From: Rhodovulum robiginosum
Lineage (GTDB): Bacteria; Pseudomonadota; Alphaproteobacteria; Rhodobacterales; Rhodobacteraceae
Direction: 5' to 3'
Assembly: GCF_003944755.1 (NCBI RefSeq)
Contig: NZ_RWGU01000051.1
Span: forward strand, 310,001 to 374,000
DNA length: 64,000 nucleotides
Shown: positions 1 through 64,000 of the stretch, one piece after another
How the letters are laid out: each line of letters opens with the position of its first letter
How positions within the stretch are numbered: the first letter of the stretch is position 1
Position numbers and translations under genes: made by a program
Notes under the pieces: model-generated
Databases searched by the model: none
Told to the model about the DNA's origin: nothing
What the model saw: only the letters and a program-made list of their open reading frames with translations

Positions 1-94
1 TTCGTTTTTTATTACGAAACGGTTAACACGCGAAGCTCATCCGGGAAAGAGGCAGGGGCGAGAAAGCGAATCGCGGCCAAAAATTGCGGGCAAA

Positions 95-103
95 TTATCC
101 ACA
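95..103. promoter_or_regulatory. Single consensus DnaA-box-like nonamer
   Basis: TTATCCACA matches the DnaA box consensus exactly. It is isolated: I see no second copy or AT-rich unwinding region nearby, so it does not by itself indicate an origin. It may be chance or a titration site. Confidence 0.25.
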
Positions 104-110
104 GGCTGTT

Positions 111-135
111 GCCCCGGCACAACGCGCGCCGGGGC
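111..135 (-). terminator. GC hairpin downstream of the SDR gene
   Basis: GCCCCGGC (111-118) pairs with GCCGGGGC (128-135) around a 9-nt loop, 14 nt past the stop codon of the minus-strand dehydrogenase. There is no T-tract, so it may be a processing or rho-assisted 3' end rather than a classical intrinsic terminator. Confidence 0.35.
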
Positions 136-148
136 GGGCGGGCCGGTT

Positions 149-907
149 TCAGATCGATCCGGCCTCGACCATGTAGTTGTTCGCCGTGCACATTTCCGCG
201 TCGTCGGAGGCCAGGAACAGCACCATGCGCGCCACGTGGACCGGCTCGATCAGGTCGGGCAGGCATTGCCGGGCGCGGTGCGTCTCCAGCTTTTCCGGCG
301 TGACCCACAGCGCCTTTTGCCGCTCGGTCATGATCCAGCCCGGTACCACCGTGTTGACGCGGATGCGGTGAGGCCCCAGTTCGCGCGCCATCGAACGGGT
401 CAGCCCGTGCACAGCCGCCTTGGCCGTGGCATAGACCGGCAGGCCCCCCACCGCCTCCCACCACGAATTCGAGCCGAGATTGACGATCGACCCGCGACCG
501 GCGGCGATCATGTCCGGCGCCACCGCCTGGATCGCGAAGTACATGTGCCGCAGATTGGTGGCGATGCGCTCGTCCCAATAGTCGGGCGTCACGTCCGCCC
601 AGGCGTGGCGGTCGTCGCGCGCGGCGTTGTTGACCAGCACCTCGGCCGGCCCCAGCCGCGCCTTCAGGCCCGCGACCGCGCGGTTCAGCGCCGCGATGTC
701 GCGCAGATCGCACAGTTCGTAATCGACCGCGCCCTGCACCCGCGCCGCCAGGTCGGCGCTGGCCTGCGCGTCGAAATCGACAAAGCCCACCCGGCTGCCC
801 TGCGCCGCGAAGGCGGCCACGATCTCGGCGCCGATCCCCGACGCGCCGCCGGTCACCAGCACAGTCTTGCCCCCGAGGCTTGGATAGTGTGCGAAACGTT
901 CACTCAT
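149..907 (-). CDS. SDR family NAD(P)-dependent oxidoreductase
   Basis: A 252-residue classical short-chain dehydrogenase. Visible motifs are the cofactor loop TGGASGIG (residues 19-26), NNAA (93-96), the catalytic Ser146 in NLGS, and the YATAK pair Tyr159/Lys163. The C-terminal MCTANNYMVEAG stretch resembles sugar and polyol dehydrogenases of this family, but the substrate cannot be read from sequence. The start at MSERFAHY puts the Rossmann motif at the usual distance from the N-terminus; the frame is open upstream, but that extension is proline/arginine-rich and unlike the family. It lies downstream of a DeoR-type repressor on the same strand, 264 bp away, which fits a carbohydrate or polyol catabolic role. 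That link is inference. Confidence 0.85.
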   Translation of the reverse strand: MSERFAHYPSLGGKTVLVTGGASGIGAEIVAAFAAQGSRVGFVDFDAQASADLAARVQGAVDYELCDLRDIAALNRAVAGLKARLGPAEVLVNNAARDDRHAWADVTPDYWDERIATNLRHMYFAIQAVAPDMIAAGRGSIVNLGSNSWWEAVGGLPVYATAKAAVHGLTRSMARELGPHRIRVNTVVPGWIMTERQKALWVTPEKLETHRARQCLPDLIEPVHVARMVLFLASDDAEMCTANNYMVEAGSI

Positions 908-1107
908 GTCCTGGTCCGCTCCCGTCCCTTGCAGCGGCGCGGCGTGGCGCGCCTTGACCCATGTCCGATGATAGCGAAGAGATCCGCCGATCCCAAGCCG
1001 GAGCAGCCCGCGGCCGCGACCCGACAAAGGATCGGCGTCGCCTCTTTCCGGTTGTCGATGCGATCGGGCCTCGCTGGCGCCATGGCCGTCCAACGTCCGC
1101 CCCCCCG

Positions 1108-1155
1108 CTTCTTCTGGCGCTAAATATCCCGGGGGTCCGGGGGCAGGGCCCCCGG
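1108..1155 (+). repeat. Intergenic TTCTTCTGG...AAATATCC element with GC hairpin
   Basis: CTTCTTCTGGCGCTAAATATCC (split here: CTTCTTCTGG at 1108, AAATATCC ending at 1129) is followed by an 8-bp stem, CCGGGGGC (1137-1144) against GCCCCCGG (1148-1155). The same core recurs at 18674-18695, 20308-20329 and, as an inverted pair, 56845-56897. It sits between the SDR gene and the DeoR-type gene, opposite in orientation to both. Confidence 0.6.
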
Positions 1156-1171
1156 CGGGCCGCACGCTGCC

Positions 1172-1948
1172 TCAGCGGTCGCCGTCCGCCTCGGCGATCA
1201 CCACTTCGGTGCCCCATTCCGCGCAGCGCCGCTGCAAGTCCGGCGGCAGCGGCCGGTCGGTAAAGACCGTGTCGATCTCGGCCAGCGAGGCGATCCGCGC
1301 CGGGGCCGTGCGCTGGCGCTTGGACTGGTCGGCGACCAGGAAGGTCCGCCGCGACTGGCGCAGGATCGCCTGGCTGACGCCGACCTCCTGAATGTCGAAA
1401 TCCAGCATGTCGCCGTCGCGGTCCAGCGCCGAACAGCCGATCACCGCCAGGTCGAACTTGAACTGGCCGATCGTGCCCGCCGCGAGAGAGCCGACAAGCC
1501 CGCCATCGGTGCGGCGCAGCTGTCCGCCGGTGACGATGATCTCGCAGTCGCGGTTGGCCACCAGGATGTTGGCCACGTTCATGTTGTTGGTCACGACCAT
1601 CAGGTTGCGGTGGTGCAGCAGTTCGCGGGCGACGGCCTCGGTGCTGGTCCCGATATTGAGAAACAGCGAGGCGTCGCCGGGCACGCGCGCGGCGCAGGCC
1701 CGCGCGATGGCCGCCTTGGCATCGGCATTCAGCGCGCGGCGTTCCTGGTAGCCGATATTGGTGGTGCCCGAGGGCAGGATCGCGCCACCATGCACGCGCT
1801 CCAGCCGGCCCGCCTCGGCCAGCTCCGTCAGGTCGCGGCGGATGGTCTGTAGCGTGACGCCGAACCGCGCGGCCAGGTCATCGACCGTGACCTTGCCCTC
1901 GCGCCGCGCGATCTCGAGTATTTCGGGGTGCCGGAAGGTTTGCGACAT
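1172..1948 (-). CDS. DeoR/GlpR-family transcriptional repressor
   Basis: A 258-residue DeoR-type regulator. The N-terminal helix-turn-helix (about residues 5-55) carries the typical VTVDDLAARFGVTLQTIRRD pattern and the HGGA signature after it. The C-terminal effector-sensing domain (about 75-245) has the family's NIGTSTEAVA phosphate-loop-like motif and VTNN. These proteins bind phosphorylated sugars or polyols; the N-terminal part resembles GlpR, but no glp gene is in the window, so I do not assign glpR. The start MSQTFRHPEIL begins right at the winged helix; the open frame further upstream is not protein-like. It probably controls the SDR gene downstream on the same strand, which is inference from position. 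Confidence 0.85.
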   Translation of the reverse strand: MSQTFRHPEILEIARREGKVTVDDLAARFGVTLQTIRRDLTELAEAGRLERVHGGAILPSGTTNIGYQERRALNADAKAAIARACAARVPGDASLFLNIGTSTEAVARELLHHRNLMVVTNNMNVANILVANRDCEIIVTGGQLRRTDGGLVGSLAAGTIGQFKFDLAVIGCSALDRDGDMLDFDIQEVGVSQAILRQSRRTFLVADQSKRQRTAPARIASLAEIDTVFTDRPLPPDLQRRCAEWGTEVVIAEADGDR

Positions 1949-2265
1949 GAGCCTCGCCGTTTTTTCATGTCTTCGCATTCCTGCGCCGGGCCGGCAAGCC
2001 GCGCGTCCGGTCGGGGCGGGCCCTAAGGGCGCGCCTGCCCGTCCCGGATCAAGCCAGCGGCGCCGATTGCGCCCATCCCGCAACAGGCGCGCTTTCGACA
2101 TTGGCCCGGCAGGCCGGATGGCCCGCAAAGGCAACAGCGCCCGGCCTGCCGGCCGGGCGCTGCTGGTCACAAGGGTCTCGACCGACACGGCGCATGTGGG
2201 CCACGGCCGGAAGTAAAGTCAGCCCCCCGCCCTGCGGACTTGGCGCGGCGGGGGGCCTGTTCGCC
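1949..2265. other. Intergenic region between deoR-type gene and katG
   Basis: This 317-bp gap has no convincing gene. It holds an 11-bp perfect hairpin at 2135-2162 (AGCGCCCGGC against GCCGGGCGCT, loop of 6) of unknown role, the katG terminator candidate at its right end, and presumably the promoter for the minus-strand DeoR-type gene. Confidence 0.5.
2222..2256 (-). terminator. Probable katG transcription terminator
   Basis: GCCCCCCGCC (2222-2231) and GGCGGGGGGC (2247-2256) form a perfect 10-bp stem starting 10 nt past the katG stop codon. The minus strand continues CTGACTTTAC, a weak T-run only. Confidence 0.5.
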
Positions 2266-4575
<2,310 letters not shown>

Positions 4576-4632
4576 ACAGAATTTACCATTACATTAAGTT
4601 GAATTTTCTGATGTGCACGATAACCTTACCTT

Positions 4633-5547
4633 ATGAATAATCTCTCCATGAAACAACTCCGCTATTTCGAGGCGCTGGCCCGGCACGGCCATTTCGGGCG
4701 TGCCGCCGAAGACTGCGCGATCTCGCAGCCGGCGCTGTCGATGCAGGTCAAGGAACTGGAGGAACGCCTGGGCGCGCCACTGGTCGAGCGCGGCGCGCGG
4801 CGTATTCGTCTGACCGGTCTTGGCGAGGCCTTCGCGGCGCGGGCGCGCGACATCCTGCGCGCCGTCGACGAGCTGGACGACCTCGCCCGCGCCTCGCACG
4901 GGGCGATGGCCGGCCGGTTTCGCGTCGGGGTGATCCCGACCGTCGCGCCCTACCTTTTGCCGGCGCTCATTACCGATCTGTCCGCGCGCTACCCCGCGCT
5001 GGATATCCGCCCGCGCGAAACGGTGACCCGCAAACTGATCGACAACCTGATGGAGGGCCGGCTCGACAGTGCGATCGTGGCCCTGCCGGTCTCGGAGCCC
5101 GCCCTGGTCGAAGAGCCTCTTTTCGAAGAGGAGTTCGTCCTGGTGCGCCCGCGCGAGGATGCGGGCAAGCCGGTGCCCAATTCCGAAACCCTGCGCGAGA
5201 TGCGCCTCTTGCTGCTCGAAGAGGGGCATTGCTTTCGTGATCAGGCAATTTCGTTTTGCAAGTCCGCGTCGGCCCTGCCGCGCGACCTGATGGAGGGCAG
5301 TTCGCTCGCGACGCTGGTGCAGATGGTCAATGCCGGCATCGGCGTGACGCTGATCCCCGAGATGGCCGTGCCGATCGAGACGCGGTCGGCCGCGGTCTCG
5401 GTCGTGCGCCTGCCGCGGCCGCGGCCCAAGCGCACCATCGGGATGGTCTGGCGCAAGACCAACCCGCTGGCCGGCCAGTTGGCCGAGATCGCGCAGATCG
5501 TCCGCCAGACCGCCGGCCGGATGGATGAGGATGCCGGCCTGCCCTGA
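4633..5547 (+). CDS. oxyR: LysR-type hydrogen peroxide sensor OxyR
   Basis: A 304-residue LysR-family regulator. The N-terminal winged HTH (residues 6-64) includes FGRAAEDCAISQPALSMQVK. The effector domain holds GHCFRDQAISFC, placing Cys200 and Cys209 nine residues apart as in the redox-switch pair Cys199/Cys208 of Escherichia coli OxyR. That pair and divergence from katG make the assignment strong. The product should activate katG when oxidised by peroxide. The start is uncertain between ATG 4633 and ATG 4648; neither has a clear ribosome binding site, and the upstream one is chosen for its fuller N-terminus. Confidence 0.95.
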   Translation: MNNLSMKQLRYFEALARHGHFGRAAEDCAISQPALSMQVKELEERLGAPLVERGARRIRLTGLGEAFAARARDILRAVDELDDLARASHGAMAGRFRVGVIPTVAPYLLPALITDLSARYPALDIRPRETVTRKLIDNLMEGRLDSAIVALPVSEPALVEEPLFEEEFVLVRPREDAGKPVPNSETLREMRLLLLEEGHCFRDQAISFCKSASALPRDLMEGSSLATLVQMVNAGIGVTLIPEMAVPIETRSAAVSVVRLPRPRPKRTIGMVWRKTNPLAGQLAEIAQIVRQTAGRMDEDAGLP

Positions 5548-5674
5548 GGGTTGCGGCCGGGTCAGGCGCGACCTGACGTGAGGGGCAGCCGCACGATGCG
5601 GTTGTCCCAGGCGCGGGCCCGATGTCGCCAACAGCCTGACCCGGGCTGACGGATGGCGTTGCCGCCGCGACAAG

Positions 5675-5699
5675 GGAACCATGTCCGCCGCCTTGCGTT
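5675..5699 (+). promoter_or_regulatory. EcfG-type promoter for the PLDc_N/phospholipase D pair
   Basis: GGAAC (5675-5679), a 16-nt spacer, then CGTT (5696-5699): the alphaproteobacterial general-stress sigma consensus. The predicted transcript start is about 34 nt before the ATG at 5740. Confidence 0.75.
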
Positions 5700-5739
5700 G
5701 ATCCCCGATAAACCGACGCAGAATTGAAAAGGGACATCC

Positions 5740-5928
5740 ATGATGGAAATCACCGGGCTTGGCGGTCTGATCGTCCTCGTACTCGACATCTGGGCCATCG
5801 TCGCGGTCCTGGGCTCTTCGGTCAGCACGGGGCGCAAGGTGCTTTGGGTTTTGCTTGTGGTGCTGTTGCCTATCGTGGGGTTCATCATCTGGCTGCTGGC
5901 CGGGCCTCGCGCGGCGTCTGCCGGCTGA
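5740..5928 (+). CDS. Small membrane protein, phospholipase D-nuclease N-terminal (PLDc_N) type
   Basis: A 62-residue protein made almost entirely of two hydrophobic segments (about residues 8-28 and 33-53), with the GRKVLWVLLVVLLPIVGFII pattern typical of PLDc_N domains. In cardiolipin synthases this domain precedes the catalytic part; here it is a free-standing protein 38 bp upstream of a phospholipase D gene. The ribosome binding site AAAAGGGA precedes tandem ATG codons at 5740 and 5743. The EcfG-type promoter upstream suggests stress induction. Its function alone is unknown; a membrane-anchoring partner for the next gene is inference. Confidence 0.75.
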   Translation: MMEITGLGGLIVLVLDIWAIVAVLGSSVSTGRKVLWVLLVVLLPIVGFIIWLLAGPRAASAG

Positions 5929-5966
5929 AAACCTGACCGACCCGCCCCAGCACAGGAGCAGGGCAA

Positions 5967-7559
5967 GTGAAGATGACCGATCCGCGCGCCGCGGGCGCAG
6001 CCGTTGACCCGCGCCGCGGCGAGACGGGTCCGGTGACGCGTTTCGACGTGCTGGTGACCGCCGCCGAGGCCTACCCGGCGCTCGAACGTGAATTCCTGGC
6101 GGCCGAAAATACTATTTCGGCCAGTTTCCGCGTTTTCGACCTGTCCACGCGGCTGCGCTCCGACGCGGCGCGCAAGATCGGCGAGGACTGGTTCGACCTG
6201 CTGGTGCATACGCTCCGGCGCGGCGTCCGGGTGCGGATGGTGCTGTCGGATTTCGACCCGATCGGCGCCGATGACCTGCACCGCCTGTGCTGGCGCGCGC
6301 GGCGCTGGTTCGCGGCGGCGGCCGAACTGGCCGGCGAGGGCGGGCTCGAGGTGATCAGCGACTGCCATCCGGCAGAGGCCGGCGCAGGGGCGCGGCTGGT
6401 GCTGGCGCCCGGTGCCTTCGGCCGGTTGCGCGGCGTGATCGGCAAGCTCAACGCCCTGCCCGAAGCCAAGCGCGCGCGCTACCTGTCCGAGGCCCCCGGC
6501 CTGGCCGCGCTGGTGCGCCCGGGGCGAGACGGCGTTGCCCCGCGGGCGGCGCTGCCCAGGCTGTTTCCGGCGACCCATCACCAAAAGATGGCCGTTTTCG
6601 ACGAGCGCCGCCTCTATATCGGCGGGCTGGACCTCAACGAACGGCGCTATGACACGCCCGGCCATCGCCGCGCGCCGCACAGCACCTGGCACGATTTGCA
6701 GGCGATGGTCGAAGGCCCCGTTGTGGCCGCGGCCACGGCCCATCTGGAGGGCTTTCTTGATGCGGTCGCGGGACGCCGGGCGCCGCCCCCGCCGGCGCCG
6801 GGCTTTTTGCGGACCCTGTCGCGCCGGGCCCGGCGGGCGCCGTTCCGGTTTTCACCCGTGCCGATGGTGCGCGAACTGGAACGGGCGCATTTCGCGCGGA
6901 TCGCCGAGGCGCGCCAGTTGATCTATATGGAAACGCAATTCTTCCGGCACCTGCCGTTGGCCCGTGCGTTGGCCCGCCGCGCCCGCGCCTGCCCGGATCT
7001 GTGCCTGATTTTGCTGGTGCCCGCCGCGCCCGAGGATGTGGCCTTCGAAGACAATCGCGGCCTCGATGCGCGCTATGGCGAGCATCTGCAGCAGCGCTGC
7101 CTCGACGTGATCCGCGACGGGTTCGGCCAGCGGCGTATGCTGGTGGTCTCGCCGGTTCAGTCGCGTCCCCATCCGGGCGACGGACGCGAGACGCTGGAGG
7201 CGGCGCCGCTGGTCTACGTGCATTCCAAACTGTCGATCTTCGACGACCGGGCGGCGATCCTGTCATCGGCCAATCTCAACGGGCGCAGCCTGTGCTGGGA
7301 TAGCGAGGCCGGGCTGGAGCTGACCGAGCCTGACCAACTGGCGCATTTGCGCCGCCGGGCGATGGGGCACTGGCTGCCCGATCCGGTCGAGGATGCGGCG
7401 CTGGCCCCGGCCACGGCCTTCGGGCGGTGGGTCGCGCTGGCCGAGCGCAACGCGCGCGCCGCCCCGAGCGAACGCCAGGGTTTTCTCGTTCCCTATGATT
7501 CGCAACCGGCACGCGAAATCGCGCTGCCGGCGCCCGGCGTGCCGGACGCGATGGTCTAG
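5967..7559 (+). CDS. Phospholipase D-family protein (cardiolipin synthase-like)
   Basis: A 530-residue protein with two HKD motifs: HHQKMAVFD (His205, Lys207, Asp212) and VHSKLSIFD (His419, Lys421, Asp426), each followed by the family's GGLDL or SSANLNGRS block. Both catalytic sites are intact, so phosphatidyl transfer or phosphodiester hydrolysis is expected. The N-terminal membrane domain of canonical cardiolipin synthase is missing; the preceding small gene could supply it. GTG 5967 is chosen because AGGAG lies 9 nt upstream; an in-frame ATG at 5973 is the alternative. It probably shares the EcfG-type promoter at 5675. Confidence 0.88.
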   Translation: MKMTDPRAAGAAVDPRRGETGPVTRFDVLVTAAEAYPALEREFLAAENTISASFRVFDLSTRLRSDAARKIGEDWFDLLVHTLRRGVRVRMVLSDFDPIGADDLHRLCWRARRWFAAAAELAGEGGLEVISDCHPAEAGAGARLVLAPGAFGRLRGVIGKLNALPEAKRARYLSEAPGLAALVRPGRDGVAPRAALPRLFPATHHQKMAVFDERRLYIGGLDLNERRYDTPGHRRAPHSTWHDLQAMVEGPVVAAATAHLEGFLDAVAGRRAPPPPAPGFLRTLSRRARRAPFRFSPVPMVRELERAHFARIAEARQLIYMETQFFRHLPLARALARRARACPDLCLILLVPAAPEDVAFEDNRGLDARYGEHLQQRCLDVIRDGFGQRRMLVVSPVQSRPHPGDGRETLEAAPLVYVHSKLSIFDDRAAILSSANLNGRSLCWDSEAGLELTEPDQLAHLRRRAMGHWLPDPVEDAALAPATAFGRWVALAERNARAAPSERQGFLVPYDSQPAREIALPAPGVPDAMV

Positions 7560-7668
7560 ACGGCTTTTTGGGCAGATTTGGGCGGGATTTCGCGCGTGAG
7601 CGTCGCGGCAATATGGCATGGCACCCCGTTTGTGGCTAAAACTGGCACGAACCGGGATCTTGACGGAC

Positions 7669-8019
7669 ATGCCTGCCTTGACGCCACCGACCTACCTGGT
7701 GCTGGAACGCGACGCCCTAATTTCGGCCGATCTGATCCAGGCCATCGAGTCACGCGGCCCCTGCCGCGTGGTGCACTATGCCTCGGTCGATGAGATCGGG
7801 CCCGAGCTGCACAAAATCCGCCCGGTTGACGCGGCGTTCCTGGAGATGCGCTACGATGAGGCGATCAACAGTACCCTGTCGACTCAACTGGCGCGCGACG
7901 GCGCCCGGATGGTTCTGACCATGGGTGAGGATGTCGAACGGATTGCCGGTACGGGCTGGCGGCTGTTGCTGCGCCCGTTTACCGACGAGATGGTGCACCA
8001 GGCGCTGAGCGAGGGCTGA
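7669..8019 (+). CDS. Degenerate response-regulator receiver protein
   Basis: A 116-residue single-domain protein with receiver layout: hydrophobic beta-1 then LERD (Glu13/Asp15 acidic pair), a beta-3 ending in AAFLEM, a VLT strand end (Thr84), and RPF near the C-terminus. At the phospho-acceptor position there is Glu59 rather than Asp, and the conserved switch Lys is Arg102. It therefore probably cannot be phosphorylated normally, or mimics a phosphorylated state. The start at ATG 7669 begins directly at the domain; the frame is open upstream to 7618. It lies in the general stress island, 110 bp after the phospholipase D gene. No output domain is present. Confidence 0.7.
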
Positions 8020-8025
8020 ACCCGC

Positions 8026-8382
8026 TCAACGCGCTTCAGGCCGGCGCGCAGCGCGACCGGCCTCCATCCCCACGGCGAAGCCTTCGGCCATCTGGAAGAA
8101 AGGGCCGTAGGGGTCGGGCTCTGCCTGTTGCGGCGTGTTTTGTCTTGCGCCGCCGCCCGGCGCGATGGCCCACAGCAATAGGCCCAGCCCGGCATAGACC
8201 GCGCCGATCACCGTGGCGGCATAGAGCGGGCTACCCTGCGCGGCCAAAACCAGCCAGGCGGCCAGCGTCAGGAACCCCGCGCCAGCCGCGACGCAGGCAG
8301 CGCCCGCCGCCCGAAGCGCCAGGCGGTGCGACAGCGCCTCGGCGCGCCGCTCTGCCGCCTCTAGCGGGTTGGGCAACATCAT
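8026..8382 (-). CDS. YqjE/holin-like small membrane protein
   Basis: A 118-residue protein with an N-terminal amphipathic segment and two membrane spans (about residues 25-48 and 56-76), then a polar tail. It resembles the Phage_holin_3_6/YqjE group often encoded beside DUF883 proteins; this is family resemblance only, and no phage genes are near. Its ATG overlaps the stop codon of the upstream DUF883 gene by one base, so the two are translationally coupled. It should share that gene's EcfG-type promoter. Confidence 0.7.
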
Positions 8383-8699
8383 CAGCGCCGCCCCGTCATC
8401 AGACCGACGACAAAGCCCAGGCCAACGGCCAGGCCCATCGCGGTTGCCGGTTGCCGGCGCACTGCGTCAGCCGCCTGGTCGCCGAGCTCTCCGCCCCGGG
8501 CGCGCGCATCGTCCAAGGTGGCTTCGCCCCGTGCCTTGAGGTCGGATGCGGTCTTGTGAACGCTGTCCTGAAGCTCCGAGCGACGCTCGGCGCCCATGTC
8601 GGCGAGCGTGCGCGAGATACCGGCGATGTCGGCCTTGAGCGCGTCGATCTGGCGTTCGAGATCTTCGCTGCTGGCGGCGCCATTGGCATTGCTGGCCAT
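8382..8699 (-). CDS. DUF883 (YqjD/ElaB-like) stress membrane protein
   Basis: A 105-residue protein with an alanine- and charge-rich helical body (about 10-80) and a single C-terminal membrane anchor, [18 protein letters not shown], ending in RR. This matches the YqjD/ElaB group, tail-anchored proteins linked to ribosome association in stationary-phase E. coli. Upstream, in the divergent spacer, is a minus-strand EcfG-type promoter about 30 nt from the expected transcript start to the ATG, so stress induction is predicted. Confidence 0.8.
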
Positions 8700-8735
8700 G
8701 TTGCGTCTCCTTTTTGTCCGTCCAATCTGGAAATC

Positions 8736-8760
8736 AACGCGCGAGGGCGGTCAGGGTTCC
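8736..8760 (-). promoter_or_regulatory. EcfG-type promoter for the DUF883/YqjE-like pair
   Basis: On the minus strand GGAAC (8760-8756), 16-nt spacer, CGTT (8739-8736), directed at the gene starting at 8699. It is divergent from the plus-strand copy at 8785. Confidence 0.72.
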
Positions 8761-8784
8761 ACCGCGTGGTTGGCAGGGTCTTGC

Positions 8785-8809
8785 GGAACCGGCCGGTCTG
8801 CGGCGCGTT
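8785..8809 (+). promoter_or_regulatory. EcfG-type promoter for the DUF1328 gene
   Basis: GGAAC (8785-8789), 16-nt spacer, CGTT (8806-8809). The expected transcript start is about 31 nt before the ATG at 8847. Confidence 0.75.
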
Positions 8810-8846
8810 GACCCACGACAAGCGAACAACAAAGGAGACGACCCCC

Positions 8847-9017
8847 ATGCTTTATTGGGCCCTCATGTTCTTCATCGTCGCCGTCATCGCGGGCGTTTTC
8901 GGCTTTGGCGGCATTGCCTCTGCCTCGGCCGGGATCGCGCAGATCCTGTTTTTCATCTTCCTCGTGCTTTTCGTGGGCGCGGTGTTGATGCGCCTGCTGT
9001 CGGGCCGTAGGCCCTGA
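8847..9017 (+). CDS. DUF1328 (YtjA-like) small membrane protein
   Basis: A 56-residue protein with two hydrophobic helices separated by a glycine-rich turn ([16 protein letters not shown]) and a short basic end, the full DUF1328 pattern. Function is unknown; members are widespread stress-associated membrane peptides. AAGGAG at 8832 serves the ATG at 8847. An EcfG-type promoter lies immediately upstream and a strong hairpin terminator follows, so it is probably a single-gene transcript. Confidence 0.88.
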
Positions 9018-9055
9018 CGAGCGGCCGATCCCGCCCGCCATAAGAGCCGGGCACG

Positions 9056-9091
9056 AAAAGGCCCCGCCGGTGACCGGCGGGGCCTTTTTTC
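9056..9091. terminator. Bidirectional intrinsic terminator
   Basis: GGCCCCGCCGG (9060-9070), loop TGA, CCGGCGGGGCC (9074-9084), flanked by AAAA on the left and six Ts on the right. It separates the convergent DUF1328 gene and phyR and can serve both. Confidence 0.9.
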
Positions 9092-9110
9092 ATTCGGGCG
9101 GCGGGCGTGG

Positions 9111-9929
9111 TCAGGCGCCCAGCGTCTCGGTGCTGGCAAAGAACATCGCCTGGCTGACGGCCGAGCGCACCTGGTCTTCCGAATAGGGTTTGGAGATCAG
9201 GAAGGCGGGCTCACGGCGTTCACCCGTCAACAGCCGCTCGGGGAAGGCGGTGATGAACACCACGGGCCGTTCGCCCAGTTCCGAAAGGATATCGTTCACC
9301 GCGTCGATACCCGAGGATTTGTCAGCGAGCTGGATGTCGGCGAGGATCAGGTCGGGCGGGGTTTTGCGCGCCAGCTCGACGGCGCCGGCGCGGGTGCGGG
9401 CGATGCCGGTCACGTCGTGGTCCAACCCCTCGACGATGGCCGAGATATCGACCGCGATGATCGCCTCGTCCTCGATAATCAGAACCCGGCCCGAGATCGC
9501 CTTGGACATCTCTTCGCGCGCGATGCGCACCAAGTCTGCCGCTTCGTCGGCATCCGTGCCGATAATCTCGGCAATGTCCTCGGCGCCGAAGCCCTCGATC
9601 GAATGCAGCAGCAGCGCCTCGCGGGTGTTGGGGGTCAACTGGGCGAGGCGCGCCTGCGCCTGCGCCTCGGTCGGCGTCGCGGCCTCTGCCGCGTCCATCG
9701 GCGCGCCGGCAGACGACCAGATACGATTGAACGCCTTGAAAAGCGCCACCTTGGCCGAAAGCCCGCGCTCGAAGACCGACGCGTCGGCCAGGATCGCTTC
9801 GAGCGTGGCCAGCGCGTAGGCGTCGCCGCTTTTCTGGCTGCCGGTCAGCGCCCGCGCATAGCGGCGCACATAGGGCAACTCGGCCCCGATCGCTTGGGAA
9901 AGATCGTCCCCATCATTAGGTTCCGTCAT
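9111..9929 (-). CDS. phyR: General stress response anti-anti-sigma regulator PhyR
   Basis: A 272-residue PhyR: an N-terminal EcfG-like sigma mimic (sigma-2-like about 10-75, sigma-4-like about 90-140, including LTPNTREALLLHSIEGF) fused to a C-terminal receiver (about 148-265). The receiver has the acidic pair in IIEDEA, the phospho-acceptor Asp198 in LILADIQL, and Lys247 in SKPYS. Phosphorylated PhyR binds NepR and releases EcfG. The start MTEPNDGDD fits family length. It is divergent from nepR-ecfG across a spacer holding a symmetric EcfG promoter, so it is predicted to be positively autoregulated. Confidence 0.97.
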   Translation of the reverse strand: MTEPNDGDDLSQAIGAELPYVRRYARALTGSQKSGDAYALATLEAILADASVFERGLSAKVALFKAFNRIWSSAGAPMDAAEAATPTEAQAQARLAQLTPNTREALLLHSIEGFGAEDIAEIIGTDADEAADLVRIAREEMSKAISGRVLIIEDEAIIAVDISAIVEGLDHDVTGIARTRAGAVELARKTPPDLILADIQLADKSSGIDAVNDILSELGERPVVFITAFPERLLTGERREPAFLISKPYSEDQVRSAVSQAMFFASTETLGA

Positions 9930-9960
9930 GCATGACCTCGAAAAAAGTTGCATCGTGATG

Positions 9961-9993
9961 GGAACCGAACGCGAGACGGGCGCGTTCGGTTCC
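9961..9993. promoter_or_regulatory. Palindromic, two-way EcfG promoter between phyR and nepR
   Basis: GGAACCGAACGCG (9961-9973), a 7-nt centre, and CGCGTTCGGTTCC (9981-9993) form a perfect 13-bp inverted repeat. Read forward it gives GGAAC-N17-CGTT (9961-9986); read on the minus strand it gives the same (9993-9968). Predicted leaders are about 31-32 nt to phyR (9929) and to nepR (ATG 10026). Confidence 0.85.
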
Positions 9994-10025
9994 AGAAATT
10001 TGCGAAATAGGGCGGACCGGTACAA

Positions 10026-10193
10026 ATGCCAAAGACGCAACCCAGGGGGCGCATGGAAGAGCAAATCGACGCGAACCTGCGGCGGGTCTACGCGGACACG
10101 GTACAAGAGGAGGTGCCCGAGCGCTTTCTCAAGCTTCTCGACGAGCTGCGCGAGAAGGGCAAGGCCGTGCCCGACAGCGAGGCCGACTCGTGA
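10026..10193 (+). CDS. nepR: Anti-sigma factor NepR
   Basis: A 55-residue (or 46-residue) protein with the NepR core IDANLRRVYADTVQEEVPER, the helix pair that wraps EcfG and, when PhyR is phosphorylated, PhyR instead. It lies between phyR and ecfG as in other alphaproteobacteria and overlaps ecfG by 4 bp (GTGA). Start choice: ATG 10026 gives MPKTQPRGR before the in-frame ATG 10053; the latter has AGGGGG close upstream, so either is possible. The promoter at 9961-9986 serves both. Confidence 0.9.
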   Translation: MPKTQPRGRMEEQIDANLRRVYADTVQEEVPERFLKLLDELREKGKAVPDSEADS

Positions 10194-10744
10194 GCGAAAT
10201 AACCGACCCCCGCGACGAACTGATAGAACACCTGCCAGCGATGCGCGCGTTCGCACTGAGCCTGACGCGCAACGGCGCCACGGCCGACGACCTGGTGCAG
10301 GATGCGCTGGTCAAGGCGTGGGACAACCTCGACAAGTTCGAGCCGGGCACAAACATGCGCGCGTGGCTGTTCACCATCCTGCGCAACACCTACTATTCAC
10401 TCCACCGAAAACGAAAGCGCGAGGTCGAGGACCCGGACGGCGTGCTGGCCAGCCACCTGTCGGAAAAGCCGCACCATGACGGCCGGCTCGCGCTGGAAGA
10501 TTTCAAGACGGCCTTCGCCGAGTTGACGGACGAGCAGCGCGAGGCCCTGATCCTGGTGGGCGCCGAGGGGTTTTCCTACGAAGAGGCCGCAGCCACCTGC
10601 GGCTGTGCGGTGGGCACGATCAAGAGCCGGGTCAACCGGGCGCGGGCGCGACTGGCCGAACTGATGCACCTCGATGATACCGACGATCTGGAAATGACCG
10701 ACGCGACCACCCTGGCCGGCCTTTCCGGGGCGTCGACCGCATGA
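10190..10744 (+). CDS. ecfG: General stress ECF sigma factor EcfG
   Basis: A 184-residue sigma-70-family ECF factor. Sigma-2 spans about residues 12-72 (ADDLVQDALVKAWDNLDKF, then RAWLFTILRN) and sigma-4 about 105-160 (LTDEQREALILVGAEGFSYEEAA, with a GTIKSRVNRARARL recognition helix). No extra C-terminal domain is seen. The GTG start overlaps the nepR stop and the stop overlaps the ATG of the following histidine kinase, giving a three-gene coupled operon. It should recognise the GGAAC-N16/17-CGTT sites found at five loci in this window. Confidence 0.95.
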   Translation: MSEITDPRDELIEHLPAMRAFALSLTRNGATADDLVQDALVKAWDNLDKFEPGTNMRAWLFTILRNTYYSLHRKRKREVEDPDGVLASHLSEKPHHDGRLALEDFKTAFAELTDEQREALILVGAEGFSYEEAAATCGCAVGTIKSRVNRARARLAELMHLDDTDDLEMTDATTLAGLSGASTA

Positions 10745-12564
10745 CCGAACGGTTGCAGGCGCGGATCACGACGCGCCGGGTGACCAAATCGCTGGCGGTC
10801 TGGCTGATCGGTGCGCTGACCGTTGCGATGCTGCCGCTCGGGCTGATTTCGGTCTACCAAACCTCGAAGGTCTTGCACGAATCCCAGCGGCTATCGGGCG
10901 TCGCCCTGATGGACCGTACACAGCGCGCCGCGGCCCGCACCCAGGCGCTGATCCAGTCAGCCTTCGGCGCGGCCAAGACGGTGGCGGCGGCCAATGTCCT
11001 TTTCGACGGCGGCGGGCTGTCCTGCGACGCGGTTCTTGCAAGGCTGGTCGACGAGAGCGAGGCCTATATTTTTGCGGGGTTCATCGACACCCGCGGCAAC
11101 ATCACCTGTTCGTCCACCGGAGAGCGGCTGAGCGTCGCCGAAAGCGCCTATTTCCTGGACATCCTGCGCGACCCCAAGCCACGGGTCGACACCCGCACCA
11201 ATGCCAATCTTCGTCATGTGCGGGTGGTGCGGGTCAGTGTGCCGGTCTACGAGCGCGGCGATTTGCAGGGGTTCGTGCTGATCTCGATGCCCTACGCGGC
11301 CGTCTATTACTCGCTCGACGGACAGGGCGACCCTGTCGATCTGCTGGTCTTCGACGGCGAGGGAGAGTTCCTGACCGCCGAGGCCGCGCAAAGGGATTAC
11401 GGCACGCCGCCGCAGGATTTCGAAGAGGTTTTGCCTCGGGGGCGGACGCTTGAACGTCTGGCCGCCAGCGGCCGGCAATCGTTCCGGGGCGAAAACCGGC
11501 GCGGCGAGACGCGCGATTTCGCCGTGGTGCCGGTGGTCGAGGGGCGCGTCTACGTGCTGGGCAGTTGGGCCCCCGACCGCACCAGCCTGCTGCCACGGGC
11601 GGGCCGCGCGATGGCGCTCTATTTCCCGCTGCTGATGTGGGGCGCGGGCATGGTGGTGGCGTTTTTCGGCGTGCATCGCCTGGTGATCCGCCATATCCGC
11701 CGCCTGCGATCCTGGATGCAGCTTTATGCCGGCGGCAAGACCGATTTCGAGACCGAGCGGCTGGACCACGCGCCGGACGAGCTGGAAGTGATGGCCGAGG
11801 CGTTCCGGTCGATGACCCGGCGCCTGGCCGAGCAGGAGCGTGCGCTGGAAGAGGACCTGGCCGAAAAGACCATCCTGCTGAAGGAGGTGCACCACCGGGT
11901 GAAGAACAACCTCCAGCTCATCACCTCGATCATGAACATGCAGATCCGCAACGCCCAGAGCGCAGAGGCGCAAACCCTGCTCAGGCGGGTGCAGGACCGG
12001 GTGATGGCGCTGGCCGCGATCCACCGCTACCTCTACCTTGCGCGCAAGCTGTCGATGGTGCGCGCCGACCGCCTGCTCGACGACATCATCGGCCAGCTCG
12101 TGGTGGTGGGCGATATCGGCGGCGGTGATGAACGGGTCAGGATCTCGACCGAGTTCAGCCCGGTCGAGGTCAGCCCCGACCAGTCGGTGCCGCTGTCGCT
12201 GCTGGCAACCGAGGCGGCCATGAACGCGGTGAAGTATTGCGGCGCGCCCGCTTCCGGCGCGCCCTGGATCACCATCGCGCTGCAGGCGCTTGAGGATGGG
12301 CGCGTCTGCCTGTCGGTGGTCAATTCCCGCGCCGGGGCGCAGGCGGACGCCGCGCCGGGCGATGCCGACGGATCTGGGCTGGGGCAGAAGCTGATCGAGT
12401 CCTTCGCGGCGCAGCTCGACGGCGCGCTTGAAATCCAGGCCGAGCCCGAGCGATATGAGCTACACGTTACCTTTACGCCGCTTGCCCCCGAGCCCGACGA
12501 CGAGACCGACACCTTGCCGGACGAGGGAACCGGCGCGCAAGATGCGCGTTCCAATACCGATTGA
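10741..12564 (+). CDS. HisKA_2-family sensor histidine kinase, probable PhyR kinase
   Basis: A 607-residue membrane kinase. A first membrane span (about 19-40) and a second (about 290-312) bracket a periplasmic sensor domain of roughly 250 residues that looks like a Cache-type fold. A HAMP-like linker follows (about 313-368), then the HisKA_2 box LKEVHHRVKNNLQ with the likely phospho-accepting His385, and an ATP-binding domain with the asparagine-containing LATEAAMNAVKY box. HisKA_2/HWE kinases are the known phosphodonors for PhyR. The ATGA overlap with ecfG supports that role. The signal sensed is unknown. Confidence 0.9.
   Translation: MTERLQARITTRRVTKSLAVWLIGALTVAMLPLGLISVYQTSKVLHESQRLSGVALMDRTQRAAARTQALIQSAFGAAKTVAAANVLFDGGGLSCDAVLARLVDESEAYIFAGFIDTRGNITCSSTGERLSVAESAYFLDILRDPKPRVDTRTNANLRHVRVVRVSVPVYERGDLQGFVLISMPYAAVYYSLDGQGDPVDLLVFDGEGEFLTAEAAQRDYGTPPQDFEEVLPRGRTLERLAASGRQSFRGENRRGETRDFAVVPVVEGRVYVLGSWAPDRTSLLPRAGRAMALYFPLLMWGAGMVVAFFGVHRLVIRHIRRLRSWMQLYAGGKTDFETERLDHAPDELEVMAEAFRSMTRRLAEQERALEEDLAEKTILLKEVHHRVKNNLQLITSIMNMQIRNAQSAEAQTLLRRVQDRVMALAAIHRYLYLARKLSMVRADRLLDDIIGQLVVVGDIGGGDERVRISTEFSPVEVSPDQSVPLSLLATEAAMNAVKYCGAPASGAPWITIALQALEDGRVCLSVVNSRAGAQADAAPGDADGSGLGQKLIESFAAQLDGALEIQAEPERYELHVTFTPLAPEPDDETDTLPDEGTGAQDARSNTD
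12526..12550 (+). promoter_or_regulatory. EcfG-type promoter inside the kinase gene's 3' end, for entericidin
   Basis: GGAAC (12526-12530), 16-nt spacer, CGTT (12547-12550), with the predicted start about 20 nt before the ATG at 12578. It lies within the last codons of the upstream kinase gene. Confidence 0.7.
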
Positions 12565-12577
12565 TTCTGGAGGATCC

Positions 12578-12718
12578 ATGACCCGTTTCGCCGCCGCTGC
12601 CCTCGCGCTTTTCAGCTTCATGGCCCTGACCGCCTGCGAAACCGTCGAAGGCGCGGGGCGCGACCTGGAAACCGCAGGCAAGACAATCTCGCGCGAGGCC
12701 CGGGAGGCTAAGCGCTAG
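12578..12718 (+). CDS. Entericidin A/B family lipoprotein
   Basis: A 46-residue lipoprotein: a hydrophobic signal, the lipobox ALTAC (Cys20), then the entericidin pattern ETVEGAGRDLETAGKTI and a basic end. Entericidins are tiny stress-induced lipoproteins with reported bacteriolytic or envelope effects. TGGAGG at about 12568 is the ribosome binding site. An EcfG-type promoter lies in the tail of the preceding gene, so it can be expressed apart from the ecfG operon. Confidence 0.88.
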   Translation: MTRFAAAALALFSFMALTACETVEGAGRDLETAGKTISREAREAKR

Positions 12719-12745
12719 GGCCGCGCCCAACCGCAGGAGACCCCG

Positions 12746-12928
12746 ATGCCAGCCAAATCGAAAGCACAGCAACGCGCCGCTGGCGCCGCCCTCGCCGCCA
12801 AGCGCGGCGAGATGCCCGAAGCCGAGCTTCAGGGGGCATCGAAAGAGATGTTCGAGACGATGTCCGAGGCCGAGCTGGAGGACTTTGCCTCGACCGGCCA
12901 CGACGACCTGCCGGAAGAAAAGGGCTAG
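12746..12928 (+). CDS. DUF3008-like small stress protein
   Basis: A 60-residue hydrophilic protein beginning MPAKSKAQQRAAGAALAAKR and continuing GASKEMFETMSEAELEDFAST, the recognised DUF3008 pattern. It has no signal peptide or membrane span and resembles small cytoplasmic stress proteins of alphaproteobacteria. It lies 27 bp after entericidin behind an AGGAG ribosome binding site and is probably co-transcribed with it from the EcfG-type promoter. Confidence 0.75.
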   Translation: MPAKSKAQQRAAGAALAAKRGEMPEAELQGASKEMFETMSEAELEDFASTGHDDLPEEKG

Positions 12929-12965
12929 CGGCCGGAGAGGTCGGCCCGACCATCGCGCCGCGCGG

Positions 12966-13583
12966 CTAAATCAGCAATGCCGCGACAATGGCAGCCGCGC
13001 CGAGGAAGGGTGCCATGCCCGCCAGCGCGAGCAGCCCGTCCTTGGTCAGCATCGCAACGCTCAGCATCACCACCGATGCGCCCAGAAGCGACGATGAGAA
13101 TGGCACCAGTTCCAGGAAAGGCATTGCCAGGCCTGCCACCAGGCACAGCACCTGCAACAGGCGCAGCAAGGGCGGGGTGACGAGAGCGGCCAGGCGCGGG
13201 CGCGCGATGCGCTCCAGCCACGCCGCGGGCCGGCGCAGCCAATCGACTGCGTGCCGCACTTGCCGGGCGCGGATGCGGCGCTGCATCAGCCACCGCGGCG
13301 CCCAGACGTGGCGGCGTCGGACCGCCATCTGTGCCGCGAAAATACTGATCGTTATACCGCAAAGACTGGAAAACCCCGGAATTCCGCTGAGTGGCGACAC
13401 CACGGCCAGGGCCGGCGCCATCATCAGTGGCGCGTAAGAGGCCGTGCCCAGCGCCTCGAACAGCGCCCGGATCGACACGACATCGTCCCGCGCCACCGCC
13501 GCGACCTCTTCGAGCACGGTGGTCACCGGTGCTTCCACCAAGCGCGCGGCCGTTTGCTCGGCAATGCTGTCGTCCAATGTCAT
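12966..13583 (-). CDS. Exopolysaccharide synthesis ExoD-family membrane protein
   Basis: A 205-residue protein with several membrane segments (about 50-90, 140-165 and 172-203) and the ExoD hallmarks LFEALGTASYAPLMMAPAL and PFSSSLLGASVVMLSVAML. ExoD proteins were linked to exopolysaccharide and alkali tolerance in rhizobia; the biochemical role is unknown. It ends the stress island and converges with the DUF3008 gene. A near-consensus EcfG motif (CGAAC-N16-CGTT, one mismatch) lies on its strand at 13699-13675, but too weak to claim. Confidence 0.85.
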   Translation of the reverse strand: MTLDDSIAEQTAARLVEAPVTTVLEEVAAVARDDVVSIRALFEALGTASYAPLMMAPALAVVSPLSGIPGFSSLCGITISIFAAQMAVRRRHVWAPRWLMQRRIRARQVRHAVDWLRRPAAWLERIARPRLAALVTPPLLRLLQVLCLVAGLAMPFLELVPFSSSLLGASVVMLSVAMLTKDGLLALAGMAPFLGAAAIVAALLI

Positions 13584-14050
13584 CCTGCTCTCCGGCCCGA
13601 TGGGCGGCCTTGTCGGGCTTGCGCGTCATCCCGAGACAGTCGCGCTGCCACCCCTCGTGCCGCGACATCACTACAACGCAGAAACCGGCATTCGGTTCGG
13701 CACGAAAGGCGCAATAATGCGTGAAAACACACGTCGAGCCGCGTTCGGGCCAAACGGCGTTCGAAAAAACGCTTTCGCTAAGCAGAGACGTAGTCGGTTT
13801 GCCGGCCGATTTCCACTCGCCGCGGCCGATCTGGCAAACACCTGAAATCCGTGTGCGTGCCGCTTTGCCGGGGCTTGCGCCTATCGGCGGCCATCTGCGT
13901 TTCCAATGGGGTGCCCTGCCCACCCGGCCGCAATATGCCGGGCCTGCCGCGATGCGGTGTGACAGCGGTATTTCTTGCGCTAGAGTATGACGAGGTCCAT
14001 TTGAAACCGGGCCGTCTGACCAACAATGCCACGTGCCGAAAGGGCCCAAA
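13584..14050. other. Intergenic region between exoD-like and lipoprotein genes
   Basis: This 467-bp gap has no gene I can support. It should hold the divergent promoters of the flanking genes. The only patterned item is the near-match EcfG motif at 13675-13699 on the minus strand. Confidence 0.5.
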
Positions 14051-14425
14051 ATGCCGAAACTCAAGCATCTCTTTGCCATTCCGCTGATCGCGTCGGTTGC
14101 AGCCTGCGCAACATCGGGCGCGAACTACCAGCCGATCGTCGACGGGCCGATCGGTCCGAACTATTCCAACGATCTGGCCTATTGCCAGGCGCTGGCGTCG
14201 CAGCAGGGCGCGTTTGACAACAATACTGCCGCGGCCGCCGCGACCGGGGCCGCCGCAGCCGGCGGCACCACGGCCGTTCTGAACAACAAAGGTACCAATG
14301 TGCGCGACGCCGCGCTGGTCGGCGCAGCCGCCGGCGTGGCCGCAAGTGCGCTGCAGCAGCAGAAGAACAAGGAAGCCATCGTGCGCAACTGCATGCGCGG
14401 CCGCGGCTACAACGTGGTCGGCTGA
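14051..14425 (+). CDS. Glycine-zipper outer-membrane-type lipoprotein
   Basis: A 124-residue lipoprotein. A signal of about 18 residues ends in the lipobox SVAAC (Cys19). The mature part has a conserved N-terminal block (NYQPIVDGPIGPNYSNDLAYC), a glycine/alanine-rich zipper (about 57-103) and a C-terminal CMRGRGYNVVG. This is the layout of abundant lipoproteins of unknown function in Rhodobacterales. ATG 14051 is chosen because it starts directly at the signal peptide; a GTG at 14033 is in frame but adds nothing typical. Confidence 0.82.
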   Translation: MPKLKHLFAIPLIASVAACATSGANYQPIVDGPIGPNYSNDLAYCQALASQQGAFDNNTAAAAATGAAAAGGTTAVLNNKGTNVRDAALVGAAAGVAASALQQQKNKEAIVRNCMRGRGYNVVG

Positions 14426-14435
14426 GCCTGACGCG

Positions 14436-14466
14436 GGCCGCCCTCGCCGATCTGGCGCGGGCGGCC
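14436..14466. terminator. Possible hairpin terminator between convergent genes
   Basis: GGCCGCCC (14436-14443) pairs with GGGCGGCC (14459-14466) in the 73-bp space between the convergent lipoprotein and solute-binding protein genes. No T-tract is present. Confidence 0.35.
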
Positions 14467-14498
14467 TGCCGCCGCCCGCCGCCCCCGTCAATCGTCGA

Positions 14499-16145
14499 TC
14501 AGGACCACCCCAGCCGGTGGACGTTGATCTCGTATTTCGGGTGTTGCTCCGCGCCGAGCAAGCCGTCCTTGTAGTGACGGAAGATCGCGCGGAAATAGGG
14601 AATGATCGCGACGCCCTCATCCACCATCATCTGCTCCAGCTTGGCCATGACCGATTGGCGCGCGGTGTTGTCGGCAATCGCGGTCGCCTCTGCCAGCAAC
14701 GCATCGAACGCCTCGGACCGAAAGCCCGCTTCGTTCCATGTCGCGTTGGAATGATAGGCCAGGTTCATCGACTGGATGCCGGTTTCGCGGTGGCCCCAGT
14801 TGGTGGACGAGAACGGGTACTTGGTCCAGTTGTTCCAGAAGGTCGAGCCGGGCAAAACCGTACGGTTCACCTGAAAGCCCGCGTCGCGCAGTTGCGACGC
14901 CACCGCGTCGGTCGTGGCTTTGATGAATCCGTCGTCGATGGACACGAGGTCATGCTCGTACTCCATCATGCCGGCCTCTTCCATAAGGCGCCGGGCCTCT
15001 TCGACATCGCGTTCATGGGCCGGGATGTCGGCATGGTCCGGGTTCACGCCGGGCGCCACGTGGTAGTTGTTGTTCGACAGCGCGCCGCGGTTGGAAAGGC
15101 CCAGTTCCAGCGGCACCGCATTGTCTACGGCCAGCGCCAGGGCACGGCGCACCCGCACGTCGGCATAGGGCGTCTGGCCGTCGATCTCGGCCTCCTGGTT
15201 GGGGCGGATCACCACGGTCGCGGCGGTGCCGATCTCGCTCTTGACCCAGCCCAGCGCGTCGAAAATCTCGATGAAATCGGCCACCGTTTCGTAGGCCATG
15301 TCGAACTCGTCGGAATCGGCCCCGGCCAGCCAGGCCGCCGGGTCGGTGCCGTAATCGAGGAATTCGACCCGGTCGAGAAAGGTCTCTCCCCAGTATGTGT
15401 GGTCGGGGTTCTTCACCAGCACGACCTTCTCGCCCACCCGGAACTCGTCGAACACATAAGCGCCGGTGCCGATGCCGTGGTCGAGAACCGAAGTGCCGAT
15501 CCTGTCGCGGTGCATGATCGCGGCCGGGTAGTCGGCCATGCCGAACATCAGCGTCCCGTCGGGGTAGCGCAGCCTGAGCAGGACCGTATGGCTATCGACA
15601 ACCTCGATCGCGCCGTCGGCGGCGGTGCCGTTTTCGACCAGCGCGGCCATCCGCGTCGCCATCGAGTTGCCCTCGACGGATTCGTCGCACCAGCCGACGA
15701 TGTTGGCGGCCACGTCCTCGGCGGTGAAGTCATCGCCGTTGTTCCATGTCACGCCCTGCCTGACGTTCAGGGTGTATTCGGTGGCGTCTTCATTGGCCTG
15801 CCAGCTTTTCAGCAGGATCGGCGCCAGCGTCCCGTTGCGCAGAACCTCGGCGAGATACTCGATCGTGCCGCGCGTCTGGTTGGCCATCTCGGGCCAGTCA
15901 TAGGTGCGCGGATCCTTCAACTCGCGGCAGCTCATCTGGACGCGCAGGGTGCCGCCCATTTGCGGTGTGGCCGCGCGGGCCGGTGCGTCGAGGCCGATCA
16001 GGCCATAGGCCGCGGCAGAGCCCACGCCGAGCGCCGTGGCGCGGCCTAGGAATTCGCGGCGGCTCATCGCCCCGGCGCGGTGCTCGTCCGCGTAAAGCGC
16101 CGCGGCCGGGTGGGTCCGCGCGCGGCGGGCTTCGAAATCTGTCAT
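14499..16145 (-). CDS. Family 5 (peptide-type) ABC transporter solute-binding protein
   Basis: A 548-residue extracytoplasmic solute-binding protein. A twin-arginine signal, [13 protein letters not shown], lies at about 28-40, followed by a hydrophobic stretch and an ARA cleavage region. The mature domain shows SBP_bac_5 features such as LAESW-like [29 protein letters not shown] and RRALALAVD. Substrate is unknown; this family binds peptides, nickel, opines and others. No permease or ATPase gene is adjacent, so the rest of the transporter must be elsewhere. The start [10 protein letters not shown] gives the Tat motif a long hydrophilic N-region, which is common in this group. Confidence 0.9.
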
Positions 16146-16655
16146 CGGGCGTGTCTCCCCGTGTTTCCTGGCTGAATTCAATTGCACCCGGTCCGGCCGA
16201 TCTGACGGGCCGTGAGCGAGCGGTGCGACCGCGCTGCCAACCGCCGTCATCTGCGGCGGCGGGCTGGCCCTGCGGCTTTCGTCGCGCGGTCTTGTTGCGG
16301 CCCGTTCCCTCCGAGACCCTCCTAAAGAACATCGAGCAGGCCGCTTCAGTCCATAAGTGTGCGGGCGTCGGCGCGCCAATGCAAGGACGTCCTGATTCCG
16401 GGTCCTGCCGCCCGGGCTCTGCTGGACATGACCCTGGTGGCGCCGCCACCCCGGCAAGTTATGCGTCAGGCCGGAAGACCGCCTGGACAGTGGCTGTTTC
16501 ATTCAAAATAGAGCGGGGGACCAAACGACACCCGGGGGCCCGGTCCGATGCAGAGCCGCCCCGAGGAGAGACATGACAGAAGACCGTTAGAAAAAAGGAA
16601 TAGGATACCAGATGGAAATCCGGCCCGTTCCATTTCGATACCACTTAGAGAAGTT
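16146..16655. other. Intergenic region upstream of the solute-binding protein
   Basis: A 510-bp gap without a gene I can support on either strand. It presumably holds the promoter of the solute-binding protein gene. The right end is AT-richer and contains the tRNA 3' flank; no clear terminator T-tract is seen. Confidence 0.45.
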
Positions 16656-16731
<76 letters not shown>

Positions 16732-16817
16732 GACCTTGGGTAGCGGGCGTTACCCGCCCGCCGCTATCTATGGAAGCCCGCCGCCGAGTTCAAGAAAAAA
16801 ATCGGGCGGCGTGGCCG

Positions 16818-17150
16818 TCAGCTATCGTCGTCGTCCGAGGCGACATCGGCGATGTCGTCGAGCGAGACGTTGTCGTCTTCGTCGTCTTCCAGAACGTCGT
16901 CGCCCAGATCGACATCCGTGCTGTCGTCTTCGATCACATCGGCGTCGTTGTCGATCTCGGGCTCGGCTTCGGGCTGGGGTTTGCGCGCGGGCTTGTCGGC
17001 GATCAGCGTGCGGCCCTTGCCCGATGTCAGGCTTTCCAGCGAGAAACTGTGCCCGCAGGACGGGCAGGTCATCGGGTCACGCTGCAAGTCGTAGAATCGG
17101 GTCGAGCAATTCGGGCAAACGCGCTTTACGCCCCATTCTTCCTTGGGCAT
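16818..17150 (-). CDS. TIGR02300 family zinc-ribbon acidic protein
   Basis: A 110-residue protein with an N-terminal zinc ribbon, CPNC (residues 12-15) and CPSC (29-32), around the FYDLQRDP motif, then a basic stretch and a very acidic tail (about 65-110, mostly Asp/Glu). This matches the alphaproteobacterial TIGR02300 (FYDLN-acid) family. Function is unknown; the zinc ribbon plus polyacid suggests nucleic-acid or protein binding, which is inference. GAGGA precedes the ATG at 17150, which settles the start. Confidence 0.88.
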   Translation of the reverse strand: MPKEEWGVKRVCPNCSTRFYDLQRDPMTCPSCGHSFSLESLTSGKGRTLIADKPARKPQPEAEPEIDNDADVIEDDSTDVDLGDDVLEDDEDDNVSLDDIADVASDDDDS

Positions 17151-17280
17151 GATGTCCTCGTGAAACGTTGCGGTGATTTCGCGGTTGCAGCCACCTGCCA
17201 CAAGTCCCGCGACGTGTCAAAGCCCTTTTGGCCAAGACCTCAGCCCCGGTGTCCTCTCGCTGCTCCGACGTTCCGCCGCC

Positions 17281-17973
17281 ATGTCCACCGCCTGCCTTCC
17301 CGGCGACCCGCCGGTCACGGTTCATATCCGCCGCTCCGGCAGGGCGCGGCGCTATAGTCTGCGCATCTCGCAGCTTGACGGGCGGGTGACGCTGACAGTG
17401 CCGGACCGCGCGCCGCTCGACGAGGGGCTTGCCTTCCTGCGGGAAAAAGAGGGCTGGATCCGCCGCCACCTGGGACGCCGCCCCGACACCGCGCAGGTCG
17501 GGCTGGGCGCGGAACTGCCGGTCGAGGGCACGCAGGTGACGCTGGTGCCCGGCCCGGGCCGCGCGCCGCGGCTCGAGCTGGGGCAACTCGTCGTGCCCGG
17601 CCCGCCGGAAGCGGCCGGCGCAAGGGTACGGGGATTTCTAAAGGAGCGGGCGCGCCAGCGGCTGGCGCAGGCTTCCGACCGGCACGCGGCGGCGCTGGGG
17701 CGCGGCTATGGGCGGCTGACCCTGCGCGATACCCGCTCGCGCTGGGGCTCCTGCTCGGCCAAGGGCGACCTCATGTATTCCTGGCGGCTGATCATGGCGC
17801 CGCCCGCGGTGCTCGACTACGTCGCGGCCCATGAGGTGGCGCATCTGGTGGAAATGAACCACTCGCCGGCGTTCTGGGCGATCGTGGCGCGGCTTTGCCC
17901 CGACCATGCCGCCCGCCGCGCCTGGCTGCATGAGAACGCCGCCAGCCTGCACCGCTTCCGTTTTGGCGATTGA
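17281..17973 (+). CDS. YgjP/DUF45-type M48 metallopeptidase
   Basis: A 230-residue protein with the YgjP-like layout: an N-terminal beta-rich part (RRSGRARRYSLRIS), the RDTRSRWGSCSAKG block, and the zinc site HEVAHLVEMNHSPAFW (HExxH plus a downstream histidine). It is a predicted cytoplasmic zinc protease related to SprT; the substrate is unknown. It starts 130 bp from the divergent TIGR02300 gene. ATG 17281 gives the family's usual N-terminus. Confidence 0.88.
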   Translation: MSTACLPGDPPVTVHIRRSGRARRYSLRISQLDGRVTLTVPDRAPLDEGLAFLREKEGWIRRHLGRRPDTAQVGLGAELPVEGTQVTLVPGPGRAPRLELGQLVVPGPPEAAGARVRGFLKERARQRLAQASDRHAAALGRGYGRLTLRDTRSRWGSCSAKGDLMYSWRLIMAPPAVLDYVAAHEVAHLVEMNHSPAFWAIVARLCPDHAARRAWLHENAASLHRFRFGD

Positions 17974-17987
17974 CGCCGGGCCGGTCG

Positions 17988-17999
17988 CTGTGATCACAA
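17988..17999. promoter_or_regulatory. TGTGATCACA palindrome before the GntR gene
   Basis: CTGTGATCACAA matches TTGTGATCACAA at 11 of 12 positions and ends 6 bp before the GntR start codon. The same palindrome occurs in pairs upstream of sucC (29531-29563) and sdhC (34290-34322). It is a candidate autoregulatory operator. Confidence 0.6.
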
Positions 18000-18005
18000 T
18001 GGCCC

Positions 18006-18656
18006 ATGCTCATCCAGACCCGCCCCGGAGAGGCCGGCACCGCGGCCCATGACCGCGTCTACCGAACCCTGCGCACCCAGATCATGCATGGCGAGCTGAT
18101 GCCGGGCGCCGCGCTGACGCTGCGCGGCATCGGCCGGCAGTTCGGCGTGTCGATGACGCCCGCGCGCGAGGCGGTGCGCCGGCTGGTGGCCGAAGGCGCG
18201 CTCAGCCTGTCCTCGTCGGGCCGGGTCGCCACGCCCGAACTCACCAACGAGCGGATCGAGGAACTGGCCGCGTTGCGGGCCCTGCTCGAACCCGAACTGG
18301 CCAGCCGCGCCCTGCCGCGCGCCCACATGGCCCTTATCGAGCGGCTGCAGACGATCAACGCCACCATCGGCGAGCTCGCCACGCGGGGCGACGCGGTGGG
18401 TTATATCCGCTCGAACCTTGAATTCCACCGCACGCTTTACCTGCGCGCCCAGGCTCCGGCGATGCTGGCGATGGCCGAAACCGTCTGGCTGCAGCTAGGC
18501 CCCACCATGCGCGCGCTCTACGGAAGGCTGGGGCGCACCGAGCCGCCGCAGCATCACCGGATGATCCTCGCCGCCCTGCGCGCCGGCGACGAGCCGGGGC
18601 TCAGGCTGGCGGTGCGCACCGACGTCACCCAGGGGCTGAAACTGCTGGCCACCTGA
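18006..18656 (+). CDS. GntR-family (FCD domain) transcriptional regulator
   Basis: A 216-residue GntR protein of the FadR/FCD type. The winged HTH (residues 15-75) reads VYRTLRTQIMHGELMPGAAL and then SMTPAREAVRRLVAEGAL. The all-helical FCD domain (about 80-205) has the metal/ligand pattern EFHRTLY and a late QHHRMILAAL histidine pair. FCD regulators typically sense carboxylic acids. A palindrome immediately upstream recurs before sucC and sdhC, so control of TCA genes is a reasoned but untested proposal. Confidence 0.9.
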   Translation: MLIQTRPGEAGTAAHDRVYRTLRTQIMHGELMPGAALTLRGIGRQFGVSMTPAREAVRRLVAEGALSLSSSGRVATPELTNERIEELAALRALLEPELASRALPRAHMALIERLQTINATIGELATRGDAVGYIRSNLEFHRTLYLRAQAPAMLAMAETVWLQLGPTMRALYGRLGRTEPPQHHRMILAALRAGDEPGLRLAVRTDVTQGLKLLAT

Positions 18657-18673
18657 GCCCGCCGCCCCCGGGG

Positions 18674-18695
18674 CTTCTTCTTGGAAAAAATACCC
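18674..18695 (+). repeat. TTCTTCTTGG...AATACCC intergenic element
   Basis: CTTCTTCTTGG followed by an A-run and TACCC, 17 bp past the GntR stop codon and in the same orientation. It belongs with the elements at 1108, 20308 and 56845. Confidence 0.6.
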
Positions 18696-18810
18696 AATGC
18701 ACACGGGTAAAATCCGCACGTCCGCCGGACGCTGGCGCCGGCGGTCCGACAGGTGCGGCCCAAGCGGTCCGGCCGAAACGCCTGGGCCGTATTTCCTGGC
18801 AATAATCCTG

Positions 18811-18830
18811 TGACCGGCCGCGCCCGGTCA
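18811..18830 (-). terminator. Hairpin overlapping the lpdA stop codon
   Basis: TGACCGG (18811-18817) pairs with CCGGTCA (18824-18830), which contains the lpdA stop codon. There is no T-tract, so it is only a candidate 3' end structure. Confidence 0.3.
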
Positions 18831-20216
18831 GCTGTGGATCGGCCCGTCGCCGCAGGCCAGCGCCGCCTCGCGCACCGCTTCGGAATAGGTGGGGTGCGCG
18901 TGGCAGGTGCGGGCGAGGTCTTCGGCCGCGGCGCCGAACTCCATGGCGACGCAGATCTCGTGGATCAGGTCGCCCGCCGCGGGGCCCAGGATATGGCCGC
19001 CGAGGATGCGGTCGGTTTCGGCATCCGCGAGGATCTTGACGAAGCCGTCGGCGGCGAAATTGGCCTTGGCCCGGCCGTTGCCCATGAACGAAAACTTTCC
19101 GGCCTTGTAGGCGCGCCCCGCCTCCTTGAGCTGGTCCTCGGTCTGGCCGACGCTGGCGACCTCGGGATGGGTGTAGATCACGCCCGGGATCACGTCGTAA
19201 TTCACGTGGCCCTTCTGCCCGGCCAGGATCTCGGCCACGGCCATGCCCTCGTCCTCGGCCTTGTGGGCCAGCATCGGGCCCTCGATCGCGTCGCCGATGG
19301 CATAGACGCCCGCGAGGCTGGTCTTGTAACCGGCATCGGTGGCGATCTGGCCGTGCTTGGTCGTCTCCACCCCAAGCGCGTCGAGCCCGAGCCCTTTCGT
19401 GAAGGGTTTGCGCCCCGTCGCCACCAGCACCACGTCGGCGTCGAGCTGGTGCTCGCTGTCGTCCTTGCGCAGGGTGTAGCTGACCTTGGCCTTGGTTTTC
19501 AGCGCCTCGGTGCCCTGAACCGCCGCGCCGGTGATGATCTCCAGGCCCTGCTTCTTGAGCAGCGAGCGGAAGCTGCGCGCGATTTCGGTGTCGAGGCCCG
19601 GCGTGATCTGGTCGAGATATTCCAGCACCGTCACCTCGGCGCCGAGCCGTGCGTAGACCGAGCCCAGTTCCAGCCCGATCACGCCCGCGCCGATCACGGC
19701 GAGCCTTTTCGGCACCTTGGGCAGGCTCAGCGCGCCGGTGGAGGTGACCACGACCTTTTCGTCCACCTCGACGCCCGGCAGGCTGGAGGCCTCGGACCCG
19801 CTGGCGATGACGATGGATTTCGCGGTGTGGGTTTCCTCGCCCACCTCGACCTTGCCGGCCGAGGTGATCTTGGCCCAGCCCTTGATCCAGTCGACCTTGT
19901 TTTTCTTAAACAGGAACTCGATGCCCTTGGTGTTCTGGCCGATCACCTCGTCCTTGTAGGCCTGCATCTGGGCCCAGTCGACCGAGGGCGATTTGCCCTT
20001 GAGGCCCATCTTGGCGAAGTTGTGCTCGGCCTCATGCAGTTGGTGGCTGGCATGCAGCAGCGCCTTGGACGGGATGCAGCCCACGTTCAGGCAGGTGCCG
20101 CCCAGCGTGTCGCGCCCCTCGACGCAGGCGGTTTTCAGGCCGAGCTGCGCGCAGCGGATGGCGCAGACATAGCCGCCTGGGCCGGAACCGATGATGATGA
20201 CGTCATAGCTTGCCAT
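18828..20216 (-). CDS. lpdA: Dihydrolipoyl dehydrogenase (E3)
   Basis: A 462-residue flavoprotein that reoxidises dihydrolipoamide on the 2-oxo acid dehydrogenase complexes using NAD. The FAD motif [17 protein letters not shown] is at 11-27, the redox-active disulfide in [13 protein letters not shown] (Cys41/Cys46), the NAD-binding [17 protein letters not shown] in the middle, and the C-terminal catalytic HAHPTYSEA with its His-Glu pair. It lies at the end of the suc block, 114 bp after the MAPEG gene, which suggests service to 2-oxoglutarate dehydrogenase. The gap holds hairpins, so it may have its own promoter. Confidence 0.97.
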
Positions 20217-20260
20217 TTGGGCCTCCTGTCGGGGCGTATCTAGGGGTGATTGGCCGGGGA

Positions 20261-20329
20261 GGGGGGCTGTCTGCCCCCCGCCGCCCGTGCCGGGCGGCGC
20301 CCCCCGAGGATATTTTTCGCCAGAAGAAG
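20261..20329 (-). repeat. TTCTTCTGGCG...ATATCC element with two GC hairpins
   Basis: On the minus strand, CTTCTTCTGGCG and an A-run ending ATATCC (20329-20308) directly follow the MAPEG gene and lead into two perfect hairpins: GCCGCCCG/CGGGCGGC (20280-20298) and GGGGGGC/GCCCCCC (20261-20279). It is a candidate 3' end or attenuation structure between the suc operon and lpdA. Confidence 0.6.
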
Positions 20330-20330
20330 C

Positions 20331-20726
20331 TCATAGGAGCGCAGCGAGGGTCATGAGGATGGTGGCGAAAAAGCCCACGGCCCAGAGGATCGAGCGGGCG
20401 GGCACCCAGCCGCGGGTATAGGCGGGCACGTAGGCGATGCGCGCCAGCAGGTAGACCCAGGCGCAGGCGGCGGTGAACCAGCCGGACTGGCCCGATACGC
20501 TGACCAGGACCACCGCGGCGGTGAAGAGCGTCAGCGCCTCGAAATGGTTGCTCAGCGCGCGCTGCATCCGGGCGGTGCGGCGCGAGAGCTGTTCGGGCGG
20601 CGGCTCGTCGCGCGGGCTGAGGGTGTAGCGGGTGCCGAGCTCCATGTTGGCGGGCACGGCCAGCAGCGTCAGCTGGACGGCCTGGAGCAGGATGGCGAGG
20701 GCGAGGACGGTGAGTTCTGGTGTCAT
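20331..20726 (-). CDS. MAPEG family membrane protein
   Basis: A 131-residue integral membrane protein with four hydrophobic segments and the MAPEG motif RTARMQRALSNHFEALTLF, followed by YLLARIAYVPAYTRG. Family members conjugate glutathione or have unknown roles in bacteria. It is packed 2 bp behind the GSCFA gene at the distal end of the suc operon. No functional link to the TCA cycle is evident. Confidence 0.85.
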   Translation of the reverse strand: MTPELTVLALAILLQAVQLTLLAVPANMELGTRYTLSPRDEPPPEQLSRRTARMQRALSNHFEALTLFTAAVVLVSVSGQSGWFTAACAWVYLLARIAYVPAYTRGWVPARSILWAVGFFATILMTLAALL

Positions 20727-20728
20727 GG

Positions 20729-21718
20729 TCAGCAGAGGTATGCTTTCTGGAAGGCGCGCATCACCTGGGCGACGGCGGCGCGTGTGGGGTGGCGGAGGTC
20801 GTTTTCGTAGGGATCGGGCAGGAAGGCGGTGATCATCTCGTAGGAGGGGAAGTAGAAGAGCCTCTCGTCGTCGTCGTGCGCGCGCATCAGCTCGTCTATG
20901 GCCATGCGCAGGCTGGCCTTCGACACCGCGTTGGCGGTGATGCAGGAAACCGGGCGGAACGTCGCGGCCAGCGGCACCGGCGACAGGGTGAGCACGATCG
21001 CCGCGCCGGGGCGGTGAGCGCGGATCAGCGCGCGCACCCGTTGGAGGTTTTCGAGGTTCTCGGCCACGGTGAGGACGCGGAAACCGTGGCGGGTGGAGTC
21101 GAAATCATCCTTCGGTATCGCTTTCCAGAAGGGCTCGCCCGTTTGCTTGTCGTACCAGATCTCGGACAGGCCAAGGGTGAGGATGAACACCTCGGTCTCT
21201 TCGAAGATGCGCCGGGTCTCTTCGCGCACGCTCTGGGAAACCTCGAGCTCTGCGCCGGTCTTGTCGTGCCATTGGCCCGAGGCCGCGCCGGCCCCTTCCA
21301 GGGCCCATTCGAATTGCTGGCGCAGGGCGGCGGTGTTCACGATGCCTTCGCCCGAGCGCACGATATGGGCGTCGAGCCGCAGGTTGCGGCCGAAGACGTT
21401 GTAGCCCTCTCGGGCGAGGAACTTGGTCACCTCGGCGGCGAAGCAGCTGCCAAAGGCGGCGATGTAGGTCTGCCTGCCGATGAAGGGTTCGGCCGGCAGC
21501 CAGCCGTGGCCGACGTATTTTTCGAAGGCGTCGGGCTCTGCCAGGCTGTCGCGCACCGGGTGAAAATTGGTGTGTGGCCCGCGGTACCAAGAGCGGTGGG
21601 CGCGGCGGGTCGCGCCGCTCATCTCGTAATAGACCTGGTTGTCGCGCCGCTTCTCGCCGGGTCGGACGATGAAGCGGCCCTCGCGCTTGCGGTTGAAGAG
21701 TGTTTCCAGGAGTCCCAT
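20729..21718 (-). CDS. GSCFA domain protein
   Basis: A 329-residue protein with the defining GSCFAAEVTKFLAREGYNVFG block (motif start at about residue 90). The GSCFA domain is SGNH/GDSL-hydrolase-like, with the Ser in GSCF as a plausible nucleophile and a downstream HPTRAAV block. Its substrate is unknown; bacterial members are suspected of acting on surface glycans. It lies 3 bp behind sucB and 2 bp before the MAPEG gene, so it is co-transcribed with the 2-oxoglutarate dehydrogenase genes. Confidence 0.85.
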   Translation of the reverse strand: MGLLETLFNRKREGRFIVRPGEKRRDNQVYYEMSGATRRAHRSWYRGPHTNFHPVRDSLAEPDAFEKYVGHGWLPAEPFIGRQTYIAAFGSCFAAEVTKFLAREGYNVFGRNLRLDAHIVRSGEGIVNTAALRQQFEWALEGAGAASGQWHDKTGAELEVSQSVREETRRIFEETEVFILTLGLSEIWYDKQTGEPFWKAIPKDDFDSTRHGFRVLTVAENLENLQRVRALIRAHRPGAAIVLTLSPVPLAATFRPVSCITANAVSKASLRMAIDELMRAHDDDERLFYFPSYEMITAFLPDPYENDLRHPTRAAVAQVMRAFQKAYLC

Positions 21719-21721
21719 TGA

Positions 21722-23254
<1,533 letters not shown>

Positions 23255-23261
23255 GGTAATG

Positions 23262-26231
23262 TTACCCTTCGATTGTCAGCGCGTCGTTCACGAGCGCGGC
23301 TTGTTCGGCCTTGTGCTGGCTGGCGAGCCCGGTGGCGGGGGAGGCGGTGGCGTGGCGGCCGACGTAGCGGGGCCGCCCGTGCTTGGCGTTGATCCGGCTG
23401 AGCACCCATTCGAGGTTTGGCTCGATGAAGTTCCAGGCGCCCTGGTTCTTGGGTTCTTCCTGGCACCAGACCATTTCGGCGTCGTGGAAGCGTTCGAGTT
23501 CCTTCACCAGGCTCAGCGCCGGGAAGGGATAGAACTGCTCCAGCCGCATCAGGTAGATGTCGTCGATGCCGCGGGCGTCGCGCTCTTCCAGAAGGTCGTA
23601 ATAGACCTTGCCCGAGCACAGCACGACGCGCTTTATCTCGGCGTCGGGCCTGAGCTGGCTTTCCGAGGAATTCCGGATTTCGGCGTCGTCCCAGAGCACC
23701 CGGTGGAACGAGGAACCGGTGAGGAACGACTTGGCCTCGCTGACGGCCAGACGGTGGCGCAGAAGCGATTTCGGCGTCATCAGGATCAAGGGCTTGCGGA
23801 AGCTGCGGTGCAGCTGCCGGCGCAGGATGTGGAAATAGTTGGCCGGAGTCGTGCAGTTGGCCACGATCCAGTTGTCCTCGGCCGACATCTGCAGGAACCG
23901 TTCGAGCCGGGCCGAGCTGTGCTCGGGGCCCTGCCCCTCAAAGCCGTGGGGCAGCAGCACCACCAGGCCCGACATGCGCAGCCACTTGCGCTCGCCCGAC
24001 GAGATGAACTGGTCGAACATGATCTGAGCGCCGTTGGCGAAATCGCCGAATTGCGCCTCCCACATCACCAGCGCGTTGGGCTCGGCCAGGGAATAGCCGT
24101 ATTCGAAGCCCAGCACCGCGTATTCCGACAGCATCGAGTCGATGGCTTCGTAGCGGGCCTGGCCCTGGCGGACGTGGTTGAGCGGGTAATAGCGTTCCTC
24201 GGTGTCCTGGTTGACCAGCGCCGAATGGCGCTGGGAAAAGGTGCCGCGGGTCGAATCCTGCCCCGCCAGCCGTACCGGGTAGCCATCGGTCAGCAGGCTG
24301 CCAAAGGCGATCGCCTCGGCCGTGGACCAGTCAAAGCCCTTGCCGGTGGCGAACATCTCTTTCTTGGTTTCCAGCAGCCGCGACACGGTGCGGTGCATCG
24401 AAAACCCTTCGGGCACCGAGGTCAGCGCCTGGCCTATTTCCTGCAGGGTTTCCTCGCCGATGGCTGTGTCACCGCGCTGGTAATCGTCACCGCCGCCGCG
24501 TTGGATATGGCTCCAGCGGCCGTCCAGCCAGTCGGCCTTGTTGGGCTTGTATTCCTTGGCGGCCCCGAACTCTTCGTTGAGATGGGCCTGGAAGGCCGCC
24601 TTCATGTCCTCGATTTCGCCCTCGGGGATCAAGCCGTCCTTCACGAGGCGGTCGGTATAGAGTTGCAGCGTTGTCTTCTGCTTCTTGATCTTCTTGTACA
24701 TCAGGGGGTTGGTGAACATCGGCTCATCCCCCTCGTTGTGGCCGAAGCGGCGATAGCAGAAGATGTCGATCACCACGTCCTTGTGGAACTTCTGCCGAAA
24801 CTCGGTGGCCACCTTGGCGGCGTGGACCACCGCCTCGGGGTCGTCGCCGTTGACGTGGAAGATCGGCGCCTCGACCATCAGCGCGATGTCGGTGGGGTAG
24901 GGCGAAGACCGGCTGAAATGCGGCGCGGTGGTAAAGCCGATCTGGTTGTTCACCACCAGGTGCATGGTGCCGCCCGTGCGGTGGCCGACAAGGCCCGACA
25001 TGCCAAAGCATTCCGCCACCACGCCCTGGCCGGCAAAGGCCGCATCGCCGTGCAGCAGCACCGGCAGGACGGTGGTGCGTTCGCGGTCTTTTTCCTGTTC
25101 CTGCTTGGCGCGCACCTTGCCCAGGACCACCGGGTTGACGGCCTCCAGGTGGCTGGGGTTGGCGGTGAGGCTGAGATGCACCGAATTGCCATCGAACTCG
25201 CGGTCGGAGGATGCGCCGAGGTGATATTTCACGTCGCCCGAGCCGTCCACGTCCTCGGGCTTGAAGCTGCCGCCCTGGAACTCGTTGAAGATCGCGCGGT
25301 AGGGCTTGCCCATCACGTTGGCCAGCACGCTCAGACGGCCCCGGTGCGGCATGCCGATGGCAATCTCCTTGACCCCCAGCGCGCCGCCGCGCTTGATGAT
25401 CTGCTCCATCGCGGGGATCAGCGCCTCGCCCCCGTCGAGGCCGAACCGCTTGGTGCCCATGTACTTGACGTGCAGGAATTTTTCGAAGCCCTCGGCCTCG
25501 ACCAGCTTGTTCAGGATCGCGCGCCGGCCCTCGCGGGTGAACTTGATCTCCTTGCCGAAGCCCTCGATCCGCTCTTTCAGCCAGGCCGATTGCTCGGGGT
25601 CGGAGATGTGCATGTATTGCAGGGCGAAGGTGCCGCAATAGGTGCGTTTGACGATCTCCAGGATGTCGCGCATCGAGGCGACCTGAAGCCCCAGCACGTT
25701 GTCGATGAAGACCGGGCGGTCCATGTCCTTTTCGGTGAACCCGTAAGAGCCGGGGTCGAGTTCGGGGTGGAGCGTCGGGTTGCGCAGGCCCAGCGGGTCG
25801 AGATCGGCCACCAGGTGGCCGCGGATGCGGTAGGCCCGGATCAGCATCAGCGCGCGGATCGAATCCAGCACGGCGCGCTTGATCTGGTCGTCTGTGACCT
25901 CGACGCCCTTTTCGGCGGCCTTCTTGCGGATTTTCTTTTCGGTGGCCTTCGCCTCTTTCACCGGGGCGCCGGGCCATTGCCCGTCGAGCGCGGCAATCAG
26001 CTCGCCCTGCGGTGCCGGCGGCCAGTCCCGCCGCGCCCAAGAGGGGCCCGCGGCCTCGCGTTTGACCGAGACCTCGTCGTCGCCGAGGCTTTCGAAAAAC
26101 TCGCGCCAGGCGGAGTCGACCGCGTCCGGGTCGTTGGCGTAGCGGGCGTAGAGCTGTTCGATATATTCCGCGTTATGCCCCTGCAAAAAGCTGGAGCCGT
26201 GAAAGGCGTCGTTGGGGCTTTGTTCGGTCAT
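23262..26231 (-). CDS. sucA: 2-oxoglutarate dehydrogenase E1 component
   Basis: A 989-residue thiamine diphosphate enzyme decarboxylating 2-oxoglutarate and succinylating the E2 lipoyl group. The N-terminal E2-binding segment ([19 protein letters not shown]), the [15 protein letters not shown] block, the ThDP region around [13 protein letters not shown] and the C-terminal [18 protein letters not shown] are all present, so it is full length. ATG 26231 is used. It sits between DUF805 and sucB in the suc operon, which carries twin palindromic operators upstream of sucC. Confidence 0.98.
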
Positions 26232-26323
26232 GTCTATCTCACAAGTGATTCAATGGCGGTCGGTGTGGAAAATGCGGGCGCGGTGGCTGGGCCATCGTCG
26301 GTTATGCAGACGGGTCGGGCGGG

Positions 26324-26857
26324 TCAGCTCCATGGCGCGGCCCTCTGCGGGTTGGGTCCGTATTCGTTGCTGCCCGGCTGCGAGGGGCGGGTCAGCCACC
26401 ATAAAACCAGCAGCGGCGAGACCAGGAACACCAGCCCGGCCACCAGCAGGACCAGCCCGGCGATCGAGCCGACCACCGCCTCGGCGCTGCCCGAGATCAG
26501 CGGGTCGAACCCGCCGACAAAGGCGGCGAAACTGCCGATGCCGAGCATGACGATCAGCGGGTAAAGCAGGTAGAAACCGGACCGTCCGCTGTCATGCATC
26601 CGCCGCCAGCCGGCGGAGAGGCCGGGTATGAAGGTGGCCAGCGCAAACAGCCCCCCCAGCGGTCCGTTCGAGCGGATCTCGGTCGCGCCGTCGGTTTCGA
26701 CCACGGTGGTGCCGAACAGCGACGCGTCGAGGCCGCCCAGGACGAGGCTGCCGACAAACACGAACAGCGCGAACCACCAGTATTCGGGGCGGCTGGCCCG
26801 CCCCGAAAAGGTGAAATACTTCCTGAAACAGGTCTTTACGGCATTGCCGAAGCCCAT
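26324..26857 (-). CDS. DUF805 membrane protein
   Basis: A 177-residue protein with the DUF805 start FRKYFTFSGRASRPEYWWF and three or four membrane spans (about 27-50, 70-85, 100-115 and 132-158), plus RRMHDSGRSGFYLL. Its function is unknown. It is inserted between sucD (26 bp before) and sucA (92 bp after) and so is probably part of the suc transcript. Confidence 0.85.
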   Translation of the reverse strand: MGFGNAVKTCFRKYFTFSGRASRPEYWWFALFVFVGSLVLGGLDASLFGTTVVETDGATEIRSNGPLGGLFALATFIPGLSAGWRRMHDSGRSGFYLLYPLIVMLGIGSFAAFVGGFDPLISGSAEAVVGSIAGLVLLVAGLVFLVSPLLVLWWLTRPSQPGSNEYGPNPQRAAPWS

Positions 26858-26883
26858 GTTCCCTCCCTTGGCGACCGGTTTCC

Positions 26884-27765
26884 CTAGCCGATCGCCTTCA
26901 ACACAGCCTGGCCCAGTTCGGCCGGGCTGTCGGCGACCACGATGCCCGCCGCTTTCATTGCCTCGATCTTGTCCTCGGCGCCGCCCTTGCCGCCGGCGAC
27001 GATGGCGCCGGCGTGGCCCATGCGCCGGCCCGGGGGCGCTGTGCGGCCGGCGATAAAGCCCGCCGTGGGTTTCCTGCGGCCCTTCTTGGCCTCGTCGGCG
27101 AGGAACTGCGCGGCCTCTTCCTCGGCCGAGCCGCCGATTTCGCCGATCATGATGATCGACTGGGTTTCATCGTCGGCGAGGAACCATTCCAGCACGTCGA
27201 TATGTTCCGTCCCCTTGATCGGGTCGCCGCCGATGCCCACGCAGGTCGACTGGCCAAGGCCGACATCGGTGGTCTGCTTGACGGCCTCGTAGGTCAGGGT
27301 GCCCGAGCGCGAGACGACGCCGACCGAACCGCGCTTGTGGATGTGGCCGGGCATGATGCCGATCTTGCAGGCCTCGGGGGTGATGACGCCGGGGCAGTTG
27401 GGGCCGACAAGGACCGATTTCGTCCCTTCCAGCGCGCGCTTGACGGTCATCATGTCCATGACCGGGATGCCCTCGGTGATGCAGACGATCAGCGGGATCT
27501 CGGCGTCGATCGCTTCGAGGATCGAGTCGGCGGCGAAGGGGGGCGGCACGTAGATGACGGACGCGTTCGCCCCGGTCTTTTGCACCGCCTCGTGGCAAGA
27601 GTTGAAGACCGGCAGGTCCAGGTGCGTCTGGCCCCCTTTGCCCGGCGTCACGCCGCCGACCATCTGCGTGCCATAGGCGATGGCCTGTTCGGAGTGGAAG
27701 GTGCCCTGCGAGCCGGTGAAGCCCTGGCAGATGACCTTGGTGTTTTCGTCTACGAGGACAGCCAT
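26884..27765 (-). CDS. sucD: Succinate-CoA ligase alpha subunit
   Basis: A 293-residue alpha subunit of succinyl-CoA synthetase, making ATP or GTP from succinyl-CoA. The CoA-binding Rossmann part begins [20 protein letters not shown], and the phospho-histidine lies in [37 protein letters not shown] is intact. The ATG overlaps the stop of the upstream unknown ORF by one base, an arrangement that couples its translation to that ORF rather than directly to sucC. Confidence 0.97.
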
Positions 27766-28226
27766 TAGCTTCTCTCTTTCTCGAAATGGTACAGGTTCAG
27801 CCAGTCTGCGGCATCTTCAGAGAGCGCATGAACCGGCTGGCCCGTCGTGTTTCTTCTGATTTCGGCAACATCTTGCAAAATGGAGAAAACGCCCCTCAAT
27901 GCCGGATTGTCACGTTCCGGCAGGTGGTATTTTTTTGGGTGAGCGAAGCGATCGAGATTCTTCAATGACAATGGTGCGGACACCTTTACGCCATCGAACC
28001 GGATGGTGAGTCGCACCGACTTTTCAACCGGCGTCGCATCAACCAGCATACCTCTGGCGACCATGCCTCCGACCGCACCGAGAATAGAGCCGTTCTCAAC
28101 GAACACAAAGACGGGGTCGCTTTGCGCGAACTCGCCCACCACGTGATTGTGGTTGGATGTAAGCGTCAATTCTTCGTCGGTTCTCGGAAGTTTTGAGAGC
28201 TCGTTGGTCTTAAAAGTGTACGGCAT
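27765..28226 (-). CDS. Unknown protein inserted between sucC and sucD
   Basis: A 153-residue soluble protein I do not recognise. It has no signal peptide or membrane span. The centre (about 33-95) is strand-rich, reading [18 protein letters not shown] and later [18 protein letters not shown], followed by a basic [10 protein letters not shown] stretch and a helical C-terminus. The strand order loosely recalls PUA/EVE-like folds, which is only a guess. Four 60-nt lines I tallied are 47-57% G+C, lower than the neighbouring sucC (62% in one line). It starts 5 bp after sucC and overlaps sucD by one base, so it is fully embedded in the operon. This looks like an acquired gene. Confidence 0.7.
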
Positions 28227-28231
28227 TCGCT

Positions 28232-29425
28232 CTAGCCTTTCACCGCCTTCACGATCTTCTCGGCGGCATCGCTCAAGTCGTCCGCCGCGATCACGTCGAG
28301 GCCCGAGCCGTTGATGATCTCCTTGCCCTTCTCGACATTGGTGCCTTCCAGCCGCACCACCAGCGGCACCTTCAGGCCGACCTCTTTCACGGCCGCCACC
28401 ACGCCCTCGGCGATCACGTCGCAGCGCATGATGCCGCCGAAGATGTTCACGAGGATGCCCTTCACGTTCTCGTCGCTCGTGATGATCTTGAACGCCTCGG
28501 TCACCTTCTCCTTGGTGGCGCCGCCGCCCACATCGAGGAAGTTGGCGGGTTCGGACCCGTAAAGCTTGATGATGTCCATCGTCGCCATCGCCAGCCCGGC
28601 GCCGTTGACCATGCAGCCGATCTCGCCATCGAGCGCGATGTAGTTCAGGTCATACTTGCTGGCCTGCAACTCCTTGGGGTCTTCCTCGGTCTCGTCGCGC
28701 AGGGCGAGGATGTCGTCGTTGCGGTAAAGCGCGTTCGAGTCAAAGCCCATCTTGGCGTCGAGGCATTTCAGGTTGCCCGCTTCGGTGACGATCAGCGGGT
28801 TGATCTCCAGCATCTCGCAGTCCTTCTCGATGAAGCACTTGTAGAGCTGGCTCATCAGCTTGACGCATTGCTTGACCTGCTGGCCTTCGAGGCCCAGCGC
28901 AAAGGCGATACGCCGGCCGTGGAAACCCTGGTAGCCGGTGACCGGGTCGACCGAGAAGGAAAGGATCCGCTCGGGCGTCTTGGCGGCGACGTCTTCGATA
29001 TCCATGCCGCCCTCGGTCGAGCAGACGAACGCGACGCGGCTGGTCTGCCGGTCGACCAGCAGCGCAAGGTAAAGCTCGCGCGCGATGTCCGAGCCGTCCT
29101 CGATATAGACGCGGCCGACCTGCTTGCCCGCGGGGCCGGTCTGGTGCGTGACAAGGGTGCGGCCGAGCATCTTTCTGGCCTCTTCGGCGGCCTCGCCCAC
29201 CGATTTGGCAAGGCGCACGCCGCCCTTTTCGCCGGCCTCGGCCTCTTTGAACTGGCCCTTGCCGCGGCCGCCGGCGTGGATCTGCGCCTTGACGACCCAG
29301 AGCGGGCCGTCAAGCTCGCCGGCGATGCTCTTGGCCTCTTCGGCGCGGGTCACGACGTGGCCGTCGGACACCGGGGCGCCGTAGCTGCGCAAGAGCGCCT
29401 TGGCCTGGTACTCATGGATATTCAT
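28232..29425 (-). CDS. sucC: Succinate-CoA ligase beta subunit
   Basis: A 397-residue beta subunit beginning [18 protein letters not shown] with an ATP-grasp domain (about 1-235, including [15 protein letters not shown]) and a C-terminal CoA-ligase domain with [15 protein letters not shown]. It is first in the suc operon. ATG 29425 is preferred over an in-frame TTG at 29428. A pair of TTGTGATCAC-type palindromes lies 106-138 bp upstream of the start. Confidence 0.97.
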
Positions 29426-29530
29426 CAAGCTGTCCCATGTGGTTCCGGTTTCGGCCTGCTTGGCACAGCGGCCTGTGCGGCGAAACGTCTTTCTGCCGCA
29501 AGACGCCTGGAACGGCGGGATTTCTGCAAT

Positions 29531-29563
29531 TTGTGATCACGGCTGGAAATCGTGTGATCACAA
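29531..29563. promoter_or_regulatory. Twin TGTGATCACA palindromes upstream of sucC
   Basis: TTGTGATCAC (29531-29540) and GTGATCACAA (29554-29563) are two copies of the TTGTGATCACAA palindrome with centres 21 bp apart, two helical turns. The identical spacing occurs upstream of sdhC. They are candidate operators, possibly for the GntR protein at 18006. Confidence 0.65.
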
Positions 29564-29591
29564 AGCGCCCATATCGGGGCGCGGGGCTGCG

Positions 29592-29621
29592 AAAGAAAAG
29601 GCCGGTCCCGAAGGGCCGGCC
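29592..29621 (-). terminator. Intrinsic terminator after mdh
   Basis: Read on the minus strand, GGCCGGCCC, loop TTC, GGGACCGGCC (one bulged base) then TTTTCTTTC. It starts 24 nt past the mdh stop codon and separates mdh from the sucC promoter. Confidence 0.85.
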
Positions 29622-29644
29622 CGGTCGTCTAGCGTTCAGCGCCC

Positions 29645-31521
<1,877 letters not shown>

Positions 31522-31552
31522 GCCCGTTTTCTGCGGTGCGGCAGAATAGGGG

Positions 31553-31588
31553 TTGCGCAATATGTCCGGCCTGTGATCGTTTGCGCAA
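31553..31588. promoter_or_regulatory. Two TTGCGCAA palindromes before mcl2
   Basis: TTGCGCAA occurs at 31553-31560 and again at 31581-31588, 28 bp apart and upstream of the mcl2 start at 31612. Related TTGCAA/TTGCG and CGCAAT/ATTGCG elements occur before ccrA and ecm. ScfR-family regulators of acyl-CoA metabolism (RamB, PccR) bind TTTGC/GCAAA-type sites, so such control is plausible. Confidence 0.5.
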
Positions 31589-31611
31589 CAAAATGACCCC
31601 CAGGAGGAATC

Positions 31612-32472
31612 ATGGATCCGCGCGCCCGCCCGTACCGTTCCGTTCTCTACATCCCCGGCTCGAAACAGCGCGCGCTGGAAAAGGCCAAGACGCTGGCCGT
31701 GGACGCGATCATCTTCGATCTCGAGGACGCGGTGGCGGTGGATGAAAAGCCCGCGGCGCGTGCGTTGCTGGCCGAGACGCTGACCGCCGGCGGGTATGGC
31801 AAGCGGGCGCGGATCGTGCGGGTCAACGGGCTGGATACCGAATGGGGCCGCGACGACGTGGCGGCGCTGGCCGGGGTCGGCCCCGATGCGCTGCTGCTGC
31901 CCAAGGTGGAAAGCCCCGAACAACTGGACGCGCTTGCCGCCCTCGCCCCCGGTGTGCCGCTCTGGGCGATGATGGAAACGCCGCGCGGCATCCTCAACGC
32001 CGCTGCGATTGCCGCGCATCCGCAACTGGCGGGTTTCGTGATGGGCACCAACGACCTGGCCAAGGAACTCGGCTGCCGCTTTCGCGCCGACCGGATGCCG
32101 CTGCTCGCCAGCCTCGGCCATTGCCTGCTGGCCGCCCGCGCGGAGGGGATCGTGGCCGTCGACGGCGTCTATAACGCGTTCAAGGACGAGGACGGCCTGA
32201 AGGCCGAATGCGACCAGGGCCGCGACATGGGCTTTGACGGCAAGACGCTGATCCACCCCGCCCAGGTTGCTGCCGCCAACGCCGCCTTCGCCCCCGCCGA
32301 GGCCGAGATCGACCTCGCCCGCCGGCAGATTTCCGCCTTTGAAGAGGCCGAGGCCGCCGGTCAGGGCGTGGCCGTGGTGGATGGTCGTATTGTGGAAAAT
32401 CTGCATATCATTACAGCGAGGGAAACGCTCGCCAAGGCGGCGGCGATTGCAGATTTGGAGGCGGAGACATGA
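31612..32472 (+). CDS. mcl2: (3S)-malyl-CoA thioesterase (CitE/HpcH family)
   Basis: A 286-residue HpcH/CitE-fold protein with RSVLYIPGSKQRALEKA, the metal-binding IIFDLEDAV, MMETPRGI, and a C-terminal GFDGKTLIHPAQV. Length and sequence fit Mcl2 of Rhodobacter sphaeroides, which hydrolyses (3S)-malyl-CoA to malate as the last step of the ethylmalonyl-CoA pathway. The neighbouring mesaconyl-CoA hydratase, plus ecm and ccrA in the window, supports this over citrate lyase beta. AGGAGG precedes the ATG. Its stop overlaps the NnrU gene by 4 bp. Confidence 0.88.
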   Translation: MDPRARPYRSVLYIPGSKQRALEKAKTLAVDAIIFDLEDAVAVDEKPAARALLAETLTAGGYGKRARIVRVNGLDTEWGRDDVAALAGVGPDALLLPKVESPEQLDALAALAPGVPLWAMMETPRGILNAAAIAAHPQLAGFVMGTNDLAKELGCRFRADRMPLLASLGHCLLAARAEGIVAVDGVYNAFKDEDGLKAECDQGRDMGFDGKTLIHPAQVAAANAAFAPAEAEIDLARRQISAFEEAEAAGQGVAVVDGRIVENLHIITARETLAKAAAIADLEAET

Positions 32473-33029
32473 TCTGGCTGATTCTGGGCGTTCTGCTCTG
32501 GAGCGCGGCGCATCTGTTCAAACGGCTGGCCCCCGGCGCCCATGGTCGCCTGGTCGGCACGATCGGCGAAGGCGGCACCAAGGGGGTGGTCGCGGTGGCG
32601 ATCGTGGCCTCGATCGTACTGATGGTGGTCGGCTACCGCATGGCCGACACGCCCACGCTTTGGGGGCGGACCGCGGCGATGACCGGGTTCAACAACCTTC
32701 TCGTGCTCTTTGCCTTCTATCTCTACGCGGCCTCGGGCGCGAAGACGCGCATCACGCGCATCATCCGGCACCCGCAGCTTATCGGCTTCAAGACGTGGGC
32801 AGTGGCGCACCTGCTGGTCAACGGCGATGTCGCGTCGATCGTGCTGTTTGGCGGGCTTCTGGCCTGGGGCGTGGCCGAGATGGCGCTGATCAACCGCGCC
32901 GAGCCCAACTGGACGCCGCCGCCGCGCCCGCCGGCGAAGAAGGAACTGGTCGCCGTGGCCGGCGGGATCGTGGTGTTCGGCGTCGTGGCGCTCTTGCACA
33001 CGCTGCTGGGCTACAACCCCTTCGGATGA
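32469..33029 (+). CDS. NnrU family membrane protein
   Basis: A 186-residue protein with about five membrane spans and the NnrU pattern, including TRIIRHPQLIGFKTWAVAHLLVNGD. NnrU-like proteins are known from nitric oxide reduction loci and are related to isoprenylcysteine methyltransferase-like membrane enzymes; there is no denitrification gene here. The ATGA overlap with mcl2 and close spacing to the next genes put it in the mcl2-mch operon. Confidence 0.87.
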   Translation: MIWLILGVLLWSAAHLFKRLAPGAHGRLVGTIGEGGTKGVVAVAIVASIVLMVVGYRMADTPTLWGRTAAMTGFNNLLVLFAFYLYAASGAKTRITRIIRHPQLIGFKTWAVAHLLVNGDVASIVLFGGLLAWGVAEMALINRAEPNWTPPPRPPAKKELVAVAGGIVVFGVVALLHTLLGYNPFG

Positions 33030-33033
33030 GCCG

Positions 33034-33237
33034 ATGCGCGCTTACCGTTTGCTGACGGGTGAGGACGATTCCGCCTTTTGCCACAAGGTATCCGAGGCGC
33101 TGGCCAGGGGCTGGGTCCTGCATGGCGACCCGGCCTATGCCTACGACGCGGGCAGCGGCCGGATGCGCTGTGCCCAGGCCGTGGTCAAGGATGTAGAGGG
33201 CGCCTACGCGCCCGATATCAAGCTGGGAGATCTATAG
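33034..33237 (+). CDS. DUF1737 small protein
   Basis: A 67-residue protein with the DUF1737 core: YRLLTGEDDSAFCHKVSEAL followed by GWVLHGDPAYAYDA. Function is unknown. It is packed 4 bp after NnrU and 3 bp before mch, and so is co-transcribed with the ethylmalonyl-CoA pathway genes. Confidence 0.8.
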   Translation: MRAYRLLTGEDDSAFCHKVSEALARGWVLHGDPAYAYDAGSGRMRCAQAVVKDVEGAYAPDIKLGDL

Positions 33238-33240
33238 AGT

Positions 33241-34275
33241 ATGGCCAAGACCAATCCGGGCCGGTTTTTCGAAGACTACGCGCTGGGGCAGGTGATTGCG
33301 CACGCGGTGCCGCGCACGGTGTCGGGCGGCGAGCGGGCGCTCTACCACGCGCTCTACCCGGCGCGGCACGCGCTTTTTTCCTCCGATGCGTTCGCCCAGG
33401 GCTGCGGCTTGCCGGCCGCACCGCTCGATGACCTGATCGCGTTTCACACCGTCTTCGGCAAGACGGTCCCGGACATCTCGCTGAACGCGGTGGCCAATCT
33501 CGGCTATGCCGAGGGGCGCTGGCACCGCCCGGTCTGGCCCGGCGATACGCTGCGCTCCGAATCCGAGGTGATCGGGCTCAAGCAGAACTCGAACGGCACG
33601 TCGGGCGTGGTCTGGGTGCGCACAAGGGGGCTGAACCAGACGGGCGAGACGGTGCTCGACTACGTGCGCTGGGTGATGGTGCGCAAGCGCGACCTCGACG
33701 CCCCGGCGCCCGTGACGGCGATACCGGACCTGGCCAAGGCCGTGGCGGCGGACGACCTGGTGGTGCCGCCGGCGCTGAGTTTCAGCGGTTACGATTTCAC
33801 GCTGGCGGGCGAGCCGCACCGTTGGGGCGATTACGAACTTGGCGAGGTGATCGACCATGTCGACGGCGTCACCGTCGAAGAGGCCGAGCACATGCTGGCC
33901 ACGCGGCTGTGGCAGAACACCGCCAAGGTGCATTTCGACGCCACCTTCCGCGACGACGGCAAGCGGCTGATCTATGGCGGCCATGTCATCAGCCTGGCCC
34001 GCGCGCTGTCGTTCAACGGGCTGGCCAACGCGCAGATGATTGTCGGGCTCAACGGGGGCGCGCATGCCAACCCCTGCTTCGCGGGCGATACCGTCAAGGC
34101 ATGGTCCGAGGTTCTGGACAAGGCCGAAACCGGCGCGCCGGGCGTGGGCGCGATCCGGCTGCGGCTGGTCGCGGTCAAGGCAGGCGGCCAGCCGGGCGCG
34201 CTGAAGGGCGAGGACGGCAAGTACCTGCCCGAGGTCCTGCTCGATCTCGACTATTGGGCGCTGATGCCGCTTTGA
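33241..34275 (+). CDS. mch: Mesaconyl-CoA hydratase
   Basis: A 344-residue protein made of two MaoC-like hotdog halves, with NPGRFFEDYALGQVI at the start and, in the second half, WGDYELGEVIDHVDG, which resembles the RFEDF of MaoC enzymes. Length and context match mesaconyl-CoA hydratase (beta-methylmalyl-CoA dehydratase) of R. sphaeroides, which converts mesaconyl-CoA to beta-methylmalyl-CoA in the ethylmalonyl-CoA pathway. It ends 170 bp before sdhC; the gap holds twin operators and hairpins. Confidence 0.9.
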   Translation: MAKTNPGRFFEDYALGQVIAHAVPRTVSGGERALYHALYPARHALFSSDAFAQGCGLPAAPLDDLIAFHTVFGKTVPDISLNAVANLGYAEGRWHRPVWPGDTLRSESEVIGLKQNSNGTSGVVWVRTRGLNQTGETVLDYVRWVMVRKRDLDAPAPVTAIPDLAKAVAADDLVVPPALSFSGYDFTLAGEPHRWGDYELGEVIDHVDGVTVEEAEHMLATRLWQNTAKVHFDATFRDDGKRLIYGGHVISLARALSFNGLANAQMIVGLNGGAHANPCFAGDTVKAWSEVLDKAETGAPGVGAIRLRLVAVKAGGQPGALKGEDGKYLPEVLLDLDYWALMPL

Positions 34276-34289
34276 TCGCGGGGGTGGAA

Positions 34290-34322
34290 TTGTGATCACT
34301 TGCTGCTATCTGGTGATCACAA
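34290..34322. promoter_or_regulatory. Twin TGTGATCACA palindromes upstream of sdhC
   Basis: TTGTGATCAC (34290-34299) and GTGATCACAA (34313-34322) are two copies of the TTGTGATCACAA palindrome with centres 21 bp apart, exactly as upstream of sucC. Confidence 0.65.
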
Positions 34323-34326
34323 AACA

Positions 34327-34399
34327 CCGTTTTTTCGCTGCGACTGCGAAAAAACGGCGCTGTTAGCGCCGCCAAGCCGTGACAGCGGGCGAAAAAACG
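34327..34399. repeat. Hairpins and repeated GCGAAAAAACG in the sdh leader
   Basis: CCGTTTTTTCGC (34327-34338) and GCGAAAAAACGG (34346-34357) form a perfect 12-bp inverted repeat; GGCGCT/AGCGCC (34356-34370) forms a second hairpin; GCGAAAAAACG recurs at 34389-34399. It may terminate the mch transcript, act as an operator, or shape the sdh leader. Confidence 0.55.
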
Positions 34400-34445
34400 T
34401 TATCACATGCGGCCAGCCCGCGACGTAGCATCCGAGAGGCACATC

Positions 34446-34829
34446 ATGGCTGACGTGAACCGGGGAGACCGGCCGCTTTCCCCCCATCTGCAAATCTACC
34501 GTCCCCAGATCACCTCGGTGACCTCGATCCTGACGCGCATCACCGGCAATTCGCTGATTGTGGGCAGCATCCTGATCGTCTGGTGGTTCCTCGCGGCCGC
34601 CAAGGGGCCGGAGGCATTCGCGCGGGCCGACTGGGTGCTGACCTCTTGGATCGGCGATCTGATCATGTTCGGGTCGCTCTGGGCGCTCTGGTACCACACG
34701 CTGGCGGGCATCCGGCACCTGATCTGGGATTCGGGCCGCGGGCTGGAACTGGAGACCGCCGAAAAGCTGGGCTGGATCGTCATCATCGGGTCGGCCGTTC
34801 TCACGGTCCTGACCGTGATCGTCGTCTGA
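34446..34829 (+). CDS. sdhC: Succinate dehydrogenase cytochrome b556 subunit
   Basis: A 127-residue membrane anchor of complex II with three spans and the SdhC motif RPLSPHLQIYRPQITSVTSI near the start. The heme-ligand histidine lies in WYHTLAGIRHLIWD. ATG 34446 is favoured over an upstream in-frame start at 34407, because the canonical motif begins soon after it and AGAGGCAC precedes it. It is first in sdhCDAB, behind the twin palindromes. Confidence 0.95.
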   Translation: MADVNRGDRPLSPHLQIYRPQITSVTSILTRITGNSLIVGSILIVWWFLAAAKGPEAFARADWVLTSWIGDLIMFGSLWALWYHTLAGIRHLIWDSGRGLELETAEKLGWIVIIGSAVLTVLTVIVV

Positions 34830-34841
34830 GGGGGGGAAGCG

Positions 34842-35213
34842 ATGCGTTTCATCACCGACCGCAAGCGCGCCGTGGGGCTGGGCGCGGCCAAGACAGGGAC
34901 CATGGAGCATTGGACCACGACGATCAGTTCGGTTGCCCTGATCGGGCTGATGCCGGTTTTCGTGCTGATCGTGGGCTCGTCGCTGGGCAGCAGCCACGAA
35001 GACGTTGTGGCGACCTTTTCACGCCCGTTCCCGGCGCTGGTGGTCATCCTGACATTCTGGGTCGGCTTCGGCCACTTCCGCCGCGGCGTGCAGATCATGA
35101 TCGAGGATTACGCCAGCGGCGTCACTCGCAAGGCCTTGCTGATCCTGATGATCAGCATCAGCTACACCGCCATGGCGGCCGGGCTTTACGCCGTTGTCCG
35201 CCTCGCCCTCTGA
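34842..35213 (+). CDS. sdhD: Succinate dehydrogenase membrane anchor subunit
   Basis: A 123-residue protein with three membrane spans. It begins with the roseobacter SdhD pattern RAVGLGAAKTGTMEHWTTTI and contains FRRGVQIMIEDYA, where the conserved Asp-Tyr region contributes to quinone binding. It lies 12 bp after sdhC and 21 bp before sdhA. Confidence 0.93.
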   Translation: MRFITDRKRAVGLGAAKTGTMEHWTTTISSVALIGLMPVFVLIVGSSLGSSHEDVVATFSRPFPALVVILTFWVGFGHFRRGVQIMIEDYASGVTRKALLILMISISYTAMAAGLYAVVRLAL

Positions 35214-35234
35214 GCTACTGGAGAGACCACCTAG

Positions 35235-37040
35235 ATGGCCGCTTACGAATACGAGACGCACGAATACGACGTGGTGGTGGTGGGCGCCGGGGGCTCGGGC
35301 CTGCGGGCGACGCTGGGCATGGCCGAGCAGGGCTTGCGCACCGCATGCGTGACCAAGGTCTTTCCGACCCGCAGCCACACGGTGGCCGCCCAGGGCGGCA
35401 TCGCGGCGTCGCTGGGCAACATGGGGCCCGACCACTGGCAATGGCACATGTACGACACCGTCAAGGGGTCTGACTGGCTGGGCGACACCGACGCGATGGA
35501 ATACCTCGCCCGCGAGGCGCCCAAGGCAGTCTACGAGTTGGAACATTACGGCGTGCCGTTTTCACGCACCGAAGAAGGGCGCATCTACCAGCGCCCCTTC
35601 GGCGGGCACACGACCGAGTTCGGCGAGGGCCCGCCGGTGCAGCGCACCTGCGCCGCCGCCGACCGCACCGGTCACGCGATCCTGCACACGCTTTACGGCC
35701 AGAGCCTCAAGCAGAAGGCCGAGTTCTTCATCGAATACTTCGCCATCGACCTGATCATGTCCGAGGACGGGCAGTGCCAGGGCGTGCTGGCGTGGAAGCT
35801 GGATGACGGCACGCTGCATGTCTTCGCCGCCAAGATGGTGGTGCTGGCCACCGGTGGCTACGGGCGCGCCTATTTCAGCGCGACCTCGGCGCATACCTGC
35901 ACCGGCGACGGTGGCGGCATGGTGGCGCGCGCGGGCCTGCCGCTGCAGGACATGGAATTCGTGCAGTTCCACCCCACCGGCATCTACGGCGCGGGCTGCC
36001 TGATCACCGAGGGTGCGCGCGGCGAGGGCGGTTACCTGACCAATTCCGAGGGCGAGCGGTTCATGGAACGCTACGCGCCGACCTACAAGGACCTCGCCTC
36101 GCGCGACGTGGTTTCGCGCTGCATGACGATGGAGATCCGCGAAGGGCGCGGCGTGGGTGAGGGCAAGGATCACATCCACCTGAACCTCAGCCACCTGCCG
36201 CCCGACACGCTGGCCGAGCGCCTGCCCGGCATCTCGGAATCGGCGCGCATCTTCGCCGGCGTCGACGTCACGAAGGAGCCGATCCCGGTGCTGCCGACGG
36301 TGCATTACAACATGGGCGGCATCCCGACGAATTACTGGGGCGAGGTGCTGAACCCCACGCCAGACCACCCCGACCGGGTGGCGCCCGGCCTGATGGCCGT
36401 GGGCGAGGCGGGCTGTGCCTCGGTGCATGGGGCCAACCGGCTGGGGTCGAATTCGCTGATCGACCTGGTGGTCTTCGGCCGCGCCGCGGCGATCCGTGCC
36501 AAGGACGTGGTCGACCCCGAAACGGCCGTGCCCACGCCAAACGCGGCCTCGATCCAGCAGTCGCTGGACCGGTTCGACGGGCTGCGCCACGCCGCGGGCC
36601 ACGTGCCGACCGCCGAGCTGCGGCTGGAGATGCAAAAGACCATGCAGGCCGACGCGGCGGTCTTCCGCACCGACAAGACGCTGGCCGACGGCTGCGCCAA
36701 GATGGCCGAGGTCGCCGGCAAGATGGGCGACATCAAGGTCACCGACCGCTCGCTGATCTGGAACTCCGACCTGATGGAAACGCTGGAGCTGACCAACCTG
36801 ATGCCCAGCGCGCTGGCCACCGTCGTCAGCGCCGAGGCGCGCAAGGAAAGCCGTGGGGCGCACGCACACGAGGACTACCCCGACCGCGACGACGACAACT
36901 GGCGCAAGCACACGCTCTCTTGGATCGAGGGCGCGGAGGTAAAGCTCGCCTACCGGCCGGTGCACCTGGAGCCGCTGTCCCCTGCCGAAAAGGGCGGGAT
37001 CGACCTGAAAAAGATCGCGCCCAAGGCGCGGGTCTACTGA
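35235..37040 (+). CDS. sdhA: Succinate dehydrogenase flavoprotein subunit
   Basis: A 601-residue FAD subunit of complex II. The dinucleotide motif [20 protein letters not shown] starts at about residue 14; the covalent-FAD histidine lies in [12 protein letters not shown]. The active-site [20 protein letters not shown] and the C-terminal [16 protein letters not shown]-type block (here [15 protein letters not shown]) are complete. It oxidises succinate to fumarate on the cytoplasmic face of the membrane. Confidence 0.98.
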
Positions 37041-37050
37041 GGAGGCGACG

Positions 37051-37830
37051 ATGGTTCAACTGACGCTCCCCAAGAACTCGGTCGTCAAGACCGGCAAGAC
37101 CTGGCCCGAGCCCAAGGGCGCCACCAATGTGCGCAAGTTCCAGATCTACCGCTGGAACCCCGACACCGGCGAAAACCCCCGGGTCGACACCTATTTCGTC
37201 GATCTCGACACCTGCGGGCCGATGGTTCTGGATGCGCTGATCAAGATCAAGAACGAGATCGACCCGACGCTGACCTTCCGCCGGTCGTGCCGCGAAGGCA
37301 TCTGCGGATCGTGCGCGATGAATATCGACGGGATCAACACGCTGGCCTGCACCTACGGCATGGACGAGATCAAGGGCACGGTGAAGATCTACCCGTTGCC
37401 GCACATGCCCGTGGTCAAGGACCTGATCCCCGACCTGACCATGTTTTACGCCCAGCACGCCTCGATCATGCCGTGGCTGGAGACCGAGACGAACGCACCC
37501 GCCAAGGAATGGCGCCAGTCCATCGAAGACCGCAAAAAGCTGGACGGGCTCTATGAATGCGTGATGTGCGCCTCCTGCTCGGCCGCGTGCCCCAGCTATT
37601 GGTGGAACGGCGACAAATATCTCGGGCCCGCCGCGCTGCTGCACGCCTATCGCTGGATCATCGACAGCCGCGACGAGGCGACGGGCGAACGCCTGGACCA
37701 GCTTGAAGACCCTTTCAAGCTCTACCGCTGCCACACGATCATGAACTGCACCAAGACCTGCCCCAAGGGCCTCAACCCGGCCAAGGCGATCGCGCAGATC
37801 AAGAAGATGATGCTCGAGCGCGCCGTCTAG
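37051..37830 (+). CDS. sdhB: Succinate dehydrogenase iron-sulfur subunit
   Basis: A 259-residue iron-sulfur protein. The [2Fe-2S] domain carries [16 protein letters not shown] and a later Cys in NTLACTYG. The C-terminal ferredoxin part binds the [4Fe-4S] and [3Fe-4S] clusters through [16 protein letters not shown] and [17 protein letters not shown]. It passes electrons from SdhA to quinone. A GAGGAG-type site precedes the ATG at 37051. Confidence 0.98.
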
Positions 37831-37844
37831 GCCCGGAGGGCGTC

Positions 37845-38684
37845 ATGTCTGCACCCGAGGATGCCGCCGCCCGCCGCGCCGCGCCGCCGGTGATCGCCTA
37901 TCCGCCCGAGACGCTGCCGGGGCCCGACCTGGCGCTTTACCGGGCGGCGCGCGCGGCGGCCGCAAAGGTGGCCGAAACCGTCGTGCCGCCCCGCGACGCG
38001 CGGACCTTCCGCGTCGCGGCCGGGCAGTTTTTTCGCATCACCTGCAGCGACGGCCCCCAGGTCGGCGACCTGAACCTCTGGGCGGCGCAGGATTTGTCTG
38101 AACGGTTCTTTTCAGGCAAGACCCGGGCGCTGCATGGCACGCATCTGGATCTGGGCGACAGGATGTGGTCTTGCTTTCCCCATCTGCGCCCGATGGCGAC
38201 GATCACCGAAGATACGCTGGGCTGGTACGGCTACGACGCGGACGGGGCCGGGGTGCATGACGTGATCGGCACCCGCTGCGACCCCTATACCCATCGCCTG
38301 CTGGCGGGCAGCGATTACGACAGGTGCTGTCATTCCAACCTGACCCGGGCGCTGTCGGCCGAGACCGGGCTGCCGCGCGCCGAGGCCGAGGCTCATGTCC
38401 ACGACGTGCTGAACGTCTTCATGTGCACGGGGTTTACCCGCGACAGCCACCGCTATTTCACCAAGCCCAGCCCCGTGCGCCCCGGCGACCACATCGAGGC
38501 ATTCGCCGAGATCGACCTGCTGGGCGCGCTGTCGGCCTGTCCCTGGGGCGACTGCGGCACCAACAGCCCGCAGAGCGCGACCTGTCATCCGCTTCTGGTC
38601 GAGGTCTTCGCGCCGGCACCGGGGGCGCTGGACGGGTGGCAGCCGCCCGCGCCCAACGGCTATGCCGGCCATCACGGCGCCTGA
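37845..38684 (+). CDS. DUF1989 (urea carboxylase-associated type) protein
   Basis: A 279-residue soluble protein with the DUF1989 hallmarks: TFRVAAGQFFRITCSDGPQVGDLNLW, then several Cys/His/Asp residues (RCDPYTHRLL, CCHSNL, DCGTNSP) that look like metal or cofactor ligands. Relatives are encoded with urea carboxylase or in aminomethyltransferase-like contexts. It follows sdhB by 14 bp on the same strand, so it may be the last gene of the sdh operon. The reason for this pairing is unknown. Confidence 0.85.
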   Translation: MSAPEDAAARRAAPPVIAYPPETLPGPDLALYRAARAAAAKVAETVVPPRDARTFRVAAGQFFRITCSDGPQVGDLNLWAAQDLSERFFSGKTRALHGTHLDLGDRMWSCFPHLRPMATITEDTLGWYGYDADGAGVHDVIGTRCDPYTHRLLAGSDYDRCCHSNLTRALSAETGLPRAEAEAHVHDVLNVFMCTGFTRDSHRYFTKPSPVRPGDHIEAFAEIDLLGALSACPWGDCGTNSPQSATCHPLLVEVFAPAPGALDGWQPPAPNGYAGHHGA

Positions 38685-38687
38685 CCG

Positions 38688-39392
38688 TCAGGACAGAGCG
38701 GCCTCGAGCGCGATCTCGACCATGGCGGCAAAGCCCGTTTCCCGCTCTTGAGAGGACATCGCGGCGCCGGTCAGCAGGTGGTCCGACACGGTCAGCACCG
38801 ACAGCGCCCGCGCCCCATGCCGCGCGGCGAGGGTGTAAAGCTCGGCGGTTTCCATCTCGACGGCGAGGATGCCGTGGCGGGTCATCGCCTCGTTCAGGTC
38901 GGGACGTTCGTCGTAGAACGCGTCGGAGGAATAGATGCCGCCGACATGCACCGGCCGGCCACGCGACACGGCCGCCCGATGGGCCGCCTCCAACAGCCCC
39001 CAATCGGCGCAGGGGGCGAAGTTGAGCTCGCGGAAAATGCCGGACGAGGGGGTGGACAGCGTCGAGGCCGTCATCGCCAGCACCAGGTCGTGCAGCGCCA
39101 CCTCGCGCTGCATCGCCCCGGTCGAGCCGATGCGGATCAGCGTTTTGACGCCGTAATCGCGGATCAGTTCGTTGACGTATATCGACAGCGACGGCATGCC
39201 CATGCCGGTGCCGTGGATGGTGATGCGCTGGCCCTGCCAGGTGCCGGTATAGCCCAGCATACCCCGCACGCGGTTTACGCAGGCCGGACGGTCCAGAAAC
39301 GTTTCGGCGGCCCATTTCGCGCGCATCGGATCGCCGGGCAAAAGAACCGTCTCGGCGATCTCACCCGGTTGGGCGCCAATATGTATCGACAT
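38688..39392 (-). CDS. deoD: Purine nucleoside phosphorylase DeoD
   Basis: A 234-residue trimeric/hexameric-type phosphorylase with [21 protein letters not shown], the phosphate and ribose-binding [21 protein letters not shown], and [10 protein letters not shown] with the catalytic Asp. It cleaves purine nucleosides with phosphate to free base and ribose 1-phosphate. It is convergent with the DUF1989 gene, 3 bp apart, and 9 bp downstream of the H-NS-like gene. Confidence 0.95.
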
Positions 39393-39401
39393 CGGCGCCG
39401 G

Positions 39402-39710
39402 TCAGATCTCGAAATCGCTCATCGGGCGCCCGGCCTCGATTGCGTCCTTGATCCAGCGGGGCTGACGCCCGCGGCCGGTCCAGGTCTGCTTAGGGTCTTC
39501 GGGGTTGCGGTATTTCGGCGGCGAGGTTTTCTTGGGTTTCTTGCCGTCGGTCAGTTCATCGAGGGAAAAGCCGAATTGGCGCGCCGCCTCTTCTGCCGCT
39601 TTTCGGGCGTCATCTTTGCGCCGAACTTCGAGCCGGGCAATTGCCTTGTCGATGTTCTTGCGCAGTTTTTCCAGTTCCTTGAGCGACATGGAGTCGAGGT
39701 CTACAGCCAT
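39402..39710 (-). CDS. H-NS family DNA-binding protein (HvrA-like)
   Basis: A 102-residue H-NS-like protein. The N-terminal coiled-coil oligomerisation part spans about 8-50 (SLKELEKLRKNIDKAIARLE). A short linker leads to the C-terminal DNA-binding domain with PKYRNPEDPKQTWTGRGRQPRWI, the TWTGRGRxPxW AT-hook-like loop of the family. In Rhodobacter such proteins (HvrA/Spb) tune photosynthesis and nitrogen genes. The genes around are not obvious xenogeneic targets. AGGAGAG precedes the ATG. Confidence 0.92.
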   Translation of the reverse strand: MAVDLDSMSLKELEKLRKNIDKAIARLEVRRKDDARKAAEEAARQFGFSLDELTDGKKPKKTSPPKYRNPEDPKQTWTGRGRQPRWIKDAIEAGRPMSDFEI

Positions 39711-39765
39711 TAATTCTCTCCTTGTTTTGGTTCTACATTTACCAAGGGATAAAAAAGATCAATTG

Positions 39766-39804
39766 AAATCGTAACTCTGGCAAGAAACCGGAGTTACGAT
39801 TTTT
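39766..39804. terminator. Strong inverted repeat upstream of the H-NS-like gene
   Basis: AAATCGTAACTC (39766-39777) pairs with GAGTTACGATTT (39791-39802) across a 13-nt loop, with five Ts at 39800-39804 on the plus strand. It lies between ecm and the H-NS-like gene, both on the minus strand. It may terminate ecm or act as an operator for the H-NS-like gene. Confidence 0.55.
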
Positions 39805-39847
39805 CGATCGAGTGACAATGAGAGGTAAAAATTCGCGCAAAAGGACC

Positions 39848-39885
39848 ACCAAATTCCTTTTGCTTTCGCAAAGGTGGAATTGGCG
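39848..39885 (-). terminator. Hairpin directly after ecm
   Basis: On the minus strand, 3 nt past the ecm stop, CCGCCAATTCC and GGAATTTGGTGG enclose TTTGC-GAAA-GCAAA, a stem closed by a GNRA tetraloop. The strand continues into CCTTTTGC. It is a probable 3' end structure. Confidence 0.55.
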
Positions 39886-39887
39886 GC

Positions 39888-41855
39888 TTATTCCGCCGCG
39901 ACCGGTGCTGGTGCAATCAGGCCCACGATATCGAACATGATGCGATTCAGTTCGAAATCCTTGGGCGTATATACCTTGGCCACACCCAGCGCGCGCAGCC
40001 TTTCGGCATCGTCCTCGGGGATGATGCCGCCGACCACCACGGGGATATGGGCCAGCCCGGCCGCCTGCAGGCGCTGCATCAGCTCCTCGATCAGCGGCAT
40101 GTGGCTGCCCGACAGGATCGACAGGCCCAGCACGTCGGCGCCCTGCTCTTGCGCCGCGGCGACGATCTCGGCCGGGGTCAGGCGGATGCCTTCGTAGGTG
40201 ATGTCCATGCCGCAGTCGCGGGCGCGGGCGGCGATCTGCTCGGCGCCGTTGGAATGGCCGTCGAGCCCCGGCTTGCCGACCAGGAATTTCGGCTTGCGCC
40301 CGAGGCGCGAGGCCAGCGCGTCGACGGCGGTCCGGATCTCGTCCAGCCCCTCGGTGCGGTTCGAGGGGCTGGCGGACACACCGGTGGGCGCACGGTATTG
40401 CCCGTGCACGCCGCGCACCACGTCGCCCCATTCGCCGGTGGTCACGCCGGCCTTGGCCGCCGCGATGGAGGGCGGCATGATATTGGCGCCCGTCGTGGCG
40501 GCCTCGCGCAGCGCGGCGAGTGCGGCCTTGACGGCGGCCTCGTCACGCCCGGCGCGCCAGGCCTCCAGCCGCGCGATCTGGTCGGCCTCGGCCTCGGGGT
40601 CGGCCATCATGATGGCCTCGTCCCCGGCGGTCAGCGGCGAGGACTCGCCCTCGGTCCAGCGGTTGACGCCGACGACGACCGTCTCGCCGTTTTCCACCCG
40701 CGCGATCCGCTCTGCGTTGCTTTCCACCAGCCGCGATTTCATGTGTTCGATGGCTGCCACCGCGCCGCCCATCGTGTCGATCTGCGCCAGTTCCGCCCGC
40801 GCCCCCTCTTTCAGCGCCTCCACCCTGGCGGTCACCGCCGGGTTGCCGTCGAAGAGGTCTTCGTATTCCAGAAGGTCGGTCTCGTAGGCCAGGATCTGCT
40901 GCATCCTGAGCGACCATTGCTGGTCCCACGGGCGCGGCAGGCCCAGCGCCTCGTTCCAGGCGGGCAATTGCACGGCGCGGGCGCGGGCGTTTTTCGAAAG
41001 CGTCACCGCCAGCATCTCGATCAGGATGCGGTAGACGTTGTTTTCCGGCTGCTGCTCGGTCAGGCCGAGAGAGTTGACCTGCACGCCGTAGCGGAAGCGG
41101 CGGAATTTCGCGTCTTCGACACCATAGCGCTCGCGGCAGATCTCATCCCACAGCTCGACGAAGGCGCGCATCTTGCAAAGTTCGGTCACAAAGCGGATGC
41201 CCGCGTTCACGAAAAAGGAAATCCGCCCCACCATCGCCGGGAAATCCTCTTCGGCCACCTTGCCCTTGAGGTCGTCCAGCACGGCGGTGGCGGTGGCCAG
41301 CGCATAGGCCAACTCTTGCTCGGGCGTCGCGCCGGCCTCTTGCAGGTGGTAGGAACACACGTTCATCGGGTTCCATTTCGGCAGGTGCTCGCGGGTATAG
41401 GCCGCGACGTCGGTTATCATCCTGAGCGATGGCTTGGGCGGGCAGATATAGGTGCCGCGGCTGAGGTATTCCTTGATGATGTCGTTCTGCACGGTGCCCT
41501 GCAGTTTCGACACATCGGCGCCCTGTTCCTCGGCGACGGCGATGTAAAGCGCCAGCAGCCAGGGTGCCGGTGCATTGATCGTCATCGAGGTGTTCATCTG
41601 CTCCAGCGGGATCTGGTCGAACAAAAGCCGCATGTCGCCCAGATGCGCCACCGGGACGCCCACCTTGCCGACCTCGCCGCGCGCCAGTTCGTGGTCGCTG
41701 TCATACCCGGTCTGGGTGGGCAGGTCGAAGGCCACCGAAAGACCCGTCTGCCCCCGGGCGAGGTTGGACCGGTAAAGCGCGTTCGATGCCGTGGCCGTGG
41801 AATGGCCGGCATAGGTGCGAAACAGCCAGGGGCGGTCTTTGGGGGCGTTTGACAT
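39888..41855 (-). CDS. ecm: Ethylmalonyl-CoA mutase
   Basis: A 655-residue coenzyme B12-dependent mutase. The N-terminal barrel begins DRPWLFRTYAGHSTATASN and includes SMTINAPAPWLLALYIAVAEEQG. The C-terminal cobalamin domain has the DxHxxG motif in GLDGHSNGAEQIA and the IPVVVGGIIPEDD strand. Length and start match the Ecm/MeaA group rather than methylmalonyl-CoA mutase. It converts (2R)-ethylmalonyl-CoA to methylsuccinyl-CoA, and ccrA upstream makes ethylmalonyl-CoA. The palindrome CGCAAT-ATA-ATTGCG lies 21 bp before the ATG. Confidence 0.95.
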   Translation of the reverse strand: MSNAPKDRPWLFRTYAGHSTATASNALYRSNLARGQTGLSVAFDLPTQTGYDSDHELARGEVGKVGVPVAHLGDMRLLFDQIPLEQMNTSMTINAPAPWLLALYIAVAEEQGADVSKLQGTVQNDIIKEYLSRGTYICPPKPSLRMITDVAAYTREHLPKWNPMNVCSYHLQEAGATPEQELAYALATATAVLDDLKGKVAEEDFPAMVGRISFFVNAGIRFVTELCKMRAFVELWDEICRERYGVEDAKFRRFRYGVQVNSLGLTEQQPENNVYRILIEMLAVTLSKNARARAVQLPAWNEALGLPRPWDQQWSLRMQQILAYETDLLEYEDLFDGNPAVTARVEALKEGARAELAQIDTMGGAVAAIEHMKSRLVESNAERIARVENGETVVVGVNRWTEGESSPLTAGDEAIMMADPEAEADQIARLEAWRAGRDEAAVKAALAALREAATTGANIMPPSIAAAKAGVTTGEWGDVVRGVHGQYRAPTGVSASPSNRTEGLDEIRTAVDALASRLGRKPKFLVGKPGLDGHSNGAEQIAARARDCGMDITYEGIRLTPAEIVAAAQEQGADVLGLSILSGSHMPLIEELMQRLQAAGLAHIPVVVGGIIPEDDAERLRALGVAKVYTPKDFELNRIMFDIVGLIAPAPVAAE

Positions 41856-41875
41856 GGCAGACCTCTCGATTTCGC

Positions 41876-41890
41876 CGCAATATAATTGCG
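41876..41890. promoter_or_regulatory. CGCAAT-ATA-ATTGCG palindrome before ecm
   Basis: A perfect 15-bp palindrome ending 21 bp upstream of the ecm start codon. It shares TTGCG/CGCAA halves with sites before mcl2 and ccrA. Confidence 0.5.
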
Positions 41891-41920
41891 TGCCCCGGGC
41901 AGTATCGGGAATCATCGGTC

Positions 41921-42079
41921 CCTGTCAATGTGCTGCGGCGCGGCGAAAACGAAAGCGGCCGCCAGGGGCGGCCGCTTCGCATTGTCTTTCGGGCGATGGC
42001 GTCAGGCCGAACGCTTGCGGCGGGCCAGCCCAAGGGCGCCCAGGGCGCCAATCAGCAAAACGCCGCCTGCGGGAAGCGG
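41921..42079. repeat. Direct repeat copy 1 (VPLPA-CTERM gene tail plus terminator)
   Basis: About 158 bp aligned without gaps to 42778-42936 with roughly 17 mismatches by my count. It covers the last 26 codons of the sorting-signal gene, the stop codon and the terminator hairpin. Confidence 0.85.
41953..41977 (-). terminator. Terminator after the first VPLPA-CTERM gene
   Basis: AAGCGGCCGCC (41953-41963), loop of 3, GGCGGCCGCTT (41967-41977), an 11-bp perfect stem. The minus strand continues TCGTTTTCGCC, a short T-run. Confidence 0.75.
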
Positions 42080-42571
42080 AATGGCCGACGTTTCATAGGA
42101 CAGGTTATCGGCGAAGATCGCGCCGATGTCGTCTCCGTTCGTTCCGAACACCGCGTAGGCGATCCCGGCCGCCGAGAGCGACAGCGTGTTCATCTCGTCA
42201 GAACTGCCGGGGCGGAGGAAATCGACGTAGCCCAGCGAGCTATCGCCAGAGTCGAAGATCTCGAGAAAGACGTTGTCGGAGTCGGACGGAGCGAAATCGC
42301 CGAGATCGACCGAGACGGACGACACGAGCGACGAGAAGTCGGCGCGCGCCTGCGAGAAGGTGCCGGGCGTCTGCAGAAGCAAGCTGTCACTGCCTTCAGG
42401 AGATGCTGACACGGAACATGTCGCGCTGCCGAGCGTGGAGATGGTGACGATGTCACCGCCACTGCAGTCGCCGACCGTGTCGAAGTCGAGCACCGCGGCA
42501 GACGAAGCACCTGCGGCGGCCGCCATCATGATACCTGCGATGCCGGAAGCAATATAACGCATTTTCATCAT
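42002..42571 (-). CDS. VPLPA-CTERM sorting-domain protein 1
   Basis: A 189-residue secreted protein. A signal peptide (about 1-26, ending ASSAA) leads to a Ser/Asp-rich beta-type mature region and a C-terminal sorting tail: IPLPAGG, a hydrophobic span, then RRKRSA. This is the VPLPA-CTERM signal processed by exosortase-type enzymes, placing the protein at the cell surface; no exosortase is in the window. Tandem ATG codons at 42571 and 42568 follow GAAAGGAAAC. Two Cys in the mature part may form a disulfide. It shares its 3' end with the next gene. Confidence 0.85.
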   Translation of the reverse strand: MMKMRYIASGIAGIMMAAAAGASSAAVLDFDTVGDCSGGDIVTISTLGSATCSVSASPEGSDSLLLQTPGTFSQARADFSSLVSSVSVDLGDFAPSDSDNVFLEIFDSGDSSLGYVDFLRPGSSDEMNTLSLSAAGIAYAVFGTNGDDIGAIFADNLSYETSAIPLPAGGVLLIGALGALGLARRKRSA

Positions 42572-42858
42572 AGTTTCCTTTCGTTTCAATACTAACTGGA
42601 AATCACGCGAACACACGTTGAAACCTTAAGTTAGCGAGATCACGTGTCAAGGTTATCGTGAGGTCGAGACGGCGATACCGGGATCCGGTCCGACGAAAGC
42701 TCATCAAGTGGGCAAACGCGATCGCTTGGGCGCGCGAAAACGTCCACCTTATCGGGAAGCGACGGGTCTCAGGGTATCCTACCAATGTGCCGCGGCGCGG
42801 CGAAAACGTAAGCGGCCGCCCGGGGCGGCCGCTTCGCATTGTCTCTCGGGCGATGGCG
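42572..42858. other. Intergenic region between the two VPLPA-CTERM genes
   Basis: 287 bp with no gene. The right part (42778-42858) belongs to the second repeat copy and its terminator; the left part should hold the promoter of the first gene. Confidence 0.5.
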
Positions 42859-42936
42859 TCAGGCGGAACGCTTGCGGCGAGCCAGCCCAAGGGCGGCCAT
42901 GGCACCAATCAGCAGGACGCCACCGGCCGGCAGCGG
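42778..42936. repeat. Direct repeat copy 2 (VPLPA-CTERM gene tail plus terminator)
   Basis: Partner of 41921-42079, offset by exactly 857 bp throughout. Similarity ends about where the mature domains begin. Confidence 0.85.
42810..42834 (-). terminator. Terminator after the second VPLPA-CTERM gene
   Basis: AAGCGGCCGCC (42810-42820), loop of 3, GGCGGCCGCTT (42824-42834), the same hairpin as at 41953 with a changed loop. Confidence 0.75.
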
Positions 42937-43392
42937 CACTTCGGACGGACGCGCCGGCGAGATATTCAGCCACGATCCGCCGGAGACCCCCACGGTCTGG
43001 GTCAGGTCGAACGTATGCGATCCTGCGTCCAGCGTGATGGCGGCGATGGCTTCGAAGTAATCGCCCGGCGCGCCAAACGCGGCGGCGCCGTTGGCATTGC
43101 CGTCGCCGCCCTGGATCGCATCCCAGGCAACCACGCCGCCGTTCACCACCAGATCCCACTCGTCGAAGTCGCTGCAGCAATCCTCGACATGGAAATCGAG
43201 GGTCGATCGGGTGCCCAGCGTTATTTCCAGGGTGTCGTCGCCGCTGAACGTCGCGCTGGAGCCGACACCGCCAAAATTGAACACGAAATCGGTAAGTCCG
43301 GTGTTCGGGTCAACCCCCAGGGCCGAGGCCGGAACCGCAGCGATCGACGCCACGGCGACGCCAAGCGCAAGTGCAAACTTCTTCATTTTCAT
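42859..43392 (-). CDS. VPLPA-CTERM sorting-domain protein 2
   Basis: A 177-residue secreted protein. The signal peptide spans about 1-23 (KKFALALGVAVASIAAVPASA). The mature region has a beta-sandwich-like look, with DTLEITLGTRSTLDFHVEDCC and SHTFDLTQ, suggesting a carbohydrate-binding or extracellular adhesion-type domain, which is inference. The C-terminal signal VPLPAGG, hydrophobic span and RRKRSA is the exact VPLPA-CTERM form. Start ATG 43392 follows GGAAGG. The mature domain is unrelated to that of the neighbouring gene, although the tails match. Confidence 0.87.
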   Translation of the reverse strand: MKMKKFALALGVAVASIAAVPASALGVDPNTGLTDFVFNFGGVGSSATFSGDDTLEITLGTRSTLDFHVEDCCSDFDEWDLVVNGGVVAWDAIQGGDGNANGAAAFGAPGDYFEAIAAITLDAGSHTFDLTQTVGVSGGSWLNISPARPSEVPLPAGGVLLIGAMAALGLARRKRSA

Positions 43393-43545
43393 TTCCTTCC
43401 TATGATGACCAGGGCCGGACAAAAAAACCGTCGATCCGACTGGTTACGCATGCCGCAGGTCGTTGCAGAATCCCCCCCAGCCTACACACGTTCTAAAAAG
43501 TTAGCATAAACCCCGCCCTGACGCTACGGAAACTCGGAAGCGCGG

Positions 43546-43576
43546 GCTTTGCGGGGACCTGAGGGTCCCGCAAAGC
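43546..43576. repeat. Inverted repeat upstream of ccrA
   Basis: GCTTTGCGGG (43546-43555) pairs with CCCGCAAAGC (43567-43576), with an inner ACC/GGT pair. No T-run on either side, so an operator or leader structure is as likely as a terminator. Confidence 0.5.
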
Positions 43577-43668
43577 GAACGGACAGCAGACAAGCGCGAT
43601 CACGCCGCGACGCAGCGCGCGCCCGTCTTTTTAGGGTCATAAAATTACCCATTCGGCCCTGTTTATCA

Positions 43669-43683
43669 TTGCAAAGTTGCGCG
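43669..43683. promoter_or_regulatory. TTGCAA-AG-TTGCGCG motif before ccrA
   Basis: TTGCAA (43669-43674) and TTGCGCG (43677-43683) lie 78-92 bp upstream of the ccrA start. They resemble the TTGCGCAA pair before mcl2 and the ecm palindrome. Confidence 0.45.
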
Positions 43684-43760
43684 CAGACTTCTATCTCACC
43701 GGGAAGCGCCGGGCGATTCTGCGCTGCGGCAAACCATTCTGACCGACCATGGAGGCCCCG

Positions 43761-45053
43761 ATGGCACTCGACACCAACCCGTCCGTCGTCCCCTACGAGG
43801 CGCCCGAGAAAGAGCTATACGAAGTGGGCGAGATGCCGCCGCTCGGGTTCGTGCCGCCCAAGATGTACGCCTGGGCGATCCGGCGCGAGCGGCATGGCGA
43901 GCCTGACAAGAGCTTTCAGGTCGAGGTGGTGGAAACCCCCGTGATCGACAGCCACGAGGTGCTGGTGCTGGTTATGGCCGCCGGCGTCAACTATAACGGC
44001 GTCTGGGCCGGGCTCGGCGTGCCGATCTCGCCCTTCGACGGCCATGGCGCGCCCTATCATATCGCCGGCTCGGATGCCTCGGGCATCGTCTGGGCTGTCG
44101 GTGACAAGGTGAAAACCTGGAAGGTGGGCGACGAGGTCGTGATCCACTGCAACCAGGATGACGGCGACGACGAGGAATGCAACGGCGGCGATCCGATGTT
44201 CTCGCCCTCGCAGCGGATCTGGGGATACGAGACGCCCGATGGCAGCTTTGCCCAGTTCACCCGCGTCCAGGCGCAGCAGCTCTTGCCGCGGCCCAAGCAC
44301 CTGACCTGGGAGGAATCGGCCTGTTACACGCTGACGCTGGCCACCGCCTACCGGATGCTCTTCGGCCACCATCCGCATGAGCTGAAGCCGGGGCAGAACG
44401 TGCTGGTCTGGGGGGCCTCGGGGGGGCTGGGCTCCTACGCGATCCAGCTGATCAACACCGCCGGGGCCAACGCCATCGGCGTGATTTCCGACGAGGACAA
44501 GCGCGAGTTCGTTATGAATCTCGGCGCCAAGGGCGTGATCAACCGCAAAGACTTCAAATGCTGGGGCCAGCTGCCCAAGGTGAACACGCCCGAATACAAG
44601 GAGTGGTTCACCGAGGCGCGCAAGTTCGGCAAGGCGATCTGGGAGGTCACCGGCAAGGGCGTGAATGTCGACATGGTGTTCGAGCATCCCGGCGAGTCGA
44701 CCTTCCCGATCTCGACCTTCGTGGTCAAGCGCGGCGGCATGGTGGTGATCTGCGCCGGCACCACCGGGTTCAACCTGACGATGGATGCGCGCTATGTCTG
44801 GATGCACCAGAAGCGCATCCAGGGTAGCCACTTCGCGCATCTCAAGCAGGCGGCCGCGGCCAACCGGCTGATGGTGCAGCGCCGGCTCGACCCCTGCATG
44901 TCCGAGGTGTTCCCCTGGGCCGAAATACCGGCCGCGCATCTGAAGATGCTGCGCAACGAACACAAGCCGGGTAATATGGCGGTGCTGGTGCAGGCGCCGC
45001 TCACCGGGCTGCGCACCTTCGAGGACGTGCTCGAGGCCGGGTCCGCGGCCTGA
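43761..45053 (+). CDS. ccrA: Crotonyl-CoA carboxylase/reductase
   Basis: A 430-residue medium-chain dehydrogenase/reductase that reductively carboxylates crotonyl-CoA to (2S)-ethylmalonyl-CoA with NADPH and CO2, the key step of the ethylmalonyl-CoA pathway. Motifs include GVNYNGVWAGLGVPISPF, PYHIAGSDASGIVWAVG, the nucleotide-binding VWGASGGLGSYAIQL, and the large insert with NRKDFKCWGQLP characteristic of Ccr. ATG 43761 is chosen over ATG 43749 because GGAGG lies 5 nt upstream and the length matches R. sphaeroides Ccr. Confidence 0.97.
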   Translation: MALDTNPSVVPYEAPEKELYEVGEMPPLGFVPPKMYAWAIRRERHGEPDKSFQVEVVETPVIDSHEVLVLVMAAGVNYNGVWAGLGVPISPFDGHGAPYHIAGSDASGIVWAVGDKVKTWKVGDEVVIHCNQDDGDDEECNGGDPMFSPSQRIWGYETPDGSFAQFTRVQAQQLLPRPKHLTWEESACYTLTLATAYRMLFGHHPHELKPGQNVLVWGASGGLGSYAIQLINTAGANAIGVISDEDKREFVMNLGAKGVINRKDFKCWGQLPKVNTPEYKEWFTEARKFGKAIWEVTGKGVNVDMVFEHPGESTFPISTFVVKRGGMVVICAGTTGFNLTMDARYVWMHQKRIQGSHFAHLKQAAAANRLMVQRRLDPCMSEVFPWAEIPAAHLKMLRNEHKPGNMAVLVQAPLTGLRTFEDVLEAGSAA

Positions 45054-45093
45054 GTGCTGGCGCCGGGCAGGGCGGGGCGATAGGCTCCGCCCC

Positions 45094-46626
45094 ATGACCC
45101 TGACCGCGCTGACATTTTCCGACGATCAGGCCGAGGCCCATGACCGCGTGGCAGAGCTGCTGCGCGGCCAGGGCGTCGATCTCGACAACGCAAGGCTGAC
45201 CCCGCGCACCGAGGGCAAGGCCGGGGTGCTGGCGATTACCGGCAAGGCGGGCTCGGGCAAGACGCTGCTCCTGGCGGAGCTGGTCAAGGCGCTGGGCGAG
45301 GCCGGCGTCGCAACCGTTTCGGGCGACTACGAGGGGCGCCGGCGCAAGGATCGGCGCACGCTGGCGGTGCTGGCCCCCACCAACAAGGCGGCCAGCGTCC
45401 TGCGTCAGCGCGGCGTGCCGGCGACCACGATCCACCGGATCATCTACACGCCCGTCTACGACCCCGAATACGAAAAGATCGCCGAATGGCTGGCCGGCGA
45501 GGGCGAGCGGCCCGAGGTCGAGGGGCTGACCGAGGCCGCGCTCGACCGGGCCTTCGCCTATTACCAGGGCAACAAGTCGATTCCCGGCGCGCTGGCCGCG
45601 GCTGGGCTGAAGGGCAGCGATTTCATCCTCGGCTGGAAGCGGCGCGAGGAACCGCTGGATATCGGCTTCGTCGACGAGGCCTCGATGCTGGACGCGCGCC
45701 AGTACGAGGATCTGCAAGAGATCTTTCCGACGCTGGTGATGTTCGGCGACCCGGCGCAACTGGCGCCGGTGAACCAGTCGGGCGAGATGGTCTTTGACGG
45801 TCTGCCCGAGGCGCAAAAGCTGACGCTGCACCGGATCCACCGGCAGGCCGCCGACAACCCGATCCTCGATCTCGCCCACGCGCTGGCCGACCCCGAGCTT
45901 GGCTTCGAGGATTTCGAAAGGCAGATCGAGGCGGCCGCGGCGCGCGACGATCGTATCGTGGTCGCGGGGCGGGTCGATTCCGACCTGATGGCGCGCTCGC
46001 CGGTGCTGGTCTGGCGCAATGCGACGCGCATCCGGCTGATCCACGCCTTCCGCGCCGCCCATGGCGCGCCCGCAACCGAGCTGCTGCCGGGTGAGCCGCT
46101 GATCTGCGACGGCATCGAACTGCCGCTCAAGTACCGCAAGAAACGGCTCGACCTGGAGGCGCGGGGGCTGATCAAGGGGGCGCAGGTGATCTATCTGGGC
46201 CCCGGCCGGCGCCCGGGGTTTACCCGGTTGCACGTGATCGGTGCGGAAGAGCCGCAGGTCTCGGCCGCCTCGATCATCAAGATCGAGATGCCCGGCGAGG
46301 ACGAGCCCTTTATCCCCCAGGCCGCAAACATGGGGGCGGCCTTCCTGCACGGGGCGGCGGTGACCATCCATAAGGCGCAGGGGTCGCAATGGGACACGGT
46401 GCAGGTCTTTGCGCCCGACCTCTACGCCGCGGCGCGGGCGGGCCGGGTCGAGGCGGGGCAGCCCCTGTGGAAGCGGCTGGCCTATGTGGCGATCACGCGC
46501 GCGGAATCGCGGCTGATCTGGATCACGCGCTACCGCCTGGGCCGGCCCCGGCAGGCGCTTGGCACCGGCGACCTGGCCGCGCCCGCCGCGCCACTGACGC
46601 TGACCGCCGAAGAGCCCGCGCCCTGA
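45094..46626 (+). CDS. RecD-like superfamily 1 DNA helicase
   Basis: A 510-residue ATPase with SF1B helicase motifs in order: Walker A GKAGSGKT (50-57), motif Ia LAPTNKAASVLR, motif II VDEASM, motif III FGDPAQLAPV, and the C-terminal UvrD-like block TIHKAQGSQWDTV then YVAITRAESRLIW. It lacks RecD's N-terminal domain and lies alone, 40 bp after ccrA. Such RecD2/Dda-like helicases act in repair or replication restart; the precise role is not known from sequence. Confidence 0.9.
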   Translation: MTLTALTFSDDQAEAHDRVAELLRGQGVDLDNARLTPRTEGKAGVLAITGKAGSGKTLLLAELVKALGEAGVATVSGDYEGRRRKDRRTLAVLAPTNKAASVLRQRGVPATTIHRIIYTPVYDPEYEKIAEWLAGEGERPEVEGLTEAALDRAFAYYQGNKSIPGALAAAGLKGSDFILGWKRREEPLDIGFVDEASMLDARQYEDLQEIFPTLVMFGDPAQLAPVNQSGEMVFDGLPEAQKLTLHRIHRQAADNPILDLAHALADPELGFEDFERQIEAAAARDDRIVVAGRVDSDLMARSPVLVWRNATRIRLIHAFRAAHGAPATELLPGEPLICDGIELPLKYRKKRLDLEARGLIKGAQVIYLGPGRRPGFTRLHVIGAEEPQVSAASIIKIEMPGEDEPFIPQAANMGAAFLHGAAVTIHKAQGSQWDTVQVFAPDLYAAARAGRVEAGQPLWKRLAYVAITRAESRLIWITRYRLGRPRQALGTGDLAAPAAPLTLTAEEPAP

Positions 46627-46781
46627 ACCGGGCCACTCGGCCCGGCCATCAACCTATCGCCGGTCGGTGGCGCTGGGCGGGCGCGCCGGGCCCGAACAAA
46701 GCGCTGGAAAACAAGTCGCGCGTCGAGCTGTGGGAAAACGACCTTGCCGACACCATCACCTGCAAAGGGTGACGCGCCACG

Positions 46782-47768
46782 CTACCGCAACGACCGAATG
46801 ACCGCGCCGGCCTCCTCGACGATTTCCCGGACGATCTCGGCCGCCGGCTGGACCTCTCTGACAAGACCCACGCCCTGCCCCGACCACATGGAGACCGCCT
46901 CGATCTCGCCCTTCAACTCTGCATAGGGCGACGCGCTTTCGTAGCGGAAGACCTCGCCTCCGTCCGGGCGTCGGGCAAGCATGTCGCCTTCTCCGGGGCG
47001 TTGCCCGAGCGGAGGTTTCCCGGCGGCCTCCCACATGGCCGACGTGCTGTTCTTCAGGGTCCTGTGCGGCGCGTTCGGCCAGTCGATATCGTAGAGATTG
47101 TCGTAGTGGCCTGTGTCGTTCTCTGTCGCCGCCAATAGACGCGCCAGGTATTCCGGGTGAACGGAGGCCTCCTTTGCCGAAAGGAAGCGCGTGCCGATCC
47201 ATGCCGCCGACGCGCCAAGCGCCAGCACCGCCGCCAGCCCGCGCCCGTCGGCGATGCCGCCCGCGGCGATGACCGGGACGTCGCCCACCGCATCGACCAC
47301 CGCGGGCACGAGCGCCATCGTCGAGACCGTGCCCTCGACATGTCCGCCGGCCTCCCACCCCTGCGCGCAGATCGCGTCGGCGCCGAGGGCCACCGCCTCT
47401 GTGGCGTCTGCGGCGGTGCTGGCCGTGATGATGACCTTCGCGCCAGCGGCCTTGGCCCGGCCGACGAAATCGCCTGTGTCGCCCCAGAAAAGCGAGAGGA
47501 TATCGACGCCCTCATCAAGGCAGATGTCGAGCTGATCGTCGTTGCGGAAATCCATGTTGAGGTTCACCCCGAAGGGCTTGTCGGTCAGATCCCTGATCCG
47601 TCGCACTTCCGATCTCAATTTATCGGGGCCGTAGACCCAAAGCGGCGCGAGCCCGAGCCCACCGGCATTGCTGACCGCGGCGACAAGTTCCGGTGTCCCC
47701 ACACGCCCCATCGGAGCCAATACGACTGGGTGCTTGACGCTGAACAAGCGGCAGAAGTCGGTCGCCAT
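46782..47768 (-). CDS. Nitronate monooxygenase / 2-nitropropane dioxygenase-family protein
   Basis: A 328-residue FMN-dependent TIM barrel of the NMO family. It begins with HPVVLAPMGRVGTPELVAAVSNAGGLG, has the GADAICAQGWEAGGHVEG motif with the catalytic-region His, and the FMN phosphate site IAAGGIADGRGLAAVLALGA. It oxidises nitronates or serves in enoyl-reductase-like roles; the substrate is open. ATG 47768 starts right at the barrel; the frame is open for about 68 codons upstream without family features. Confidence 0.87.
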   Translation of the reverse strand: MATDFCRLFSVKHPVVLAPMGRVGTPELVAAVSNAGGLGLAPLWVYGPDKLRSEVRRIRDLTDKPFGVNLNMDFRNDDQLDICLDEGVDILSLFWGDTGDFVGRAKAAGAKVIITASTAADATEAVALGADAICAQGWEAGGHVEGTVSTMALVPAVVDAVGDVPVIAAGGIADGRGLAAVLALGASAAWIGTRFLSAKEASVHPEYLARLLAATENDTGHYDNLYDIDWPNAPHRTLKNSTSAMWEAAGKPPLGQRPGEGDMLARRPDGGEVFRYESASPYAELKGEIEAVSMWSGQGVGLVREVQPAAEIVREIVEEAGAVIRSLR

Positions 47769-48004
47769 CGGGATATCCCAAAAGAAAGCCTGCCAAGAGG
47801 CTAGCCCGACGAAGGCATCTCGGCCACGTCTTTTCCGTGACAGGGATGATCGTCGCGCCAAAGCAGGGTGCCGTGGGCAGGCCCCCGCGACCCCTGAGCA
47901 GTGATGCGACGAACGGCAAGAAATCCCCGCAGCGGTCCAATGCCGGAAAACCTTCAAAACCGTCCATGCCAAGAGTTCTGATCAAAACCCTTGGGCGGCC
48001 GCCG

Positions 48005-48763
48005 TCAGTTCCGCAACATGCGGAACGCCGCCGAGGCGCCCCAGCCCGCGGCGATGGCGATGGCCAGCGACAGGATGCCGTAGATCAGCGGCTGGTTATG
48101 GGCCAGCGTGAACACCCAGCGTTCCAGGCCCACCTTTCGCACGCCGATTTCCGTCTGATAGGCGTCGACCACCGCCCCGTCGCGTGTCAGGAAGATGCGC
48201 GTGGTGTAGTCGCCCTCGGTCACGTTGGCCGGCAGCGCGATCGAGGTGCGAAACAGCGTCTGCTCGCGCAGGTCCACGGCGCCGGGATGCATCTGGTAAA
48301 GCCCGTCGCGGCTGCGGATGCGGATCAGCGCCTCGGTGAAATCGGCAGAGGCGCCCACGCCCTCGGGCGCGCCGACCGAGCGGATCGCGCGGGGGATCGA
48401 GACCTTGTGGCGCAGATCCTCGGTATCGTTCAGCACCTCTGTCAGGGTTCCGGTCGTGGCCACCGCGTAGAAACTGGGGGCCGCGTCCACTTCGACCGCG
48501 TCGGTGTTGACCCAGATCCCGAAGCGCCGCGCCTTGCGCCGCACGAGGACGGGGGTGTGGGGACCGGCCACCGTCACCACCACGTGCAGCGGCTGGCCCT
48601 GCGGGATCGGCGCGCCGCGCTTGACCGCGCCGAAGATCAGGATCTCGGAGCCCGAGAAATTGGTGGTGATCGCCACGCGCGTCTGGCTGAGCCCGGCGAC
48701 GACCTCTTCGCCCCGCGCGGGCAGGGCGAGCAGGATCAGCAGAAGGAGCGCGCGCCAGCCCAT
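48005..48763 (-). CDS. TIGR02186 family transmembrane protein
   Basis: A 252-residue protein with an N-terminal signal (about 1-18), an extracytoplasmic beta-rich domain (EEVVAGLSQTRVAITTNFSGSEILIFGAV onwards) and one C-terminal membrane span (about 225-245). This is the alphaproteobacterial TIGR02186 family, of unknown function, typically encoded with TauE/SafE exporters. The ATG overlaps the TauE stop codon by one base, supporting a joint role in anion or sulfur export. Confidence 0.88.
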   Translation of the reverse strand: MGWRALLLLILLALPARGEEVVAGLSQTRVAITTNFSGSEILIFGAVKRGAPIPQGQPLHVVVTVAGPHTPVLVRRKARRFGIWVNTDAVEVDAAPSFYAVATTGTLTEVLNDTEDLRHKVSIPRAIRSVGAPEGVGASADFTEALIRIRSRDGLYQMHPGAVDLREQTLFRTSIALPANVTEGDYTTRIFLTRDGAVVDAYQTEIGVRKVGLERWVFTLAHNQPLIYGILSLAIAIAAGWGASAAFRMLRN

Positions 48764-49671
48764 CACCTTCCCCCCGCCAGCGTATAAAGCTCGTCCGGGC
48801 GCAACAGCAGGTCGAGCGCCAGCTTGGCACAGACCGCCATGACCAAGAGCGCCAGCAGGATGCGCAACTGCTCGGCCTTCATCTTCAGCCCGATCTGGGT
48901 GCCGACCTGCGCCCCGATCACGCCGCCCACGATCAGCAGCACGGCCAGCCCCATGTCCACCGTGTAGTTGGTGGTGGCGTGAAGAATCGTGGTGAAGGCG
49001 GTGACGAAGATGATCTGGAACAGCGACGTGCCCACCACCACCTTGGTCGGCATGCCAAGGATGTAGATCATCGCCGGCACCATGATAAAGCCGCCGCCCA
49101 CCCCCATGATGGCCGCCAGCACGCCCGCCGCGGCGCCGACCGCCAAGGGCGGCAGAACCGAGATATAAAGTCCCGAGGTGCGGAACTTCATCTTGAAGGG
49201 CAGGGCGTGCACCCAGGTGCGTTGCTTGCGCTTGGGCGGCGCGCCACCGCGGCTGCGCCGGATCGCGCGCAGGCTTTCGACGAACATCAGCGTGCCGATC
49301 ACGCCGAGAAACAGCACATAGCACAGCCGCACCAGCAGATCGACCTGGCCCATCTCCCTGAGCAGGTTGAACACGGCCACGCCGGCCCAGGCGCCGGCCA
49401 GGCCCCCGGCCAGCAGCACGGTGCCCATCTTCAGATCGACGGTCTTGCGTTTGAGATGCGCCAGCACGCCGGAAAAGGACGACGCGACGATCTGGTTGGC
49501 CGAGGTGGCCACGGCCACGGCCGGCGGGATGCCCACGAAAAACAAAAGCGGCGTGATCAGAAACCCGCCGCCGACGCCGAACATCCCCGAGAGCACACCC
49601 ACCAGCCCGCCGATCCCCAAAAGCAGGAATGCGTTGACCGAGACCTCGGCGATGGGCAGGTAGATCTGCAT
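48763..49671 (-). CDS. TauE/SafE family membrane exporter
   Basis: A 302-residue permease with about eight membrane spans and the paired motifs LGIGGLVGVLSGMFGVGGGF near the start and AAIMGVGGGFIMVPAMIYILG in the second half. It probably exports sulfite or an organosulfonate derivative. It is unlike the shorter TauE at 30766. Translational coupling to the TIGR02186 gene points to a two-component export unit. Confidence 0.92.
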   Translation of the reverse strand: MQIYLPIAEVSVNAFLLLGIGGLVGVLSGMFGVGGGFLITPLLFFVGIPPAVAVATSANQIVASSFSGVLAHLKRKTVDLKMGTVLLAGGLAGAWAGVAVFNLLREMGQVDLLVRLCYVLFLGVIGTLMFVESLRAIRRSRGGAPPKRKQRTWVHALPFKMKFRTSGLYISVLPPLAVGAAAGVLAAIMGVGGGFIMVPAMIYILGMPTKVVVGTSLFQIIFVTAFTTILHATTNYTVDMGLAVLLIVGGVIGAQVGTQIGLKMKAEQLRILLALLVMAVCAKLALDLLLRPDELYTLAGGR

Positions 49672-49735
49672 AGCTCATCCCTTACGCCGCGGCGCCTTGC
49701 CGTGGCAAGCTTGGGGCGGGGCGCCGGGGCCGGTT

Positions 49736-50704
49736 TCACTGCTCTTTCACATAAGGCGACCCGCCGGCGCGGGGCGGGATCGCCCGGCCCACGAAGCCGG
49801 CCAGGATCACCACCGTCAGGATATACGGCAGCGCGTCCATCACCTGCACCGGAAGGACGAAACCGCCCATTTCGATATTCTGATAGCGCAGCGCCACCGC
49901 CTGCAAGAGCCCGAACAGAAGCGTGGCCGACAGCGCGTACCATGGCCGCCATTTCGAAAAGATCAGCGCGGCCAGCGCGATATAGCCCCGCCCGGCGGTC
50001 ATGTCCTTGACGAAACCCGCTTGCAGCGCGGTGGCCAGGTAGGCCCCGGCGACGCCGCAGAGCACGCCGCAGATCGCGACCGCCGTAAATCGCATGCGGA
50101 TGACCGAAACGCCGGCGGTATCCACCGCCTCGGGCGCATCGCCGACCGCGCGCAGCCGCAGGCCGAAACGGCTGCGGTATAGGACCCACCAGGTCAGCGG
50201 CACCATGGCGAAGGCCACGTAGACGAGGATCGTGTGGCCCGAGATAAGGTCGTGATAGATCGGGCCGAAGACGGGCACGTCGCGCAGGGTTTCGGCGAAG
50301 GGCAGGGTAAGCGGGCCGAACCGCGCGCCGCCAAGCAGCGAGGGCGTGCGCCCGCCCTGCTGAAACCAGTCCTGCGCGATCACCACGGTCAGACCCGCGG
50401 CGAGAAAGTTGATCGCCACGCCGGAAATCAGCTGGTTGCCCCGGAAGGTGATCGAGGCCAGCCCGTGAATACCTGCGAGTGCCATGGACGAGGCGATCCC
50501 GGCCAAGAGCCCCAGCCAGACAGAGCCCGTGACCGCCGCGATGGCCGCCGAGAAGAAGGCGGCGAACAGCATCTTGCCCTCGAGCCCGATATCGAAAATG
50601 CCCGAGCGTTCGGAAAAGAGACCGGCGAGACAGGCCAGCAGCAGCGGCGTGGCCAGCCGGACGGTGGAGTCGAGTACCTGAAGAACGGTTGCGAAATCCA
50701 TCAC
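49736..50704 (-). CDS. Nucleoside-type ABC transporter permease (second)
   Basis: A 322-residue BPD_transp_2 permease with about eight spans; FSERSGIFDIGLEGKMLFAAF is the conserved loop shared with the YufQ/NupQ group. It overlaps the other permease by 4 bp, and the order binding protein, ATPase, permease, permease is complete. These systems import purine nucleosides; the exact substrate is inferred from family only. Confidence 0.9.
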   Translation of the reverse strand: MMDFATVLQVLDSTVRLATPLLLACLAGLFSERSGIFDIGLEGKMLFAAFFSAAIAAVTGSVWLGLLAGIASSMALAGIHGLASITFRGNQLISGVAINFLAAGLTVVIAQDWFQQGGRTPSLLGGARFGPLTLPFAETLRDVPVFGPIYHDLISGHTILVYVAFAMVPLTWWVLYRSRFGLRLRAVGDAPEAVDTAGVSVIRMRFTAVAICGVLCGVAGAYLATALQAGFVKDMTAGRGYIALAALIFSKWRPWYALSATLLFGLLQAVALRYQNIEMGGFVLPVQVMDALPYILTVVILAGFVGRAIPPRAGGSPYVKEQ

Positions 50705-51795
50705 CCGCGCCCCTTTCGCATCGACAGGAACAGTTTTTCCAGCGGCATCCGCACCATGTTGTCCAGCGCCCCGGTGAACAGGATCACCAGCGCCTGGATC
50801 ACAACGATCAATTCGCGCGGGATAGTCGTCCAGAGTGCCAACTCGGCCCCGCCCTGGTAGAGAAAGCCGAAGAGGATCGCCGCGAGGAACACGCCGAACG
50901 GGTGGCTGCGCCCCATCAGCGCCACCGCGATGCCGATGAAGCCCGCGCCCTCGACCGCGTTCAGCACCAGCCGCTCGGCCTCGCCCATCACGTTGTTGAC
51001 CGCCATGCAGCCCGCCAGCGCGCCCGAGATCAGCATCGCCAGCACGACGATGCGCACCGGCCGGATGCCGGCATAGACGGCCGCCGGTTCCGAATGGCCC
51101 TGGGCGCGGATTTCATAGCCCAGCCGCGTGCGCCAGATCAGCAGCCAGACCAGCACGCAGGCGGCGATGGCGACGAGAAAGCTGATATTGGCGGGCGCGG
51201 CCTTGGAAAACGGGATGCCGAAGACGGCCAGAAGGTCGTGCAGGGTGGGCAGATGCGCGCCGGGGGGAAACCTGGCCGTCGCCGGGTCCATCGACCCGGT
51301 GGGCCGCATCACGTTGACCAGCATGTAATTCAATAGCGACGCGCCGATGAAGTTGAACATGATCGTGGTGATCACGATGTGACTGCCGCGTTTGGCCTGC
51401 AGCCACGCGGGCAGGAACGCCCATGCGGCCCCGAACAGCGCCCCGCCGATGATCGCTGCGGGCAGAGCCAGCGCCCAGTGCGGCCAGGGGATGGCAAGGC
51501 AGACAAACGCGACGCCAAGCCCCCCCAGCGTCGCCTGCCCCTCGGCCCCGATATTGAAAAGCCGCGCGTGATTGGCCACCGCGAAGGCCAGCCCGGTGAA
51601 CAGGAAATTGGTGGCGTAGTAGAGCGTGTAACCCCAGCCATAGGTCGAGCCCAGCGCGCCGGTCACCATCAATTTGACGGCGGCCACCGGGTCTTCGCCG
51701 ATGGCCACGATCACCAGGCCCGACAGCAGGAACGCCAGTACCAGGCTGAACACCGGGATCAGCACGATATCGGCCCAGCGCGGCATCTTATCCAT
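50701..51795 (-). CDS. Nucleoside-type ABC transporter permease (first)
   Basis: A 364-residue BPD_transp_2 permease with about nine spans and the motif NHARLFNIGAEGQATLGGLG. It matches the YufP/NupP type, which has an extra N-terminal span (about 10-32) compared with its partner. Its ATG lies 8 bp inside the end of the ATPase gene, so the operon is translationally coupled. Confidence 0.9.
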   Translation of the reverse strand: MDKMPRWADIVLIPVFSLVLAFLLSGLVIVAIGEDPVAAVKLMVTGALGSTYGWGYTLYYATNFLFTGLAFAVANHARLFNIGAEGQATLGGLGVAFVCLAIPWPHWALALPAAIIGGALFGAAWAFLPAWLQAKRGSHIVITTIMFNFIGASLLNYMLVNVMRPTGSMDPATARFPPGAHLPTLHDLLAVFGIPFSKAAPANISFLVAIAACVLVWLLIWRTRLGYEIRAQGHSEPAAVYAGIRPVRIVVLAMLISGALAGCMAVNNVMGEAERLVLNAVEGAGFIGIAVALMGRSHPFGVFLAAILFGFLYQGGAELALWTTIPRELIVVIQALVILFTGALDNMVRMPLEKLFLSMRKGRG

Positions 51796-53422
51796 GGGGC
51801 GCGTCCCCCGGCCCGGCGGCGGCGTCCAGCGCGGCCTCGATGGTCTCGAAATCGGGCGGGGCCTCGGTATCGGTGATGCCCGCCATCAAGAGGCCCAGCT
51901 CTTTCTCGTCGGTCTCGTCCGGCAGGCGTTCGCCCATGATCAGACCATCGAAGATCACCGCGATGCGGTCGGACATCGACAGGATTTCCTCCAGCTCGAC
52001 GCTGACCAGCAGGATCGCCTTGCCGGCATCGCGCAGGTCGAGAATGCTCTGGTGGATGAACTCGATCGCGCCGATATCGACGCCGCGGGTGGGTTGGCCG
52101 ACGAGCAGCAGGTCGGGGCTGCGCTCGATCTCGCGGGCCAGCACGATCTTTTGCTGGTTGCCGCCGGAAAAGTTGCGCGCCGCAAGGTTCGGGTTCGGTG
52201 GGCGCACGTCGAAACGTTGCATACTGGCGGCGCTTTCGGTGCGGATCGCCGCGTTGTCCATCAGGAACCGGTTCTTCTGGTAGGCCGGGTCGTGGTGATA
52301 GCCCAGGATCATGTTTTCCCAGGCCTTGAACGCCATCACCAGACCCTGGCGCTGGCGGTCCTCGGGCACATGGGCGATGCCGCGCGCCCGGCGCGAGCGG
52401 CCGTCTGAATGCTTGCCGGTCAGGTCGATGTCCTGCCCGTTCACGCGGATTCGGCCGGTGGCCTCGCGCACTCCGCCCAGCACCTCCAGCAGGTGCGACT
52501 GTCCGTTGCCCGCGACCCCCGCGATGCCTAGGATCTCACCCGCCCGCACATGGAACGACACACCCTTCAGCCGGGCCACCCCGTCCTCGTCGGTGACGTG
52601 CAGATCCTCGACCTCCAGCACGGTCTGCCCGGGCTGCGCCGGTTTCTTGTCGACGCGCAGCAGCACCTTGCGGCCCACCATCAGCTCGGCCAGTTCTTCG
52701 GGGCTGGTGGTGGCGGTTTCCAGCGTTGCCGTCATCTCGCCCCGGCGCATCACGCTGACCGTGTCGGTCACCGCCATGATCTCGCGCAGCTTGTGGGTGA
52801 TCAGAACGATGGTCTTTCCCTCGGCCTTGAGGTTGTCGAGGATGCGGAACAAATGGTCCGCCTCGGCCGGGGTCAGCACGCCCGTCGGCTCGTCCAGGAT
52901 CAGGATATCGGCCTGCCGGTAAAGCGCCTTGAGGATTTCGACCCGCTGCTGGTGGCCGACCGATAGGTCCTCGATCTTGGCATCGGGGTCGACGTTCAGT
53001 TCGTATTCCTCGGCCAGCCGTTTCAGGCTGCCCCGCGCCTTGGCCAGAGACGCCTTCAGCCGTGCGCCCTCTTCCACCCCCAGGATCACGTTTTCCAGAA
53101 CGGTGAAATTCTGCACCAGCTTGAAATGCTGAAACACCATGCCGATGCCGGCCTTGATCGCCGCCTGGCTGTCGGGGATCAGGGTCTTTTGCCCGCCCAC
53201 GAAAATCTCGCCCGCATCCGCCTTGTAAAAACCGTAGAGGATCGACATCAGCGTGGATTTGCCCGCGCCGTTTTCGCCGACGATCCCGTGGATGGTGCCG
53301 GGCATCACCTTGAGCGAGATATCCCGGTTCGCCTGAACCGGCCCGAAGGCCTTGGAAATCCCGCGTAGCTCGATCGCCGGGGCGGCGGTCTGCCGCCCCT
53401 CGGCCGTGTCCGCCCCCGGCAT
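51788..53422 (-). CDS. Nucleoside-type ABC transporter ATPase (two nucleotide-binding domains)
   Basis: A 544-residue double ATPase. Domain 1 (about 12-250) has Walker A GENGAGKST, the signature LSVGHQQRVEI and Walker B ILILDEPT. Domain 2 (about 270-510) has GVAGNGQS in place of a canonical Walker A, signature FSGGNQQKIVLARE and LLLVGQPTRGVD. The degenerate second Walker A is normal for the RbsA/YufO group. It energises uptake through the two permeases encoded downstream. Confidence 0.94.
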   Translation of the reverse strand: MPGADTAEGRQTAAPAIELRGISKAFGPVQANRDISLKVMPGTIHGIVGENGAGKSTLMSILYGFYKADAGEIFVGGQKTLIPDSQAAIKAGIGMVFQHFKLVQNFTVLENVILGVEEGARLKASLAKARGSLKRLAEEYELNVDPDAKIEDLSVGHQQRVEILKALYRQADILILDEPTGVLTPAEADHLFRILDNLKAEGKTIVLITHKLREIMAVTDTVSVMRRGEMTATLETATTSPEELAELMVGRKVLLRVDKKPAQPGQTVLEVEDLHVTDEDGVARLKGVSFHVRAGEILGIAGVAGNGQSHLLEVLGGVREATGRIRVNGQDIDLTGKHSDGRSRRARGIAHVPEDRQRQGLVMAFKAWENMILGYHHDPAYQKNRFLMDNAAIRTESAASMQRFDVRPPNPNLAARNFSGGNQQKIVLAREIERSPDLLLVGQPTRGVDIGAIEFIHQSILDLRDAGKAILLVSVELEEILSMSDRIAVIFDGLIMGERLPDETDEKELGLLMAGITDTEAPPDFETIEAALDAAAGPGDAPHG

Positions 53423-53428
53423 CGGGGC

Positions 53429-54418
53429 TTATTTCACCGGGCAGGTGTTGTCGGACATGTAGTCGTGCACGACCAGCTCGCCCGCGATGATCTTGGCCTT
53501 GGCGTCCTCCACCGCGGCGATCATCTCTTCGGTGAGCAGGTCCTCGTTATGTTCGTCCACCGCGTAGTCCACGCCGCCTTCGGCGAGGCCCAGAACGAAA
53601 ACGCCGGTTTCCAGATCGGGGCCTGCCTTGAACGCGTCGTAGACGGCCACGTCGACGCGCTTGACCATCGAGGTAAGAACCTGGCCGGGGTGCAGGTAGT
53701 TCTGGTTGCTGTCCACCCCGATCGAGAGGATGTCCTCGTCGGCGGCGGTCTGCAGCACGCCCACGCCGGTACCGCCCGCCGCGGCATAGATCACGTCCGC
53801 GCCCTGGCTGATCTGCGCGCGGGTCAGCTCGCCGCCCTTCACCGGGTCGTTCCAAGCCGCGGGCGTGGTGCCCGTCATGTTCTGGATCACCGTCGCGTCG
53901 GGGTTGGCGGCCATGACGCCCTGCACGTAGCCGCAGGCGAATTTGCGGATCAGCGGAATGTCCATGCCGCCGACGAAGCCCACGGTGCCGGTCTCGGACG
54001 CCATGGCGGCCATCATGCCCACCAGATAGCTGCCCTCGTGTTCGGAAAACACCAGCGACCGCACGTTGTCGGCTTCAACCACCATGTCGATGATCTGGAA
54101 CTTGGTATCCGGATAATCGGGCGCCACCTCTTCCAGCACCGACCCGAAGGCAAAGCCCGCCATCACGATGGGGTTCAGCCCAGCCTCGGCAAAGCGGCGC
54201 AGCGCCTGTTCGCGCTGGGCCTCGGATTGCAGCTCGATCTCGCGGTAGCTGCCGCCGGTTTCCTCGCTCCACCGCTCGGCGCCGCCAAAGGCGGCCTCGT
54301 TGAAGGATTTGTCGAACTTGCCGCCGAGGTCGTAGATCATGGCCGGCTCGGCCAACGCGGCCCCCGCCCCGATGGCGACTGCTGCGGCCGTGCCCAGAAT
54401 TTTGGTGATCAGGCTCAT
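53429..54418 (-). CDS. BMP-family ABC transporter solute-binding protein
   Basis: A 329-residue periplasmic binding protein of the BMP/Med/PnrA type. The signal peptide (about 1-22, ending ALA) is followed by MIYDLGGKFDKSFNEAAFGG, the family's first strand and ligand-contact Asp/Asn, and GFVGGMDIPLIRKFACGY in the middle. It is not a lipoprotein. It binds nucleosides in characterised relatives. It leads the operon; ATG 54418 begins the signal peptide. Confidence 0.93.
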   Translation of the reverse strand: MSLITKILGTAAAVAIGAGAALAEPAMIYDLGGKFDKSFNEAAFGGAERWSEETGGSYREIELQSEAQREQALRRFAEAGLNPIVMAGFAFGSVLEEVAPDYPDTKFQIIDMVVEADNVRSLVFSEHEGSYLVGMMAAMASETGTVGFVGGMDIPLIRKFACGYVQGVMAANPDATVIQNMTGTTPAAWNDPVKGGELTRAQISQGADVIYAAAGGTGVGVLQTAADEDILSIGVDSNQNYLHPGQVLTSMVKRVDVAVYDAFKAGPDLETGVFVLGLAEGGVDYAVDEHNEDLLTEEMIAAVEDAKAKIIAGELVVHDYMSDNTCPVK

Positions 54419-54515
54419 GAGATTACTCCCGGTTGGTATTTCGATGGCGACCTCGCGCAGGGCGGGCCAAAGCCTCGTAAGCTGAACCAATTAAGGCCGC
54501 AGCGCCCCGAGACCG

Positions 54516-54950
54516 TCAACCGATTCCTCGATCCTCGGGCGGCAGAGCCTTGCGCAGGGTCAGCGCGTCGATGCGCGCGCCGTCCGGCCTGACGTAATAG
54601 CCGGGGCGCGCCCCGACCTGCCGATAGCCCGCATCGCGGTAAAGCGCCAGGGCCGGGCCGTTGTCCGCAGCAACTTCCAGAAACGCGTCCTCGGCGCCGC
54701 GCGCCCGCGCCCCGGCCTCGAACGCCGCCAGCCGCGCCCGGCCCAGCCCCGCGCGCCGGGCGCCCGGGTGCACGGCCAGCGTCAACAGCTCTGCCTCGCC
54801 GGCCAGCGCCCGGCCCAGGGCAAAGCTGTGTTCTCCGTCACAAAGAAAGACGCCCGGCGATGCCAGCAGCGCAGAGAATTCGCCGGCCGACCACGGCCGC
54901 GGGTGGCTGAAGCACAGCGCATGCAACGCGGCCAGCGCCTCAGGCGTCAT
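54516..54950 (-). CDS. rimI: GNAT acetyltransferase, RimI-like
   Basis: A 144-residue GNAT protein with HPGARRAGLGRARLAAFEAGA, the acetyl-CoA-binding loop, and NGPALALYRDAGYRQVGARPGYY, the Asn-Ala-Leu-Tyr pattern of RimI. RimI acetylates the N-terminus of ribosomal protein S18. The 11-bp overlap with tsaB is the usual tsaB-rimI arrangement. Confidence 0.88.
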   Translation of the reverse strand: MTPEALAALHALCFSHPRPWSAGEFSALLASPGVFLCDGEHSFALGRALAGEAELLTLAVHPGARRAGLGRARLAAFEAGARARGAEDAFLEVAADNGPALALYRDAGYRQVGARPGYYVRPDGARIDALTLRKALPPEDRGIG

Positions 54951-55644
54951 CGAGGATCATGGGCGGCGGGTCGGAGGGCGGCGCGGCGTCGGCGGGCCGC
55001 ACGTAGAGCGGCGCGGGCCGCGCGCTTCGGTCGAAGCCCTTTTCGCGCCAGCGAGCCTCGGCGATGCGCGCCATGTGGGCGGCCACCCGCGACGGGCCGA
55101 GAACTTCGAACGCCGCGTGGAACGGGCGCGCGATCTCGTCGGCGCGAAAGCCGCGCACGACCATGTTCACGGGCAGCTCGATATCGGCCGGCGGATGGGC
55201 GGGATCGACCAGGCGCGGTGGGGACTGGGGGTTGCCATAGCGGAAATGCTGGATGAAGGCCCGGCCGCGCGGCGCCTCCAGGCTGAGGATTTCGGCGGGT
55301 TGGTACAGCGGCCCGTCCCAGTCCAGCAGCGCCTCGAACATCGACACACCGATGGCCGGGATGCCAAGGCCCAGCGCCAGCCCCCGCGCGGCGGCCACGG
55401 AAATGCGTGTGCCGGTGAAATTGCCCGGGCCGATGCCTACGGCGATAAGATCAAGATCGCGCCAGCTTCCCCCGGCCTCGGCCAGCAACTCTTCCAGAAG
55501 CGGCATCAGCCGCTCGGCCTGGCCGCGCTGCATCGCCTCCTCGCGCTCGGCCAGCACATCGCGCCACATCACCGCCGCGGAAATCTGCGGCAGGCTGGTG
55601 TCGAAGGCCAGAACGTTCGGGGCGAGCCCGCCCTTCCCTTGCAT
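54940..55644 (-). CDS. tsaB: tRNA threonylcarbamoyladenosine protein TsaB
   Basis: A 234-residue ASKHA-fold protein with VLAFDTSLPQISAAV at the start and the TsaB signature GPGNFTGTRISVAAARGLALG (residues 72-92). It supports TsaD in making t6A37 in tRNAs; it has no metal-binding HxxxH site, as expected for TsaB. Its ATG overlaps the Nfu stop by one base. A GTG one codon upstream is also in frame. Confidence 0.93.
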   Translation of the reverse strand: MQGKGGLAPNVLAFDTSLPQISAAVMWRDVLAEREEAMQRGQAERLMPLLEELLAEAGGSWRDLDLIAVGIGPGNFTGTRISVAAARGLALGLGIPAIGVSMFEALLDWDGPLYQPAEILSLEAPRGRAFIQHFRYGNPQSPPRLVDPAHPPADIELPVNMVVRGFRADEIARPFHAAFEVLGPSRVAAHMARIAEARWREKGFDRSARPAPLYVRPADAAPPSDPPPMILDDA

Positions 55645-56201
55645 CACTCGGCGACGGGCCGCACCTCGGTCACCTCGGGGATGTAATGGCGCAGCAGGTT
55701 CTCGATGCCCATCTTGAGCGTCAGCGTCGAGGACGGGCAGCCCGCGCAGGCGCCCTGCATATGCAGGTAGACCACGCCCCGGTCGAAGCCGTGGAAGGTG
55801 ATGTCGCCGCCATCCTGCGCCACGGCGGGCCGGACGCGGGTGTCGAGCAATTGCTTGATCTGGTTCACGATCTCGGAATCGGGACCGTCATGCGCGGCAT
55901 GGGCCGCCTCGGCCTCGCCGATGATCGCGGGCTGGCCCGACTGGTAATGCTCCATGATCGCGCCCAAAAGTGCGGGCTTGATATGTTCCCACGCGGTCGC
56001 CTCGTCCTTGGTCACCGTCACGAAATCGGTGCCCAGAAAGACCCCGCGTACACCCTCGACGGCAAAGATACGCTGCGCCAGCGGCGAACCCGCGGCCCCC
56101 TCGGGGCCCGGGAAATCGGCGGTGCCCGCCTCAAGCACGGCCTGGCCCGGCAGGAATTTCAGCGTTGCGGGGTTGGGGGTGGACTCGGTCTGGATAAACA
56201 T
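55644..56201 (-). CDS. NifU/Nfu-type iron-sulfur scaffold or carrier
   Basis: A 185-residue Nfu protein. The N-terminal NfuN domain reads FIQTESTPNPATLKFLPG. The C-terminal NifU domain has VRPAVAQDGGDITFHGFDRG and the cluster-binding CAGCPSS. It delivers [4Fe-4S] clusters to target enzymes, which could include the sdh and lipoate enzymes encoded nearby. It leads a coupled nfu-tsaB-rimI operon. Confidence 0.93.
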   Translation of the reverse strand: MFIQTESTPNPATLKFLPGQAVLEAGTADFPGPEGAAGSPLAQRIFAVEGVRGVFLGTDFVTVTKDEATAWEHIKPALLGAIMEHYQSGQPAIIGEAEAAHAAHDGPDSEIVNQIKQLLDTRVRPAVAQDGGDITFHGFDRGVVYLHMQGACAGCPSSTLTLKMGIENLLRHYIPEVTEVRPVAE

Positions 56202-56278
56202 GCGCCTATTCCTTAGCTTTCCACTCGGATATGCGCTCGCACCCGGCGGATGTCAAGTTTAGAGCCATTCTAAAACGA

Positions 56279-56734
56279 TCAGCAGACCGCCTCCAGCCCC
56301 TCTTTCGACAGCTCGCCCGGCACAACCGTAATCGGCACGGGCAGGCTGCCGGCGCTCTTGGTCAGTTGCATGACCAGCGGGCCCGGCCCGGCCTTGCCGG
56401 TGCCCGCCCCCAGCACCAGGACGCCGACATCGCCATCCTCGCGGATCTGCGCCAGGATCTCGGGCACCGCCTCGCCCTCGCGGATCACAAGCTCGGGGTC
56501 GATGCCCTGCTTGTCGCGCATCCATTTGGCGAAGACCTCGAAATGCGCCTCGATCCGCTCGCGCGCCTCTTCGCGCATCAGATCGCCCACGCCGATCCAA
56601 TGATTGAACTCTTCGGGCGGGATCACCGACAGGATCTGCACTCCGCCCTTCGTCTTGGCCGCCCGCATCGCGGCGAAACGCATCGCGTTCAGGCATTCGC
56701 GGCTGTCGTCGAGCACGACGAGAAACTTGCGCAT
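56279..56734 (-). CDS. Universal stress protein (UspA family)
   Basis: A 151-residue Usp domain beginning RKFLVVLDDSRECLNAMRFAA, with the nucleotide-binding LVLGAGTGKAGPGPLVMQL, a variant of the usual GxxGxxxxG(S/T) pattern, and a final VPITVVPG strand. GGAGGAT precedes ATG 56734. The frame is open further upstream through the inverted-repeat element, but that part is not protein-like. No EcfG-type promoter is visible before it. Confidence 0.88.
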   Translation of the reverse strand: MRKFLVVLDDSRECLNAMRFAAMRAAKTKGGVQILSVIPPEEFNHWIGVGDLMREEARERIEAHFEVFAKWMRDKQGIDPELVIREGEAVPEILAQIREDGDVGVLVLGAGTGKAGPGPLVMQLTKSAGSLPVPITVVPGELSKEGLEAVC

Positions 56735-56844
56735 CCGATCCTCCCGCAACCCGGTCGACAGCATGGCCGAGCCGGGGTCCCGTGGCAACTCCCGCTGTCG
56801 GCGCACTTGCCGCAGCCGGCGGCGGCTCCGCGGTTCGGGATTTC

Positions 56845-56897
56845 GGGTATTTGGACCAAGAAGAACTGCAAGCCGCTTCTTCTTGGTCCAAATACCC
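56845..56897. repeat. Perfect 21-bp inverted repeat (TTCTTCTTGG family)
   Basis: GGGTATTTGGACCAAGAAGA plus A (56845-56865) is exactly complementary to 56877-56897, with an 11-nt loop. Each arm is a TTCTTCTTGG...AAATACCC element like those at 1108, 18674 and 20308. It lies between the Usp gene and the aminotransferase, both on the minus strand. Confidence 0.85.
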
Positions 56898-56941
56898 ATG
56901 TCGCAACGCAGGCCAGGCGGCGGCCGGCCGGGCAGGGGGCG

Positions 56942-57805
56942 CTACTTGGCCGAGCGCGCCCAGTCCCAGTAAAGGTCGCGGACCCGCCGGGTCATCGGGC
57001 CTGGTTGGTACTGCACCTCGTCGAAGGCTTTCACGGGCGTGACCTTCATCAGGTTGCCCGACAGGAAAACCTCGTCGGCGGTGCGAAAATCGTCGAAGCC
57101 CAGAACCGTTTCGTGCACCGTGACCCCCTCGGCCTTGAGATTGGCGATATGGCGGGCCCTTGTGATGCCGGCCAGGAAGGTGCCGTTGGGGATGGGGGTG
57201 AAGACCTCTCCGTCGCGCACCATGAACACGTTCGCCGTGGCACTTTCGGCGACGTTGCCCATCGCGTCGGCCACCAGCGCGTTGCCAAAACCCTTGGCGC
57301 GGGCCTCGGCCAGCATGCGCGCGTTGTTGGGGTAGAGGCAGCCGGCCTTGGCGTTGACCACGTTGTCGGCCAGGATGGGCCGGTGGTAGCGCGTGGTGGT
57401 GATCGTGGTCGAGCTGCCCGCCGGGGCCATCGGGATTTCTTCCAGGCAGATGGCGAAGCCGGTGGCGTCGGGTTTCGGGACGATGCCGAGGAAGTCACCC
57501 TCGAGCGCCCAGTACATCGGCCGGACATAGACCGCGGCGTCGGCGGGATAGGTCTTCAGCCCCTCCCAGACGATGTCGTGCATGTCCCGGGCAGTGATCG
57601 TCGGCGTGATCATCAGCGCCTCGGCCGAGCGGTTCACGCGCTCGCAATGGGCCATCAGGTCGGGCGCGAGACCTTCGAAATAGCGCGCACCGTCGAACAC
57701 CGTCGTGCCCAGCCACGACCCGTGGTCGGCGGCGCGCATGATCGGCACATCGCCGCGGTGCCATGTTCCCTCGAAATAGGTGCGGATGTTGGTGCCGGTC
57801 GCCAT
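56942..57805 (-). CDS. Branched-chain amino acid aminotransferase (class IV)
   Basis: A 287-residue fold-type IV PLP enzyme with VFDGARYFEGL near the start, YVRPMYWALEG, and the PLP lysine in NAKAGCLYPNNARMLAEA, aligned with E. coli IlvE Lys159. ESATANVFMV and GITRARH complete the site. It most likely transaminates leucine, isoleucine and valine. Class IV also includes D-amino acid aminotransferase and ADC lyase, so the substrate has some uncertainty. GAGGAG precedes ATG 57805. Confidence 0.85.
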   Translation of the reverse strand: MATGTNIRTYFEGTWHRGDVPIMRAADHGSWLGTTVFDGARYFEGLAPDLMAHCERVNRSAEALMITPTITARDMHDIVWEGLKTYPADAAVYVRPMYWALEGDFLGIVPKPDATGFAICLEEIPMAPAGSSTTITTTRYHRPILADNVVNAKAGCLYPNNARMLAEARAKGFGNALVADAMGNVAESATANVFMVRDGEVFTPIPNGTFLAGITRARHIANLKAEGVTVHETVLGFDDFRTADEVFLSGNLMKVTPVKAFDEVQYQPGPMTRRVRDLYWDWARSAK

Positions 57806-58261
57806 CAGGGTTCTCCTCGAGTGCGGGCGCACACTAGACCCGCCCCCTACCCTCGTCCAGCCCCGCGCTCCGCGGCATGGGTGCGCCCCCAGCCGGGGCT
57901 GGGGACGCCGGGCCGAGGCCGGGCCGCGGGGCAGGGCGGGGGACGGTCGCGCGCGGTTTCGGGTGGCGGGGACGGACGCGCGCGTCCTGCCTTGAGTGAG
58001 GCGGCCCGGCCCTCGGCACAGTGGTGTCAGGGTGCCGGGCCAGGGAGTCGCCGCAATGACCGTTTCATGACGTTTGGGTAACGTGGGGGGCATCTGGCCG
58101 GCCTGCGCCACAGCGGCGCCGGCACGGCCCCGCAGGGATCGACGCGGCCCGAGCCCGGCCCGCCGCGCACCGGGCAACCGCCGAGCAACGGATGGGCGAA
58201 AGCGGCGCACGAAGCGGCAGGATGGGCGCAGCCCGGAGCGGCCCATCCCGCGCCCATTGGC
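57806..58261. other. Intergenic region between the aminotransferase and trpS
   Basis: 456 bp, very G+C-rich, with no gene I can support. It holds the hairpin near trpS at 58220-58248 and three GATGGGCG-like copies, and should contain the aminotransferase promoter. Confidence 0.45.
58220..58248 (-). terminator. Hairpin 3' of trpS
   Basis: GGATGGGC (58220-58227) pairs with GCCCATCC (58241-58248), 13 nt beyond the trpS stop codon. No T-tract. Confidence 0.4.
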
Positions 58262-59290
58262 CTAGCTGCGGGCGCCGATCATGCCGACGATCTCGTAGGT
58301 CTTTTGCAGGATCGGCGCGGCGATCGCGTCGGCCCGCCGGGCGCCGTCGGCGAGGATGCGGTCGATCTCGGCCGGGTCCTGCATCAGCCGGCCCATTTCT
58401 GCGGTCAGAGGCGAGAGCTTGGCCACCGCCAGATCGGCGAGCGAGGGCTTGAACGTGCCGAATTGCTGGCCGCCATGTTCGGCGATCACCTGCTCCGGCG
58501 TCAGCTCGGCGAGGGCGGCGTAGATATTCACGAGGTTGCGCGCCTCGGGCCTGCCGTCGAGTCCCTCCACCGTCTCCGGCAGGGGCTCGGGGTCGGTCTT
58601 GGCCTTGCGGATCTTCTTGGAAATGGTGTCGGGGTCGTCGGTGAGGTTGATCCGGCTCATGTCCGAAGGGTCGGATTTCGACATCTTCTTGGAGCCGTCG
58701 CGCAGGCTCATCACCCGGGTGGCGGCGCCCTCGATCACCGGCTCGGGTACCGGGAAGAACTCGACGCCGTAATCGTTGTTGAACTTGATCGCGATGTCGC
58801 GGGTCAGCTCTACATGCTGCTTCTGGTCCTCGCCTACGGGCACGTGGGTGGCATGGTAGACAAGGATGTCGGCGGCCATCAGAGCCGGATAGCCGAACAG
58901 ACCCAGCGAGACATTCTCGGAATTCTTGCCGGCCTTGTCCTTGAACTGGGTCATCCGCTGCATCCAGCCCAGCCGGGCGACGCAGTTGAAGATCCAGGCC
59001 AGTTGCGCATGGGCGGGCACCTGGGACTGGTTGAACAGGATCGACTTTGCCGGGTCGACGCCGGAGGCGAGAAAGCCTGCGGCCATTTCGCGCGTCGCGC
59101 GCGTCAGCTTTTCGGGATCCTGCCAGACGGTGATCGCGTGCAGGTCGACGAGGCAATAGATCGTTTCGATCCCGCCGCTTTCCTGGGTGTCGACAAAGCG
59201 CTTGAGCGCGCCCAGGTAATTTCCCAGCGTCAGCCCGCCCGAGGGCTGGATGCCGGAAAAGACGCGCGGGGTGAAGGCGGGCTCGGCCAT
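58262..59290 (-). CDS. trpS: Tryptophan--tRNA ligase
   Basis: A 342-residue class I synthetase. The HIGH-type motif appears in [17 protein letters not shown], the KMSKS loop is intact in [10 protein letters not shown], and CLVDLHAIT and [13 protein letters not shown] are present. ATG 59290 puts the first motif at the usual position. It charges tRNA-Trp. Confidence 0.97.
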
Positions 59291-59369
59291 GGTGCAGTCT
59301 CCGACTGGCATTCGTTGCCCCGCTCGCTTACCCATGGCCGCAAAGCCCGTCAACCAAAGGCCCGCGCCG

Positions 59370-60056
59370 ATGCAGCCCGATCCCAATGCCTCCGCCCTGA
59401 ACCCGCTGCCCCCGGTGGTCTGGGCGCTTGCCCTGCCGATCATTGCGATGGAGGTGGTCCTGGGCGCGGGCGCGGCTGGCCTTGTCGGCGGTCCGTCGGC
59501 GGTGGGCTGGCGGCTGGAGGCGATCGAACGGTTCGGTTTCTCGGGCCCGGTGCTGGAGTGGATGATCGCGCGCGGTACGTGGCCGCCCGAGCATGTCTTG
59601 CGCTTCGTGAGCTATCTCTTCGTCCATGCAAGCTTTACCCATGCGATCTTCGTCACGGTTTTCCTGCTGGCGCTGGGCAAGATGGTGGGCGAGATCTTTC
59701 GTGCCTGGGCGGTGCTGTTGCTCTTTTTCGCGTCGGGCGTCGCCGGCGCGCTGGCCTATGGGCTGCTTCTCGACGATGCGATGCCGCTGATCGGCGGGTT
59801 TCCGGCCGTCTACGGGCTGATCGGGGCCTATACCTTCGTGATGTGGGTGCGCCTCGGGGCGCTGGGCGAGAGCCAGTACCGTGCCTTCACCCTGATCGGG
59901 GTGTTGATGGGGCTGCAACTGGTCTTTGGCCTGTTCTTCGGGGCCGGCAACGATTGGCTGGCCGATCTCACCGGGTTCTGCACCGGCTTCGTGCTGTCTT
60001 TCGTGGTGAGCCCCGGGGGATGGCAGCGGGTGCTGGCCAGGCTGCGTCAGCGCTGA
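59370..60056 (+). CDS. Rhomboid-like membrane protein, probably catalytically inactive
   Basis: A 228-residue rhomboid-fold protein with about six spans and the family's [20 protein letters not shown], the amphipathic L1 and HxxxN-like region. At the expected serine motif GxSx the sequence is [14 protein letters not shown], with Phe where the nucleophile should be, and TM6 reads DLTGFCTGF without the catalytic His. It therefore resembles a pseudoprotease. ATG 59370 is preferred (AAGG about 9 nt upstream); ATG 59334 is also in frame. Its stop overlaps the convergent murJ stop by 10 bp. Confidence 0.75.
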
Positions 60057-61591
60057 CGGCGCAGCGCGGCGCGGAAATCGGCGGTGCGGAACGCGCCCAG
60101 CAGCGCGCCCGCGCCGAAATAGCTGACGATGCCGACCCCGATCAGCGCCAGAAGCGCGAGATAGCGCCAGCCCGCCGTGCCCAGCCAGGGGCCCAGCGCC
60201 CACTGGCCCAGCAACAGGCAGCCGCCCATCAGGGCCGAGGCCGCCACGATGCGCGGGGCGCGCGCCACGAACCGGTCGTCCAGCCCCGCGGCGCGGCCCA
60301 TGTCCCGCGACCCCAGCCAAAGCTGAACCACCATCGCCCAGGCCGCGACCGTGGTTCCGATGGCCGCCGCGATAAACCCCACGAACGGCGCCAGCCCGAT
60401 GGCGATCACGGCGTTCACCACCATCGACATCGTCGCGTAGTAGAATGGCCGCCGCGTGTCGGCGCGCGCAAAAAACAGCGGTTGCAGCACCTTTTGCAGC
60501 ACGAAGGCCGGCAGGCCCGCGCCGTAGACCGCAACGGCCAGCGCGGTCGGCACGGTGTCCTCGGGCTTGAAGGCGCCGCGCTCGAACAGGACCGAGACCA
60601 GCGGCGCCGGGATCGCCACCAGCGCCACCGCGGCGGGGATGGTCAGCATCAGCGCAAACTCGGTGGCGCGGCTGAACGAGGCGCGCCCGCCGTCCTCGTC
60701 GCCGGCGGCCAGCCGGCGCGACAGGTCCGGCAGCAGCACCACGCCGATGGCGATGGCGACCACGCCCAGCGGCAGCTGGTACAGCCGGTCGGCGTTGTAG
60801 AGCCACGAGACCGCGCTGTCGAAATAGCTGGCGACCTGCCGGCCGATCAGCAAATTGATCTGTACCACGCCGCCGGCCAGCACCGCGGGCGCGGCGATGA
60901 TCGACAGACGCTTGAGCTCGGGCGTCAGGCGCGGGCGGTGCGGGACCAGTGAAAACCCGGCCTTGCGCGCGGCCCACCAGACCAGTGCCAGCTGCGCGGC
61001 GCCGGCCACCGGAACAGCCCAGACCAAGGCCATTGCCACATCTGCGCCCAGCGCCGCCGCGCCGCCGATCGCGCCGATGAAAAGCACGTTCAAGAGAACC
61101 GGCGCGGCCGCGGCGGCGGCGAAGCGCCCGGTGGCGTTCAGCACGCCCGACAACAGCGCGGCGAGCGATATGAACAGGATGTAGGGAAAGGCGATGCGCC
61201 CGTAGAGCACCGACAGGTCGAACTGCTCGGCCCCGCGGAACCCGCTGGCCATGGCCAGCACCAGCCAGGGCATGGCCGCCTGCGCCGCCAGGGTGAAAAC
61301 CACCAACAGCCCGCCCAGCGCCGAAAAAGCGTCGCGGGCAAATCCCAGCGCGTCCTCGCCCGTTTCCAGCCGCTTCGAGAACATCGGCACGAAGGCCATG
61401 TTGAACGCGCCCTCGGCGAAGAAGCGGCGAAACAGGTTCGGCAGCGAAAAGGCAATGACGAAGGCCTGATGCGCCGGCCCCGTCCCGAGGAAAGCCGCGA
61501 TCAGCACGTCGCGCACGAAACCCAGTACCCGGCTGGCCATCGTCCAGCCGCCCACGGTCAAAAAGCCCGAAACCAGCCGGATGGGCAGCAT
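60047..61591 (-). CDS. murJ: Lipid II flippase MurJ (MviN)
   Basis: A 514-residue membrane protein with about 14 spans, starting with the MurJ pattern SGFLTVGGWTMASRVLGFVRDVLIAAFLGTG and FRRFFAEGAFNMAFVPMFS. It flips lipid-linked peptidoglycan precursor across the inner membrane. The ATG overlaps the glnD stop by one base, the common glnD-murJ arrangement in alphaproteobacteria. Confidence 0.96.
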   Translation of the reverse strand: MLPIRLVSGFLTVGGWTMASRVLGFVRDVLIAAFLGTGPAHQAFVIAFSLPNLFRRFFAEGAFNMAFVPMFSKRLETGEDALGFARDAFSALGGLLVVFTLAAQAAMPWLVLAMASGFRGAEQFDLSVLYGRIAFPYILFISLAALLSGVLNATGRFAAAAAAPVLLNVLFIGAIGGAAALGADVAMALVWAVPVAGAAQLALVWWAARKAGFSLVPHRPRLTPELKRLSIIAAPAVLAGGVVQINLLIGRQVASYFDSAVSWLYNADRLYQLPLGVVAIAIGVVLLPDLSRRLAAGDEDGGRASFSRATEFALMLTIPAAVALVAIPAPLVSVLFERGAFKPEDTVPTALAVAVYGAGLPAFVLQKVLQPLFFARADTRRPFYYATMSMVVNAVIAIGLAPFVGFIAAAIGTTVAAWAMVVQLWLGSRDMGRAAGLDDRFVARAPRIVAASALMGGCLLLGQWALGPWLGTAGWRYLALLALIGVGIVSYFGAGALLGAFRTADFRAALRRQR

Positions 61592-64000
61592 CAGGATCGG
61601 GCCCGGTCGTCGCCGCGTTCGATGGCTGCGCGCAGCTTTTTCTCAAGCGCCTCGCGGCGCGCGCGGGAATAGAGCTTCAGCCCGAACATGTCCTTCACGT
61701 AAAAGCTGTCGACGACCTGCGCGCCGTAGGTCGCGATCACGGCCGAGGCGATGTAGATGTTGTTGTTGGCAAGAACCCGCGTGAGATCGTACAAAAGGCC
61801 GGGCCGGTCGCGGGTGTCGACCTCGATGATCGTGTAGATCTCGGAGCCTTCATTGTCGAAGGCGATCGAGGTCGGGAAGCGGAAGCCGCGCTCGCGCTTT
61901 TTCAGCTTGTCGCGGTCGGCCAGCTTTTCCCGCGCCATGATCTTGCCCATCAGCGTCTTTTCTATCGTCGCGCGCAGCTTGGTCAGGCGCGCGGCCTCGT
62001 AGGGTGCGCCGTCGGCATCCTGGATCCAGAACACGGCGGTCGCGTAGCCGTCCTTGGTGGTATAGGTGCGCGCGTCCACCACGTTGGCGCCGACCAGCGC
62101 CAGCGCGCCCGCCAGCCGCGAGAAGATGCCCGGATGGTCGGCCAGCGCGAAACAGGCCCGCGTGGCGTCGTGATCGGCGTCTTCGTCCAGGTCGATGCGG
62201 ATCTCGTCGTCGGTGATGCCGCGCAGCAGGTTGGCAAAGACCACCTGCGTGTCGGTGGCCAGCCCCTGCCAGTAGGGGCCGTAGTGGCGCCCGGTCTCGG
62301 CGCGCAGGTCCTTCTTTTCCCAGTCGGGCAGGGCGGCGCGCAGCGCGCGCTTGGCCTCGGCCTCGCGCTTTTCGCGGTTGACGGCCTCCAGCCCGGTTTC
62401 CAGCGCCTGGGCGGTTTCGCGGTAAAGGCTGCGCAGCAACTGGGCCTTCCAGTTGTTCCAGGTGCCCGGCCCGACGCCGATGATGTCGCAGACGGTCAGC
62501 ACTGTCAGCAGGTCCAGCCGCTTCTTGGTCTTCACTGCCTTGGCGAAATCACGCACCGTGCGCGGGTCGGACAGATCGCGCTTTTGCGCCATGTCCGACA
62601 TCAGCAGGTGATACCGCACCAGCCACTCGACGGTCTCGCAATCCTCGGCCTTCAGCCCCAGCCGCGGCGCCACCTTGCGCGCGATCTGTGCCCCCAGCAC
62701 CGAATGGTCGTCGGGCCGGCCCTTGCCGATGTCGTGCAGCAGCAGCGCGACGTACAGCACCTTGCGGTCAACGCCGTTCTGGAGGATGCGGCTGGCGATG
62801 GGCAGTTCCTCGACCAGCTCTTCGCGCTCGATCTTGGCCAGTGTCGAGATGCACTGGATGGTGTGCTCGTCCACCGTGTAGTGGTGGTAGACGTTGAACT
62901 GCATCATCGCCACGATGGGCTCGAACTCGGGGATGAAGGCGGCGAGCACGCCGAGCTCGTTCATCCGCCTGAGCCCCCGTTCGGGATTGCCGTGCTTCAG
63001 CATCAGATCGAGGAAGATGCGCCGCGCCTCGGGGTCGTTGCGCATGTCGTCGTCGATCTTGTCCAGGTTTGCGGCGACCAGCCGCATCGCTTCGGGATGG
63101 ATCAGCATGCCCGTCCGCAGCGCCTCTTCGAAGAGCCGCAGGATGTTCAGCTTGTCTTGGGTAAACTGCTCGGGGTCTTCGACGTTCAGCCGGTTCTGGA
63201 CGACGACATAGCCCTCCTTGACCTTGCGTTTGCGCCGCCAGAGCCCCAGCAGCATCGGCGCCTTCTTGACATGGGCTGCTTCCAGCGCGGTCAGGAAGAT
63301 GCGCGTCAGCTCGCCCACGGTGGTGGCGTGACGGAAATAGTCCTGCATGAAATGCTCGACCGCCCGGCGCCCGGCCCGGTCGGCATAGCCCATGCGGCTG
63401 GCCACCTCGACCTGGATGTCGAAGGTCAGCTGGTCCATCGCGCGGCCCGATATCAGGTGCATGTGGCAGCGCACCGCCCAAAGAAAGTTCTCGGCCCGGT
63501 CAAAGCTTTGCAGCTCTTCCTCGGTAAACACGCCGACGCGGGCCAGTTCGGCCACGCTGTCCACCCGGTGGACGTACTTGGCGATCCAGTAGAGCGATTG
63601 CAGGTCGCGCAGCCCGCCCTTGCCCTCTTTCACGTTGGGCTCCAGCACGTAGCGCTGGCCGCCCTGCTTGCGGTGACGTTCGGCCCGTTCCGAGAGCTTG
63701 GCCTCGATGAAATCCGATGCGGTCGAGGCGAAAAGGTCGCTCCAGAGCCTGTCCTTCAGCTCGGCGGCCAGGGGTTCGTGCCCGCCGAGAAAGCGCAGCT
63801 CAAGCAGCGAGGTGCGGATCGTGTAGTCGTCGCGCCCCAGCCGCAGGCAATCCTTCACCGTGCGGCTGGCATGGCCCACCTTCAGCCGCAGATCCCACAG
63901 GATGTAGAGCATCGACTCGATCAGGCTCTCGGCCCAGGGGGTGATCTTGTAGGGGGTCAGAAACAGCAGATCGACGTCGGAAAAGGGCGCCATCTCGCCC
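61591..64000 (-). CDS. glnD: Bifunctional PII uridylyltransferase/uridylyl-removing enzyme, 5' end outside window
   Basis: At least 800 residues of GlnD are present; the N-terminus lies beyond the right edge. The visible part starts in the nucleotidyltransferase site at APFSDVDLLFL (metal-binding Asp pair), continues through the GlnE-like helical domain, the HD hydrolase site LLLHDIGKGRPDDHS, and two C-terminal ACT domains (FALADHPGIFSRLAGALAL and VDTRDRPGLLYDLTRVLA). It uridylylates PII in response to glutamine. The stop overlaps murJ by one base. Confidence 0.97.
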   Translation of the reverse strand, partial: GEMAPFSDVDLLFLTPYKITPWAESLIESMLYILWDLRLKVGHASRTVKDCLRLGRDDYTIRTSLLELRFLGGHEPLAAELKDRLWSDLFASTASDFIEAKLSERAERHRKQGGQRYVLEPNVKEGKGGLRDLQSLYWIAKYVHRVDSVAELARVGVFTEEELQSFDRAENFLWAVRCHMHLISGRAMDQLTFDIQVEVASRMGYADRAGRRAVEHFMQDYFRHATTVGELTRIFLTALEAAHVKKAPMLLGLWRRKRKVKEGYVVVQNRLNVEDPEQFTQDKLNILRLFEEALRTGMLIHPEAMRLVAANLDKIDDDMRNDPEARRIFLDLMLKHGNPERGLRRMNELGVLAAFIPEFEPIVAMMQFNVYHHYTVDEHTIQCISTLAKIEREELVEELPIASRILQNGVDRKVLYVALLLHDIGKGRPDDHSVLGAQIARKVAPRLGLKAEDCETVEWLVRYHLLMSDMAQKRDLSDPRTVRDFAKAVKTKKRLDLLTVLTVCDIIGVGPGTWNNWKAQLLRSLYRETAQALETGLEAVNREKREAEAKRALRAALPDWEKKDLRAETGRHYGPYWQGLATDTQVVFANLLRGITDDEIRIDLDEDADHDATRACFALADHPGIFSRLAGALALVGANVVDARTYTTKDGYATAVFWIQDADGAPYEAARLTKLRATIEKTLMGKIMAREKLADRDKLKKRERGFRFPTSIAFDNEGSEIYTIIEVDTRDRPGLLYDLTRVLANNNIYIASAVIATYGAQVVDSFYVKDMFGLKLYSRARREALEKKLRAAIERGDDRARS

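Follow-up and report, generated by a model that had tools for sequence, protein, structure and literature searches.

In the PhyR-NepR-EcfG response of Alphaproteobacteria, a kinase phosphorylates PhyR, PhyR takes up NepR, and the sigma factor EcfG is set free. The locus described here lies in a window (the whole stretch of DNA analysed) of 64,000 nt from Rhodovulum robiginosum. It has the same proteins, the same divergent arrangement of phyR and nepR-ecfG and an adjacent HWE/HisKA_2 kinase, and differs from that response in having several targets packed within 7 kb and a palindrome at the central promoters. According to excerpts of PMC4814048, EcfG-type promoters on both sides of divergent phyR and nepR-ecfG are usual. 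The EcfG regulon of Sphingopyxis granuli has the same GGAAC-N16-CGTT motif, and the direct targets given in excerpts of that study include ecnAB, csbD and mscS (PMC7083833). The PhyR membrane-stress module of R. sphaeroides resembles the present one in locus layout; its PhyR matters in membrane stress (and UV) and not in the other stresses tested, and this membrane role fits the envelope targets found here (excerpts of PMC5830050). Those excerpts describe neither its target genes nor a promoter overlap. In the sigma-70 bidirectional (pseudo-symmetrical) promoters of E. coli, a single symmetrical sequence binds polymerase in two mutually exclusive orientations; the -10 is shared and the starts are commonly 10-23 bp apart (excerpts of PMC12825309).

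Stress module, targets and EcfG-type sites

The features of the locus, in window coordinates, are as follows.

5675..5699, plus strand: EcfG-type promoter (N16) of PLDc_N, probably also of PLD; predicted start A5708, 32 nt before ATG
5740..5928, plus: PLDc_N small membrane protein, 62 aa (PF13396, E 4.3e-11)
5967..7559, plus: phospholipase D-like protein, 530 aa (PF00614, PF13091)
8026..8382, minus: YqjE-like protein, 118 aa (label of the earlier note; no Pfam match)
8382..8699, minus: DUF883-type protein, 105 aa (PF19029, 21.3 bits, under the cut-off of 27)
8736..8760, minus: EcfG-type promoter (N16) of DUF883-yqjE; predicted start 8727
8785..8809, plus: EcfG-type promoter (N16) of DUF1328; predicted start 8818
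8847..9017, plus: DUF1328 small membrane protein, 56 aa (PF07043, E 1.5e-15)
9055..9090, no strand: hairpin in the DUF1328-phyR gap, with A and T tails (-31.7 kcal/mol, z -5.9), likely a two-way terminator
9111..9929, minus: phyR (PF22029, PF22233, PF00072)
9961..9993, no strand: palindrome, 33 bp, with both central promoters (13-bp arms, 7-bp centre)
9961-9986, plus: nepR promoter (N17); predicted start 9995
9968-9993, minus: phyR promoter (N17); predicted start 9959
10026..10193, plus: nepR (PF18557, E 2e-14)
10190..10744, plus: ecfG, 4-nt overlap with nepR (PF04542, PF08281)
10741..12564, plus: HisKA_2/HWE histidine kinase, 4-nt overlap with ecfG (PF07568, PF07536)
12526..12550, plus: EcfG-type promoter (N16) of entericidin, within the 3' end of the kinase gene; predicted start 12559
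12578..12718, plus: entericidin, 46 aa (PF08085, E 1.1e-7)

For the stress module named in an earlier note on this DNA, Pfam identified PhyR with its sigma-like and receiver domains, NepR, the ECF sigma factor and the HisKA_2/HWE kinase. The anti-sigma gene nepR forms an operon with the overlapping ecfG, and phyR is transcribed away from nepR-ecfG, each being preceded by an EcfG-type promoter. Among the target labels given in that note, PLDc_N, PLDc, DUF1328 and entericidin were recovered by Pfam, DUF883_C stayed below its cut-off and YqjE found no Pfam match; YqjE-like homologues occur in 48 of 96 phyR loci. The reading of the stretch as a local EcfG stress island is thus supported, its dependence on EcfG being putative.

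A pattern scan of both strands found seven exact GGAAC-N16/17-CGTT matches in the window, and shuffled sequence gave a mean of 1.04 (0 of 100 shuffles reached seven). The seventh match (14812-14836, minus strand) was rejected as a promoter; it falls within a gene whose product carries a solute-binding-protein domain (SBP_bac_5). The six promoters named earlier are all present at their exact positions, with GGAAC and CGTT separated by N16 or N17 close before a start codon. They occupy four places and not the five loci claimed, because the DUF883 and DUF1328 sites stand back to back and the phyR and nepR sites overlap completely. With the transcript start taken as +9 after CGTT, leader lengths in coordinate order are 32, 28, 29, 31, 30 and 19 nt. 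The claimed regularity of spacing before the start codons therefore holds, with predicted starts 19-32 nt upstream and A or G as the start base at all six sites. The evidence behind these predicted starts is the conserved purine at +9, present in 88% (N16) and 92% (N17) of the relatives' sites that have no opposite overlapping site. A search of 5500-13000 for sigma-70-like promoters gave none, and an Rfam search of the window returned only a tRNA.

Site density in the genome and among relatives

The genome contains 43 exact matches in 3.71 Mb, six of them in the 6.9-kb island. Against a Poisson mean of 0.08 this gives P(>=6) of 3.3e-10, or P(>=5) of 1.7e-8 if the overlapping pair is counted once, both values being post hoc, as the finding itself led to the choice of this stretch. 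The earlier note had asked whether site density here is exceptional; within its own genome it is, the next densest 6.9-kb stretch holding three sites. There is no clear excess of the motif genome-wide: N16-17 gave 43 matches, N20-21 15, N12-13 57 and the reversed pattern 64. The idea that such an excess demonstrates a large regulon was dropped: the number of matches depends strongly on the spacer chosen (15, 43, 57), and the genome-wide spacer and reversed controls are not codon-phase matched, the phase-matched ones covering the loci only. In a profile scan, 12 of the 43 exact sites resembled the promoters of relatives, half of these 12 lying in the island; as its training set came from relatives of the island, the profile favours island sites. 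The S. granuli regulon is much larger, with 79 transcriptional units (excerpts of PMC7083833). Other plausible EcfG-type sites lie outside the island (C11:271412, C4:37559, C3:107240). The clustering in the "local EcfG regulon" claimed earlier is retained; the regulon itself probably extends beyond the island.

The family sample comprised 96 phyR loci, or 93 after near copies (L128, L144, L145) were dropped; L151, L154 and L155 were shifted to the outside set. The label Rhodobacteraceae follows the record titles for 80 named loci, the titles of L065 and L092 giving Alphaproteobacteria only. Within 7 kb of phyR, the 93 non-redundant loci contain 390 exact sites, versus 14-18 for phase-matched wrong spacers. 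The spacer spectrum is enriched at N16 (260) and N17 (130) alone, all remaining spacers between 6 and 29 giving 3-16, and conservation extends beyond the search words to a C after GGAAC, a G before CGTT and the purine at +9. The families behind exact sites, in a tally with unassigned sites in 48 loci, are PhyR (70 of 93 loci), DUF883 (39), NepR (33), DUF1328 (29), entericidin (29), AI-2E permease (20), PLDc_N (19), CsbD (16), ExoD (16) and MscS (9); automatic start-codon picks were poor for AI-2E, MscS, PLDc_N and PLD. Farther than 7 kb from phyR, there are 0.40 sites per 10 kb; spacer controls give 0.07-0.15 there and the reversed pattern 0.33, so the edge of the island is not sharp. The 19 phyR loci from other families contain 49 sites in 253 kb versus 3.25 for controls, with fewer sites per locus than in the family (Mann-Whitney P 0.002, uncorrected for locus length and kinship). 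The island as a peculiarity of its own genome or family was rejected, as the sites cluster in the outside loci too. The clustering of genes and promoters within 7 kb stands, and with 390 sites around phyR in 93 loci the island is, on this comparison, an old, conserved feature rather than one special to its own genome.

Joint inheritance or loss, and not common control, might also have brought these genes together. Eight of 16 genomes of the genus are devoid of NepR and full PhyR, and five of those eight also lack DUF1328, in keeping with this view; however, gene content and order differ between loci while the promoters persist, and co-inheritance accounts for linkage and not for promoters, which makes it a rather unlikely explanation. 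Reading of the target sites by an ECF sigma factor other than EcfG appears improbable. The Rhodovulum genomes G007, G009 and G013, which are without PhyR and NepR, retain an exact EcfG-type site before DUF1328 (both divergent sites in G013), so another sigma factor may read them; they have ECF sigma factors 39-50% identical to EcfG, and one in G013 matches PhyR_sigma2 and sigma-70 region models. Yet the sites concentrate around phyR in 93 loci, one motif is common to the phyR, nepR and target sites (the +9 purine to the non-overlapping ones), and GGAAC-N16-CGTT is the EcfG motif in the published excerpts. The envelope genes of the conserved island are ready candidates for the part that PhyR plays in membrane stress in Rhodobacteraceae.

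The palindrome between phyR and nepR

The two central sites form one palindrome by their sequence, which the earlier note had missed. The phyR and nepR promoters together are this 33-bp element; its arm symmetry is exact in the window, and each arm combines the -35 of one direction with the -10 of the opposite one. Unlike the E. coli promoters, with their shared -10 and closely spaced starts, this arrangement has separate -10s and predicted starts 36 bp apart, and an ECF sigma factor would read both sides. The published literature searched contained no case of phyR and nepR promoters overlapping as a single palindrome.

An overlapping pair is present in 84 of 90 Rhodobacteraceae loci versus 3 of 19 phyR loci elsewhere, and in 17 of 6000 random intervals of the same loci. 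The offset is 7 nt in 78 of the 84, and the combined footprint is 32 bp in 61, 33 bp in 18 and 31 bp in five. Among the six remaining family loci, the overlapping pair is weaker in L067, L100 and L139 and absent from L098, L116 and L153. The palindrome as a trait of Rhodobacteraceae only was rejected on account of the three outside loci, two of them at offset 2. A DNA search with the pattern alone matched 45 of 198 family genomes, one copy each; outside its own genome, 43 of 44 matches occupy the phyR-nepR interval, and the other is next to nepR where a contig ends. The palindrome is thus a nearly specific DNA tag for the phyR/nepR locus. Across the 90 loci, the phyR side only is exact in 44, the nepR side only in 16 and both sides in 21.

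An almost perfect inverted repeat in the gap separating two divergent genes is typically an operator. This layout and the exact 13-bp arms would suit an operator of a dimeric repressor or activator over phyR and nepR, with the likeness to promoters secondary. Such an origin is highly improbable, since the arms are built from promoter words, -35 and -10, spaced N16 or N17, footprints of 32 and 33 bp leave both promoters usable, and each matched genome has a single copy. Moreover, the change in loci inexact on one side falls in a -10 and never in GGAAC (60 of 60), as EcfG promoters of S. granuli vary (excerpts of PMC7083833).

Possible competition at the palindrome

Quite probably, the locus is a general-stress switch joined to a conserved local envelope set read by polymerase with EcfG, its central promoters forming one palindrome with presumably exclusive occupancy. 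Freed EcfG would transcribe DUF1328, DUF883-yqjE, PLDc_N-PLD and entericidin together with its own regulators. The overlap of the two polymerase footprints is seen in the window; use in both orientations and exclusive binding are predicted, in that RNA polymerase could enter from either side, probably one at a time. As two polymerases should not fit on the palindrome, synthesis of PhyR and of NepR-EcfG should compete for one site at high EcfG activity. This competition would cap the positive feedback, and how much antagonist is made relative to inhibitor plus sigma factor would follow the relative strength of the two -10 boxes. Should the overlap work in this way, competition at a single short symmetrical element would determine how much anti-sigma and sigma factor is made and how much of their antagonist, and the partner-switch circuit would obey a rule that is simple and can be tested.

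A further, tentative proposal is that the palindrome acts as a mutual-exclusion switch at each initiation between PhyR and NepR-EcfG-kinase, which lineages tune by weakening one -10. This might explain the R. sphaeroides pattern, where the stresses raising phyR mRNA differ from the one raising ecfG mRNA (excerpts of PMC5830050); other phyR promoters could produce that pattern instead. It is quite conceivable, if short of an even chance, that the overlap is real and has no regulatory effect, activity being too low for collisions and the palindrome merely saving space. In the E. coli bidirectional promoters, competition is seen only at strong activity and not at basal levels (excerpts of PMC12825309). 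Competition at the palindrome is favoured over this view by the 7-nt offset kept in 78 of the 84 loci with a pair, while overlap is absent from 16 of 19 loci of other families, and by R. etli ecfG1, an autoregulated gene that responds to excess sigma factor with strong induction (excerpts of PMC3892343).

Density and form of the EcfG sites

The earlier note had read six GGAAC-N16/17-CGTT sites around phyR and nepR-ecfG-kinase as a local EcfG regulon. All six, lying before the PLDc_N-PLD pair, DUF883-yqjE, DUF1328, phyR, nepR (the last two at 9961-9993) and entericidin, proved to be exact, with coordinates unchanged. The window search yielded a seventh exact match (14812-14836) within a solute-binding-protein gene. 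The own genome of Rhodovulum robiginosum (G000) contains 43 exact matches. Six of these share a stretch of 6.9 kb, where a Poisson model expects 0.08 (P(>=6) 3.3e-10, a post hoc value); no other such stretch holds more than three. Since no clear genome-wide excess of the motif was found in this genome, the site density in the island is exceptional. A smaller second cluster of three exact matches was also seen:

G000:C28:190534-193302 (L026-L028), two matches from one self-complementary site, which reads on either strand, plus a third match 2.7 kb away

In all, 96 phyR loci were gathered (80 named records and 16 stretches from whole genomes), and 93 were retained after near copies were taken out. 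These contain 390 exact sites at most 7 kb from phyR, against 14-18 for wrong spacers in equal codon phase, 16 for the swapped order and 26 for the reversed pattern in the same loci. The spacer spectrum peaks at N16 (260) and N17 (130) only. Base preferences outside the search pattern were derived from sites not overlapping an opposite site (175 N16 and 90 N17, window left out). C follows GGAAC in 67% (N16) and 70% (N17), G directly precedes CGTT in 75% and 67%, and a purine, mostly preceded by C, stands nine bases past CGTT in 88% and 92%. This purine is present in all six window sites; their predicted leaders measure 19-32 nt, in keeping with the regular distance of about 20-35 nt to the start codon claimed earlier.

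When own-genome sites were scored against a profile built from relatives, 12 of the 43 lay above the tenth percentile of the relatives' sites, and six of the 12 are in the island. Well-scoring sites elsewhere in this genome include three with plausible downstream genes and one without:

C11:271412, before a DUF1269 protein
C4:37559, before a protein resembling, by eye, a DUF1523 protein from the corresponding island in R. marinum
C3:107240, before an 84-aa protein with no Pfam hit
G000:C11:379693-379718 (L019), good profile score and no convincing downstream gene; perhaps a small RNA

The phyR and nepR promoters overlap in a conserved palindrome

In the window, the promoters of phyR and nepR form a single inverted repeat of 33 bp whose arms span 13 bp. 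Both arms start with GGAAC-NN-AACG, each combining the -35 element of one promoter with the -10 element of the other. When up to one mismatch is allowed in each promoter, 17 of 6000 random intervals contain such an overlapping pair, against 84 of the 90 Rhodobacteraceae loci; both promoters are exact in 21 loci, and 78 of the 84 share an offset of 7 nt. The remaining six loci show a weaker overlapping pair (three) or none (three). At least one pair was found in 24 of 26 named genera, further loci outside named genera also being sampled. In all 60 loci that combine an exact with an inexact side, the change falls in a -10 element, the exact side being phyR in 44 and nepR in 16.

A gene-blind DNA search with GGAACNNAAC-N12/13-GTTNNGTTCC found one copy each in 45 of 198 family genomes, which were not filtered for PhyR. 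Among 142 genomes across the class, 22 of them positive for PhyR at E <= 1e-20, the own genome was the sole match. All 44 hits beyond the own genome were fetched: phyR and nepR flank 43 of them, and the remaining hit is next to nepR at the edge of a contig. Among the open-licence papers searched, no title or abstract opening describes this overlap.

A family-specific reading is weakened by 19 phyR loci of other families, where sites also cluster (49 in 253 kb vs 3.25 for controls) and the phyR and nepR promoters overlap in three loci, twice with an offset of 2. Sites per locus are fewer there than in Rhodobacteraceae, and in those of the other 16 loci where both sites are clear (e.g. loci L229, L230, L235 and L236) the promoters are separate and back to back.

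According to PMC4814048, PMC7083833 and PMC3892343, phosphorylated PhyR takes NepR, and the freed EcfG activates its sites. The palindrome would not hold two polymerases together, and the phyR and nepR directions would for this reason compete at high EcfG levels. A copy with both promoters exact is carried by two named relatives (L130, L138) from Cereibacter, the genus of R. sphaeroides. Bidirectional promoters of E. coli are described in PMC12825309 as free of competition at low activity, and as competing with lower noise once activated. In R. sphaeroides, phyR mRNA rises 2-3 fold with singlet oxygen, superoxide and diamide, and ecfG mRNA is raised by membrane stress only (PMC5830050). A shared site, if R. 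sphaeroides has one, could produce this reciprocity, as could other promoters.

Island genes and their neighbours

phyR is divergent from nepR-ecfG-kinase, in which nepR/ecfG and ecfG/kinase overlap by 4 nt each. DUF1328 and DUF883-yqjE are likewise divergent, with sites back to back, and a strong hairpin separates DUF1328 from phyR. A separate site for entericidin falls within the kinase gene, at its 3' end, and that of PLDc_N-PLD is 3 kb beyond the rest of the island. Further families that recur downstream of exact sites across the 93 loci include AI-2E permease (20 loci), CsbD (16), ExoD (16) and MscS (9); in 48 loci some sites carry no assigned family. To judge by family names, many of the assigned families would be small membrane or envelope proteins. 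This agrees with R. sphaeroides PhyR, for which PMC5830050 reports a role in membrane stress and UV survival and not in other stresses tested. Neighbouring and internal window genes are:

12966-13583 (-), ExoD gene adjoining the island; no exact EcfG site upstream in the window search
2266-4551 (-), KatG-type peroxidase abutting the island, PF00141 in two stretches
4633-5547 (+), LysR-family regulator divergent from the peroxidase and likewise abutting the island, OxyR-like by position only
7618-8019 (+), protein-coding, kept near phyR in 42 loci, no match in Pfam

The last protein has the predicted fold of a receiver domain (pLDDT 89), and the model matches PDB receivers including SdrG. At what we take to be the phosphorylated-Asp position, 28 of the 42 loci encode Glu and one encodes Asp; all 20 aligned homologues have Arg in place of the presumed receiver Lys. 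For the 25 homologues checked, the 200 nt upstream contain no exact EcfG site. The protein may be an accessory regulator of the stress switch that acts as a phospho-mimic.

Genus members without PhyR and NepR

Of 16 genomes in the genus, eight lack NepR; a full-length PhyR match is missing from these eight too. Five of them also lack DUF1328; the genomes G007, G009 and G013 keep it with an exact EcfG-type promoter starting at -60 or -61:

G013, L220:9067 (-) and 9103 (+)
G007, L221:495 (-)
G009, L222:4157 (+)

G013 retains both divergent sites, together with relatives of entericidin, DUF883 and yqjE. The closest ECF sigma factors in the three genomes share 39-50% identity with EcfG, and one in G013 matches the PhyR_sigma2 model. 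The EcfG-like sigma gene of G013 (L223:4157-4687) is followed by a gene resembling, by eye, an anti-sigma factor.
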